Shown: positions 1 to 64,000 of the stretch, one piece after another | Layout: each line of letters opens with the position of its first letter | How positions within the stretch are numbered: position 1 is the stretch's first letter | Assembly: GCA_031763025.1 (NCBI GenBank) | Contig: JASSKH010000038.1 | Span: 2,769,001-2,833,000 of the forward strand | DNA: 64,000 bases | Source of the DNA: Macrocystis pyrifera | Lineage: Eukaryota; Sar; Phaeophyceae; Laminariales; Laminariaceae | Direction: 5' to 3' | Notes under the pieces: generated by a model | The model's database searches: none | What the model was told of the DNA's origin: nothing | Seen by the model: only the letters and a program-made list of their open reading frames with translations | Program-made: the position numbers and the translations under genes

Positions 1-735
1 TGTACGGCCGCTTTTTTTACTCTTCTAGCTGAATTTACTTTGGTAGATTATGACATGATAATTCCCTCAGCGACATAGAGGACGAGCGCGGTGGTCACAT
101 GTATATTTAGTTGCCCCCCATGCTACTTTCTTCTCTCCCCCTATATTATATACCACTGTATATATAGTTTGGGTTGGCGTCGGTTGGCGACGACGCCGTA
201 AAACGCGCCTCTCACTGCGTGAGATAGACTGCCAGGGTACCGTTTTTTTTTTCTTTTTTTCTTGGCGGTTACCACGGCTGGGGGTCAAGTTAAATCAATC
301 ATTCACTCCGCACAAGGGGGATGATCGTATCACGTAGTGTGTTTAAGGTGAGGCACCCACGAGGCAGTTACATAGTAACCCCATTGCTGTCTCTGGGAGT
401 GGCCACACCAGAAATTAAATCAGTTCATTGACGCTGTCACCCATATGCAAGAAGAGCCGCCTCTAAAGCGGTTCTTAGTAGGATGCAGCTCGCCCTTCAT
501 GCGACTCGCCCAACACTTCACGGTGCTTCGCGCTTGTTGCAAGCAATGTCTGCCTGGTCGGTGAAAACCCGACCGTGGTCGGTGAAAACCCGACGTGCTC
601 CGTCCCAGCATTGTAGGGGTGCGAGGGTCTACGGTCATATGACTTCGGCCATGTACGATAATGAGTACACCCCCCCGCATAATACTTTCTTCATTTTGAT
701 GGCACGTAGGGTTCAGCATTCGGACTGCGTGACTT
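1..735. other. Unassigned region before the foldback-like composite
   Basis: No gene recognised. The motif GGTCGGTGAAAACCCGAC occurs twice in a row near 556-593. Bases 700-730 resemble the SINE body (the block GGGTTCAGCATTC) and stop where the LTR-like sequence begins at 736. Confidence 0.4.
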
Positions 736-1286
736 TGATACAACAGTTACAGCTCTCAGACCCTCAAGAGAACCTGTGCTCGTTAGATATTCGAGGCTGG
801 CTCATCTGTTGTTTGAGAGTTCGGGATGTGCTCTCGTTCAGGGAGGATTGGGTCAATCAGAATGTGAATCGATGCAATGCGATTGATGATGCAAGCAGCC
901 AGAGCAAATAATCAACGAATCGCCAGACACGATAGCGGGCACCACAAGCAAGGCAAGGCCCAAGGGGCAGGGGTTTAATAGGATGGGTATCGCACATCAC
1001 TTGGCTTTGACTTTTTTTCGGTCACTGGGTAGCGATGGGTGTTCCCGGAACCTGGTTACTGGCTCTCTACACGTGACCGAAGGCGTTCCGACACCGGGGA
1101 TCCGACCCGCCCCTATAAGATGCGATCGAAGGAGCTAATAAAAACTAACTCTCTGCCTCTACATGTAGGCCGGACGCGTAACACTGATCAGAACAATTGT
1201 CTTGCGCCGTACTATCCTCCTCATAGCGCTGGTTACAACAATCGCAACGTTTTGAACCATTTACCCTAGCGCCCCTATCGGTAACA
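736..1286 (+). mobile_element. LTR-like repeat, copy 1 (left arm of a foldback-like composite)
   Basis: It begins TGATACAAC, ends GGTAACA and matches 14778-15302 directly and 6556-7100 inverted, including the shared block with CTTGGCTTTGAC and ACCGAAGG. It is followed directly by a run of C and then by the minisatellite block, as is copy 14778-15302. It has no coding frame of note. Confidence 0.7.
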
Positions 1287-1935
1287 CCCCCCCCCTAGCC
1301 GTTGCATAATCATCGTTGGGACAAGGCGGGAATCCAGGTACTAGCCCAGAGACAGCGTGTGCGCCTTCGTCTTCGGTCCCCCGTCGTCGGTCCGGCGTTT
1401 GTGACACCCCACTGACGCATAGTGCTCGGCACAGGCCGGGGCCTTCATACCGTCAGGTGCGCGTTTTGTTCCTCAAACCTTCGTCACTGCAATATCCCCC
1501 CAGCCCGCGCATATGAGAGTCGGTTTCAATCAGAGAATACGGCGGATAGCCGATCCTCCTTTCCTCCTCGCCTCTCCGCCGCTGTATCACCCCCTCCCCA
1601 GCCTGGTGCATGTCAGCGTGGGTGCCAAGCGGATCTTACGGTGATTCACTGATCCTTCACTCCTCCTCAAAATTCTCGTCACTGCAATACCCCCCCCCGC
1701 CCGGCGCATGAGAGCGTCGGTCGCAAGCGTGGATTTCATTGATAAACCGATCTTCCTTTCCTCCTCTGCTTCCCGCCGCTGTATCACCCCCCCCACCCGG
1801 TGCATGCCAGCGTCGGGTGTAGCGGCGATTCACCCATTCATTCCTCTTCGGCCCCCCGCCGCTGTGACCCCCCAGCCCGGTACATGTCAGCATCGGTGCC
1901 TAGGCGACATCATGATCATAGACCGCTGCAGCGCG
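1287..1935 (+). repeat. Minisatellite, roughly 95-105 bp units
   Basis: Several diverged units each contain a C-run, then AGCCCGGCGCATGAGAG-like sequence, a GCGTCGGT block and a C/T-rich end with CCGCCGCTGT. A shorter version follows the LTR-like copy at 15302. Confidence 0.7.
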
Positions 1936-2282
1936 TGCGCCTTCCTGTTCCGCCCCTCGCCCATCCTTTTCACGGTGTTGACCTTGGACGGTGTTGCGAA
2001 GAGCGGATTGCCTGGCACTCGCTCACTCTCTAGTCTTCCTCCCCCATATCTCGCCGTTTGCCCTGTATTGCAGCGCCCCTCGTTTTTCGTGGTGCTTCCC
2101 TCAGACGGTGGTATGAAGAGCGGCGGTTCTGATCCTCATCTTATTCAGCCTTCCTTCTCCGTCCATCGCCGTCGGCCCGATGTTGAAGCTTCCCTTCTTC
2201 CGGCGGTGTTGACCTTGGACGGTGGTAAGAAGAGCGGCGGTCCTGAGCCTCGTATATTCTTCACGACTTGCAACCGCCAGCG
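1936..2282 (+). repeat. Tandem repeat, about 125 bp, three units, open in one frame
   Basis: The units share TTGACCTTGGACGGTGG followed by AAGAGCGGCGGTCCTGA. They lie in a frame open from 1708 to 2400 that repeats LTLDGGKKSGGP-like peptides. The same units recur at 15480-15800. Whether they are translated is unknown; no domain is recognised. Confidence 0.65.
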
Positions 2283-2800
2283 TCGCACGTGCATAACACG
2301 CTTAGAGCCTGTACGCACCTGTGAAAAAGCTACTTTTCTTCCTGCCTCACCTGCATCTGAGGTAGGGAGATCTTCTCAAAGCCTTCCGTCTGCAGATTGA
2401 CAAAACCCACACGTTTACCCTTTTGGCCAGACAAAAATGCATTCGATTATAAGTTTCCATCGTCCTACCACATAAACTCACCTTTAACTGCGATTACAGA
2501 GAGTTACGACAATCCTCGTGTGGCTATACGAGGCCACGCCGCACATGTATGACACGCTTGGAGCCTGTACTCACCTGTGAAAAAAATACTTTTCTTCCTG
2601 CCTCACCTGCATCTGAAGTAGGGAGGCCTTCTCAAAGGCTTCCGTCTGCACATTGACAAAACCCTCCCTACACGTTTGCCCTTTTAGCCAGACACTGATT
2701 CCATTGTAAGCTACTGTCGTCCTTCCACGCAAAATCACCTTTAACTGAGACTACAGAGTTCTGCCAATCCTTTGTCGTGTGGCTATATGAGGCCACACTG
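2283..2800 (+). repeat. Tandem duplication, 256 bp unit
   Basis: Two units (anchors ACACGCTTAGAGCCTGTA at 2296 and its variant at 2552) each contain CTTCCTGCCTCACCTGCATC, GACAAAACCC and a GTGTGGCTATA(C/T)GAGGCCAC end. A fragment of the unit is inverted near 14330-14395. Confidence 0.75.
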
Positions 2801-2804
2801 CATT

Positions 2805-3255
2805 ATCTATGGGCAGAGGGCAAGCTTTGATTAGCTCCTTCGGTAAAATCTTGTCGAAGCAAGGAGGATCTCCGGGGTGGGAAATACTTCAGTCTCAGAT
2901 AAAGAGCCAAAAATGAGGCTCCGAGACCACCTAGTGCTCACAAAACGCTACGACGTGACCGAAAGCAAGTCAAAGCCAAGTGATCTACGAAATCCGTCCT
3001 ATTAATCCCGAGCCCCTTGGGCCCTGCCATGCCCGTCGTGCCCATTGTCGCGTCTGGTGCTTCGTTGATTGCTTACTCTGGCTGCTTGCAACTACCGCCT
3101 TGCATCGATTCACTCTCTGCGTGACCCAATCCTCCCTGCACGAGGGAGGATACTTCTCGCACTCTCTTACAACATGTGAACCGGTCTCAAGATATAACGA
3201 GCCAGCCTCAAAGATATACAAGTGCGGGTCCTTTTGAGGGTTCGAAAGCTGTACC
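2805..3255 (-). mobile_element. LTR-like repeat, inverted copy (right arm of the composite)
   Basis: This is an inverted match to 736-1286 and 14778-15302, truncated relative to 6556-7100. It shares GCCAAGTGAT, CCCCTTGGGCCCTGCC and the gcagccagc-type block on the opposite strand. Together with 736-1286 it encloses the three minisatellite blocks. Confidence 0.65.
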
Positions 3256-3592
3256 CCTTTTTTTATTTTTTTTCAATCACTTTACTTTCCAGCCTAGCTT
3301 GTAGAAGGTTTCAACCTCTCAACGATCTTCTCGACAAGCCGTGGTCACAGGTGTCGTCCATTCTCCCCTCCGATACGTGGCTTTATTTTTCGTCGCGCAC
3401 AGGATTCAGCATTCCGACTGCTCGTCGATTTTCATCGAATGTACAACTATCTCACGCTCTCGCGCTTTCCGCTAGTTCATTTTACGCAAAAAAAAGTCCC
3501 TAAGAGCATGCACTCGGCGAGACTCAAACCCAACGAAATTAATATTGATAGGCTCGCGGACCACCTACCAAGCCACCGGGGACTCTGCTGTA
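3256..3592 (-). mobile_element. tRNA-headed SINE, copy 1
   Basis: Read on the minus strand, the head (3592-3490) carries a tRNA-like D-arm (GGCTTGGTAGGTGGTCC) and a B-box-like TTTGAGTCTCGCC, followed by CATGCTCTTAGGGACTTTTTT, the body, and an A-rich tail (T-run 3257-3282 on plus). It matches 10240-10565 and, directly, 49955-50272. Confidence 0.75.
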
Positions 3593-4898
3593 TCACAAAT
3601 CGATTTGTATGTGCTGCTTCAAAGCATATCCTCTGGGTAGAAAGGAGAACACCAGATATCGAATATAGCAGTCTTTTACGTCTTTCAGCTTAGATAAGGA
3701 ATCGAGGAATGAAAGGATATCCTCCTCCGGACCACCATTAAGCCTGGGGAGTTTCCTTCGTGGAGAAGAAACAGCACGTATCACAGCCGATGCGTAGTCG
3801 AAATTTGCTTTCGGACGGTTACGTTTTGAAAAGGGAACAATTCCGCCGATCTCATGAAATCTCGTTGAATTTTCACAATGATGAGATGAGACTCCTGACG
3901 CGTACAGAGGAGCACCTCGCAGCACATCCCAGCCCCTCGACCATGACCTGGACCGGACGGCCGATCGACCGAACCTTTCGAGAAGTGCGTATCTTTGTCC
4001 TCTCGTGTTTTCAGGAGCAGCCTCACCTCTCACCTTCTCTTGGTTTTATCACGGAGATATCCCCTTGAAAAAATATCCACCCATTAATAGCAATGTAGCG
4101 GGGTGTGACCCATCTATTGCTTCGGCAGCACCTTAGCTGGCCCAGTTCGTAGTACCAGACGTCTTCTGTGTATGAGAGGGTGGCAGAAGCGTGGTTCGGC
4201 TGCTAGTTTATTTGTGCAAAAATTGTTTCGCAGTTTCACGACATACACGTCTTCTTCGTACGAGTGGGCGCCCGAAACGTGGTAGGCTGCTGTTAATATG
4301 TAGTTATTTCTATGCTGATCAGTGAAATATTGTTCATTCTCGAGATGCAGTTGTGAGTTTTGAGCAGTAATAATCTTGTCGCTCTCCAACACAAACCTGT
4401 CTTCAACCCTTTGGGCAGCACCCTACCATGTCAGTTTGGAATGTGCTTCAGAAGGAAAGTATGATGATGATAACTCCTGTTCGACTGGTACCCTTTTAAA
4501 AGTTAAAACGTGCTGCGAGTAATGGCGCCGTACTGGTCGGCGTGCGAAGAAATATCGTGCCGAGTATGTCTGTCTGGTATGATGTCAGGTTATGCGTGTT
4601 GCATTAGCTGTACAAGGGTTGGTCACCCATCACAAGCGAAGCAAGAATGGTTGGTGTTATTGCGAGTCCGCAAAGGAGTAATGAACTATGGTTGCGACAT
4701 GGCAACGGATCTGAGGTTAAAGTATGCAAATAACTAGCAAGGAATACAGAGAAGTATACCGACCAAATAATCAGAGTCGAAACTTTCGAAAATACATAAC
4801 AGAGTAGGTTAGAGTAGGTTATCATATCCCACATGCAGTAAGAGTAAAGCAAGAGTTGTATTAGAACCATTATGTTGGTCACTCCAATTTGACACTTG
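3593..4898. other. No recognised gene; short tandem duplication near 4158-4330
   Basis: An imperfect duplication of about 89 bp repeats CGTCTTCTGTGTATGAG (4158) as CGTCTTCTTCGTACGAG (4247). It lies within a 92-codon minus-strand open frame of unknown meaning (4392-4114). Confidence 0.4.
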
Positions 4899-5007
4899 TA
4901 TTACGGGGAACCATTGTAAAAATGACCTACGACACACACAAAAACCTATACATTTCCCTATTTTTACAAAAATATTTGGTCCTGCTTACTATTTGCCCCC
5001 CGTAATA
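4899..5007. mobile_element. Palindromic MITE, copy 1
   Basis: It begins TATTACGGGG and ends CCCCGTAATA, with a second inner inverted block and an AT-rich centre (TACATTTCCCTATTTTTAC). It is one of six copies in this window and is non-coding. Confidence 0.8.
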
Positions 5008-6129
5008 GTTGAATGTAGAAAGTTTCACCTCCATTGGGGGGTCGTATTGAGGATAATTACCATTCTACCCATCAGTAGCCAGTAGTCCCTGTACCGAGCT
5101 ACTGATGGGTATCAGAGCCGCCTGTAGCGTGTAGGCCACAGCAGCAGTACAAAGTGCTAGGCAGTACAAGCAGTGCAGTATGTCCAATGCCGATTCAGCA
5201 GTATGCGGTTGAACTCCGTTGCATCAGGTCTCTCGGCTTTAAAGGCTGCAGAACCCAGCAAATACCGTTTCGAGTTCAGCCAAGGTTTTTGTTCGTGCTT
5301 TAGCTTCCACCTCATACTGGGGGTCTTGAGACTTGAGACCCCCCCCGTGATCGATCTATCGTGCACACGCACACTCGTGCACTTCGCTTCACTTTTTTTC
5401 TCTTCTCTTCCTCCTTCTTATCCTGTTCTGCTCGACAAGGCGGGTAATCAAAACTGGCGTTGAGCGCTATTTTCTTTCATATAGTCTTCGAAGAGCTGAA
5501 ACTTGACAACAACCAATCGGTTCGACACTGGCTGAAGTTCTTGCGGCGGGCTGCCTGAACTCACACAGAAGCCGCGCACACACGCCTACTGCGGAGATTC
5601 CGCCAAAATACTGCTGCTGTGGCCTACTCCATACATGCTCCCATGATATTGATCGTCGAGTCGGTGTAGACTATTGGCTACAGCTGGGTAGCACCCTTAA
5701 TAGTATTTGGTTGTAGACAACATCGCTCAGCTACCTACTGTACATCCTCGGAGTAAACCACACTTTAATGACGGTCAGGGACAGGCCCGACTAAGGTGGA
5801 AGCCGGGTTCGAACCGGTACACGAAAACTTGAGGAACAAGTGTGGACAGGGGTTTTCTCTCGCTTTCCGGGGCGCTAAAAAATAAAAACATCGCTTCACG
5901 CCGTTGCTTATGGTATTCTTAAGTTTTTTTAATTTCGTCATGCCTTTGGTTGTGGATACTCATGTTAAGTAATGCCAGATTGCAAACTAAGTATTATCAG
6001 TCAAGTAGCCTCGAGAGGGAAGCATGTTGATCTCACCCCGCATACCGTACATGAACTCGTCGCGAACAGCACATATTACTTTTTACTTTATCCAAGACGT
6101 GCCGGTATATAGGTTACATACTAGACGTT
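5008..6129. other. Unassigned region
   Basis: No recognised gene. A 71-codon minus-strand frame (5372-5157) and a 96-codon plus frame overlap each other; neither shows a domain. A tRNA-T-arm-like CCGGGTTCGAACCGG lies near 5802, but no matching acceptor or D arm is present. Confidence 0.3.
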
Positions 6130-6430
6130 TCGAATTTTTTTCGCGGAGTCACTTACTTGTTCTTCCCAGGTCATCTAATCATCTCATTTTCTCGCTCGCA
6201 CGAGGTTCTACGCTCGACGATCTTCTTGACAAAAGCCGTGACAAGAAAATTTTCGATCTGAGGGTTGATGATTTGAAAAAAAAAAACGTTCCCTTTATCC
6301 CCCCCGACGATACTGTAGTGTGCTCGCAAATTTGGTTGCTTCTTTTTCTCGCAAATAATTTTCAGTATTCCCGCTCCGTGTCATTTCTATATCGATATTT
6401 ACCACCTCACTCGCTCACTCATTCACGTAC
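6130..6430 (-). mobile_element. Diverged SINE-related sequence
   Basis: Blocks such as CTCGACGATCTTCTTGACAA and TTCAGTATTCCCGCTC correspond to the SINE body at 10280-10420, with a roughly 80 bp interruption between them. The tRNA-like head was not identified. Confidence 0.4.
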
Positions 6431-6555
6431 TTAGTATAAATATCAAGTAGTCGAGTTTTATCTTGTCCCAAACACGCCGTTGCAGTACTGTCTCAGGGAC
6501 AGGTGGGTTGAAAGACACCACAGCAGTAACACCCTGAAAACATTCTAACACCAAC

Positions 6556-7100
6556 TGTTACAGTGAGTGGCGCCAGGGAGGGAGGTTCATAGCGCTGCGA
6601 CTGCCGTGACCAGCGCTATGGGGAGGATATTGCGGCGCGAGACAACTGTCCTGATCAGGGTCACACGTCGGGTCTATTCGATAGGCAGAGGACAAGCTTT
6701 GATTAGCATCTTCTGGGCGGATCTTATAGGGGCAGAGAGGATCCCTCCCTTCGGTCTCAGGTACAGAGCCAGTACCGAGGTTCAGGGACCACCCCGTGTT
6801 TACTAAACGCCAAGTGAGGAAAGAAAGTCAAAGCCAAGTGATCCGTGACACCTGCCCTATCGACCCCCAGCCCCTTGGGCCCTGCCGTGCCTGTCGTGCC
6901 CGTCATCGTGTCTGTGGTGCTTCGTTGATTGTTCACGCTGGCTGCTTGCATCTACCGCATTGCATCGATCCACGTTCTGCGTGACCCGATCATTCCTGCT
7001 TGAAGGCACCTCCTCGAACTCTCAAACAGGTGAGCCGGCGTCAGAGATCTAACGACCGCAGGTCCTTTTTAGGTTCTGAGAGCTGTACCCTGCTGTATCA
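6556..7100 (-). mobile_element. Solo-LTR-like copy
   Basis: The ends are TGTTACAG and CTGTATCA (TG...CA). It matches 14778-15302 inverted along its length. No element body lies on either side, as expected for a solo LTR. A clear 4-6 bp target duplication was not seen. Confidence 0.65.
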
Positions 7101-7267
7101 TGGTGAATATAGGGAGATTGATGTGCATTGCAGAAGATCGGAGTGTTCTCAAAACGTGTGCAAGAGATCGGAGCGTTTGCAAACTTGTGAAAGAATGTCA
7201 TCGTGTTCTTTGTATAATCCCACGTTTGATCTTGCATAATACTTTATTGCATACCAGTTACTTGGTA

Positions 7268-8695
7268 TATGCATGCATCCACATGTTTTCATTGTTGCCT
7301 GCCTTGTATGATGGTGATTCGTGCAATAAGCTGTTATGAATTCACGCTGCCAATGGTGTTCTGCTTGTTTGTTTCGTAAGGATTTGAAGATACTTATTTG
7401 ATCAGTGCATGCAGGCATACTCGTTGCTCGTGCTCCTTTTGCTTGTTGCTCGTGCTCGTCTGTCCGCTCGTTGTTCATGATTGCACACTCATGCATGGTC
7501 GTTAATAATTGGCTGCTTGCTATTGACCACATATTGTCTTCAAAACCGAATGCAACCGACAGGCACCGATACAAGCTACAGGTGCCGTACGTACTAACAC
7601 ACGCATGCTCTCGTGTACCGTTTGCCTGGTTAGGTGATACCGGAATCTAACAATGTTGAGCCTTGCGCCGTTTGGGCGTACGTATCCCTATAGAACAATG
7701 AACCCCTCGACAATACTGTGCATAGTCGGCTGTGGCAAACATAGAACTTTCAAGAAAACCACGTATATTTTGGTGACTAGCATTCTTGCCGCGATGCTTA
7801 GACTACATCAGTAGTAGTAGACCAATCGTCGTACATGTAGTTAGTTGTGAATCTCTAGCAAGACACCACCAGACGTGATGACAATAGGCACACCCAATGG
7901 AAAGTCCGATGCACGTTTGACCCTCTTCGATGTCTCCGGTCGCACCATTGTCTGTGTTGCATATCACCGAGCGTGGGGCTCGAGTACCAGATACAACACT
8001 TGAAGGACTGAAAGCCAAGCATAAGGGGAAAAGACAAGGAAAACCGGAGCAGATGAAGATCGGCTACGTAAGCCCTTGCGGGGCTTGGGTCACACGGGGT
8101 GAGATAGTTTCAGCTGGACGATGATGAGCTTGCACACAACAGAGGGAGGGGTGGCTTGCTTGTGTCCGAAGGATTCGGGGTGACGACAGATACACGATGC
8201 AGCCCAACCTGACCGTTAGTACGAGGCCAACAGTATGGAGCGGGTGAAACACAACCGTGGGATTGATGCTTCTCTTTTTCTGATGTCGTATCCACAGTCG
8301 AAAATGCTGATATTTTCTTGCTGCACGATATTCCTCGAGCGCAAAAAAAATGGGGGGGGTAGGCTGTGTCGCCCTGATTGACTCAAAATCCAAGTCACAC
8401 ACCAACGCTACAAAACTCGCGCAGCGCATGCCGTAATATGTTGGACCACCGATGTAAGACCAGGGACATGGACCCAACGAGATACCGGTAGCAAACATGA
8501 CATGGCGCATACCAGTGACGAGCTGCCTGGTGTGTTCGGAAAGGCATGGAATCCAAGTAGTAAATTGATGGATCTGCTGTATTCATTTAGATTACCATGG
8601 AAAGTATTGCGGTGGGCTGTCAATATATGTACGACTCTATTAGTCAGCCCAACCTGATCGACTGTCAGTATTTTCGTTGCCATATATCATATGTA
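7268..8695 (+). repeat. 1.4 kb dispersed repeat, inverted partner of 39815-41503
   Basis: Shared blocks run the full length, for example CACGCTGCCAATGGTGTTCTGCT near 7346, ATGTCTCCGGTCGCACCATTGTCTGTGTTG near 7930, the TTTCAGCTGGACGATGATGAGC block at 8109, and the cluster GGCATGGAATC at 8543. Short open frames on the minus strand (8683-8064) recur in the partner but no domain is recognised. Confidence 0.75.
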
Positions 8696-9465
8696 CTGGT
8701 GGTGTTGAAGAATAAGCTGGTATCGAAACAGCAGTAGGGAGTTTTGAATCTCGTTGCGGGATGAGCGCCTCCTGCAGATGGTGCTAAGTGTGAAGTTGGA
8801 CGTAGTTACTGATAAGCCTACCATGCCACGAACACTTGTCGACCGCCGCCCGGAGCAAAGGCGCCAACTCGGGAATTACACAGAAAAGCCGTATCTCCGT
8901 CTCTAGAATGCTGTCAGAAGGCTATACGCTATAATGGCACGATGCTCAAAAAGATGAAAAGATAGTACTGACGACCTGCATTGCCGTACACGATTATAAC
9001 GATATTAAAAATAGTACATGCCATTTGGAAAAATATACAGGAACCATACAGCTGTCAGCTGTACCTGCAGTTTTTTTTAATTTATTTTCCGAACAAGGTT
9101 GATTTATCGATACGGAGTTGGTTGATACTACACCACAAGTGTACAGGAGGAGTGGCCCGCAGTATGCTTTTTACGCATATGTTTATAGAGGACGTATACA
9201 ATAAATCCATAATACTAAAACTTGTAGGGCAAGATCCCGAGGAACCCTTGAGCCTATCTCTCTTCTCATCTTGTCCAGTCATCAATGTTGACTCGTTGAA
9301 ACATCACTTACGCAGCAGTATCTGCAGCATGCACTACACAGCACCGTATGTATACATGGTGTTCACACGGGGTATCACTGATGAAGCTGGATGAAGCTGA
9401 GTAGAAAGCACAATTTAAAGTTAAGACAACAGCCTGGAGGATGTATCTATATATGGCCCTTATTA
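8696..9465. other. Unassigned region with a fragment shared with 35570-35700
   Basis: Bases about 9070-9190 match 35570-35700 inverted (CCGAACAAGG, GTGTACAGGAGG, CGCAGTATG). A 137-codon plus frame (8981-9394) covers it without a recognisable domain. Confidence 0.4.
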
Positions 9466-9850
9466 TAGTGCCCCTCATTACTACCGCAGCAAAGCATCAA
9501 CACGGCTGCCTCCCGGCATGAAGAACGGCTGTTGTGAAGCCGTTCTACATGGTATTCATACTACCATTAATAGAATTATTTATTATGGTAACTATAGGTC
9601 GTACGGCAAGGTCTCCCTCGATCCTTGGGCCGTACTGTTGTTACTACCGCAGCAAGTATCAACACCACTTCCTCCCGGCATGAAGTACTGTTGTGAAGCC
9701 GTTCTATTTGGTATTCATACTACTATCTATTAATAGAACTGTTGATGATACTAGAGGTCGTACGGAAAGATCTCCCTCGATCCTTGGGCTCTGCTATAGT
9801 GTCCCATACTACTGCAGCAAAGTATCAACACCGCTGTGAAGCCGGTCAGC
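9466..9850 (+). repeat. Tandem repeat, about 161 bp, 2.3 units
   Basis: The units share CTACCGCAGCAA, CTCCCGGCATGAAG, TTGTGAAGCCGTTCTA, GGTATTCATACTAC and AGATCTCCCTCGATCCTTGGGC. Anchors are at 9518 and 9679; a third partial unit ends near 9845. Confidence 0.75.
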
Positions 9851-10239
9851 TGTCCAGTATAGCAATCAGGTTTTTATTCGGGTGAAAACACCGCATGAAA
9901 GCTACGTTGAAATTGAGAAGCATACAACAACTCATATAAGTTCATCAGCATAGCTGGTGTTGGGGTCTTCTCGTTCCCGGTACGTTGGCATTTCACTTGC
10001 TTTTTCCCGGTATTCACCGTTTACGCGGGAATTTCGCTTGCTTTCTTGCTCTACTCATTGGTTTGTCTCCTAATTATTATAAATTAGAACGGACACTGGG
10101 TTATACTGATGTAGTTGGGTATAAAGAACGATACAGCGCACACATATAAGAGTTACGTAGTCCTACGAATCGTATTCGTGGGTCTCCATACAGTAGGCAT
10201 ACAGTCAGTAGTGTTACACAAGGGATATATATATATATA
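9851..10239. other. Nothing recognised; short AT run at its right end
   Basis: Unique-looking sequence ending in an (AT)n run at 10229-10240, which is the tail side of the adjacent SINE. Confidence 0.4.
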
Positions 10240-10565
10240 TTTTTTTTTCATCATCACTTTTACTTTCCAGCCCACTCGTAGGAGGTTTTACCCTCGACGA
10301 TCTTCTGGACAAGCCATGGTCACAGGTGTCGTCCCTTCTCCCCCCCGGTACGTGCCTTTAGTTTTTATCGCGCATAGGGTTCAGCATTCCCACTGCTCGT
10401 CGATTTTCATCGAATGTACAGCTAACTCACGCTCTCGCGCTTTCCGCTAATCAATTTTATGCAAGAAAAAGTCCCTATGAGCATGCACTCGGTGAGACTC
10501 GAACTCACGAAATTGATCTTGATAGGCTCGCGGACCACCTACCAAGTCACCGGGGACGCCGGTAT
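10240..10565 (-). mobile_element. tRNA-headed SINE, copy 2
   Basis: On the minus strand it opens with a D-arm-like stem (GGCT...AGCC) and a perfect T-arm GTGAGTTCGAGTCTCAC. The body follows (GCGAGAGCGTGAGTTAGC, CGACGAGCAGTGGGAATGC, CTGTGACCATGGCTTGTCC), ending in AAAAAAAATATATATATAT. The 16-base gap between the arms is too short for a working anticodon arm. Confidence 0.8.
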
Positions 10566-10799
10566 ACGTCCGTACGATTACAGGTTCTTCATGCTGACTG
10601 AAAAGTTTGTCCTCGTCATTCATATAATATACAGTATCTTCAGCATGCCGAGCTGTGTATCACACAGTCTCGGTTTACTATTGGGAGGTACCCCGTATAC
10701 TTCTGTCCACTACGGCGCGAAAGTAAGCAATGAGATAATTACTGCTGTGTATGAGCTACGATACACTTGTACTTCTCAGTCTATGGCCGAAGATTCGAT

Positions 10800-11530
10800 T
10801 GAAGCATTATAATCAGCTGTAGATTACATAAAATAATGTCAGCACAGAAACAAAGATTAGATTTATTACGGTTCAACCTTGAATATACTTGTACCAGATC
10901 TGGGTCGTGCCCTGAAAGGGTTTCGTTGGTTTTGATCATGGTTGGCCTATTCCTTTCATGTAAAGGCCCGCGTGGTCTAGTGTATCGCTTCTGTTTTTAG
11001 CGTTGAACCATGATGGATGAGGCGGGCATTTATGCAATATACAATAAAAAGGTAAGGAATCAACTGCTGAAATCGCCTAACGAGGGTAGGCGCAACGAAG
11101 GACTGAAGTATTTTCGAAATAAAAATCCAAGGCACAGACCGCAGCGGGAAGGGGAATAAAGAGCTGCTCTGGGACCCCAGATGTTTATACGGAGAAGGGA
11201 TATATAGAGAACAAAGGGCGAAGATAGCAATGGACATCAACGACATATCTGTATCGTACATACATAACTACGAAGTAATAGTACAAGGTACGAACAATCA
11301 GCAAACCCGTACGAAGAAACACTGCATGGTTGGTGGACGTCGAGAGGCTTGAAGATCAGTTTGGTTTGAAGAATACACTGCAATTGCAGTGTGAGGCCCC
11401 ATACCTTATGTAAGTATCATGTGACGATTGGGTTGTCCGAGAACGAATCTGGCCAACAGTCAACGCTGTAACTCAGAGTGTGGGGTGTTCAAACACATAC
11501 TACTGCAGTACGTATGTCGTACCAGGTATG
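10800..11530 (+). repeat. 0.7 kb dispersed repeat, inverted partner of 34740-35430
   Basis: Matching blocks include AGATTAGATTTATTACGGTTC, GGGTTTCGTTGGTTTTGATCATG, AAATCCAAGGCACAGACCGC and GTTCAAACACATACTACTGC. In both places a SINE lies on the same side of the repeat (10240-10565, 35445-35560), so the shared unit was probably larger. Confidence 0.75.
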
Positions 11531-11814
11531 ATGTTCTCACGCTACAGCAGTATGATAATTACTAGTGCTGTAGTACGTACTTCGTTTGATGATCTCACAC
11601 TCCTGAAATCCTGCCCGTGGTCACAAAACAGGCTGTAAAAACTAAAATTCATCTCGACTGGACAAAACAAACACGTACGAAAAAGTGCCGTGTCGGTAGG
11701 TGAGAGAAACGGTATTAACGGGCTATCCGATATGGTGTATACCATCCCGTATCAATTGCAAATGAATGACACCATGAACGTGCCCATGCAATTATAATTA
11801 CACCCTAGAGCTGA

Positions 11815-13910
11815 AAACAAAAGGACAAAGAAAGAAAAACTACATAGCTGGTACATATTTGCGGTGTGTCTGAACACAAGAGTGCTGAAATGCCGAATCA
11901 TACACTACTTACTCAATACAATGCTTACGATGGCTCACCAACAAGAACCGCAGGCTGGGTGGTACAGGTTAATCTGTGCATGAACTAGGGCAGAGTGTGA
12001 GCGTGGTATATTCACCCAGCATAGAGAGCATAGAGCGGGCTAGTACTTTGGAAAATAATGTCAACCTTGATGTGAAAACAGGTGCTTCTTACATCGTGCC
12101 GAAAGGACCCCGGAGCGTTGGCTCCTATCGTAAGTGCATTGCCTGTAGGAACTGCAACTGCTCTCCCAGAACTGATACATGCATCCTAAACGGTGGATTC
12201 GAGATACACTATGCCAACCAAACTGAGCAGAGAAAACCTGGCCTTTTCCGATAGAAAAAAGCCCTCCCCAGGACGCATACTTATACGCCGCCATACTTAC
12301 TAAAGCGGAAAACAGAAAGTCGACCGACTTTGACGCTGCTTCAAGTATCTGACACGGTTCCCATTGTCGACTTGGTTTCTTAGCCCTTTGAGTACTGCAC
12401 TGCTGTACATGTACCAGTTTGACCCTAATTCCAATTGTTTTGTCCGCGCAATGGAAGGGCAGTTCTAAAGGCCACATGTGCCCAGTGCCCAAACTAGAGG
12501 TTCCTTGAATGTCCAAAACAATACGCCACCGGCGCGTGAGTTTGCGAACGCCAGCGTGTAGGTGTTGAGCGTACACGCATCCCTGTTTTATTTGTCCGTA
12601 TCCGAGTAGCGGGTGGTCCGCCTGATCAGACAGGAATGCTTGAAGAGACACGAAATTGCATGGCACCGAATGCCGAGAAACATGTTGGGATCATACTGCT
12701 GCTCTCCAGGTGACTATTTCTGATCGCAGCGATGGCACAATAACAGCAACAGTCGAATAAGAGGCAAATCGACACAGAACCCCTGCTAGGAGAGGGGAAT
12801 AGCTGGATACGGCCAAGCATCTAATACGACCGACCAGGCCTTAACCAAATATCAGTGGGATACAGACCATCAGTGTTTTGCTATACGTTTTCGTGATAAC
12901 ACAGATTCAGTTAATATACAGTTACTGGACGTCAGGCGCACAGGAAGTACATGAGAAGGCGTATACCAGGTATCATAACGTTTGAATACCCACATGTAGG
13001 AAGGAACGAGTGCATGCGCAAGTCGCTACACCACGCACAGGTACACATTTGTGAGACGCTAAACCGAGATGGAACGTGACGATCTTTGGTATGATCTGCG
13101 CAACCTAATAGGATACTAGTTGTCGCTCCAAGCATAGTGACCGAGTGTTGAAGGAACGAATCGACAGGTGTGATTAAAATGCCAGTAGGCGGTAGGCAGT
13201 TTCCGTTCTGGGGGGGTGTTTGTCTCCACCTTGCTGCAACTACTTGCACAAAAACCATTCTACGAGGGGTATGATTTGAAAGTGGTTGTGGACGAATGCC
13301 GTTTTAGAGCGCATTGTTGATTGTAGCAAAAAAAAAGTCGCACGATTGGACAGTGTCCGTGCTGGGGGGGTGGCGTAAACGTCAGTACCTTCAAACGACT
13401 TACTTACTCGGAATCATATATAAACCTTGGCTCGTGCCAGTAAGTCGAAGTGGTGTAAACGTCAGTACCTTGAAACGGCATAATCACTCGGAATCGAATA
13501 CTAACTTCGGCTAGTGCTAGCAAGAAGAAGCACGAGAAGTATGTTAACATCAGAACCTTCAAATGACTTAATCGGATCACGTAATAACTGATGAACTTCC
13601 TACAGCCCGTGATTAACCTATACATAAAACGACCTCCACATTCGCAAGGAATACCTGCTCTCAATGTAGAGAAGTTTGAGGTCATCACCAAAAGAAAGGC
13701 CTATAGAATATAAAACGCGTAGTACGCGCGACCGAAGTATCACTCACAGCTTGCAAAGGACTAGCGTGGAAGCTGGCAAAGTTGAGTTTCGACGAAATCC
13801 TCGATCTCTCACAGCTGTTGCTTTTATTCTGTCCATAAATCAAAACGTGCTACCCATACCAAGAGACTAGAGACATCTGGACAAACTTCAGAGTGGCAGA
13901 TGGATTTTAA
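11815..13910 (+). repeat. 2.1 kb dispersed repeat, direct partner of 17690-20385
   Basis: It aligns with the second copy through the blocks at 12460-12780, 13000-13220, 13260-13500, 13590-13690 and 13860-13900. It contains a 201-codon minus-strand open frame (12666-12061) that is not open in the partner. It also contains an internal tandem repeat of 82 bp (anchors GTAAACGTCAGTACCTT at 13374 and 13456). Confidence 0.75.
12061..12666 (-). CDS. Hypothetical 201-codon frame inside a repeat
   Basis: The protein has no domain I recognise and is moderately rich in Ser, Arg and Gln. The duplicate of this DNA at 17780-18010 is riddled with stops and frame shifts in the corresponding frame, which argues either that this copy is the better-preserved remnant of a mobile-element gene or that the frame is open by chance. 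No conserved catalytic pattern is visible. I would not treat it as a functional gene without transcript evidence. Confidence 0.15.
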   Translation of the reverse strand: MPCNFVSLQAFLSDQADHPLLGYGQIKQGCVYAQHLHAGVRKLTRRWRIVLDIQGTSSLGTGHMWPLELPFHCADKTIGIRVKLVHVQQCSTQRAKKPSRQWEPCQILEAASKSVDFLFSALVSMAAYKYASWGGLFSIGKGQVFSAQFGWHSVSRIHRLGCMYQFWESSCSSYRQCTYDRSQRSGVLSARCKKHLFSHQG

Positions 13911-14777
13911 ATTATTATGCAGAAAACGTTTGTTTTGAAGAAGGTACAGTGAAAAACGTCTGGCGAAGGTAAGTGAATGGTGGCAGCATCGCCACAGTCC
14001 ACTGCGCACGTTGAAACGTGGCAAAGGTACGTGAAGTGTTGCCACATCGACACGGTCAAGTACGTTAATATAAAAAGATATTGGAATACGCATCGGTGAA
14101 CGATTATAACAGGCTTGACTGTAAGGCGCGCAGATATATAGAGAGGAGCAACGTGGACAGTCACCACAGTGCCTCGGTAGTGTGGCCACGTATAGCCATA
14201 CGACGAAGGACTGGCAGAATTTTCTCAAGTCTCAGTTGAAGGTGAGGTGGTGTGGTCGGACGATGGTAGCTTTCAGTGCAATCTATGTCTGACCAAAAGG
14301 CTAGACGTTTAAGTTATTATCAAAGTGCAGGCAGGCCTTCGAGAGGAACCCCCACCTCGGATGCAGGTGAGACAGGAAGAAAACATATTTTTCGCAGATG
14401 AGTGTCGTACTGGTACATGTTAGCTTCATGTCTGATGTTTATTGTGTGTCCAGGGTCCACATCGTATATCCCAGTTGTTTTTACGCCATATTTAGTTACG
14501 GTTACTGTTTATGTTCCGTTTGGGTACGGACTGACTGCAAAGTTAAAGTTCAGGGGTTCGAGCCCTGCTACTACTGGGAGTAGTGTGTGTTTACGACTTG
14601 TCCCACTTTCGAAAAAATAGTTGACCGTCCACACATCAAGTCGTGTTCACTGTTCTTTGTTTTTCAAATTTAGTAAAAATCCCAAAAATCCCAGAACATT
14701 TTATTCGTAAATTTGTAAATCTGTAAAATCATAAAAGTGAACAGGGTTCCGAGAGAAATTTCAGGCGATTGAGGTTA

Positions 14778-15302
14778 TGATACAGCAGAGTACAGCTCTC
14801 GGACCCTAAAAAGGACCTGCGCTCGTTAGATCTCCGAGGCCGGCTCACCTGTAATGATCAGGTCACGCAGAACGTGGATCGATGCAAATGCGGTAGATGC
14901 AAGCAGCCAGCGTGAAAAATCAACGAAGCACTACAGACACGATGACGGGCACGACGGGCACGGCAGGGCCCAAGGGGCTAGGGGTCAACAGGGCAGGTAT
15001 CACAGATCACTTGGCTTTGACCTTTTTCACTTGGTGGTATTTAGTACACACCGGGTGGTCCCGGAACCTCATTACTGGCTCTATACCCGAGACCGAAGGA
15101 GTTGCCACACCGGGAATCCTCCCTGCCCCTATAAGATCCACCCAGAGGATGTTTACTAAAGCTTGCCCTCTGCCTATCGAATAGACCCGACGCGCGACCC
15201 CTGGTCAAGACACTTGTCTCGCGGGTAGTATTCTTCCCATAGCGCTGGTCACGATAATCGCAGCACTATGAACCTGCGTCCCTGGCACCACTCGCTGTAA
15301 CA
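14778..15302 (+). mobile_element. LTR-like repeat, copy in the second composite
   Basis: It starts TGATACAGCAGAG and ends CGCTGTAACA. It is the best match to 736-1286 in the same orientation and to 6556-7100 inverted. It is followed by a C-run, as at 1287. Confidence 0.7.
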
Positions 15303-15479
15303 CCCCCCCTGCCCGACATCCTCGGCACAAAGCCGGCACCCCGGTACTAGCCCGGCGACAGCGTGTGCGCTTTCTCTCTCGAACACCCCCCAGCCCGGCG
15401 CATATGAGCGACAGTGCCCAGCGGCCATTACGATCATGGATCATTGCAGCGCGTGCGTCTTCCACCTCCGCTCCTCGCC

Positions 15480-15800
15480 GTCGGCTCGATGTTGCAGCTC
15501 CTCTCTTTTCCTTAGTGTTTCCCTCAGACGGTGGTAAGAAAAGCGGCAGTCCTGACCTTCGTCCAGACGTTCTTCGTCATTCCTGTTCCACCCATCGCCG
15601 TCGGCGTGATGTTGCAGGGGCCCTTCTTTCCCCTTCTTTCCGCTGTGTTGGCCTTGAACGGTGGTAAGAAGAGCGGTGGTCCTGACCTTCGTCCAGACGT
15701 TCAGTATTCCCCTTCCATCCATCGCCGTCGGCGCGATGTTGTAGCGCCTCTTCTTCCCGCGGTGCTGACCTTGGACGGTGTTAAGAAGAGCGGCGGACCT
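15480..15800 (+). repeat. Tandem repeat, about 125 bp, three units
   Basis: The units share CATCGCCGTCGG(C/T), GATGTTG(C/T)AG and GGTGGTAAGAAGAGCGG(C/T)GG. Parts are open in the plus frames 15365-15667 and 15531-15959, giving GGKKSGGPDLRPDV-like peptides that mirror the block at 1936-2282. Confidence 0.7.
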
Positions 15801-16139
15801 GGCCCTTGTGCATTGTTCACTACTTGCCACTGCCAGCGCCACATCTGTCTAACACGCTCAGAGCATGTAAGTCGTAAACACACTCTACTACCAGTAGTAG
15901 TAGGGCTCGAACCCCTGAACTTTAACTTTGCAGTCAGTCCGTACCCAAACGGAACATAAACAGTAACCGTAACTAAATATGGCGTAAAAACAACTGGGAT
16001 ATACGATGTGGACCCTGGACACATAATAAACATCAGACATGAAGCTAACATGTATCAGTACGACACGTAGGAAACCCTGTTCCGTCAGATGAACCCCTGA
16101 TTTATTTGATCTGACCGATCTACGGTGTTCGACGTTATT

Positions 16140-16985
16140 GTGCTTATTCACGGGTTCCCACCGGAATTTCCCGTGGGAACCCGTCGGAACCCATGGAAAT
16201 ACCAATTCCATAGGGGCCCGTGGTGTATCTGACGGGAATCCATGAGATGTCCGACAGGAATCTACAGTGTCTCTCGGTATATTGTGGGCATTTCCAATTG
16301 TTCGGTAGGATCCCACGGGGACACTACAGTGGGGCTCCGCGGGGTCCCTGATTGCTTCCCGCGGAGTTTCCCGTCAGGATACTACAGTTGAGGGTAACCC
16401 TAACCCTAAGGCAATGATCCAATCAACCGTTGGTTAGAAATAACTCCTTTGTCTGGCACACAGTATGTGCCAACCATTCTCTTGAATATGTGCCAAGCCC
16501 TACTGGTGGTCACAGTAGCAGTCCAGAGGAACCCACTACAATCATATATATATTTCGTGTGAACGACTGAAAGCCATACGAACCCGCGGTTAAAAAGGGA
16601 ATTTCCAAGGGGATTCGCGGTGACCCACGGTAAACGCGGGGTCCAACCTGGAATTCCGCCAAGAGTCCGCAGTCGAAAAAGTGCTTTCCACGGGAACCCA
16701 TGGAAAGCCACGAGGGCCCACAGTAAAACCAAGGACGAGATCCCGGAAATCACATGAGGACCGCAGAAAACCAATGAGGGGTGCCCTTGGTAAATCATGC
16801 AGTTTCCAGAAGAACCCGCCGTTCGAGAGGAAATTCCCACGGGAACCGCCGATGATCGAGATATCTCCCACGGGAAACCGGGTTAAAGAGAGGGTTCCCA
16901 GAACCCGCGGTGACCCGTGAGCACCTGCGGGAAAAAAAACAAATTCCCACTGGAACCCGCGGGGACCCACGGACCTTGAATCATA
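16140..16985. repeat. Cluster of short palindromic motifs built on TTCCCGTGGGAACC
   Basis: Many variants of CCCACGGGAACCC and its complement occur at irregular spacing of a few tens of bases, so both strands show Gly/Trp/Phe/Pro-rich open frames by composition. Two CCCTAA units lie at 16396-16407. No gene is supported. Confidence 0.6.
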
Positions 16986-17159
16986 TTCCGGAAGCGCCAC
17001 AGCTTTTAATTCCGCGCAGCATGTTGCGGCGAAGGTGGAGTGGCTTTCTCGACAGGTTCGAAATGCATGGATGTTGTTCAAGTATCATGGATATATATCC
17101 TAGTATTGGTGTGAATGGTGTGTGTGGAACAAGCGCTACACATCGTTAGATGGAAAAAA

Positions 17160-17320
17160 GCTAAGAATAAATAGTAAGACTAAGAATAACAACAGTAATA
17201 ATAAGGATAATAACCAATCCCAATTAAAATAAGAACAACAAAAAATAACACTAATGATGATAACAATAACAACAACAGCAGCAGTAATAACAACGACATC
17301 AACAACAAAAAATAGTGTTT
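17160..17320 (+). repeat. AAC/AAT-rich simple sequence
   Basis: Purine-rich, imperfect AAT, AAC and AGC triplets between two repeat copies; no coding meaning. Confidence 0.6.
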
Positions 17321-17479
17321 ACCAAGGATTTCCGTCGGAACGATAGTCATGACTAAAAACCTTTCGGCATGCGCATATTTATGGACGAAAAAAAACGCTG
17401 CATATTGGATTGTTATGCCGGAACAAAGAACACTTGCGGCAGCGGGATCACTTCACGTGCAAGACGAGCAGAAGTCGTG

Positions 17480-17690
17480 CTGCCCTGGTGTGGGAGCGCC
17501 TTCGGTCTTGGATACAGAGCCAGTAACGAGGTTCCTGGAACACCCAGTTCAGTGAATGATACAGCGAGTGGCGTTGTGCATAGCGTTGCGACTGTTGTGA
17601 TCAACGCTATGAAGAGGATAATACGGCTTCGGACAACTGCTTTGATCAGTACCACGCGTCGAGTCTATTTGTCTTTGCAGAGGGTAAGCC
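17480..17690 (-). mobile_element. Two abutting fragments of the LTR-like repeat
   Basis: The first (17493-17555) matches the part of 6556-7100 around 6745-6800. The second (17556-17690) matches its beginning, around 6556-6690. The order is therefore permuted relative to the intact copy. Confidence 0.55.
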
Positions 17691-18603
17691 GCGTACACTC
17701 GAAAACACTAAAGAAAAATACAGAAGAAAAACACTACATATAAGCGGAGTGTGTGAACATAATGCACTGAAGTGCTCAAACGATATTACGGGTAAGTCAA
17801 CCGATTTTGACGTTAGTTGACGCGGTTGCCAAACGTACTCAATGCACAAACTAGAGGTTCTCCGAACGGCAAAAAAACAAAACGCTAAAGGCGCGTGAAT
17901 TGGCAACCGCGAGCGTAGGTGTTGAACGTACCACACATCCTTGTTTGCATGGCCCTTGCCCGAGTATCAGATGATCTGCCTGGTCAGAGAGGAAGGCTTG
18001 AAGAAACACTAAGTTGCATTGCACCGAATGCCGAGTAACATGTTGTGGTCATAACCCAGATGACTATATATTTGATCGCAACAATGGCATAATAACAGCG
18101 ACAGTCGAAAGAGAGGCAAGTTGACATAGAACACCTTTTGTATATCACGATGCGTCCGGCAAAACTAATATCATGACTTACCAGTCTCCTTAACCCAATA
18201 TCAGTGGGGTGCCACCAGTGTTTCGCAATATGTTTTCGTGATATACCTAAACTTTGGGACTGATCTTACAGATTCGTTTAATATACAGATACTCGACGTC
18301 AGTCGCACAGGAGGTACATAACAAAGTGTATACCAGGTAGCGCGTGCATATTCAGATGTACGAAGGAACGAGTGCATGCACAATTAGTTAGCTACACCGC
18401 GTGCAGGTGGATATTTGTAAAACCCGAGACGGAGATGGAACGTGACGAGCTTTGGTACAGTCTGCGCAACCTGACAGGACACCTTGCTATTTGTCGCTTC
18501 AACTGTAGTAGTGGTCAACGGTTGAAGAAAGAAATCGAGAGGTGTGATTGATTACCAGTGAACAGTTTCCGTTCTGGGGAGGGGTGTTTGTCACCACGTT
18601 TTT

Positions 18604-18611
18604 ACTACTAT

Positions 18612-18671
<60 letters not shown>

Positions 18672-18718
18672 CACTACTACTACTACCACTACTACTACCA
18701 CTACTACTACCACTACTA

Positions 18719-18766
<48 letters not shown>

Positions 18767-18894
18767 TTACGGGGGTCCATAGTTAACAGGACCAAATTTT
18801 GTTAGTAAAAATAGGTAAATATATAGGTTTTTATGTTTACCTATGGACCCCCGTAATACTACTACTACTAGTCCTACTACTACTACTACTACTA

Positions 18895-18932
<38 letters not shown>

Positions 18933-18940
18933 TTATTACT
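18604..18940 (+). repeat. (TAC)n microsatellite split by a MITE
   Basis: CTA/TAC triplets run from about 18604 to 18764 with some ACC variants, stop at a MITE, and resume at 18859-18940. Long poly-Leu, poly-Tyr and poly-Ser frames here are artefacts of the repeat. Confidence 0.9.
18765..18858. mobile_element. Palindromic MITE, copy 2
   Basis: It begins TATTACGGGGGTCCATAG and ends CTATGGACCCCCGTAATA, a near-perfect terminal inverted repeat. It is inserted in the microsatellite, with TA at each edge, consistent with a TA target. Confidence 0.88.
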
Positions 18941-20384
18941 ACCACCATCAAAACCAGTATGCGAGGGGTACGATTCGAAAACGGTTGAGGATGAACGACG
19001 TTTTAGGACTCATGGTTGATTTTAGCACGAAAGAGCCGCACCAGTGGACAGTATTCAGATGGGGAGATAACGTGAACGTCAATACCTTGACTCACTCAAT
19101 CCGAATCAGATACTAACCTTGGGTAGTGCAAGTAAGTTGAAGCACCGAAATATATTCTACACCTACGGTCCAGGCAGAACAATTTTATAAAGGGGGTACC
19201 GGTTTTTCATCATTTTCGAAAAGTGACACGTGAAGAAAAGTCATCCAGAATCGCGCGGCCAAGAAGAGTCTAAAACCAGTTTTGAAAACTAATCCATGAA
19301 CAACGGCCATTTCTCGAAATTTGTGCGAAAATTTACTCCGATTATCCCGAAATGTTGGAAAAAATAAAATTAAATGATCCGAATCAAAATAAATTTGAGA
19401 GAATGGCTGATTCGTCGAAAATACACATGTATACAGGAGTCGTAAAAAAATATTGTAGTATATAATATATCCACAAGGATACGTCTGTCCATAAACGATA
19501 TTGTATACAACATAAAAGATTCATGAAAAGGCTTTTGTCGGCCCACATAATTTTTGTCGGAAAACCGAACAAAATGGTCCTGGGTCCTGGTCTAATATAT
19601 AGGGATCCGAGGAGTTTTTCGACATCCATCATGCCAGTTTTGCGCTAAAATCCCCACAGCTGGAGCCGGGGAAAAGTTGGTTTTTCGCCTATATCTCGGC
19701 TTAAAAAAGATAAAACAAAATTTGCATCTACAGGAGTTTGACCCTGGACGAACTACATTCAAAACATGTTTAAAACAAAATTATAAATGTGTAGACCTCC
19801 GAAATTTAAACCATTCTTTGTCGGAAAAAAAAACTACTCCGCCGCAACGACGAAAACAAAATCGGACACAATGGTTAGATCTGTCTGAAACAGAGATGTC
19901 CGGATATATATATATATATATATATATGATGTCCTCTGAAAATATGTGACGACATCAAAACAATTCAATATGTGAACGTCGAATTTCTGAAAAAAATGTT
20001 TTGCCTGGACTACAGAAGGAGGCCAAAGTAGAAAGAGCACTCATCATGAACTTGTTACAGCTCGAGGTAAATCCATACAGATTAAATCCACTTGCACATA
20101 TTCGCTAGTGCCAGTAAGTTCAAGCACCCGAAGAATAGGAAACAGAACTTTATACTATACAGTAGGAGACAAAAGCTAAAAGAGGATTCATCATGAACTT
20201 CTTACAGCCCGTGGTACACCCATATTCAAAACCACCACATTCGCAAGGAGTGTCCACCCCCGATGCAGGGAAGTTTGAGATCATAGTCAAAAGGAAAACA
20301 TTCAAAGTATCAAAATGTGATCTCCGCACAAAAAGAGGCTAGAGATATCTCGACAATCTTCAGAGAGGCAGATGGATGCTATCT

Positions 20385-21080
20385 ACGAAATATATAGCCC
20401 TGATGCCCACTAAACATATTGAATCGAAGTTGAGCTTTGATACACACTTTGTTTTTCGCGGAATCAGAAACCATTTGTCGCGTGGCCGTTTCATTTGTCC
20501 TACTGCATGTTTGTACCGTGCAGCGCTAAGATCGACCCTTCTAAGCACTCCTCTTCGCCAGGACATGCACAGCAAGGCCGATCATACTCATTGGTCCCAA
20601 CACATAGAGGCGAATTCAGCGACGACGACCGCGGACATAACTATCTAACCTAAAGACGACGGCAAAGCATACACCAGTCGAACGGTAAGACGAAATACCA
20701 CCCTGCATCGTCATTGGCCTTCGCCTTGAAAAGCCTCCGTCCAGCTGTTATTGTTACGACCTCTGAAACCTTCAACTCAGCTCAACGGCGTTGTTATCTT
20801 CTCGCACATACGTTTCTACCTCTGACAGCACATACGGCAGCTGCAAACGCTTGCACGAATGCATAGCTACGTAAAAAAACTTGGATATCTACAGATTAGT
20901 ACAAAGGGACAACGACGCCACATATCGCTGTGCCTACACCCGCCCAGACGACAAACATCAGTCTACATCAATGAATGACCTCTTAGTGATTGTTGCTACA
21001 AAGCTTATGCCTGCTTTCAGCACACACACCTCTTTTTCCTTGCAGGATAGGCTTAACAACAGTCTCTTTTTTAGGCAGCA
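20385..21080 (+). repeat. 0.7 kb dispersed repeat, direct partner of 32880-33745
   Basis: Shared blocks include GCCCTGATGCCCACT (20398), TTCTAAGCACTCCTCTTCGCCAG (20538), GACGACGGCAAAGCATACACCAGTCG (20656) and GACAAACATCAGTCTAC (20949). Short frames exist in both copies, but none is conserved end to end. Confidence 0.75.
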
Positions 21081-21893
21081 GCGGCAGAACAGTAATGCTC
21101 AATCGGGATGTCCGTGCGCTGAGGCAGGTACCACTACAGGTCAAACTACGGCACATTCTATTGCGCCAGTAGGAGGCTGGGTTCGACGAAAAAGGGGGGA
21201 GACAGAGCGTCGACGAGCGAGGAAGAGACGGATTGAACTCACCCTGCGCGAGAATTTGTTTTTAGATCAGAACCGCAAGTGCGAGGAGCATTTTTGTTTT
21301 CGGGACGGGGGATAAGGGGAACCAACTCGAAGGGAGTGGCAACTAAAGCACGTGAAAACGAGCGGGCGGATCGGACTAAGGCGATGAGGTGGCGATGAAG
21401 GACGGCAGGAGGGCGGCACATAGAGACCCATGACCGGCGCGCACACCTTCACGAGAAAAGTAGTCATCGTTTTTTTCCCTGGTTTGTTTCTCACGAGGCA
21501 GTAGTATGTACTTGCTATTACGTCACTGGTCTTTGTACTGCCGAGTTGTACACCCTTCATGGGGAAGAACACCCGCAATTATCAGGGACGTGGTATCATA
21601 GCTCTGTTGCATCTTTTGTGTCAGACAGTCCTGGAATAGATAACGATCGTTGATATTCGTGTGGTGGTTTTAGGTTCAATTACCCCTTTTTCACTGCATG
21701 TCCGCAAGTCGTCACTCTGACAACACCCCAGACAGCAGGCGTGTTCCTCTCTGTGTTCACGACTACCGTTGCATTTCGTACGGCGCAGGCAGCACTGGAC
21801 AGAAACCGCCGTAGTCAGCAGCCACGAGTTGATTAGTGGTGGGAACGGGGGTAACTCTATGTTGTAGTTGAGAGGATATGCCCGCGGCCGTGT
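21081..21893. other. No recognised gene
   Basis: A plus frame (20881-21315, 144 codons) runs out of the repeat into a basic Arg-rich stretch; its start lies in repeat DNA and no domain is seen. Confidence 0.35.
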
Positions 21894-22002
21894 TATTACG
21901 GGGGTCCATAGTTAATAGGACCTATGGTATACATAAAAACCTATACATTTGCCTAGTTTTACTAACAATATTTGCTCCTGTTAACTGTGGTTCCCCGTAA
22001 TA
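21894..22002. mobile_element. Palindromic MITE, copy 3
   Basis: Ends TATTACGGGGGTCC and CCCCGTAATA with the same AT-rich centre as the other copies. Confidence 0.85.
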
Positions 22003-22789
22003 GTTCAGTTTGCACATCGATTTCATCTTGTGTGCTTGTGCGCCTTCTTCATCTTGTGTATTTTTAGAAGTACAATTTTGATTTTTTTATGGTTTTTCGG
22101 ATCTTCTTAGGGTTCTAGCACCTTTGCGTGGCCACAGACTCCTCCGTTTGAGAGTTAATGTGAGAATAACAACAACACACGTACGACACAAAACCATACC
22201 TGGTAGTTACGAAGCAACGTCTGTTGCAGTGCTCACACACGTACACGAACGCATGTTCTCGAACAAGAAACATGGGAATCTTACATATCACCAGTAACTA
22301 GAGCGTCGACGACACCACATATTTCGCAGTCCGTAAACCCACAACAGACAACGGCACAAACATTAGCCCTCGATGACTTATCATTTCCTCGATGGCTTAT
22401 TACCCCGTAAGGCGTGTTGCTCACCGCTGCAACTCCCAATCGCGCATAATATCGGTAGTTCCTACGAGTAAGTTTTTCTATCAAACAGCAGCATCGGGAT
22501 ATTATCCACACTCCCGCACGCACGTACGTCCTTCTGTCAATCAAACAACAGTGTCCACACATCCGCACTCTCAATACCACACACCAGAGTACCGGTAGTT
22601 CCTTCGAGTACATCCTTACATCAAACAGCAGTATCCAAATATCCACACCCTCACATGACAAACACACATGCACGCTATGAATAATTGCCAAGAAATTTGT
22701 GTACCTTACGAACGACTTAATACTGCTATACTCGTAAAATCCAATCGCGTTATACGTTTTGGATCGAACGCAGTCTAAATAATCATGCC
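22003..22789. other. No recognised gene
   Basis: Contains a loose repetition of CAAACA(A)CAG(C/T)(A/G)TC near 22480, 22545 and 22620. A 136-codon minus frame (22691-22281) has no recognisable domain. Confidence 0.35.
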
Positions 22790-23010
22790 GCGTATGCGAT
22801 CTATTCCTCTCATATGCGCCATGACACCTTCGCTTTGCTCCATATTAACGCCTTGTACGCAAATCATTCCGTATCCAAACGCCAGCAACGATGTCGTTGA
22901 CTACGAGAGGTTCAAGCGCGGTGACTATATCTTAAGACACATACCACCCACTTGCTGTATGTACCTGGTAACGTACTCCATCTATCCTGTCTATTTTCGA
23001 GTTTCCTTCA
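22790..23010 (+). repeat. Repeat shared with 24050-24260
   Basis: Both contain CTTTGCTCC(A/G)TATT, CAAACGCCAGCAACG, CTACGAGAG and a later CTATCCTGTCTATTTT / CTACCCTGAATATTTT block. The second copy is shorter. Confidence 0.65.
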
Positions 23011-23664
23011 TGTTGGTACACATAAAGCCCTCCTCATGCTCTTTCTGTTCCTCCGGCTACCCTTTCGCGTGCTCGACTAGGAGGCCATCGGCCAAAAAAT
23101 ACCGCGAATACGGCAACCCATGTGGAGGTTTCAACACGTACAGATTGGCTGGCGGTACGTGACAGCGGACCCAATAGGCAGCCTCTGAGCACCAATACGA
23201 ATCAACATTCGATCATTTATTACGCGTTTCATCTACACGTGGGGGCAGCTCATACTGTGGTTGTCTATGCGAGACTGATCATGGTAAACACCCATCATTC
23301 TACTACCGTTCGTGACGCTTTTCCATCACCATGTCCTCGGTGCGTATCTTATTGCTGTGCGATACACTTAAAACATGCTCCACTGAAACGTTCGTCTCGG
23401 TGGGTGAACTATCCGACATTAGACAGTAGTTCAACACATGTCTATAACCCTTCCACATCTATGAAGAAACTGAATACAAATCAAAGACGCCAATTGGCAT
23501 TCGTTGTTCGGGCACACGTGTTACTCAACACTATATTTACTACGAACTACATACACAACGTGATCGTATTAACTATATGACTGTTCAGCATTTCATATAT
23601 TTTAGATGAAGATTTAATTACACGAAATCGTATGTCCCACTCACTGAATATCAGCTAAAGACGA

Positions 23665-23840
23665 CTAAGATCAAGGTCGGGTTACTTTGTATCCCTTATT
23701 TGGCTCGCCTATTGAGCAGGTACCCAGTGGGACTCATGTGTGACGTTTTCTTAGAGATAAAAGAAGGGCAGCTTTATTCCTTTCATGCAGGATTGGGAGA
23801 AAGCTCGTGCCTCGCTAGGAAAACCCCTGGTGTAGCAGCA
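23665..23840 (+). repeat. Repeat shared with 45285-45425
   Basis: Both run from AAGATCAAGGTTGCGGGT-like sequence through AGAAGGGCAGCTTTATTCCTTTC to AAAGCTCGTGC and GGAAAACCCCTG. Confidence 0.6.
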
Positions 23841-23888
23841 GTAGGAACAGGAGCATCAGCTGCAGCATAGGACGGCCTGGGGTTGTGG

Positions 23889-23997
23889 TATGACGGGGGA
23901 CCACAGTAAACAGGACCAATTATTGTTAGTAAAAATACCTAAATATATAGGTTTTTATGTATGCCATAGGTCCTGTTAACTATAGACCCCCATAATA
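23889..23997. mobile_element. Palindromic MITE, copy 4
   Basis: Ends TATGACGGGGGACC and CCCCCATAATA with inner AACAGGACC/GGTCCTGTT arms. It lies between the two copies of the 22790/24050 repeat. Confidence 0.82.
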
Positions 23998-24049
23998 GTC
24001 AACAGCAGTGGCAGCCGGGGTGGCGTGGGCCTGGCCGTGATGGTTTTAA

Positions 24050-24260
24050 TAGAGGCCAAACGGCACTGCACCTACCCTTACTTTGCTCCGTATTTAAACG
24101 CCCTCTCCGTACTTCATTAAGCATTCAAACGCCAGCAACGCTACCGTCGTCTACGAGAGATTCAAGGGCGAAGGTGACTATGTCCTACAGGTACCACCCA
24201 CTTTCTATACCTGATAACACGTACCGCATCTACCCTGAATATTTTTGTACTGTTCTTTCA
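24050..24260 (+). repeat. Second copy of the 22790 repeat
   Basis: See 22790-23010; the copies lie in the same orientation about 1.26 kb apart, with a MITE between them. Confidence 0.6.
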
Positions 24261-24664
24261 TATTGGATAAGAGGATCTGGGACCATTCATAATATGTCCA
24301 CAAACAATCTCGAAGAAGAAAAACAAACTAAAACAAACAGCAAACAAACAAATAGAAGAAAAACACAACCAGCGTCTATGCGCTACAATTTGTTATCATA
24401 GATGCTATATTATACATCCTTGATAATGTAGTCTCCAACCGTGTAACTTGACGACGAAAAATGTTTACGAGATAATGCCATTTCTCACGAACGTTTCAAT
24501 ATCTTGACTCCGACCCTTTTTTTTCCTCATTCATCTCGTGTATTGACTGAATCTGATAATCCTGCAATGAAGGCAAGTTTAGACAGACACAATAATACTT
24601 ACTCAACGAATTTGTGTACCTTATATGTTATCCTGTGAAGTAGCTTATCTGATATTTATAGAAC

Positions 24665-24900
24665 AAATGCACATACACATGATATACGTACACACTCTCT
24701 CACAACGCATGCATACACTTTAAGATGCATACACTCTCACTGACATGCACATGCATATATGCCCACTCACGCATACATATACACTAACATATACACACCT
24801 GCACACATACACTCATAGATATACACATATATACGCTCACATATTATATACAACATACATGTTAACACACTCAAACACATACCAGGTATACTTTCACATA
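24665..24900 (+). repeat. CA/TA-rich cryptic simple repeat
   Basis: An ACATACAC/ATACAC-rich stretch with no fixed unit. The frame it opens (His/Tyr/Thr-rich) is a composition artefact. Confidence 0.65.
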
Positions 24901-25300
24901 CCTGGTGTAATACATTTAAATTTAAACCCACACACCTATAGGAGCGTCTCCAATTTTAATCAACAGGCACCATTTGGTAATTTGTCTATTATAGCCATTT
25001 GTCCCCACGGGTTTGGTTCGGGCGAGCCTTTCTGATGCTAGAATGTCGGAACCCTGTTATCAGTAAGTGATGTTGTAACTGTATATCAGATATCTTGTAC
25101 CAGTGATACATACCCAGTACTAGAGATTGTTACTATGGTGTAGCCTCAGCCAACTAAACAAGTCATTAACTCAACCTGATTTGTGCAGAAAATAACATGA
25201 TAGGTCCTCTTTCAACTACAAACTTCAACTTGTCTGAACGAATGACGGTGTGTTATGATACTAATGGACACGAAAGAAACGGAAAAAAAAAAAACGATAA
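24900..25300. other. Left flank of the gypsy element, no LTR found
   Basis: Unique-looking sequence with A-rich runs at 25277-25340. No second LTR matching 31810-32430 is visible here, so the retrotransposon lacks its expected 3' LTR at this side. Confidence 0.4.
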
Positions 25301-25360
25301 ACGACGTATGAAAAAACCCAACAAAAAAAACAAAAAAACTGAATTTGCAATGACCGAAAA

Positions 25361-25981
25361 TTAAACAAGAAAAACAAGAAAAACGAGTAACTCAAGAAAT
25401 AACACGTCATTTTGACTCAAGTGATCCATCGAACATGTTTCAACCTTGATCTTGTGACGTGCCAAAAGTGCCCTCCTTGTCTTTAAAGGCAGCTTGAGAC
25501 CTTCCAGCTGCATGATAACAAACGATGGAGAGCTTGAGTGAAGTGTAGATGTTGGTTGCCACGAACGTTCTGCTTCCGACAATATATTTCAGTTGACAAA
25601 CTTCATAGTTATCGTTAGTCGATCTCCACAAGCCTATTATTCCTTCCCTTTCGAACTCGCCCTGATTAACAAGATATTGAAAAGTTTCTTTGATGTCTGC
25701 CGTTAACCCCAGAGAAGAGTCTTGGTAGAACTTCATACGTGCCACATGCGCTGTTGATATTGTTGATATATTACCGTCCATGATGTTCTGAACCTGATAG
25801 ACATGTTGCCTGGAAGCTTTAGTAACCCTCCAAGGACCTTACCATGTAGACATAAGCTTCTCGGGAACTTCCCTCCTTGCTTCACCTTCGCCACTAACAC
25901 AAAATCTTCCGCAGCAAAATTCGGCAAAGTTCCTTTGCTGGCTCTACGCCTGCTCGCTTCACGCCTCTGTAGCTGCCACAA
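25361..25981 (-). pseudogene. Integrase C-terminal and chromo-like tail
   Basis: The minus strand reads AAEDFVLVAKVKQGGK, then (frame shifted) VYQVQNIMDGNISTISTAHVARMKFY, a region of about 40 residues, then EVCQLKYIVGSRTF and SWQPTSTLHSSSPSFVIMQL. This pattern of SH3-like fold plus chromo-like domain is typical of chromovirus-type gypsy elements and is thought to steer integration to chromatin. At least two frameshifts separate the parts. Confidence 0.7.
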
Positions 25982-26030
25982 TGTGTTTATGCATAGTATC
26001 GGCGCCAGCTGTCAGGTCAGTAACCATCAA

Positions 26031-26889
26031 TTAGATATCTTTGTCAGAGATTTGAACAACATCTGCAACGTCAACATGGTCGCGCATAAATATGCTAACA
26101 TTGACGTGAGTTCCCTCCCAAGAAAAACTTTGTACGGCGGACATACATAATCGCTGTCTGTGTGATGAGTTTAAAGCCCATTGCAACATGAGTCCAAACT
26201 TCTCCCACTCAATAACGCTTTCAGTATAAGTTGAACTGCTTTCATCATCAACTCTACGATACCATTCGTCCATGGAGAATTAGCTCAAGAAAACTGATGA
26301 TTAACTCGGGAACCATTAGCTAGCTTACGCAGAAGCTGGTTCTTGAAGTCAGGCGGTGTCACTAACGAAGACAGATGGGACCCCAAGCGTTGTGCGCCAG
26401 CGTTGCAGAGATTCTGTGGCATGGGTTGCGTTAGCCACAGCAGACGTTCCCAGCAGAACGAAACCTGTGATATCTTCTTTCATTGCAATAATATATTTCG
26501 TAGTTTCGCATTCTACCGTTGACATATTGTCTTTCACGACCTCGCAAGCTTCAACAGAGCTTCCGATATATAGTAGTCAAAATGTAGGCATCCACCTATT
26601 TCGGTTCCATGAGTTGTTTCGCTCAAAGGTTGTGGAATTTTGCCCCCTCCTCTTGGGTCAACGCAGTTGAGACAGCTTCCATTGTCGACCACAAACAAAC
26701 TGGTCTCAATCTCTCCAAAGTGGCTTCACGACCACGATGATCGGCCTCTACGAAATGGACTGACACCAGTAAGCGAAGTTTCAGTTCATTCGCTTTTTCT
26801 GGAACCAAGTTGTCTCCGTCTTCCATAATATACCCATTCGCACTCCGATTCACTGACTTTCCATTGTTTAACACGAAGTTTGATGGCAT
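26031..26889 (-). pseudogene. Integrase: zinc-binding and DDE core, broken
   Basis: The H2C2-like N-terminal part reads SVHFVEADHRGREATLERL then VCLWSTM. The catalytic core follows: YIIAMKEDITGFVLL (first acidic residue), FVSDTASHFKN (second), and in another frame NGIVELMMKAVQLI (glutamate). It continues into SDYVCPPYKVFLGRELT. The enzyme would insert the element's cDNA. Several frame changes and a stop break it. Confidence 0.75.
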
Positions 26890-27299
26890 ATCTCCAGTAT
26901 CTTCATATTGCCTACAACATGCTGCTGTTGAATATCGCTAATTTCTTCAACCGAAGGAAGGCAGTGATTGTTGCTGTCAGTATGCGAACCCTCCAGGGTA
27001 GGGATTTCTGGAAGAGAGGCAAATATCGTCAACACGCTCCGAACAGTGGGAACAGTAACCCACCTGAGTCATAAATCACCTCACACGTTCGCTAAACCAG
27101 TAATATGCTGAATCGTGCATGGGTATTGGGAATGTCGACCAATTTAACAATCGCTGGCTTGTGGCTTTGCTCAACTTTATTGTTACCGTCAACGGGTCTG
27201 TGGTCGTCAGAGGACATCCAGGGGACATCCCGGGTTTCCTATGGAGACAAGGATCTTGGGGTATGACGGATGTTGCGTCCTTATTGCTGGAAAACATTG

Positions 27300-28085
27300 C
27301 CCACAGCAGTCAGTCACTCTGTTCATTTTCCTTTTCTTCTCGGTAATAGTTCACATCTCTTACTTCGCGTCGACCAGGGTGGCTGACTTACTCGAGTGGT
27401 ACAGCTATATGCTGGCCTCGAGCTGAGCTTGTTCATCCGAGAGATACCATAATACTGCACTATTCGAGGGTAGGCTCGTCGTCGCAGGGGAAATGTCGCG
27501 TTTGAGGGTTGGGTGTGGGTATTATGTTTCGGTCAGGTATCGGTCGTGAGGTTATTTCGATAATCTTGGGTACATATCTACAGTACGAGTCTTCGGTTCT
27601 TCGGATATATTCTTCGGGTCTTCTTCGGGTTTTGGGTCTGTCATCGGGCTATCTTCGCTCAGGTGTTACAAGACTTTCAGGTGGAAGTCTACGCTTCAGG
27701 TAAAGCTAGCTTTGCTGGCTGCTATCTAAACTATCTACAAAACAAGTGCTGCTTGAAAGATATGATTAAAGATTATCAAAGGTAAAATTTAAGATTACAT
27801 ACCGGTATATATCTTCAAAGATACTGGTGGGAGAAAAATTGTCGACAGGATCTTCTTCCGGGGTGAGAGGTGAGAGGCGAGGCCAACTATAAATACCTTA
27901 GCTTCGAAGCTCTATAAGCATGGCAGAAACGTGTATCAACTCTGGTGCGCGTAAGGTTCGTATAGGCAGCGAGAGTGCTAGTAGTTCTATTGCAGACATC
28001 GAGGATGCGCGTCTTGGTGCAGAATATCCCAGGCTAGGAACTTCTGGTGATTGTGTGAGGATTCCCCGTGAAGCCCATCGAGTAC
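27300..28085 (+). mobile_element. Inverted LTR plus gag-start fragment inside the gypsy element
   Basis: The fragment comprises an LTR copy (about 27300-27919) and the first 55 or so codons of gag (ATG at 27920, MAETCINSGARKVRIGS) in plus orientation, opposite to the host element. It matches 31610-32430 inverted. It sits between the RNase H fragment (ending 28085) and the pol continuation at 27297 (TIKLSKATSQRLLNW). Confidence 0.8.
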
Positions 28086-28296
28086 GGAAAATATATATTA
28101 ACTTTCTGTAATCCGTGCAAATCACCGCTCCACTCCAAAGCAACCATTCAGCTCTCCTATACACCTCAACAATGGCTGATGCTTCTTGTTCAGTATACCT
28201 GGTTGGCCAGCGGAGTTGTGATCCTCGAAACCATCCGCTGAGGAATGCTAATGGCTCATGGTGCATCGTCGCAGGATCCCTATAGTGAAAATACAA
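28085..28296 (-). pseudogene. RNase H domain, truncated by an inverted insertion
   Basis: The frame reads HEPLAFLSGWFRGSQLRW, then TEQEASAIVEVYRRAEWLLW and TDYRKLIYIF, the conserved RNase H core that follows RT in Ty3/gypsy elements. Just after YIF the reading passes into the antisense of a gag start (RTRWASRGIL...), so the domain ends abruptly at about 28085. Confidence 0.8.
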
Positions 28297-28569
28297 CTAA
28301 CTCTTCGTTAGGCACTTGCGTAAGTATCCCACCCCAGTGAAGATCTGATACATCGGTGAAGACCATTATGGAACAATTTTCCTGTGGCTGTGCCAGTGTG
28401 ACACACTCCTACATAAGAAGTATTCGCTTTTTTTCCATGCATTTTCACATGTGTCCTCCCACCTTGCCTTTGAAATCGCCTTGGATGAAGTAGCTCGCTT
28501 GTTCCGGTGGGTTACACCTCGAGGTAAAGATTCCTGCAATCTCGTAGAGGAGGTAATACTTCAGCTAAC

Positions 28570-29688
28570 AACGGTTAATGAAGACGAAGGCAGTTCGTTG
28601 CTCCCAGGAAACGTTGAAGTTCAAGGCCGGTCTCAGAACGTTTAGCAAGCCTTCAATGCGAGCATCATCATAGAGGACACCCTCTGCAGAGTATAACTTC
28701 CCACACCACTTCACCTCTGTGGTAAGGAAAACGTTTTTTTCCGCTGAAGCATGCATTCGACGACGTTTAAGTCGTTCCAAAATGAGTGCCAAGTTATTGG
28801 CTAGCTCTAATTTGGTTTTCTCCCACAGTACATCATCAACATAGATTGCGGAGCTTTCTACTATAGAGATCGACCCTAAATTTTCTTAGACTCCTCACTT
28901 GAGGAGCTCCACGCCTTACCCGAAAACTGACTTTAGCAAAAATCAAAATGCATCCCGATGAATAATTCCACGAACCAAGTTTACGAAAACGTCATTTTTC
29001 GAAACGAGATTGGCATTCCGACAATTTTGGGTTCAGGAGCCATTCGTGAAACATTTTAGCGGAAATGTGCTACCTCTATCGTAGAACGCGTCTTGCACAG
29101 ATAGTACCGGCAAGGTCACCTAGCATCCAGTGTATAATTTCTTGAAAGTGAGCACTGGCGTTCCGACATCTTTGTGGCATACGTGTGGGCTTCCACAGCC
29201 CATCGGGAGTAACAAACGTAAAAACGTTTTGACTCGCAACATCTTGCGGGATTTGCCAGAAGCCTTTAAATATATACAAATACATAAAGAAGCGTTATTT
29301 AGCCAAAGAAGTTTCACCGACTCCAGATTGGGTTCTGGAAATAGGCCAGAAATGGTGCTGGCGTTAATGACACTGTAATCAGTTACCAATCGATACTTGA
29401 TCGACGATTTCTGTTGATGCTTGCGACCATCTTTACCTTTTCCAGGATCATATTGTCAGCGATCTTTATTGTTACTTTAATGGAGGTAGACTTGACCACA
29501 GCCATTGCTGGGCTAGCAGATGAGACTCCTAAAGCAGTAATTACGATCCCTAGTTCGGCCAATGTATGGACAAAGTTATTGAGAAATTTAACTTTTTGTG
29601 GAAGAGCTCGTCGAGCACGTGGGTGTGGAGGTAGTGGTCCTGAATTCCTGTCGAACTCCAGCACGCAAGTAGTCAACATTGTCGACAA
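28570..29688 (-). pseudogene. Reverse transcriptase, interrupted
   Basis: Pieces in order on the minus strand: LAELGIVI...SASPAMAVVK (fingers), then VTDYSVINASTISGLFPEPN, LFKGFWQIPQDV, FVTPDGLWKPTRMPQ and HFQEIIHWMLGDLAGTICA, then IYVDDVLWEKTK, which carries the catalytic YVDD at about 28840, then SAEKNVFLTTEVKWCGK. These are the usual blocks of Ty3/gypsy RT. Frames change between blocks. A 231 bp insertion (28856-29086) separates TICA from IYVDD, two parts that should be contiguous. Confidence 0.85.
28856..29086. mobile_element. Small TIR element inserted in the RT gene
   Basis: The insert interrupts RT immediately before the YVDD block. Its ends are imperfect inverted repeats: TTCTACTATAGAGAT at 28856-28870 and, inverted, TTCTACGATAGAGGT at 29086-29072. 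It has no coding capacity. A target-site duplication is not obvious. It is therefore a MITE-like, non-autonomous DNA element that landed after the retrotransposon inserted. Confidence 0.6.
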
Positions 29689-30149
29689 TAATCGCCTTCT
29701 CGACGATATCTAGCGCCTCGGCACCTCAACCTGCCTTTTCAGCTATATTTATCCCAGCTTGAAGTTGAACGATGCGATCTGTAAACTCAACATCGTCCGG
29801 TATCGTAAGCTCCGGCGAACTAGCGGTCAACAGAGAAGCAGGCTCATCATACTCAGATTCAGTTCCATGGGCTGCCTGAAGTGAATCGACACTTTCGGTT
29901 GTGTTCGGCTCAGTCTCTTTGAATTGAATCTACGACGCTGAAGGTATGTTAGAGCTGATACTCGAAAGACAATATTGCCTCGACGTCTACATATAAGTAC
30001 TCGATGATAGTAGAGTGACCAAACCAGAAGATCGCCTGTAACATTACAACCACAAGTTCAATTCCTCCTATTGGTCCAGCAGCAGGCTAACTAGTGTTCA
30101 TAACATCAAGGGCCATGGTGATTCCTAGCACCGGGGCTATAGTTTAGTT

Positions 30150-30330
30150 GGCCATGCCCACGGAGAACTTGGCAGGTCGTACAATAATAATGCCAGGAAT
30201 TTTGAGTTGAAGTTTGTTCAAAACTGCAATGCTGATCACGTTGTACTGGCTCCTTGTATCCAGTATTAAAGGAACAGCAGCAGTAAGACCTGACACGGAT
30301 GTTGCTGTACTCAGTCCTAGTTCTACTATC
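30150..30330 (-). pseudogene. Retropepsin-like aspartic protease remnant
   Basis: On the minus strand, one frame reads VPLILDTRSQYNVIS and then VLNKLQLKIPGIIIV. The hydrophobic-hydrophobic-D-T pattern and the following isoleucine-serine fit the retroviral-type protease active-site loop and its partner strand. The usual glycine after DT/DS is arginine here, so the site would probably be inactive. The region lies between gag and RT, where a protease is expected. Confidence 0.55.
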
Positions 30331-30622
30331 CCATGAGCACCAGACTTGCAAGAAGCTTCTTTTCATATCGCACATACACGTTTAGTGCCCTCACATACTA
30401 TAGATATTCCTGAAGAGAACACTCCGCCTCAGACTTACCCTCCTCTGATACCTCAGGCAGTATAGAAGAAGGAACCACAGTAAGCTGAACTGGAACTTGT
30501 CGGACCGAATGATTCGATCCCCGCCCTCGAGGTTGATATGTAGGTGGGCGATTTGCTGTGGAAGAAGTTGGTATCTTAGACCCTCGAGGTTGGTATGGGC
30601 CACTGCTAGACCCAGAACTCGG

Positions 30623-31192
30623 TTAAGCTGTTGTTGCTGCTACCTCTTGTGGGTGATATGGTTGATCTGGACGAAATCTTAGCACGCGTGTTCTCCCACT
30701 ATTATTAGATGATGTTGGTACACCAGGAGGAGTAGCAGTTCTCGGCATTGGTGAGCTTTCTTGTTCTGGAGTAAGGTTTATATCCACAGCAGCAGCTGAA
30801 GGATGAAGGCTTGGGTACTTGCGCCAGCAATGGTGCTGCACATGTTCATGCTTGTCACAGTACGAGCACTGCTTTGCATAATAGGCATCTGGGTTACGGA
30901 TACCATCGCGTGCCATTAAATTCGTATCGTGTCCTATGGTTGCATTGTGACCACGGTCGACGTTTGCACCTCTCTGGCTGTGATTAGAAGAAAAAACAAT
31001 ACAACTCTGAGAATTTTCAACACGGTCGTCATTTCGTTGCCTGTGGTGACAACGAGCTACAAAGCTAAGCGACTCTTTCACAGATATGGAGTCTATGGCA
31101 CGCTTAGGATACGCACCAGCATGGAGGCATTCCAGCAAATCTTCATCAGATATACAAACTTCAAGACCAATGTATCCTGCTTTCAAGCACAC
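30623..31192 (-). pseudogene. Gag C-terminal region with CCHC zinc knuckle
   Basis: The open frame of 189 codons contains CSYCDKHEHVQHHC near residues 109-122. This is the CX2CX4HX4C nucleocapsid knuckle that binds the element's RNA. It is followed by a basic CWRKYP run and a proline/serine-rich stretch, as is usual between nucleocapsid and protease. It is separated from the upstream gag frame by a frame break, so it is listed as part of a broken gene. Confidence 0.75.
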
Positions 31193-31379
31193 TCGTTGTC
31201 GTCGTCCCGGAATCAGATCTCGGATATTACAGCCACGCCAGTCTTCCAGCTCCCATTGTCATGTAGGAAATCGAAGAACTCACGGATATTTTTTTTTTTC
31301 CGTGCACCTCGCAGCTTAGGGAGATTTTCTTAGTGGGGGACATCCCACTCCTCACAGCAGAGGCAACTATATAATATTA

Positions 31380-31781
31380 TTAGTCGTTTTGCGTGCAATA
31401 TTCCCGTGTGGAAGGGATTTCAACTTCTTTACCAGCCTCACTACGTCTCGTCGACTCTCTGGGGGACGCTTCGATCACATCATGGCTTGGTAACCTGCTC
31501 TTGATTGGAGCTCCCATCGCTTCACTGCGCAAATCTCTACCTTGAGAACCAAGGATTACACAACCTACAGTGCCCTGTCGGTTATTAGCGCTCGACTGGC
31601 GATCAGATGTCGTCCGTATTGGACGAGCTTCACCGGGAATCCCCACACAATCACTAGAATTTTATTGTCTGGGATGTTCTGTATCAAGACGCTCATCATC
31701 GATGTCTGCAACAGAAGTATCGTCACTCTCGCTGCCTATACGAACCCTACGCGCACCAGAGTTGATACACGTTTCTGCCAT
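31380..31781 (-). pseudogene. Gag N-terminal region, interrupted by a stop
   Basis: The frame opens with MAETCINSGARRVRIGSES at 31781, just inside the LTR. It meets an in-frame TAA after about 39 residues, then continues in the same frame to 31380, ending ...STREYCTQND and a stop. The inverted partial copy at 27920 begins with almost the same protein (MAETCINSGARKVRIGSES), which supports this ATG as the real gag start. The protein would be the structural capsid precursor. Confidence 0.6.
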
Positions 31782-31809
31782 GCTTATAGAGCTTCGAAGC
31801 TAAGGTACG

Positions 31810-32430
31810 TATAGTTATCCTCGCTTCTCACCTCTCACCGAAAAGATTCTGTCGACAGTCAATATCGAATGATTATATTGGCTCTACCCAGGAAGATATA
31901 TAGTCGATAAATTTTGTACTCACAGCGTATCCCGAAGCGTATCTTTCAAGCCCCATCTTAGGCTTAGGGTATGTTTGATGGATATGGTTTGTAGCAGCCA
32001 GCAAAGCTAGCTCCACCTGAAGCGTAGAGCTCCACTCGAAAAACGTGAACACTACCAGAGCGAAGATGCCCAACCCGATGGAAGATCCAAAATCCGAAGA
32101 GGACCCCAAGAATATATCCGGAAAGACCCGAAGACTTGCACTGTAAATATATACCCAAGATAACCAAAATACTCTCACGACCGTTACTTGACCGAAAGAT
32201 ACCCACACCCAACCCTCAAATGCGAACTTTCCGGTGCGACGACAGGCTTACCGTCGAATACTGCAGTATAATGATACGCTCCGGATGACTTAGCTCAAAC
32301 TCAAGGCCAGCATTTTGATGGAATGTACCACTCGAGCGAGTCCATCACCCTGGTCAACGCGAAGTAAGACATGGGAATTATTACCGAGAAGAAAGGAAAG
32401 ACTGCCATGTGCGATGTCTCAGCACAAGAG
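31810..32430 (-). mobile_element. 5' LTR of the gypsy element
   Basis: This stretch matches 27300-27919 in inverted orientation over nearly its whole length. It includes the shared block around the motif TTGAGGGTTGGGTGTGGGTA and the leader just before the gag ATG. The two copies differ at many sites, so they are old or come from different family members. Exact TG/CA ends could not be fixed; the right-hand 130 bp could be LTR or flank. Confidence 0.65.
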
Positions 32431-32668
32431 GCAGTTTCGTTTTACACCCTACACAATCCTCATACACTTGAAACCCAGGGAAATATTCCAGATATCCCCT
32501 GTAGACCACATCCGTTATATCATAATCCTTTCCATCTATGATACCCAGGGATAAGTCCGGGATGTCCCCTGATGACAGTACTGAGGATTTTTTATACGAG
32601 GCAAGTGAGTAAAATGTATTGGATTAATTTGAGTGTTTTTTTTCATTCAATTTCAATTCTTTTCGCCG

Positions 32669-32816
32669 AATATAAAAAAGCGGGGAGAGGGTGTGGGCAC
32701 ACGATATTGATAAACATGTCCGATCAGCTGCAAGAGCGAGGGAATATAAAAAAGCGGGGGGAGGGGGTGGGCACACGATATTGATAAACATGTCCGATCA
32801 GCTGCAAGAGCGAGGG
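32669..32816 (+). repeat. Tandem duplication, 74 bp unit
   Basis: Two nearly identical units start at 32669 and 32743, each reading AATATAAAAAAGCGGGG, a G-rich run, GGGCACACGATATTGATAAA and CTGCAAGAGCGAGGG. Their near identity suggests a recent event. Confidence 0.88.
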
Positions 32817-32879
32817 TTTCGTGGAATCTCTCATATTTTGAAATTGTGTGCCATTAGATCGTGCGTGATATGAATTGTA

Positions 32880-33745
32880 TCTGTTGATTAAATAGATAGC
32901 CTTGATGCCCACTTGACGTATTAGAAATGGAAATGAGGTTTGGTACACACTTTTCTTTCGTAAATATAAAATATTTTGTGGCTTGGTCGCTGGATTTGCT
33001 ACATACACGGTTTGTCCTCGTGATACAGGTTTGTATCGTGCAACACCGAAATCGATCCTTCTAAGCACTCCTCTTTGCCAGAACCTGCACGACGAAGCCG
33101 ACGGTACATTGATCCGGACACAAAGAGGCGTATTCAGCGACGAGGACCACACACAACTATCTACTCTACAGACGACGGCAAAGCATACACCAGTCGAACG
33201 ATACGACGAAATACCACCCTGCGTCGTCATTGGTCTCCGCCTTCACAAGTATCTCTTCACCTATTATTGTTACGGCCTCTGAAAGCCTCAATTCAGCACA
33301 ACGGCGTTGCTATCTCTTTTTTGCACATAAATTCGTACCTCCTGTACAGCTGACAAACGCGTACACGAACGCATTCCTACGACAGGAAACTTCGATATTT
33401 ACAGATCAGTACAAAGGGACGACGATGCAACACTTATCGCCGTCTTTACACCCACCCAGACGAGAGCCTAAAACATACAGCAGCTCACAAATGGGTACTA
33501 CACGAGTGCATAGATACGACAAGAAACTCTTGCATATCTTGACGAATGCGCACTACACGAATGCATGGATATGACAAGAAACTCTTGGATATCTTTTAGT
33601 TCAGAGCGACGACGGCGCCACACATATCGCTCGTCCGTACACCCACCGCAGACGACAGCCAAACACCAGTCTACGTCAATGACCTATCAGTGATTGATGC
33701 TACGAAGGCTACGCCTGCTTCCAGCAAGCACATCTCTATCGCCTT
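32880..33745 (+). repeat. 0.87 kb dispersed repeat, direct partner of 20385-21080
   Basis: The same blocks as the partner occur in the same order, with an added tandem duplication of about 63 bp near 33500-33600 (ATGACAAGAAACTCTTG... twice). Confidence 0.72.
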
Positions 33746-33746
33746 C

Positions 33747-33862
33747 TATTTACGGCAGTCTATATTAAATAGGACTAGCGATACACACAAACACCTACCA
33801 GGGTATGTGTTTTGTTTTTTTTTACGAATAGTTGGTCCTATTTACTATTGTACCCCGTAATA
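33747..33862. mobile_element. Palindromic MITE, copy 5
   Basis: The left end is degenerate (TATTTACGGC) and the right end is CCCCGTAATA. The inner AATAGGAC/GGTCCTATTT arms and the AT-rich centre match the other copies. Confidence 0.65.
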
Positions 33863-33865
33863 GGA

Positions 33866-34640
33866 CATGTCATAGAACTACTTATAGATCTCACTCTCTG
33901 AGCGTGCTCTGTTGGTACATCTCTGGCCTCTCAGAGCTCCCACACCTGGGAATCGCCTCATTTATTACTTGCCGGACCTTTCCAGCGGGTCTTTATTTTC
34001 TCTATTTCTCTTTGCACTTTCAGTCCTTCTTTCCTTTTTTCTTCTTTAGTTCCGCGGGCAAGCCCAGCACCGTCGCGGATGTGCTGACGGGTAGAGGGGG
34101 GGTTGCCAGGAGCGCGGTCCACGTTTTCGTGGTTGGGCGTCGCGTGTGCCTCGAGATACGAGGGAAGCACGAATGGCCTCTGTCTGGGCTCCTGGTGTGT
34201 GGTTTCGGATATAATATATACGAGCATATAAGGGCCGTTTTTATAAGCAAAATAAACTCAATCGGAGCTTATTTTTGCGACCAATCTGAAATTCACCGAG
34301 GGGCTACGCAGTCTGAGCACCAACATTGTTGAGCTGGCGAACGAGGTCGACGGCGAGCACCGGTCTTCACGCGAGGCGGCAACGGGGCGCACTGTGAAGG
34401 AGAGGGAGGAAAGCTTTACTCGGACTGAATCGGTCGCGAGATGGTCGCGAGAGGGGCGGGCGACGTACGAGGGTGATAGAGAAGTTCTTCTGTTTGATTT
34501 TTTTATCTTTTTGTTTTTGACCGGTGTAAGGTGTTCCAATCAGGCAGGAAATTATTACACAAGAGGGGACTGAGATTTTTTTTATTTCCGAAATTTTCGG
34601 TTTCATTTTCATTGTTTTTGCGGTGCTGCTGTGACGTGCT
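33866..34640 (-). repeat. 0.8 kb dispersed repeat, inverted copy of 46865-47715 and 50480-51050
   Basis: Shared blocks on the minus strand include TTTCTGCCTGATTGGAACAC, CTCGCGACCATCTCGC, GCGTGAAGACCGGTGCTCGCC and the end GAGAGGCCAGAGATGTACCAA. All three copies carry overlapping short frames of biased composition and no domain. Confidence 0.75.
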
Positions 34641-34739
34641 ATGCTTTATCTTTCGTACATACGAGTAGAAACATAGCATAGAGCATATCGAAAGAAGAAA
34701 ATAACTACTTCAGTGTGAAAACATCATACGAAATACGTG

Positions 34740-35430
34740 CTACAGTAGTATATGTTTGAACACCCCACACTTACAGCGTTGACTGCTGCTCAGATTCATT
34801 CTCGGACAACCCAACCATCAGATGATACTTGCATAAGGTATGGGGCCTAACACAGCAGTTGCAGTTTTAACTTCAAACCGCGATCTTGAAACCGCTCGAC
34901 TTCCACCAAATATGCAGTAGTTCTTCGTACGCGTTTGCTGATTGTTCATACCTTATACTATCACTTCGTAAATATGTACGTACGATACATACCAGTATAT
35001 GTTGTTGATTTCCATCCCATTTGATATCTTCGCCCTTTTTCCTCTATCCCTCTATTTATAAACATCGGGGGTCACAGAGCAAACTCTTTATTCCCCTCCC
35101 AGCTGCGGTCTGTGCCTTGGATTTTCTTTTCGAGAAGACTTCGCAGTTGATTACTTGCTTTTTTATTGTATAGGTTGCAGAAATCCCCCTCACTCATCTT
35201 GAGATTCGAGCTCCATGGTCAATGCAAAGAACAGAAGCGATCCACTATTAGTAGACCACGCGGGCCTTTAGATGAAAGGAATAGGCCAAGCATGATTAAA
35301 ACCAACGAAACTCTTTCGGGGCACGACACAGATCGGGTATAAAGATATCGAAGGTCGAACCCTATTAAATCTAATCTTTGCGTTTCTGTGCTGACACTAA
35401 CTTATGTAATCGACAGCAGATTATAATGAT
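34740..35430 (-). repeat. 0.7 kb dispersed repeat, inverted partner of 10800-11530
   Basis: See 10800-11530. The copies keep the same order of blocks on opposite strands. Confidence 0.72.
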
Positions 35431-35444
35431 TCAATCGAATCTTC

Positions 35445-35560
35445 AGAAGGGACGACACCTGTGACCACGGCTTGTTCAGAAGATCGGTGAGAGTAAAACT
35501 TCCTACGAGTTAGGCTGGAAAGTAAAAGTGATGATTCGAAAAAAAAAAAAAAAAAAAAAA
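35445..35560 (+). mobile_element. 5'-truncated SINE with poly(A) tail
   Basis: Only the last 95 or so bases of the SINE body (GGGACGACACCTGTGACCAC... to AGTAAAAGTGATGATTCG) are present, followed by about 20 A (35540-35560). Truncation at the 5' end with an A tail is the mark of target-primed retroposition. Confidence 0.8.
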
Positions 35561-35767
35561 CATACTGCGAGCTACCCCCCCTGTATACTTGGGTGTTGTA
35601 TATACCACACCGTGCATCAATAACATCAACTCTGTTCCGAAAATAAATAAATATAAACTCTTTTTCCGAACTAAAGAATGTATTCTTAATAGTGTACGGT
35701 ACTGCAGATCGTCAGGTCTATCTTGTGTGAGCATCTTGCCACCCAAACTCTATACTCGTTGTTAGTA

Positions 35768-36035
35768 TGTTGTTGATCTTACTCAGAAACACGACATATT
35801 GTAGACTGAGGAGTGTTATGTTGGAAAGGGATTCCGGCAGTAGGGTATTGGGATATCGGGGTAATGTGTGCCCACTAATGCCACTCGTCAGGTGTAACTC
35901 CATACTGCATACCATTATGAGGCTAGTCAACTCGACAGCGAGGACGTAATACAAGAGGTGTTCCGTGTTATGTCTGGAGTCAGCCACGCGTTCCCGTGCC
36001 AGCTGCGTCTATACCTTTAGATATCGATCAACACA
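35768..36035 (+). mobile_element. Short LTR-like element, copy 1
   Basis: It is about 265 bp with ends TGTTGATC and GATCAACA, and contains TACTCAGAAACACGACATAT, GGCAGTAGGGTATTGGGATAT and CAGCCACGCGTTCCCGTGCCAGCTG. It matches 39262-39540 directly. TG...CA ends suggest a solo LTR of a small (TRIM-like) element. No target duplication could be fixed. Confidence 0.6.
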
Positions 36036-36349
36036 CTAGTGAATGCCGGTGATCTTCTATTGGCAAGCGTCGCCCAGGCCAACCTAGACAGGTGGGAATC
36101 TGCTTCCAGCATTTCTATTCTTGAATGATGTGCTTCGTCAGGGAGCCAGCGTGTGTATTTTGAATAAGAGATCGAGGTCCTGGAGGAAAGGATGTGTGCG
36201 TGAGAAGGAGAGGCAGGAGATCCCGCACCAGAAGCAGCAGCGATCCCAGCAGGGCCAAGTTCGAGCCGGACCTGGTAGATTCGCTTGGCACTGGTGGCGA
36301 ATGCACTGCAGAGCAGCAGTTGCAGGGACAACAGTAGCACCGTCAGCAA
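36017..36349 (-). CDS. Hypothetical small protein with signal-peptide-like start
   Basis: A 110-codon frame begins MLTVLLLSLQLLLCSAFATS, a good match to a secretory signal (hydrophobic core, then A-F-A). It ends at a stop near 36017. The rest is Ala/Ser/Pro-rich and then basic; no domain is recognised. It overlaps the end of the short LTR-like element (36035), which weakens the case, and competes with the longer frame 36352-36891 just upstream on the same strand. It could be the downstream exon of that gene read in another frame. Confidence 0.22.
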   Translation of the reverse strand: MLTVLLLSLQLLLCSAFATSAKRIYQVRLELGPAGIAAASGAGSPASPSHAHILSSRTSISYSKYTRWLPDEAHHSRIEMLEADSHLSRLAWATLANRRSPAFTSVLIDI

Positions 36350-36351
36350 CG

Positions 36352-36891
36352 TCAGCAGTCAGAGGATTGCTGCACTTTTGTTGCGACGATGAAGCGCATG
36401 CAGTAAGCACCGTTACCGCCGCCGCCGTGACCACCACCGCCGCAACCGCTGTCTTTGCTACCGCCGCTGCCGCCGCCGTCGTCTCCACCGACGCGCAACC
36501 ATCGTTGCTGCAACATCCCGGGATAGCCAGGCATCTGCCTGAATCTGTGGGTTCGCTGCGCGCTGGCGACGTAGATGTACGTAATAAAATATGAACGAGG
36601 GAGTTTGGCCGGCGGGAGCCGGCTGGGAAGGTGGAGACTGCGGGAGCGACGCTGCAAGTGTTCTGGCAGAATCGTCTGCCTGGTCTGTTGAAGCACCACG
36701 CCCGCAGGTGGTTGATGGGGGGGACGTTGCCCTCGAGGAAGGAGACGAGAGAGAGTGAAGATGGGCTCAGGGGGAGGAGTCTGCATCATCTGTTCGGGAT
36801 CAGCGCACGGGTGCGACAGGATGCGCTGCCCATCCAGTTTATCTTCCTGGGTGAAATCGAACGTCACCTCCTCAGCATTGACCCGGCACAC
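36352..36891 (-). CDS. Hypothetical 179-codon open frame in a GC-rich island
   Basis: The frame opens MCRVNAEEVTFDFTQEDK, continues through a Pro/Gln/Arg-rich middle (LLPRGQRPPHQPPAGVV) and ends in a Gly-rich run (GGGSGGSKDSGCGGGGHG) before a stop near 36352. The base composition differs from the surrounding AT-richer DNA. I recognise no domain. It may be one exon of an intron-containing gene. The GCC-triplet run on the plus strand (36416-36490) gives competing poly-Ala frames and is probably the shadow. Confidence 0.3.
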   Translation of the reverse strand: MCRVNAEEVTFDFTQEDKLDGQRILSHPCADPEQMMQTPPPEPIFTLSRLLPRGQRPPHQPPAGVVLQQTRQTILPEHLQRRSRSLHLPSRLPPAKLPRSYFITYIYVASAQRTHRFRQMPGYPGMLQQRWLRVGGDDGGGSGGSKDSGCGGGGHGGGGNGAYCMRFIVATKVQQSSDC

Positions 36892-36899
36892 ACAAGAGA

Positions 36900-38085
36900 T
36901 GGGACGTGCATTCGAGCGATTAGGTCTTCATTGGGTGTGTTGCTCTTTTCTCGCATTCACTGCTTGCAAACTCCTCTTTGATGTAGTTAAACTTCTCAAA
37001 TGCTACTGCAAATAAACGTATACCTGTCGACGAGAATACCTGGTCCCACATTAAGCCCATGTATTCCACGACCACTATATAATGCAGTACGCATTTGATG
37101 AACATATACAACAGTGCCAAGCAAACGGTTTCCGTTTCAGCCCATACCCATAACTCTACCATGATCAAAAGTAGTACCGGTGCTACAGACGCTGGACGAG
37201 GGGGTGTTCTACTCTGCATTCTAGTCAGTATTTTACTCAAATCTGTGTAATATCTGCTGTCTCGCTTTCAGTACCATACTACTTCTGCTGCTGCTGTACT
37301 CGTAAAATAACTTACTCCGTCCACAAATATCTTGCCTCTTGGGACTTAACAAGTGGCGCGGGTCGTGCTACACAGCTACACATCAGCCCAACAACTCAAA
37401 AACGAGATACCCGCATACAAAGACGTAAATGTGTGAAATACCGCAAACAGACGTGTCGATTTAGTTGGGCACAAGGATTCAACATATACTCCTATTTCTG
37501 CTGTACTTGCGCAATGCCAAACTCAGCAATAGGGTAGGCTTATCAATATTCTTACTGTATATGATACGTAAGGACTTCAAAAGGGTGCACATGGGCGAAG
37601 GGTGTTTGTGCAGTCATTGAGCTCATATTTTTCGCACGTATCCCAACTAAAAGATATGAACATATTTACACTTTTCATTCCTAATGTATCATGCAATACT
37701 GCTGCACTGTTAGGATACAGCAGTGATACAGCAGTAGTGATATGCGAAAAAGCTACTCGACGTTCCACACTTTCTCATTTGCTCTACTTTCATCTAATAA
37801 TACCCGTATTCGCATCGATGCCCAGCCAGAGCCCTCGACCAGTTAACCATATAACAGATAGACGTCATAGTCCTGCAGTGCGTCTACAGTATAACTAGAA
37901 CTTCAGTGAGGGAAGCTATATACGTATACGTCTGTGCATCTCTTTTTATTTTATAAAATTATACAATACGTCACCTGTGAGTTCCATTTCCAACATTCCC
38001 AAATCTTAATCTCCAATGTTCGGAGATAATCTACCATTCTTAAACCGATACACAATCAATCCAAAAACAGAAATCACCACAGCAA
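36900..38085. other. No recognised gene
   Basis: AT-richer unique sequence. A 106-codon minus frame (37240-36920) is hydrophobic but shows no domain. Several TACTGCTGC-like short motifs occur. Confidence 0.3.
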
Positions 38086-38358
38086 TCAATCAACAAAGTC
38101 AAACGTGCCTGGTGCGGACATAAGTCCTCGCTGATGGCGCCTCGGTCCCTTCTCTTTCATCTTTCTCTTGGACCCGAGCTGTGGTGACCTCATGAGAGCG
38201 GACGGAGAGGCAGCCGCAGCGGAGGCAACAACAGTAGTGTTCGGGGCATTGGGGTGGTTCTTATTGAAATGTGGTTGCCTGTGGATCTGGATACATACGT
38301 TCATTGTATTTTCGAACTGTTTTTCTGGTCGATTTGGATTCCGCGAGTCAGTTTTCAA
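38086..38358 (-). CDS. Possible basic C-terminal exon, unknown gene
   Basis: A 90-codon frame ends ...SKRKMKEKGPRRHQRGLM then SAPGTFDFVD and a stop. The lysine/arginine cluster would suit a nuclear localisation signal, preceded by a short alanine/serine run. No partner exon was found and no domain is recognised, so it may be chance. Confidence 0.22.
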   Translation of the reverse strand: MKTDSRNPNRPEKQFENTMNVCIQIHRQPHFNKNHPNAPNTTVVASAAAASPSALMRSPQLGSKRKMKEKGPRRHQRGLMSAPGTFDFVD

Positions 38359-38749
38359 GTAGTTTCAAAGTGATATAAAATTCAAGTGAAGGAATATATG
38401 CTATCTCGCATTACCGTCACAATCTGTGTATCTATGGCGGGAGTAGGGGATAAGGGGAGACTCTTGTCCGGAGGAACGGGGTTCCTTGCGATCTCTGGCA
38501 TTATCTTTTCTTGGCTTGATTTTTATTTTTGATGAGCATGACAACTGTTTGTGATTTTTTCTGTGATTTGCATTAATTTCCTATAAAATAAAGGGAGAGT
38601 TTTTTTTTCAAGACTGAAGACTATGAAGCGCCTGGGGGCGTGTGCGGTCCATATTAAATGTTTTCTGACCTAAAAGGTTTGGGTAGTGCTTCGGAAATTG
38701 AGAGTTTTTTTTTTTTTGGCATTGAAAGTTTGTGCTTTTGTTCAGAGTC

Positions 38750-38835
38750 AACGCTGACTGAGTGGTCTAGCAGGTAGTGTTGCATATTTCCTTAGGGTGG
38801 GTCGGGAGTTCAAGTCTCGCCGAATTCGTAAGTTG
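38750..38835 (+). repeat. tRNA-like promoter sequence (probable SINE head)
   Basis: An A-box-like TGAGTGGTCTAGCAGG at 38758 and a B-box-like GGAGTTCAAGTCTC at 38809 are spaced as in tRNA genes. The T stem has a mismatch and no acceptor stem closes, so a working tRNA is unlikely. Confidence 0.45.
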
Positions 38836-39261
38836 TTCTTTTCGAGCGTGCGCGCTGGAGACAATACGAATAATTATGATAGTGTGCCTGTAGGCAGGTA
38901 GTGTTTGGCGAGGGGAGGCCCCCCGGAGATCACTGTTACTAAGTGAACGAGATTCCACTGAATATCTTTGGGTCAATTCCATTTTACCGGACTGAATCCG
39001 AGAAGAATGCCGTTTTACTTGGCATTGGATTTCGAGAGTTTTATGTGTTTGCAACAGAGAGGCTGGGGATTCGAGCATTTGAATAGCGATTTTAGTATTC
39101 GAGTATTGATTCAAGAATTTGATTTTGAAGTTACAGATTTTTAACTTTCTGAGTTTGATTTGAGTTGATTATAAGATTGAGATATATCAGCCCTGCGATG
39201 TCGTACATTTTCATGTACAGAGCTGGGGGGGATATTAGTATTGGTGTATGATGAGTAGGGG
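38836..39261. other. No recognised gene
   Basis: Unique-looking sequence containing a G-run and several GA(A/T)TTTGAT-like short repeats at 39050-39135. Confidence 0.3.
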
Positions 39262-39540
39262 GGATGTTGATTGTACTCAGAAACACGACATATAAGATCA
39301 ATCGTAGACCGAGGAGCTCCATGCTGAAAAGGGATTCTGGCAGTAGGGTATTGGGATATTGGGTTAATGCGTGCCCACCAATGCCACTCGTCAGGTGTGA
39401 TTGATTCTATACTTACTGCATATAAGGCGAATCAACTCGACAGCGAGGATGTAATATAAGAGGTGTTCCGTGGTATGTGTGGCGTCAGCCACGCGTTCCC
39501 GTGCCAGCTGTGTCTATGCCTTTAGAGATCAATCAACATA
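39262..39540 (+). mobile_element. Short LTR-like element, copy 2
   Basis: Direct match to 35768-36035 with ends TGTTGATTG and CAATCAACA. It has a few short insertions relative to copy 1. Confidence 0.6.
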
Positions 39541-39814
39541 TGTCAACTATTAAATAACATCACGTACTGATAGTATTGTAGAGGCGGAGATACGAATTTT
39601 TTGTATATTTCATGAGTTGAGGCACCTTTGCTCCCGGCGGCAGTAGACAAGTGTTCGGGGCATGGTGGGCTCATCAGTAAATACGTACACCTTCACACTT
39701 GGCAACATCTACGGCAGGCACTCAACCCGCAAGGAAACTAATTATACAATACTCCAAACAGTGCCCGATACCAGCAGCGAGATATTCTTCAACAGCAGCA
39801 GTACATGTGATATA

Positions 39815-41503
39815 TGACAACGAAAATCCTGGCAGTCGATCAGGTTGGGCTGAAAATGGAGTACACATATATTGACAGCCCACCGCAGTACTTTCATTGG
39901 TTGTCTAAATGAATACAGCAAAACCATCAATTTACTACTCAGATTCCATGCCTTTCCGAACACATCGGGCAGCTCGTCATTGGCATGTGCCATGTTATAC
40001 ATGCTACCGGTATCTCGTCGGGTCCATGTCCGTGGTCTTACATCGGTGGTCCAGCATTGTCTAGCGTTGGTGTGTGACTTAAATCAGGGCGACACAGCCT
40101 ACTCCCCCCCCCATGTTTATGAGGTCCCATTACAACCTGGGAAGTAGGATCTTCAGGTTGGTAGGCTGTTCAGGTGTTTTTTTTTCTGTTGGGATCAAGG
40201 TATGAGCGAAAACCCAACCCAACCCCTGACTCTAACTCCCACTCTAACCCTAACCCTGACCCCAAATCGCAGCCAAAACGGGACAAAACTGGCCATAAAC
40301 GCGGCTGCGCCGCGTTCGTATCGAATCAGGAATTTTCTCAATTGCGGACGACGACTCCAAAGTGCAGACCGTGCTACGCAATTTTCAAGCCAAAAACACT
40401 GGAAAGATCCTACCTCCCAGATTGCAAAACCTACTCATTTGTTTTGGCTCCTTTTGGAATACGGTACAGCAAGAAAAAAATCAGCATTTTCAGCTGTGGA
40501 TACGACATCAGAACAAAGAAGAATCAATCCCACGGTTGTGTTTCACCCGCTCCATACCTGTTGGCCTAGTACTGATCAGGTTGGGCTGCATCGTATATCT
40601 GTCATCAGCCCAAACCCTCCGGACACGGCAAGGGACACCTTCCTCTGTGGTGTGCAAGGTGTGCAAGCTCATCATCGTCCAGCTGAAACTATATCACCTC
40701 GTGTGACTCGTGGCTCACAAGGGCTTGCGTAGCCGATCTTCATCTGTTCCGGTTTTTCTTGTATTCTCTAATGCTTGGCTTTCAGTCCTTCAAGTGTTGT
40801 ACCTGGCACTCGAGCATAACGCTCGGTGGTATCAACACAGACAATGGTGCGACCGGAGACATCGAAGAGGGTCAAACGTGCTTCGAACTTTTCATTTGGT
40901 GTGCCTATTGTCATTGCGTTTTGTTGGTGTCCTGATGGAGATACACAACTATATGTACGACCATTGGTCTAGTATTGCAGATGTAGTCTAAGCATCGGGG
41001 CAAGAATACTAGGCACCAAACTATACGTGGTTTTCTTGAAAGTTGTTCGCCAGCCGACAACGCACAGTAGTGTTGTCAGGGGGGTCATTGTTCTGTAGGG
41101 TTACGTACGCCCAAACGGTGTAAGGCTCAACATTGTTAGTTTCCGGTACCACCTAACCAGGCAAGCAGTACACGAGAGCATGCGTGTGTTAGTACGTACA
41201 GCACCTTTGGCTTGTACCGATACCTGTCGGTTGCATTCGGTTTGAAGACAATATGTGGTCTATGGCATGCAGTCATTTATTAGTAAATATGGATATGTGT
41301 GCGATCATGAACAACGAACGAACAGACGAGCGCGAGCAACAGGCAAACGGAGCACGAGCAATGAGTATGCCTGCATGAATAGATAAGTATCTTCAAACCT
41401 TACAAAACAAACAAGCAGAACACCATTGGCAGCGTGAATATTTGACAGAATATTACACGTATCGCCATACAAGGCAGGCAACAACAAAAACATGTGGATG
41501 TAC
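39815..41503 (-). repeat. 1.7 kb dispersed repeat, inverted partner of 7268-8695
   Basis: It carries the same blocks in inverse order, plus about 330 extra bases (about 40113-40440) that contain degenerate CCCTAA repeats (CTAACCCTAACCCTGACCCC near 40241). Short plus-strand frames mirror those on the minus strand of the partner. Confidence 0.72.
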
Positions 41504-42398
41504 GAGCTGGATTGGCCGAGAGACTCACATTCATTCTTCAAGTCATAGCTATGCAACGCCGAGGGGTCGGGAGGAAAACGGCATATCAGTGTAATCAGCC
41601 AATCACAGCGCGTTTGCACGTGATCTCTGCCGTCACCTTGGACACTTTTCTCAACTACCAGCTGACGCATATAAAATCAACTGAATGTATAGGTTTTAGG
41701 CTGCAAAAAAAAAAAAAAACGTTTTTTTTTGCGGCGGAATCACAGATTACTTTCTCGAAAACACAGCAGCAGGAAGACATCAGCAGCAGACACACAGATA
41801 CACACGTGATCCCAGCTCGCATACACGAGTGCGACAGCATGACTGCCAGCCGCCCTCCCACAGCCACACACCGATGGCAGAAGACGTCAATCCCAGGCTC
41901 ACCGCGACATTTTGGACATGGAATCTGGTTTCCTTAACAAGCAATATTCTGGGCCTGGCGGCCAGCTGGGGGGGGCAGGGGTAAAGTTTTGGTGTCCCCT
42001 ACTGTTCGAGTATGTAGTGCATGCAGAGAGTACGTTGTCGAGTACGTACTGTTTGTATTACTTGACAGTAGAACGTGTGACGCAGCTGTTCAGAACGCAG
42101 AAGATGATTTTGTTAATACATAAATACCGTCTGTGAGGCCCAACTTTACCCATACCGTACGTAACAGCCTATGTATCGACTACTACTGCTGCTGTACTTG
42201 TACTGTATCGCCAAACAACACGTTACGAGAGAGCTCTACATAAACTACGTATTTCCCGTGTCAACCTTATCGGTGCTGTCGTTGCTCTTGGTGGGGAGAT
42301 GTCAAGGTTTAAAACGTAGGGGGGTGGTATCCAACAATGTGGGGGTGGTATATATAATACTACGACGTCACCTACAATCCTGATGACAAAAAGAAAAA
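41504..42398. other. No recognised gene
   Basis: Contains an A-run then ACG then a T-run (41704-41730), a potential hairpin. A 147-codon plus frame (41494-41937) shows no domain. Confidence 0.35.
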
Positions 42399-42677
42399 CG
42401 GGAATATCCACGCGGTTTTTACGAATTTTGATCTGACATTTTGACACGTGAGTTTCAGGAGTATTACAAAGGTAATTGCGCCTGCACCTTCTTGATTTTT
42501 ATTTTGCTTGCAGTCTTTTGTCGCAACACAAATATTCCCATATTTATACGTAAATATTGGCCTAGCTTGTGAAAAAAAAGAAGAGGCGCAGTCGCAATTA
42601 CATTTGAAATACTACTAAAAATCACGTGTCAAAATTTCAGATCAAAATTCGTAAAAACCGCGTGGATATTCCCGTCA
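42399..42677. mobile_element. 280 bp foldback element
   Basis: Outer arms CGGGAATATCCACGCGGTTT (42399) and its inverse at 42658-42677 extend inward through TACGAATTTTGATCTGA/CACGTG. Inner arms follow (GTATTACAAAGGTAATTGCG and the inverse of CGCAATTACATTTGAAATAC). Nearly the whole element is one imperfect hairpin. Non-coding. Confidence 0.82.
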
Positions 42678-42679
42678 AA

Positions 42680-43165
42680 CCTTGTTTTCAGCCTCTGGGC
42701 CAATCCAGCTCGTATGCACTTTTGATTTTGTTGATTTCTCCCGCCGCCAAATACCTTGTCGCGCGAGTTCATCGCTGGATCATGCTTCCACCTCGGCCGC
42801 AGCGTCTGGCGCCGCGGATCAGTTGGCGCGCCGCCTCGCGCGCTCACACGAGGCTTCAACGTCAGAAGAACAACGGTTATCTCCTTAATATTCAGCCTTC
42901 GCACTCTCTCGACGAATTTGTGCATTACCTCGCGACAACGTTTTTCTTGATGCTATCGGAAGTGGGGTGTGGTCTCTAATTTGCGGTCCGTCGGGAGCGT
43001 CGGCCGCCCTGCCGATGCCACCATCTCCTGAACCTGTGCGGGTGACCGTAAGGTCGAGATCTACAACGTGTTTCACGTGTCCAGTACATACATGCCACCC
43101 GGCAGGTTGTATTCAACACTACCAGCCATGCTGCTCGGGATGGAGCACCAACACCCACGCTTGAC
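42680..43165 (+). other. GC-rich island with short open frames
   Basis: Plus frames read ASSSLDHASTSAAASGAAD-like and a Pro-rich stretch; minus frames are Arg/Gly-rich. No domain and no convincing exon structure. It could contain an exon or a promoter. Confidence 0.25.
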
Positions 43166-46100
43166 GACGACTATACCAGAGGCCTGCGGCGAGTTAATTC
43201 ACCGATGAGATGAGTCTGCGGGGAACAGAACCGCCGGATTTGTCTGCACAGTTTGATGCCCCATAGCACTCTAGCAATCGTTCGCTATATTAGCGATATA
43301 TATTTAGTGACGATGAACTTCTGGACTGCTTTCGCTGGATGCTAACCTCACAGCAGTATCATTGTTGCTTCTATGATATGTGCAATCGGCTGCAGCTCGC
43401 CGCTGATGGCGTTGCATCCCGCATTAAACATACTTTTGGTGAAATTGAGATCCTTTTTTACGATTGAGAACACGGCGTAGACCATGAAACGGGCCAAACT
43501 TTCGGGATGTCTCCATATACGTATCGCGATTCTGCAGGTACGTGATGTTTAATAATACTATAAGCTGCAAAAAATTCAGATTTGATTAATGCTTGTCCCG
43601 CTTGTCTCACTAAAACTCCTACCTGCTTTGAGAGTCGCGTTCGAATACATCAAACTTTCAGAAATTAGAAACATAGAATAGTGTATATCAAGGTCCATAA
43701 AAAATTGCAGCTGTAAGCTGGGCTAACCACTCCGTTTCACTACGGCTAAATTGCATGAAGTCTCGCCAGCCCACTTTTGATGAAATATATAATTTAAACA
43801 TCGACTTCCAATAGGCATCCAGTAGATCAGGTAGTCGTACGATCACCTGAATCATATTATGCCCCTGAACCCTTCATGAGGTAATAGCCCAGTCACCCTG
43901 ATGTTGATAATTCAATTGAGCACTGCCGACTCGTACTCCTTACCAAAAAGTAAGTAATGATATGCAAAAACGAGAGCGAGCAACTTCTCCAACAGTATGT
44001 TTTGCACGATTTTGATATTATCATACTGGTAGCTTGTTTCTACAAGTCAGCATCATACACAATTTGAGTGCGACAACTCGCGAACTTTGATGATACCGTC
44101 GATGATCAAGAATGAATGTGGCTATATCTAGGCCAGCAGCACAGGAAAGAACTGCATATATATTCCAGGTATGTAGTATCGAAGAAACAGGGGGTACTAC
44201 AGGTAGGTACTCAGTTTTATACTACCGAGTATCAAAGCTATTAGTAGCTATATATCTCTCGGTAAACATGGTAGCAACAAACAGCAGCAGCACAAAGGCC
44301 TTCTTGTAAGCAGAGCCTTTGTTCAAATTACAGCGACCAGCACTGCTGCTGTGTACGCGCGAGTATGTATGATAATCAGCGACCAAATTATATCCAGCAG
44401 CAAAAATAGATAGATCGACGCGACTTGCACTTCACTCCCATCTACGATGCCATCCTCTTGAACAGAGCAGGCATATACCGGTATAATATTATTAGGTCGA
44501 CGTCCTGTGTCTCACGCATTTCTGTGCGGGCAGACCAATGCTGCTGGTTGTACTATTATTATTAGGTTGACCGTGGTACTCGTAGTGTTGTACACGAACA
44601 ACCAACACCAGGAGTACAAGAAAACACTCGTCGGTATTTTGTTCAGCCTACAGCAGCAGTATAGTACAATTATACACTATTCTATATATATATATGCTAT
44701 ACGGATACGTGCGTGGTACCTGGTAAGAGATTTTGGCTCTTTCTGATCACGTGTGTATCGGGGTCACTTTTTCATCATTGTCAACCCTTAGCAACTAAAA
44801 AAAACATTATTACGTACCAGGTGGCAGCACATTTTCATTACTATACGCGTCTGAATACGACGTGAAGTTTGGATATTTTCACTTTCACTCTTGTTCTCAA
44901 TTGCACAAAAGGATCTCAATTTCACCAAAAGGTTGTTATTAGCGGATGAGGTTCACGTGGGATGAGCAATGGGTGACCCAGTCAGTCACGGTTGACACTT
45001 ACTGGTCTGTTTTCAAGGGTAATGGAAACATGTGAGACAGAGTGGAAATGTGCCGCTGGTGAGTCCTCCGCATTTTTTCATTGAGGCAGGCCCTTAGATT
45101 AGACTACCTCAACTTTGAAGAAAAAACGTCGGAAACGAATTGATAGTAAGAAATGCAACGATGGAAAACCCGGAGAGCTTAATCGTATAGATAGCTCGTG
45201 TTCTACACCGAACAATTCAGCGACCATCGATTCCGCGGTGGATAGAAAATAGCTAACGGCGGGTCGCGGTGGGAGGGGTTGTGTTAAGATCAAGGTTGCG
45301 GGTCGGTACTCGTTGGTACTCGCGTGTGTTGCTTGCTTAGCGATAGAAGAAGAGCAGTTTTATTCCTTTCGTGCACGCGGAGACTGAGACCAAGCTCGTG
45401 CGTCTCTGGAAAACCCCTGTTCCATCTAAGATACGCCAAGTACTAACAATACGTTCCCAATGCCTGAACCCAGGTAATTACCGGGCTTTCAACCTCATGC
45501 GAAGCAGTATCATAACACTAGCCCACTCTGATGAGACGTTTATGCAGAATTATGGGAAATTCACGGAAACCCCGACTCCACGAAGTAGAACATGAGTCGA
45601 AGATGCGGTTCCTCAAAACCCACTCCCACACCTCTGAACACCGAACCAGTATAATAGCAGTTTCATCACTGAGTTTCTAGGTTTGCCGAATAGAATAGGT
45701 ATCAGCTCATAGATGAATTGTACATCTAGACCCGTTGCCGACGAACCAACAATACGTGAAGGCAAAACGATAGTTAACGGGCACGTGAACTTTATTAGAG
45801 CGTCAATAGACGAGAAGACGATGGTGAAGGCGACCCTAGGCCTTCTTGACTAATTATGTTTGATAGATTGGACGGATGAGGGTCATGCTGAGATATATAT
45901 GTAAGAAGGAGCAAGTAAGGCACAACTGCGCGCGTGTGTATTATGCGCTCAGAACAGGACGAGGTATGACTCCAATCAATTTCAGAAGATACGACCCCAA
46001 GTCAGATAAATCCATGTCGACCCCTTCCAATTTCCGGTATTTCCTTTCTACTAGTAGTGCAGTGTTCCTTTGAATTGAAGCGACATTGGATCAATAAATA

Positions 46101-46864
46101 AATCGACGTTTACAATCCCGTACGCAGGTAGATGCTTCCGTGATACACTAGGCTACGCTACAAGCTTGTAAGCACAACCTCTGCTTTGTAACTGTGCTAT
46201 GTGCGTACCTGCTATTCTGTTCCGAGTATTGTAGCTATGCTATGCTATAGTGGGTGGGTGACGAGCGTATTTTGGCCCACTCATTATTTCTCTTTTTACT
46301 TAGTTAAGTGTTCACCGGGATGCATATTATAGTCCCCTTTTTCCTTCTCGTTTCTCTCCCCCCTTGCACGTCCCTTTTGGCTCATGGTCGGGGTAAGTAT
46401 GTGTGTAAGCTTTGGCTTCCCATTTTATTTATCTATTTGGGATTCTTCTCATTTTCTTTTTCTTTTTCGGTTTGGTTTCTATGTTGCTTCTCTTTCTTTA
46501 TGGTGTGTTTTGGTTGCTGGCGTATGTATGTATGTTGTGTCGGCCGCACCTAGTGCGAAGGCATGGTATTGCGTGGCTATTAATGCATTACGGTGTGTTA
46601 TCTCTGTGTCGTAATCTGTGACCACAGAGCTCGTATCTTTCTAGGGTGAAGAATCGGCACGGACACTGGGCTTGCTGGATGTCGACCAGTAGAAGAACGG
46701 TTTAATGTGAAGAACACACACACACACCAGCGACTACTCTCTACGTGTACGAGTATACGTCGTAAAATATTTGCGGCTACGTATGCTGCTGATGTAGTGC
46801 GAGTTACACATATTATATCAGAAGATGCTGTGCTGTCAAGCAGCGACTAATAGATGATACTGAA
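43166..46864. other. 3.7 kb without a recognised gene
   Basis: Mostly unique sequence. It includes the partner of the 23665 repeat (45285-45425). A Lys-rich plus-strand frame (45108-45250, with TLKKKRRKRIDSKK and a stop) could be a C-terminal exon but has no support beyond composition. Confidence 0.3.
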
Positions 46865-47715
46865 TACTGCTGCAAAATAAATATACTCTCTAATACGACA
46901 TGTACGAAACAGCAAAAGAGAAAGCACATCAGCAGGGCACATCAGCAGTAGCATCGCAAAAACAATGAAATGAAACCGAAATTTCGAAAAGAAAAAAAAG
47001 TCTCCGTCCCCTCTCATGTAATACTTTTCTGCCTGATTGGAGCACACCTTGCACTGATCAAAAAAAAAAAAAAAACGACTTCAGAGCTTCTCTCGCGACT
47101 ACCTCGCCACCGATTCGGTCCGGGTAAAGCTTTTCTCATTCTATGTCAGTGAGCCCCGTCGCCCGCTTCGCGTGAAGCCCGGGCCTCACCGCGGCCGTCG
47201 TTCGCCAGCTCGACAATGTTGGTACTCAAACTGCGTACCTCTCCCTTTGAGCTTCAAAACCGGTCGAAAAAAATAAGCACCGCTTGAATGTTATGTTGCA
47301 ATCCCGAATGACCCTTATAATCTCGTATATGCTTTATCCAAAACCACAAATGGAGGCCACGCAGAGCTCATTCATGCTTCCCTCGTGTCTCGAGTCTGAC
47401 GCGACACCTAGCCACAAAAACGGCGACCGCGCTCCTTGCAACCCCCGCTGTACCCGCCACCACCCGCTGATACCAGCGACGGTGCCGCACTCGCTCGAGG
47501 TGCCGTGCTCGGAGTACACGCACGCACACGAAACAAACGAAGAAAAAAGGAACAAAAATGAAAGTGCCGAGAGAAATAGAGAAAACAAAGAACTTCTGAA
47601 AAGGTCCGGCAAGTAAGAAAAGGAGGAAATTCCCAAGTGGGAGCTCTGAGAGGCCAGGGATGTACCAACCGAGCACGCTCAGAGAGTGAGATCTAAGTGA
47701 GTGGTTCTACATACG
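46865..47715 (+). repeat. 0.85 kb dispersed repeat, best copy
   Basis: Matches 33866-34640 inverted and 50480-51050 directly, and extends at both ends. Several biased open frames on both strands are shared between copies at different lengths, so coding is not supported. Confidence 0.75.
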
Positions 47716-48600
47716 TCTCGTCTATATCCCATTTTTGCTAGATTTTACGAGTGCTATTATTGTAAGCCGAACGCGCGCATTTTGCTTGTTGAAGCCCGGT
47801 TGTGCGTTGTCAGCATGTACATTGTCCTGACTACCTGAGATATTCCGCGGTTCCGTGGGCACAAATGTGGGGGACTCCAGATGACCCAAGTACATTGTGT
47901 ATCCTGACCTTCTGACAGTACTCTCTGTTGATTGTGTTTTGCAGCCGTTGACGTTGTAAAAATTAAGTTAACGGTTGACTTTGCCCCGATCTGACGGGCT
48001 GTCGTCGTTCTGAACGCCAAAAGGCCAAAACCAACCTACCTGGGTAAGGGTCGTTTTAACGACATATATTTGGCAAATATATAAACTTGCCAAATTTGGT
48101 AAGTATTGGAAATTGTAGAGCAGGGCTGTGCCCTAGGTGTTACCGTATAATACAAGGTTGGGCGGAGATATGGAAATTCTCTCGCGACGTAGATACTTGC
48201 TACGTAGAATACTACTTGTTTGAAAATGCTGCCTATTGCCGCTATTTCGAAGCAAAGAACCAAAACATAATATAACAGTCGCATCGCGCAGATTGCGATG
48301 ACCTTGACGTGTCGCGAACACACCCGTGTCAGATAAAACGCCGCAGTAAAATTCAAGATGACAAAAGGCATACAAGTAGACTTTTCGCCGATGATCGTTA
48401 CGTACATGCACCCCGTAAACAAAACTCTGTCGACCAAACAGATAATATCAATGTAGCTGCGCAGAGGTCGGAGGGCTGGACGCGCCGTGCAACATTTCCG
48501 CCAAATGCGTTCTAGCAAAAACAGGGAAATAAGAAGGCAGGCAGTTCTGATCGAGAAGCAATATCACACAAAAAATCAAAACGTTTCAACACTCAAGTAA
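47716..48600. other. Unassigned region with a hydrophobic minus frame
   Basis: A 160-codon minus frame (48518-48036) is rich in Val, Ile, Phe and Tyr and could form membrane segments, but the complementary plus frames are just as open. No family is recognised. Confidence 0.25.
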
Positions 48601-48607
48601 AGAACAC

Positions 48608-49036
48608 GTGAGACGCTCAAGGCAGCGGTACGTCGGACTCGATTCGGCAGGGCACAGCTGCGCTCCCCACGTCGTAGTGGTCAGGACTTCGGTAAGGCGG
48701 AGGCATGATCGGTCGTTGTCTAGTTGCCCCGATTATCTCCGAGCGTTCTTGGCTTTCGCGCTCATGGTAGCTAGCACTACGGTATGCTATCGTTTGTGCC
48801 TGGGGAACAGGCAAGGTCATAGACTTTCGAAGTTAGACATACATATGCTGGAAACCATGCTGAACACGCAGTCGCCGCAGCGCCCGCAGTCGCCGCAGGG
48901 GGCAGAAACGGCCCAAAGCTCCCGTCTGCCGCAAAAAAGCAGTCCGGCCCAGACCCGCAAGGGGAAACCGAAGGGCAAAAACAAATCTGTGAACCACAGA
49001 GAGGGTCCGACCGCTAAGCGCCTGCATGTCGAGTAG
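48608..49036 (+). CDS. Hypothetical protein, Ser/Pro/Lys-rich C-terminus
   Basis: The last part of the frame reads LSKLDIHMLETMLNTQ, then a QSPQRPQSPQG repeat, a Lys-rich patch (TRKGKPKGKNKS) and NHREGPTAKRLHVE before TAG at 49034-49036. The composition of the last 70 codons looks coding and could be a terminal exon of a larger gene; the first half of the frame is less convincing. The 3' end is part of a tandem repeat that continues past the stop. No domain is recognised. Confidence 0.35.
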   Translation: MRRSRQRYVGLDSAGHSCAPHVVVVRTSVRRRHDRSLSSCPDYLRAFLAFALMVASTTVCYRLCLGNRQGHRLSKLDIHMLETMLNTQSPQRPQSPQGAETAQSSRLPQKSSPAQTRKGKPKGKNKSVNHREGPTAKRLHVE

Positions 49037-49150
49037 ATGGGACCACAGAGAGGGTCCGATCGAGACCCCGTCCGCTAAGCGCCAGCACGTCGAGTAGATG
49101 GGATCACAGAGAGGGTCCGATCGAGACCCCAGCCGCTAAGCGGCAGCACC
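48994..49150 (+). repeat. Tandem repeat (49/61 bp) spanning the end of an open frame
   Basis: Units begin at 48994, 49043 and 49104 (CCACAGAGAGGGTCCGA...). The first is 12 bp shorter than the second. The first two end GTCGAGTAG, so the apparent C-terminus and stop codon are duplicated; the third diverges after CGGCAGCACC. Confidence 0.85.
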
Positions 49151-49690
49151 ATTGTTGACGTGTGGCGTTATCGTCCTATTGTAAGTATCAAGAAAAGCAC
49201 GTAGGAAGCACGTATTCGTACCATCGAATTTCCGCTTTTTCTTGTGGTTTTGGTACTAGAAAATTTGGTTTTGGCACTATATCGAGAAGTCAGTATCACT
49301 GCAGTTTTGTTTCGACCAGCTGTGTAGGGTGTTAGAAGGGTAGGTTGTCTGTCGTCCTTTGTTGTTGTAGGCGGTTGTCGAGGGACGCTGACCTCAACGT
49401 GGGCACTAAATTGCCGTATATAGTCCTATAGTGTAAGTATCAAGAAAAGTACGTAGGAAGCACGTATTCGTACCATAGAATTTCCGCTTTTTCTTCTGGT
49501 CTTGGTACTATACAATTTGGTTTTGGCACTAGAAATAGTGGGCACCGTAGGTTGTAGGTATGGAGTTGTAGGCCGTTGTTGACGTGGGCCGTTATCGTCG
49601 TGCCTAATGCAAGTCTCAAGAAAAGTACGTAGGAAGCACTTAGTTTGTCATTTTGTTCGTATGCACTACAAATAGGAGGCACCGCGGGTT
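49151..49690 (+). repeat. Diverged tandem repeat, three units
   Basis: The units share AAGAAAAG(C/T)ACGTAGGAAGCAC and, in two of them, CGTATTCGTACCAT and TTTGGTTTTGGCACTA. Anchors are near 49190, 49440 and 49618. Confidence 0.7.
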
Positions 49691-49794
49691 GTACGTATTT
49701 CGCGTTCTTCTTGCCGATTGTTGTTGTCGCGGGACTCTAATTCTTGTCGCGGTCGACCTTGTTTTTTTCTTCGAACTAATTGGAAATGGTTTTG

Positions 49795-50430
49795 TCCCTT
49801 CAGCTTCTTCTTCCGCTGTCCTGCTGGGCATTTTTATGAGCGATGGACGACGAAACTCTTCCTTCATGCTTGACATTGTCGGATATCGTCTCGACACAAA
49901 AGACAGCACTGCACGTATAACACTTACACACATACTGTAATACAGGGCATGTCTCCGGTGGCTTGGTGGGTGGTCCGCGTGCCTGTCGAGATCAATTTCG
50001 TGGGTTCAAGTCTCACCGAGTGCATGCTCGTAGGGACTTTTTCTTGCATAAAAAAAATGATTAGCGGAAAGTGCGAGAGCGTGAGTTAGCTACATTCGAT
50101 GAAAATCGACGAGCAGTGGGAATGCTGAACCCTATTCGCGACAAAAAAATAAAGGCACGTACGGTGGGGGAGAAGGGACGATACCTGTGACCACGGCTTG
50201 TCCAGAAGATCGCTGAGGGTAAAACCTCCTACGAGTTAGGCTGGTAGAAGTGATGATTACGACAAAAAAAAAAGTACTTGTGCGGGTAGAACATTCGGAG
50301 AGACACTCTCCCTCTGTCCTGCCGGGGATTTTTATGGGCGACGGACGACGGAATTCTTCCTTCATGCCGTACATCATCGGATATCGTCTCGACACAAAAG
50401 ACAGCACTGCACGTATAAAACTAGTTCACG
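49795..50430 (+). repeat. 130 bp duplication flanking a SINE
   Basis: Blocks 49795-49930 and 50300-50430 match (CTTCCTTCATGC, GGATATCGTCTCGACACAAA, GACAGCACTGCACGTATAA). The SINE at 49955-50272 lies between them. Confidence 0.7.
49955..50272 (+). mobile_element. tRNA-headed SINE, copy 3
   Basis: The head (GGTGGCTTGGTGGGTGGTCC, then GTGGGTTCAAGTCTCAC) is followed by the body and an A-run tail (50263-50272). It is the only full-length copy on the plus strand. Confidence 0.8.
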
Positions 50431-50479
50431 ATATTTACGGGCTACGTATTCGTACGAACATGTACTATGCGAAAAAGCA

Positions 50480-51050
50480 CGGAGAGGGAAAAAATCCCAG
50501 TCTCCTCTCATGTAATAATTTTCTGCCTGATTGGAACACGTGCCACCGGTCAAAAAGAAGAAAAATTAACAGCAGAGCTTCCCTCTTAGCCTTGTACGCT
50601 GCGTCTCGCGACCACCTCACCACCGGTTCGGTCCAGATAAATTTCTCTTCCCTCTGCCACAGTGAGCCCCGTCGCCCTCCTCGCGTGAAGCCCGGTGCTC
50701 ACCGTGGCCCTTCTTCGCCACTTCGACAAAATTGGTGCTCAAACTGTATTGAAGTATCTTTGAAGTTTAGTTTGGTCGCAAAAATAAGCACCGCTTGAAT
50801 ATTATTTCGCATATCAAAACGACCCTTATATCTCGTATATGGTACAAGCGAGCCTCACCAGGAGGCCAGACAGAGCCCATTCGTGCTTCCTACGTGTCTC
50901 GAAGCACACGCGACGCCTAGCCATGCAAACGGCGACCGCGCTTTTTGCAACACCCTCTCTACCTGCTAGCACCCGCTGACACCCGCGACGGCGCCGGGCT
51001 CGCCCGCAGTACCGTGTTCTGAGTACACGCACGCGCACGAAACGAAATAA
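50480..51050 (+). repeat. 0.6 kb dispersed repeat, third copy
   Basis: Matches 46865-47715 from its TTTCTGCCTGATTGGA block to the CGCACGCGCACGAAACGAA end. It lacks the outer ends of the longer copy. Confidence 0.72.
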
Positions 51051-51164
51051 AACGTCTCTTGACTCTTACCTGGTATGTTTGTATGAACACGAGTACAAGA
51101 AGGCGTTTCTATTATCGAACGCGGTTTTTGTTCGAAAATATTAGCGGTACCGGGACATTGCTTT

Positions 51165-51475
51165 TTTGCCAGAAAACGGTAAACCTTGACAGAAAATGTC
51201 ATATGACTTGAGTTTGGTGTGCCCTGATCACCTCGTTTTACTTTTTCGTACCGTGAACTGGAAAAATACGATGGTGTACCGTTTGTTGTATTTTCGCAAG
51301 TGAGACGGACGGACATGGATGTTTCGACAAAAAACGGTATACATTGACATAAAATTTCATCTAACTTGGGTTTGGTGTACCCTGATTGCCTGGTCGAGTT
51401 TTTCGTATCGTAAACTGGCCAAAAAAAGCGCTGGTGTACCGTTTTTTGTCGTTTTGTCCGTTAGGACAGGAAATT
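51165..51475 (+). repeat. Tandem duplication, about 157 bp unit
   Basis: Anchors GGTAAACCTTGACAGAAAAT (51178) and GGTATACATTGACATAAAAT (51335). Both units continue through TTTGGTGTACCCTGAT, a TTTTTCGTA block and GGTGTACCGTTT. Confidence 0.78.
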
Positions 51476-51525
51476 AATTTTGCTCTTAGATAACCCTAGG
51501 TAAGAGCCCATCTTGACGGGGAACA

Positions 51526-52092
51526 CTAAATTTCATTATTAGTAAGTAAAATTTCAATTTCAATGGATTTTAATTTGATTTCGAAAAGAAAACGTGTTTG
51601 TATCCTATCGGGAAACGGCGCATTCATTGTCACACAAAAAGGAAATCGAAACAACCTTGAATAACGCAGCGCGTCACACAATGCCCAGCCGACAAACAGC
51701 GACGAACGTAGACGATAGCGAAGGTTTGCGTTGTCGCGTGCGCGCCGCCGCCAACATTTTTTTCTTTTTGGTGGCGCAGGATAGAAGCTATCACTCTCAG
51801 GGTGTCTTGGGTGGACGGAGGGAGCCCTCAAGCGCCACGTGCGGAACAGCAACGGCGGTGCAGCTATCGAGGTCTCGAGCGTATCCTCTGTTTTTTTGCT
51901 CGATTGCTTGGTTTTCGTGATGGTTGGCCGATCGAGCAGGCCGAAAATTAGGGCTTGCGGCCGCCATGGTTCTTTTGAGGCGCCACCGCTGGGGTACGAT
52001 GTGCTACGGTCTGTGGCCGTGGCTATTGCTCCGGTCGCCAGTCGTTGAGGTTCGCGTTTTATCGCCTCGACGGTGGTCACCGAAGCGGCCAA
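51526..52092 (-). CDS. Hypothetical 188-codon open frame in a GC-rich island
   Basis: The frame lacks an ATG at its open 5' end (TTG or an upstream splice would be needed). It is Arg/Pro/Ser-rich with a PPKRKKCWRRRARD patch and no domain I recognise. It could be an exon, a promoter-type CpG-rich island or a chance frame. It lies about 1.4 kb beyond the 3' end of the helicase gene. Confidence 0.2.
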   Translation of the reverse strand: MAASVTTVEAIKREPQRLATGAIATATDRSTSYPSGGASKEPWRPQALIFGLLDRPTITKTKQSSKKTEDTLETSIAAPPLLFRTWRLRAPSVHPRHPESDSFYPAPPKRKKCWRRRARDNANLRYRLRSSLFVGWALCDALRYSRLFRFPFCVTMNAPFPDRIQTRFLFEIKLKSIEIEILLTNNEI

Positions 52093-52429
52093 GAATCACC
52101 CCAGACTCCACCGGGGGTGTTGACCCACCATGAACATGCTACATCAAGGCTGACCAACTCCCAAATTCGAAATTGAAATTAGAAAAATCACACGAAAAAA
52201 GTCCCAAAAGACTTTTCACTCGAATCGATTTTCTCTAATTTGCCCCTTCGAATCCTGCCTGGTCGTTCACTCTCTGGCCAATCAGATGCAAATTAAATTG
52301 GAAAAAAAAAAAATGAACCAAATTGAAAGAACCAAAAGTCCTCGTTAAAACGGGCCCTAAGGAAATTCGGATTTAGTTTAGCACGTATGCCAAGCTTTTT
52401 TTTACAGATATCCCCAAGCCCTTCGCAGG

Positions 52430-52512
52430 CAAGTTTATGGAAATTTGGACTTGCCATTTCATTTGGCAAGATTTTAGCAAGACTTGAAAATCCAAATTTC
52501 TAAAAACTTGCC
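52430..52512. repeat. Short foldback
   Basis: GGCAAGTTTATGGAAATTTG at 52430 is inverted at 52493-52512. TTGGCAAG motifs recur through 52440-52530 and near 48100. Confidence 0.6.
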
Positions 52513-52559
52513 AATTTGGCAAGTATTCGCAGTGTTAAAAACGACCCAAAGTAGTTTTG

Positions 52560-53353
52560 GGTTCAGATCATGGTGCAGTGGTGCATTGGCCAATGAACAC
52601 TACTGATATACCAAGTAAGGTTCTCTGTGGCGGATGGTACCTACGACAAGCGCGATATACCGTTTTCGGGCTAATTACGTTATTTAATCTCCTGTCTAAT
52701 GTGGATTTGATTCGAGTACGCACTGGCTTGGCGTCTCACGCCACTACCACACGGGTTTTTAACGTATGAGCAGTTGCGCACATAGGCGGTAAGCTGTGTT
52801 GCCACAATAGGCTTATGGACAAGAGACGTGCCGTTCGACGTGCGTTTAGCATCTTACTAAAGCCAAGTAGGTAGCGACAAATATGTGCTTCGCATCCGAT
52901 CTGACATCTTCAAGCCCGTATCACATACATCAGTTTCTACCACACTTACACGCAACACATCGTCGCACAACTATTCAACACCCATGTTCGTTCAACAGTA
53001 CGACCGGCCCTTATCAAGCACAGCACATGGAACAACCCCTCCCGTGGTGCGGTGTGTGTGATTCTCCCTTCTATTGACTGGCAAATGAAAACGCCGACAT
53101 GACAATAAACTCGAAACACCGGTATAAATAAATACAAGAAAAAGTCGCCAATGACATCTCGAATCCTCAAGATTTTCGGCATCGCCTCCAAAATTTCGCA
53201 AAGTTAACAGCCTGACACCAGGTACTGAGGTATCCCCTACTTGCAACGGAAGACGACTTGAACGGATTTTCTTACGCGCGAGCCATTTCTGGCGCGTTTG
53301 CTGGGTCCATACGGAGGCAGCTTCATTTATACCCATCCCACTGCTGTTTGTAC
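52560..53353. other. 3' flank of the helicase gene
   Basis: No separate gene is recognised. A 114-codon minus frame (53336-52992) follows the stop of the helicase gene directly and could be an alternative terminal exon if the donor-like GTAGGT at 53357 is used. Confidence 0.3.
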
Positions 53354-56300
53354 CTACAAGTCTGTCTTCAATGCTACGGCAGGTTCACTGGTTATTTTAT
53401 TGCCACCCTCGCGCCCTGCCAAGTCGTCGCCAGGTTTAGTTGCAGTCTCTCCCTCGTCTATCGATTCCGGCGGAACGCTAACGTCTGGAGACGCGTTCGC
53501 GTCTTTCAACACGTCGAAACAAGGTTTAGCTGCCGCCCCTCCCCCGTCTATCGATTTAGGCGGAACGCTAACGTCTGAAGACGCGTTCGAGTTTTTGAAC
53601 ACGTTGTCGCCAGGTTTAGGTGCAGCCTCTCCCCCTTCTGCCGATTCAGGCGGATCGCTAACATCTGGGGACGCGTTCGCGTCTTTTAATTCATCTGGCC
53701 CACTCGACAAGGACTTGGGTTCGGAAGATTCGGGGCCCTTGTGAGGGGAGGCAACCGAGCAGGTATCTCCAATCGGGTCATCGTCCAACACCACCACCTC
53801 GTGGCAGCTTCCAGCGGAACGCGCCGAGTTACTGACTTCGCCATTTTCTCCCAAGCCCTTCCCGCAGACACCGCTATCCGAAGCGTCCCCATCATCGCCA
53901 CTTAGCAAATCGATTACTTCTTCCACGGGAGATACCTTGGGTACCATGGTACTACCCGCAGCTGAAGTTCCAATAGCTCCCGAGGAAGTATTTCGCAACG
54001 TCAGTTGCTTAGCCTCCGCCGATGCTTGAGCTGCCGCGATTGCCGCTTCTAGCCCTAACGGTTCCGCAGCATCGCCTCCTGCGTCCCAGCTCCCAGCATA
54101 CCGTGTTTGGTTTGGGAACATCGGTACGTGCGTGCCTGAAAAGGCTCTTGCCCGTGCCGAACCATATTCCTGAGATTCGAACGCGGGTGCCGTGTCAACT
54201 ATAGCGTTTAAATTACTGTCTTGACAGAGCAACGGAAATCGTAACCTACCGGTACGTGACCGCGATGAAATTCCCAAATGTGCTTGTATGAAATAGAATC
54301 TCTATCTCAGAGGACGGAACGTGCTATGATCATGACGCTTTGTAAACAAACTACGCAATCAACTGTACCATGAAGACGTGCGTGTACAGTAGAGAGCACG
54401 TTCGTGATTCACCTGCGGATTGGAGTCCGCCTCAACATCAACATCATGCTCCTCGTCAGAATCGACAATGTCGTAAACATCATCTGCGGCTTCCCGCCCG
54501 CCTCCCCCGTCGCTATAGCCGCTGCTGTAGCCGCCACTGCGGCGTGTGCACGAATCCCCGAGAAAAGAGCGCGTAAAACGTCCCGTGGTCACAGATGCAG
54601 CGTTACCAATAACTCAAGTCCAGAACATCACGCTCACTCAGGGTTACACCGTAGACTCCTTCTCCGTTCTTTCCCAGTCCCTACACTGTTTAGTCGCATT
54701 GTATTCAACACTCAGTCTAAGCGCTCTTCGGCTTGAATTAATTTGCTACTCACCTTGGGTGCTTTTCGGGGGTGTCTTACATCAAAGCTGGTCGCAGTCT
54801 CGAGAGAGACGCGACATATACATTCATCGATTTGCCCTTACTTGATCTTCATTCAAGGGACTATGGCTGCCTCTAGAGCACCAAAGCGATGCGAACCTCC
54901 CCCGCCGAGAATCAAGGGCAAAGGAACGGAAGCTGGGAACGTTGCTCGTATACCGGTGTCTCGCTGAATCTGATATACCAGATCATCGTTAATGAACTAC
55001 CTAGTAGTTAATAAGAGAGCTGTACAACTGAGCATATAAACTTGACGCTAGTAAACAACGACACGAAGTGATTCTGCCTGGCTATGGGCTATTGGACGTT
55101 TTTGGTGTTGTCCAATAATGCGTGCTATCCGATTACTACTTTGGTATTCGGGTGGTGGCATGCGGATAAGCACCTTTCGTTTCCACCTCTTGAGCCACCT
55201 TCCACATCTTCTTCCTGCTCTTCGAAAAATTCACGGCGACCCTCGTCGTCAAGCTCGTGACGCATGTCTTCAACAGCAAGTTCCTGAAGCGTGTAGCATG
55301 CATGCAGCAACATCAAACACACATACTATAAACTAAAATCGCAGGATCAAGCACGTCAACCACAAAACAGGCACCACCGTGCGTCTCTGATGGGATTTTT
55401 GTTTGGTGTGACCATTTATTCTGACGTCAAACATATATTTTTCTAACGTAAATGCCAATGTGAGGAAATCTCCAAAATGAGCATACAAGACAGTAGATCA
55501 AACTGCAACTTCCAGATAACGATACCCGATACCTGCGGTACCTCAACAACTTGCAGGCGGGGCTGAACATTTGAAAATAACGACAGTATTGCTCACAAAC
55601 CTGTGCATTCTCGGCAACCGAAGCTTGGAGCCGTCGAAAGGCAGCTCTCTCATCTTCCGCAGAAGAATTCCGTTCGCTGGTGTCGCCAGGAGGTGCCTTT
55701 TCGGTAGGCTTGGCCGTGGAATTCCGCCCACTGATGTCGCCAGGAGGCGGTCTTTCCGTAGGTTTGTCCACCTTGTTTGCGTTCACTGTTGAGGCTCCAG
55801 TGGGGGTGGCGGTCGAAGGACTTCGGGTGCCGTTGGAATGAGGCGTTTCCACCTGAGAAGGCGCCCAAGAAAATGCCGTACGCAGCACCATGGTTTCGTT
55901 GAAAAGTGGGTACCCCCTCGTAACCGACCTACTATAAAGCGGACTATACTATTGTAATACCAAAAGATCATGAAAACATCGTGTAATATGCATGACTACT
56001 GTCTCAGCACCGCACACCATCGCGCGGTAGTCATCATCGAACAGGTGCGACTCTTAGTGGTGAAAATGACTATTATTCCGCCGCAGTATCATGTCTTATT
56101 TTTCCGTAACGACCGGACAACCGGACAACCAAAAATATACTGGTACCAGGTACCTGGTATATATATATTCCCTGAAATAGTATTAAACAGAATATCTTGA
56201 TTAAAACACTACATAAAGGCTAAATTTTGATAGACGATTTCTCGGGATGTAGTTGGAGCTTGCTCTTGATATTTTGGGGGCACGATCGTCTTGTTGCCGT

Positions 56301-59054
56301 GGGCGCAGGTACTTCAGAAGATTTTAAAATATTCAAAATTGAAAGAGAAAATATCGAAAAGGCCGTATGTTGTTTACGTCTTCTCGCGCAGTCATGGCTG
56401 TCTCGTTGAGTTCAAGACACTGTAATGGGATTGATTTCATGCTCTGGGTTGTAGGCTCTCTGTCACATTAAACCGCATACGAATCCACATTGATGCAGAG
56501 GAGTAATCTGCTCCCAGAAATTTCCACTTTGGCTGATGGATGGGTACCAGGTATGTTTGATGCTGTTTCCAAGAAGAAACAACACCCACCACTGTAACAT
56601 AAACTATCCCTAATCAATAGTCACCTTTGTACAAGCAAGTTTTCACTATGCTAGGTCCCCCCAGCGTTTCAAGTTTACTATTCCCCAACAGTGCTAACTG
56701 TGTGGCGTGTGCGCAGTCATCGCTATTCGAGCCGGAATTCCGCGAGGCGAGCGGACTTGCAATGCCTCGCTTATTGTGGGATGTGGGTTGTCGTAGACGG
56801 TGAGTGCATACTCAGGAGCTATTGTTCAAGGTACAAGCAGCATCACCAGCAGAGAGTACAGACAGCTCGAACGAAGTCGTTTCAAGGTCACTCCCGCTAC
56901 GTATGTACGAGTGAGTAGCAAGGGAGCTAAGCTTTGAGTCAGTCGTTCATGACGATGATTCTTCCTTGCTAAAGGTCAAAAAGTTCATTTTTTGCATTCA
57001 ACTTTTGGTGACATAAAGATCGCCGGCAACGGCAAGAATACGCATTCATTTTCACCCATAGCCGTGTACTGCATACAGACCCAAACGTCACGTCAATGAC
57101 AAACCGACGACGCATGCACGATATTTCATCTGTCGATGCATCCATCACGTTTGTATCAATACGTTCGACCCCTTGGCGTGCGTATGTCCGAGAGACGCTA
57201 CCGAGACACGACCACCCTACTCGTACTAAAAATCGAACTGTGCACTCAATGTCCAGCAGCCAAAAAGCTGGCGCTATCTCGCTCATGCGACCCATGGCAG
57301 CAACAGTACAGTGACATTTTTCGTACTTATTTGGTCAGCACTCGGAAACAAGCGGTTATGTACCCACATGTACCCACGCCTTAATATACATAGCGCTTCT
57401 ACAAGGTTCGATGTGCTTGATATCGACCTGCTCACCTCCATCTGGTTAGTCTCTTGCTCGCCCTCTACCATTTCCCCTAGCAGCTTCATCTGAGCCAGAG
57501 AAACGAGAAAGTGCACCGTAGAAAAGAGGAGTGAGGCATCGCAAAGGCTACCATGCTGCTAGACTAGGCTGGTATGCTGCTGTGCATAGGGCTTTTGAGG
57601 GATGTTGATGGTAATATTGCACGTCGATGTGGATGACTGGGTTGACGTGACTCCATTGTGAAAAACACAGTTTCATCACTGGTCGACACGGAATGGATAC
57701 CCTGTGCAATGCACCGGGTGCAATATTTTCAGGTAACGATGCCGATTATCGTGAGAACACATAATTTCCTCGGACAAGGAGAGAAAACGTGTAACACGAG
57801 AACATAAATACTTCGATCAGTCTCTTGTGAAGCCACAGCTACTAGAGTGTGCGGGTGAAACACATGCTCTTCGTGACGCCTTTTATTCGGATAGACACAG
57901 ATGTGCGATGAGCGTGTCCCTCACCTTTTGCTGTATAAGAGGCCACAAGGCATCATCCAAGCTCCCTTTTGCCACTAGATATTGCACTTTGACAACCGTG
58001 GACTGCCCAATACGGTGACATCGATCTTCCGCCTGCAACAGCTGAGCAGGCGTCCAGTAGAGCTCAGCAAACACGACTCTGTTGGAAGTCAATATGTGAA
58101 CGGAGGAGAAACAAGCCACTTTGTGGATTAAACAACGCATCCAGTAGAGCTTAGCAAACACGACTCTGTTGGAAGTCGATATGTGAACGGAGGAGAAACA
58201 AGCCACTTTGTGGATTAAACAACGCATCCAGTAGAGCTCAGCAAACACGACTCTGTTGGAAGTCAATACGTGAACAGAGGAGAAACAAGCCACTTTGTGG
58301 ATTAAACAACGTATCCAGTAGAGCTCAGCAAACACGTCTCTGTTGGAACTTGATATGTGAACGGAGGAGAAACAAGCCACTTTGTGAATTGAATAACAAC
58401 GTATCCTCCCTTTGGCAGTATTATATCAAATGAAGGGACGGATAGCATGAAAAAACGGGCTCGCAGCAGTCGCGCTTGGAGTATTAGCCACCATGACTAC
58501 AGGGCAAGAGCAATCAACGCGCTGTTTTCGGCAATTTAGATAGTATACTAGACTACATCACAATCATAACCCTCGTCAGCATCAGCATCAGCATTCACCT
58601 ATTGTGCGGGGTACCAGTACTCATGTGACAATCCTCGTCTATTTCACGGCTTGCAGTCGTACTTCCAAGTAAACCAACAAAACAGCGGAGGGCTGGTCAG
58701 AGAATGTAATGGATATCGTACCACCCCGATTGCCTATGGCCGTCAGTGCTATCTTGCTGTAGTTCGATCGTCTAAAGCCGGGATGACACACACCAGGCAT
58801 CATGAGACGCGAACCCAAGCCAATACCGCACCAGTCATGCGAATGTGGTATTGAACTCTGTGAAGTGCTACCTACGAATACATGCGTAATGAGTTAGAGT
58901 GCGAATAGGTGGACAGTAACAACAGTGACAACAGTGCACACCTGCTGGCGGCTGTGAGCGTGATGCCAATCCCGGCTGCTGTGAGCCCCAGGAGGGCCAC
59001 CCTCACGCTGGGATTGCTCTGGAACTTGTCTACCAGATCCTGCCTATCCTTTGG
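53354..59054 (-). CDS. SNF2-family annealing-helicase-like gene (SMARCAL1/ZRANB3 type), 3' portion, seven exons
   Basis: This is the C-terminal half of an ATP-dependent DNA translocase gene. By family knowledge such proteins anneal or remodel DNA at stalled forks in the nucleus. The exons, minus strand, are 59054-58942, 58078-57925, 57489-57436, 55852-55601, 55283-55199, 54612-54413 and 54169-53354. They are joined by GT-AG introns and the phases agree throughout: 1674 bp, 557 residues, stop TAG at 53356-53354. The first exon reads [12 protein letters not shown] and then [17 protein letters not shown] (helicase motif V). The second reads [23 protein letters not shown] (motif VI) and [18 protein letters not shown], as in SMARCAL1. 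The third, MKLLGE..., matches the helix after the helicase core. The remaining exons form a low-complexity, acidic tail with VIDLLSGDD and VVVLDDD, which resemble SUMO-interaction motifs. The intron before 54612 has a weak acceptor and two possible donors (55199 or about 15 bases further), both in phase. The ATPase motifs I-IV and the start codon are absent from the readable sequence, so the gene probably continues past 64000. Use of a donor-like GTAGGT overlapping the stop at 53357 is an alternative end. I am sure of the family, and less sure that the tail exons belong to the same transcript, although their phases agree. Confidence 0.88.
53429..53698 (-). repeat. 90 bp tandem repeat x3 inside the last exon of the helicase gene
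   Basis: Three units of exactly 30 codons (anchors at 53457, 53547 and 53637) encode variants of [20 protein letters not shown] followed by an alanine- and lysine-containing end. They lie downstream of the two SUMO-interaction-like motifs, close to the C-terminus. The frame is kept in all three. The units are Ser/Pro/acidic and probably disordered. Confidence 0.85.
55673..55780 (-). repeat. 54 bp tandem duplication inside a coding exon of the helicase gene
   Basis: Two adjacent units of 18 codons, offset by exactly 54 bp (for example 55681 and 55735), encode [17 protein letters not shown] and then [17 protein letters not shown]. They lie in the 55852-55601 exon, in frame, and form a proline-rich linker after the helicase core. 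The boundaries are approximate. Confidence 0.82.
58054..58401 (-). repeat. 87 bp tandem repeat x4 that duplicates a splice acceptor in the helicase gene
   Basis: Four head-to-tail units start at 58054, 58141, 58228 and 58315, exactly 87 bp apart. Read on the minus strand, each unit holds about 60 bases of 3' intron sequence ending CAACAG, then the first 26 bases of the motif VI exon (RVVFAELYW). Acceptors therefore lie before 58339, 58252, 58165 and 58078. Only the last runs on into [13 protein letters not shown]. Because 87 is 29 codons and no unit has a stop, use of an upstream acceptor would insert 29, 58 or 87 residues between motifs V and VI without changing frame. Small differences (RDVFAELYW in the farthest unit, VFAKLYW in another) point to relaxed constraint on the distal copies. 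Confidence 0.9.
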
Positions 59055-59254
59055 CTGCGATTTGAAAGCACGTTGCAGCAGGCACGTGTACATCAAAGCA
59101 GCACACGGCTCAAGCAAATAACCAGCTTATTACAGCAATATATTTTTAGATCGAGCGACCCGTGCCATCCTCGCCGTTTCAATGCGATGGCATTTTCTTT
59201 TCTCAACAAGTCATCCAAAAAAACTATCTGTACCGCACTCTAGTCTATGTACCA

Positions 59255-59880
59255 TATACTGTATATAATTGTTAAGGCCCTCGATGAAATGCATTCGAGC
59301 GCTGTTCTCAGTTTGTTTGCCTCTTTTTTTGTGAAGGCGCAGGTGGAGTTGTTGAGAGTGACGGGAGAGGCCAGTCGGGACCAGCACAAACGGAACCCCA
59401 GGGTGCTGTGTTTGGCTCAGGCAGAGCGTCTACTTGTTGACTATCGGTACCACTTGTTATAGTCCTCGGCGGGGACATATATCCAGCAGCAGCACACGAA
59501 GACGGAACGAGCACCCGCACCACTACCACAGCAATGGGATCGATATCATTGAGATGTAATTGGGGTTGCAGAGCTAAATACAAGACTGTTGGCCAATGAA
59601 AAACGAAACATGATCGGGGAGAGATCTCCAACAATCAGTCAGAAAGCTGACGACGCTCTCTTGGCCAAAGCAAAACATGTCGGCTGTTTATTACCACAAG
59701 TAAACGACAGATCGACAAGAGATCTCTGTACCGCGAAATAGTTGTTGTTGGCGAAATGAGAACTGAGGTGGATGCATGCTCTAGGGGGCAAGAGCTTGCT
59801 GCCGGCGTCCTACGGTATCCTCCCAAACCTGAAAAAAGCCCATTTTTTGTTGCGTGTTGCTACACATTCGACAGATTGAC
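59255..59880 (+). repeat. 0.63 kb repeat, direct partner of 61450-62120
   Basis: Shared blocks include GCGCTGTTCTCAGTTTG, GGTGGAGTTGTTGAGAGTGACG, GGCTCAGGCAGAGCGTCTAC and ACTGAGGTGGATGCATGCTC. It lies in the large intron or upstream region of the helicase gene. Confidence 0.78.
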
Positions 59881-59964
59881 GTATGTTCAACTTTTGCGCG
59901 TACCGAAACATACATACGATGAGGATGGCAAGATACCATAAAGGCGAAAAGTATAATTATTTCA

Positions 59965-60120
59965 GCTGGTGCGACGATACGCGATAGACGGTCGATCTCG
60001 ACAGAGACTCAGCCCACGGGCAACCCGCGCGGTGGCGGGCAAGATCAATTAGCATAGATGACGGGCTCAAAGAAATGAGGTGGATGCATGCTCTAGGGGG
60101 CAAGAGCTTGCCGGCGGTAC
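59965..60120 (+). repeat. Module with GGTGGATGCATGCTCTAGGG, one of several
   Basis: The module runs from GATAGAC(G/C)(G/C)TCGATCTCGACAG, through AGACTCAGCCCACGGGCAAC and TAGATGACGGGCTC, to the palindromic GGGGGCAAGAGCTTGCCGGC. Further copies: 62565-62760, 62985-63185 and 63220-63450; the 3' half alone occurs at 59755-59850 and 61965-62060. Confidence 0.78.
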
Positions 60121-60757
60121 TTCTATTTTCAGTACGAATTAATTAAATTGAAATTCGGGTCCATTTATTTGCTGCTGCTGCTGTGCCGCTGCTGTAGTCT
60201 ACGAGTACGTATCCACCGAGCGGTGCGCGACGAGTGCGCTTCTCTTGGTCTCTAGGCCCAAACCCGCGCCAGGTGACTGTAGTCTGGACACGGAGAGATG
60301 CGCTGCCCGCTGACCGCGCGTCGCGCAACGACGCTATACAGTTGTGTCACCATCCTATTCATCGATCGTTCTGCTGCTGTTTGTTGTCGTGGACAACATC
60401 TTGAATTCAGAGAGCTTGCCATTTTTCGATACGAAAAGCTGATCACCCAAGTCGTCAGATTCTGTGTCTAGGATAAGGCATGTACACTGGATGTCCTCTA
60501 ACGTCAGGTATCCCGCCAGCAGGACCGGAACAGGTGCCAACTGCTGCCAGTCGGCAGAGACTCCGGGCACACAACAAACCAGGGACGACCCCGGGGACAC
60601 AGGAACAACACTTCCGTTTCAATTGAGGTGCTAACAGTCGCAGGGCACCACAGCGGCACGAGCACCTGCACCACCAGTACGACAGGATTGGGATCGATTC
60701 CATCGGTTTTCGCAGTTCTAAATACGTCACAGCGCAGAAACCGTCTGTACAGACAAC

Positions 60758-60857
60758 TTACCGGTAGTAAATAGGACCTACGGTACACACAAATACCTAT
60801 ATACTTCCCTATTTTGACTAGCAATATTTGGTGCTACTACTATGGTCCCCCGTCATA
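60758..60857. mobile_element. Palindromic MITE, copy 6
   Basis: The left end is degenerate (GTAGTAAATAGGACC) and the right end is CCCCCGTCATA; the AT-rich centre CTATATACTTCCCTATTTTG matches the family. Confidence 0.68.
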
Positions 60858-61449
60858 GTAGTTTGCTGATATCAGATGCTGTCGCTGTTGTTGCCTACCA
60901 GGCTACCAGGTACCATGTATTTGATAATTATACTCCGATTTACTGTAGGGCAGGAAGCGACCCAACCGAAAAACGTCACCGAATATATTGCAAACCCCAT
61001 GGGTCAAGACAATGCAGCCAGAAGCGACCTTGCACGGCCGTTTGCGCGCGGCGGACAACGACCTCAGAAACGCCGTTAGCCAACCACGTTGAGCGAGCCA
61101 TTGTTCTGCAAGGTGACCCCACTTTTGTTGCGATCGATGCGCTGTAGCCAATTTGCGAAATATTTCGTTGCTCGTACTGACTCTGGCACGAGTGTCTACA
61201 AGCGACTGTCCCCCCGGTGAGGCTGAGTCGCGTAGCTCAAGGCGCAGGGCTCCGTTGAACCTGAAAGTTGGCCCAGGCTGCTTGCAAGTGTGTCCGCTAT
61301 CGATTTGCGCGGTATACACGTCAACGTCGGGAGCGGTTTGGGACCAGATTTTGCGAGGATTGGAGTTTCCTTGTGGCTGCGGTCAGACAGACAGACAAGA
61401 TTGCAATTACCGCAGCTGAGACTCAGTTTTACAAAACGAGAATATCAAT
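60858..61449. other. Unique segment with a 138-codon minus frame
   Basis: The minus frame 61319-60903 (RLELRDSASPGGQSLVD..., then KWGHLAEQWLAQRGW) looks fairly protein-like and lies upstream of the helicase exons on the same strand. No SNF2 motif is visible, so I do not assign it to that gene. Confidence 0.25.
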
Positions 61450-62120
61450 AATACTTTTGAATATACTTCAAGAGATTGTTATTGCCCTCGATAAAACGCA
61501 TTCAAGCGCTGTTCTCAGTTTGCCTCTTTTTTTGTGAAGTCGCAGGTGGAGTTGTTGAGAGTGACGGGAGACGCCAGTCGGGACCAGCACAGACGGAAAC
61601 CCCAGAGTGCTGTATTTGGCTCAGGCAGAGCGTCTACTTGTTGACTATCGGTACCACTTGTCATAGTACTCGGCGGGGACATATATCCAGCAGCAGCACA
61701 GCACACGAAGACGGCACGAGCACCCGCACCACTACACCACAGCAATGGGATCGATACCATTGAAGTGCAATTGGGGTTGCAGGGCTAAATACAAGACTGT
61801 TGGCCAATGAAAAACGAAACATGAACGGGGAGAGATCTCCAACAGTCAGGATGCTGACGACTCTCTCTTGGCCAAAGCAAAACATGTCGGTTGTTTATTA
61901 CAATAAGTAAACGACAGATTGACAAGAGATCTCTGTACCCCGCGAAATAGTTGTTGGCGAAATGAGAACTGAGGTGGATGCATGCTCTAGGGGGCAAGAG
62001 CTTGCCGCCGGCGTCCTACGGTATCCTCCCAAACATGAAAAAAGCCCATTTTTTGTTGTGTGTTGTTACACATTCGACAGATTGACGTATTTTCAACTGC
62101 CGGGTTCTTATTTTTGCGAG
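61450..62120 (+). repeat. 0.67 kb repeat, second copy
   Basis: See 59255-59880; a shorter derivative recurs at 62275-62480. Confidence 0.76.
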
Positions 62121-63450
62121 TACCGAAACATACGATGAGGATCGCAAAATACAAATAAAGGCGAAAAGTAGAAAGTAATCAACTAACTGCCGTTGTTGGA
62201 AAAGACCTACGAGTTTGTATGCAATTTTTTAGTAGTAGTTTTCAGGCTCTACTGCTGCTATAGTATGCGAATGACGACGCTTTGTTGGCCAATGAAAAAC
62301 ATTTTGTGGGTTGTTACACATTCGACAGATTGACATGTATTTTAAACTGGCGGGTTATTATATGCGAGTACCGAAACATACGATGACGATCGCAAACAAA
62401 TAAAGGCGAAAAGTAGAAAGTAACCCACTGCTGCGGCGGCGTCCTACGGTATCCCCCCAAACCTTAAAAAAAGCCCATTTTTTTACTTTCGTTGCTGTAA
62501 AAGACCTGCGATAGTATGCGAATGGAAACGCGAAGTACACCAAAAAAATATTATTTCAGCTCGTGCCACGATACACGATAGACGCTCGATCTCGACAGAG
62601 ACTCAGCCCACGGACAACCCGCGCGGTGGCGGGCAAGATCAACTAGTATAGATGACGGGCTCGAAGGAATGAGGTGGATGCATGCTCTAGGGGGCAAGTG
62701 CTTGCCGGCGGCGTCCAACGGTATCCTCCCAAAACTGAAAAAAAAAAGTTTTTTTTGCCTTTCGAGACGTTTGTTGTACTGATGTACTGATAGACGAAAT
62801 GCATTTTTTTCGCCATTCTGTTATGATACTGCTTGAATACAGCACTTTGCAGTACAGCATGGCAGTACTAGTCGATAATTCTGCTGTGGCGCAAAGAGTA
62901 ACCCACTCCTGTTGTACTGTAAAATACCTGCTATAGTATGCGAATGGAAACGCGAAGTACTACACCAAAAAAGTTTTATTTCAGCTGGTGCGACGAGACA
63001 CGATAGACGCTCGATCTCGACAGAGACTCAGCCCACGGGCAACCCGCGCGGTGGCGAGAAATATCAACTAGTATAGATGACGGGCTCGAAGAAATGAGGT
63101 GGATGCATGCTCTAGGGGGCAAGAGCTTGCCGGCAGCGTCCAACGGTATCCTCCCAAACCCGAAAAGAAGCCCATTTTTTGCCATTCGACACGTTTGTTG
63201 TACTACTGTCCTGTACTGACCTGCTCGTGCGACGATAGACGATAGACCTTCGTTGTACAGTAACCGTAAAAAAACCGCTCAATCTCGACAGAGACTCAGC
63301 CCACGGGCAACCAACCCGCTCAGTGGCGGGAAAGATCAACTAGTATAGATGACGGGTTCGAAGAAATGAGGTGGATGCATGCTCTAGGGGGCAAGAGCTT
63401 GCCGGCGGCGTCCTACGGTATCCTCCCAAACCTGCAAAAAAGCCCATTTT
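62121..63450 (+). repeat. Array of diverged modules
   Basis: Repeated modules as described at 59965, plus blocks with TTTGTTGTACT and AAACGCGAAGTAC. The whole segment appears to have grown by local duplication; no gene is recognised. Confidence 0.68.
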
Positions 63451-63554
63451 ATGCCATTCGAGATGGATGCAGCAGTAGTACTCGTAGCTAATGTTTTTCA
63501 TCTATTTCGTGCACACCAGCGGCCAATGCGTTGCACTGAGCGTGGGATCCAAGC

Positions 63555-63776
63555 GTCTGAGCCAACTCTTACTCTTGTATTCATCGCCACCCTTGCACAA
63601 CAAGACAGCACTACAACAGTAGCAGGCACCTGGTCTGGTGTATAGACGTGTCCCCAACTCGGTATGGGCGTCTGAGCCAACTCTTGTATTCATCGCCACC
63701 CTTGCACAACAAGACGGCACTCCAGCAGTAGCAGGCACCTGGTCTGGTGTATAGACGTCTCCCGAACTCGGTATGG
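63555..63776 (+). repeat. Tandem duplication, 115 bp unit
   Basis: Units begin at 63555 and 63670 with GTCTGAGCCAACTCTTG and are nearly identical through CACCTGGTCTGGTGTATAGA to CGGTATGGG, which suggests a recent event. Confidence 0.88.
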
Positions 63777-63965
63777 GATATGGGATATGTTGGTTGTATT
63801 GGTTGTACGGTATATGGGAATATGGGATATGGGATATGTTGGTGGTATGGTATATGGGAATACGGGAAAACCACCGTATGTGATATGGTATGTGTTGACG
63901 GTATGGAACGGGAAAAACACAGTATATGGTATGGTACGTTTGCGGTATGGTACCATATGGTACGA
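63770..63965 (+). repeat. GGGATAT/GGTATGG simple repeat
   Basis: A degenerate array of TATGGGATATG and GGTATATGGGAATA units; the frames it opens on both strands are composition artefacts. Confidence 0.78.
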
Positions 63966-64000
63966 TGTCGTGGATGTATTATATGGCTAAATTTGCCTGG

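Follow-up and report, generated by a model that had tools for sequence, protein, structure and literature searches.

Mirages are minisatellite-like tandem copies of an intron/exon boundary, described in amphioxus in the globin genes BflGb6 and BflGb9 and in Adh3, with similar arrays in TnC and PGBD5, and normal splicing is suggested to be undisturbed by them (PMC3087553, PMC3902484). In BflGb6, the repeated segment joins the 3' end of one intron to the 5' portion of the exon after it, and its units are 81-100% alike; the edges of a mirage cluster are excluded from homogenisation, splice signals are retained in many units, and the possibilities raised include cryptic use of the copies as well as intron gain by this route (PMC3087553). 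The paper on PGBD5, where splice sites are covered by repeats of 60 and 108 bp, describes these as imperfect and the mirages known before them as perfect, and states that those of Adh and TnC generate no aberrant mRNAs (PMC3902484). Other described cases are intron gain through tandem duplication of proto-splice sites in Drosophila (PMC2891723, which also names NAGNAG tandem acceptors) and human paralogs in which expanded minisatellites change gene structure (PMC2812944).

In this work, we analyse an array of four repeat units at a splice acceptor within 64,000 nucleotides of brown algal DNA (the window), which we consider probably to be a mirage. As in amphioxus, the copies lie head to tail across a real intron/exon boundary, set here by homology and not by RNA, and the unit has a minisatellite-like size, with four units of 87 bp compared to 150-160 bp in BflGb6, 157 bp in BflGb9, 10-72 bp in Adh3, and 60 and 108 bp in PGBD5. 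Unlike in amphioxus, the host is a brown alga and not a lancelet, and all units here are in frame and stop-free. Whereas the amphioxus mirages are known with RT-PCR and haplotype data, this array comes from the sequence of one assembly.

Alternative acceptors can also stand in tandem, as in the NAGNAG type. There, as here, several acceptors serve one donor and the frame is kept, but the 3-nt spacing of NAGNAG contrasts with a spacing of 87 nt and a whole copied intron tail at this locus, where the acceptors are candidates. Introns have reportedly also come from tandem arrays, in the work of Zhuo et al. in 2007. As in the Drosophila (PMC2891723) and human-paralog (PMC2812944) cases, tandem duplication puts extra splice signals inside a gene; the duplicated or activated site gives rise to a new intron in those cases, whereas at this locus the copies are of an acceptor that already existed, and no new donor is seen. 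Among the papers listed by searches of the openly licensed literature, none presents a mirage-type array in a brown alga, judged by title or start of abstract.

The array lies in a putative SMARCAL1-like helicase gene

Judged by homology, the host gene is a SMARCAL1-like SNF2 helicase on the minus strand, with its best matches in brown algae. Around the array, the gene has the following features.

58942..59054, minus strand: upstream coding exon, its translated part followed by AG, carrying helicase motif V (exon model, homologue alignment and PDB chain match)
58941-58940, minus strand: donor GT after the upstream exon
57925..58078, minus strand: genuine downstream exon, carrying motif VI and reading to ...WPLIQQK, with donor GTGAGG next (exon model and homologue alignment)

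Motif V lies at the end of exon 59054-58942, and motif VI lies in exon 58078-57925. Joined, these exons match SNF2-type helicases of solved structures and Pfam Helicase_C, and SNF2-rel_dom and Helicase_C are present in homologues P0001-P0003. Motifs I and II are read in upstream exons, beyond the window's end. Apart from one seam described below, the exons as read are bounded by GT/AG, and their helicase motifs are conserved. A 433-residue protein pieced together from the gene has its top matches in Discosporangium, Ectocarpus, Phaeothamnion and Hapterophycus, at 70-85% identity over 39-61% of the query; the first two and the last are brown algae and Phaeothamnion is a near relative. Ranked below these algal matches are many proteins named SMARCA-like helicases, with names that are often clipped in the table.

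The HARP domain is the mark of SMARCAL1. Its match here is weak and falls on a hand-joined piece (E 0.0061 and 16.5 bits, with the cut-off at 25); in the Ectocarpus homologue P0002 it reaches 17.6 bits, also under the cut-off of 25, and no HARP domain is listed for P0001 and P0003. The gene model has one seam, from 69021 to 66301, that is out of frame and leaves the array untouched; we take it for a missed exon or boundary, or for a place where the gene is broken.

Downstream of the array, the next helicase exon is readable on the minus strand at 57400-57560, where it matches P0002. A minus-strand open frame at 55427-55948, which holds a two-fold protein repeat, resembles the end of P0002, itself a partial homologue, and the helicase gene therefore probably extends to about 55.6 kb.

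Four near-identical units repeat an intron/exon boundary

Run on the window, Tandem Repeats Finder places the array at 58053-58397, with a period of 87, 4.0 copies, 93% matches and 0% indels. We read it as four units.

58314..58400, minus strand: most upstream unit, with a tail ending in CAACAG, acceptor 58339 and 26 exon bases reading RDVFAELYW; the most diverged
58227..58313, minus strand: second unit, acceptor 58252, RVVFAELYW
58140..58226, minus strand: third unit, acceptor 58165, RVVFAKLYW
58053..58139, minus strand: fourth unit, acceptor 58078, RVVFAELYW, running straight into the genuine exon

On the minus strand, every unit carries an intron tail ending in CAACAG plus the first 26 bases of the exon coding helicase motif VI, as the original prediction had it. 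That prediction also held the four units to be exact; their number and length of 87 bp stand, but exactness is ruled out by pairwise differences of 2, 3, 5, 10, 10 and 12 between the 87-bp blocks. Within the 78 bases around each acceptor, where pairs differ at 2-8 positions, comparisons of the most upstream unit with the other three give 6-8 differences, and those among the inner three give 2-4. Although there are only four units, this is similar to the amphioxus pattern of an edge unit outside homogenisation; the edge unit on the exon side is not diverged. The most upstream unit also has another intron tail, by eye about 3 bases longer (ATTCAATTC versus TAATCC).

The array cannot be chance sequence. 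Tandem arrays can be assembled wrongly, and one amphioxus mirage is apparently assembled aberrantly in the genome draft (PMC3087553). Here, however, any two units show 2-12 differences over their 87 positions, unlike a false copy, and we rejected a false duplication on this ground; the number of units could still be wrong, but an assembly artefact is extremely unlikely. A search with the 348-base array against the 537-Mb assembly, which scores best candidates only, returned one match, the window itself, which belongs to a 3.68-Mb contig.

Arrays with a period of 30 or more cover 3,709 of the 163,800 bases (2.3%) in a genome sample made up of the window, two flanking pieces (with a 100-base overlap) and eight other genome pieces. 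Thus, some splice sites should by expectation be overlain by an array, and such a case is not rare a priori.

The likely break points of the first duplication can be read from the junctions. The intron just before the array has GGGAGGATACGTTG and the genuine exon CTACTGGACGCC, whereas the copied junctions have CTACTGGATACG or CTACTGGATGCG, and therefore one trinucleotide is common to both break points.

58404..58406, minus strand: intronic GGA immediately preceding the array, matching the GGA at 58055-58053 that ends the duplicated exon piece

This GGA is likely to have been the microhomology of the first tandem duplication.

Candidate acceptors and the reading frame

All four acceptors, at 58339, 58252, 58165 and 58078, are intact, and no stop is met between any of them and position 57925 when the sequence is read in the frame that the donor at 58942 imposes. 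The donor and acceptor coordinates, the intactness of the acceptors and the absence of stops in the units thus agree with what had been predicted from the letters. Splicing from 58942 to the four acceptors would remove introns of 602, 689, 776 and 863 bases, and use of the upstream three would potentially add 29, 58 or 87 residues before the strand VVFAELYW. By homology, the junction falls after helicase motif V and before motif VI, in accordance with the predicted site.

An open, in-frame unit is not in itself improbable. Among 63-base windows on both strands of the window, 56,515 of 127,874 (44%) are open in a given frame, which, multiplied by the one in three chance of a length divisible by three, gives about 15% beforehand for a single such duplication to be in frame with an open tail. 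Copies that arise later inherit this property. At about 15%, selection for an open frame is not needed as an explanation, and we rejected it as such. We also considered the units as small cassette exons and rejected this, as the three upstream units contain no GTAAG, GTGAG or GTATG donor.

These numbers bear on the possibility that the units work as alternative acceptors, giving isoforms with 29, 58 or 87 additional residues between motifs V and VI and a unit number that varies among individuals. In a used array, the acceptors would be intact, in frame and free of stops, as all four are here, and with the VFAELYW strand duplicated, the fold might accommodate the insert as a loop. Amphioxus offers parallels in a gene with 6- and 3-unit haplotypes, and splice signals in repeats are said to be able to serve alternative transcripts (PMC3087553). 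The prior chance of about 15% weighs against this reading, as do the homologues and the codon changes described below, and we regard working acceptors as unlikely. In the stronger form of the idea, a helicase of the fork-repair (SMARCAL1) type would carry equivalent in-frame acceptors in variable copy number that set the length of a loop in its motor domain, with 29-residue steps between motifs V and VI distinguishing individuals or tissues; this is quite improbable. The array had also been put forward as a simple route to creating alternative acceptors, which is a fair idea; cryptic use of such repeats was already raised in the globin paper (PMC3087553).

Whichever product is made depends on the choice among acceptors that are near identical in tail and AG, and nothing in their sequences gives a reason for 58078 to win over the other three. 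In test-tube work with duplicated 3' splice sites, the one nearest the donor tends to be favoured; a search of the openly licensed literature listed no paper on competition between duplicated acceptors. This preference and the near identity of the acceptors, with no reason to skip the first, would be consistent with an upstream acceptor that usually wins, leaving the enzyme damaged or altered in this strain through a mildly harmful or null allele, and the out-of-frame seam between 69021 and 66301, which we take for a missed exon or boundary, could be read the same way. Against it, the other exons keep GT/AG ends and conserved helicase motifs, and the published mirages are said to splice normally (PMC3087553, PMC3902484), which makes such an allele very unlikely.

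Homologues lack the insert

An insert at the junction was found in none of the 119 homologues that span the site, taken from the best 120 of 5,793; many of these 120 are gene predictions and not sequenced mRNAs, and close kin may be missing. The 119 comprise 99 recognized by a fixed-spacing pattern, 14 read by eye and 6 more read by eye that are without the pattern's motif VI, with P0004 dropped as it ends before the site. Discosporangium and Ectocarpus are among the insert-free homologues. At the level of aligned proteins, this shows that the product conserved among homologues corresponds to the acceptor-58078 form, which speaks for the homologues and not for this species' own transcripts. 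When 78 of the 87 residues of the insert peptide were searched against public proteins, none of the 49 candidates reached E ≤ 0.001.

The three units that are readable as insert have six variable codons, one with a synonymous change and five with non-synonymous ones (V/D, E/K, I/M, V/I and L/S), of which the V-to-D and E-to-K replacements fall within the copied strand. For comparison, all single changes of the unit consensus comprise 193 non-synonymous, 56 synonymous and 12 stops. Read in this way, the codons give no sign of constraint at the protein level, and six are too few to exclude it.

The absence of the insert from all site-spanning homologues, the lack of a match for its peptide and the predominance of non-synonymous changes all count against working acceptors. 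Of the predicted isoforms with 0, 29, 58 or 87 extra residues, the frame arithmetic is correct, whereas their production is left unsupported by these three results.

A probable mirage in a brown alga

Based on the anatomy of the array, the 119 insert-free homologues, the edge pattern, the amphioxus precedent and the abundance of arrays in this genome, we consider it probable that the array is a mirage-type, minisatellite-like expansion that spans the 3' end of one intron and the first bases of the exon after it, and that it is silent, with 58078 as the main acceptor. A first tandem duplication, probably between the GGA at 58406-58404 in the intron and that at 58055-58053 in the exon, would have left an additional copy of the region around the acceptor within the intron. 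Further units may then have arisen through slippage or unequal exchange, which would also have kept the inner units similar to one another as the outermost diverged. In the main mRNA, 58942 is most likely joined to 58078, and the encoded enzyme would lack the insert; the upstream units would leave with the intron, perhaps with a low level of longer in-frame products. The choice of 58078 may depend on the downstream exon through exon definition, as 58078 alone adjoins it directly, or the choice may be leaky.

Such a mirage would take the known range of these arrays beyond lancelets to a brown alga, and genomes rich in minisatellites may therefore generally produce them as a by-product. A natural intron with four near-identical in-frame acceptors also provides a clean natural experiment on spliceosome choice between equal sites and, if longer forms are made, protein length would vary step-wise by repeat number.

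Neighbouring repeats

Several other repeats were observed in the window. Three more tandem arrays, with periods of 109, 40 and 46, lie at 63571-63950 in the long intron of the helicase gene (65633 to 59054). Between 59776 and 63400, in the same long intron, the repeat GGTGGATGCATGCTCTAGGGGGCAAGAGCTTGC is seen twice, and the peptide that it encodes, MHALGGKSL, is found again at places as far as about 63.4 kb; these repeats are probably mobile-element debris. Two long TAC trinucleotide arrays, of 56 and 29 copies, stand close together at 18603-18942. A 90-bp tandem repeat of 2.8 copies at 53432-53686, corresponding to protein repeats of about 30 residues, sits inside a 315-residue minus-strand open reading frame (53354-54301), and thus coding minisatellites may occur nearby too.
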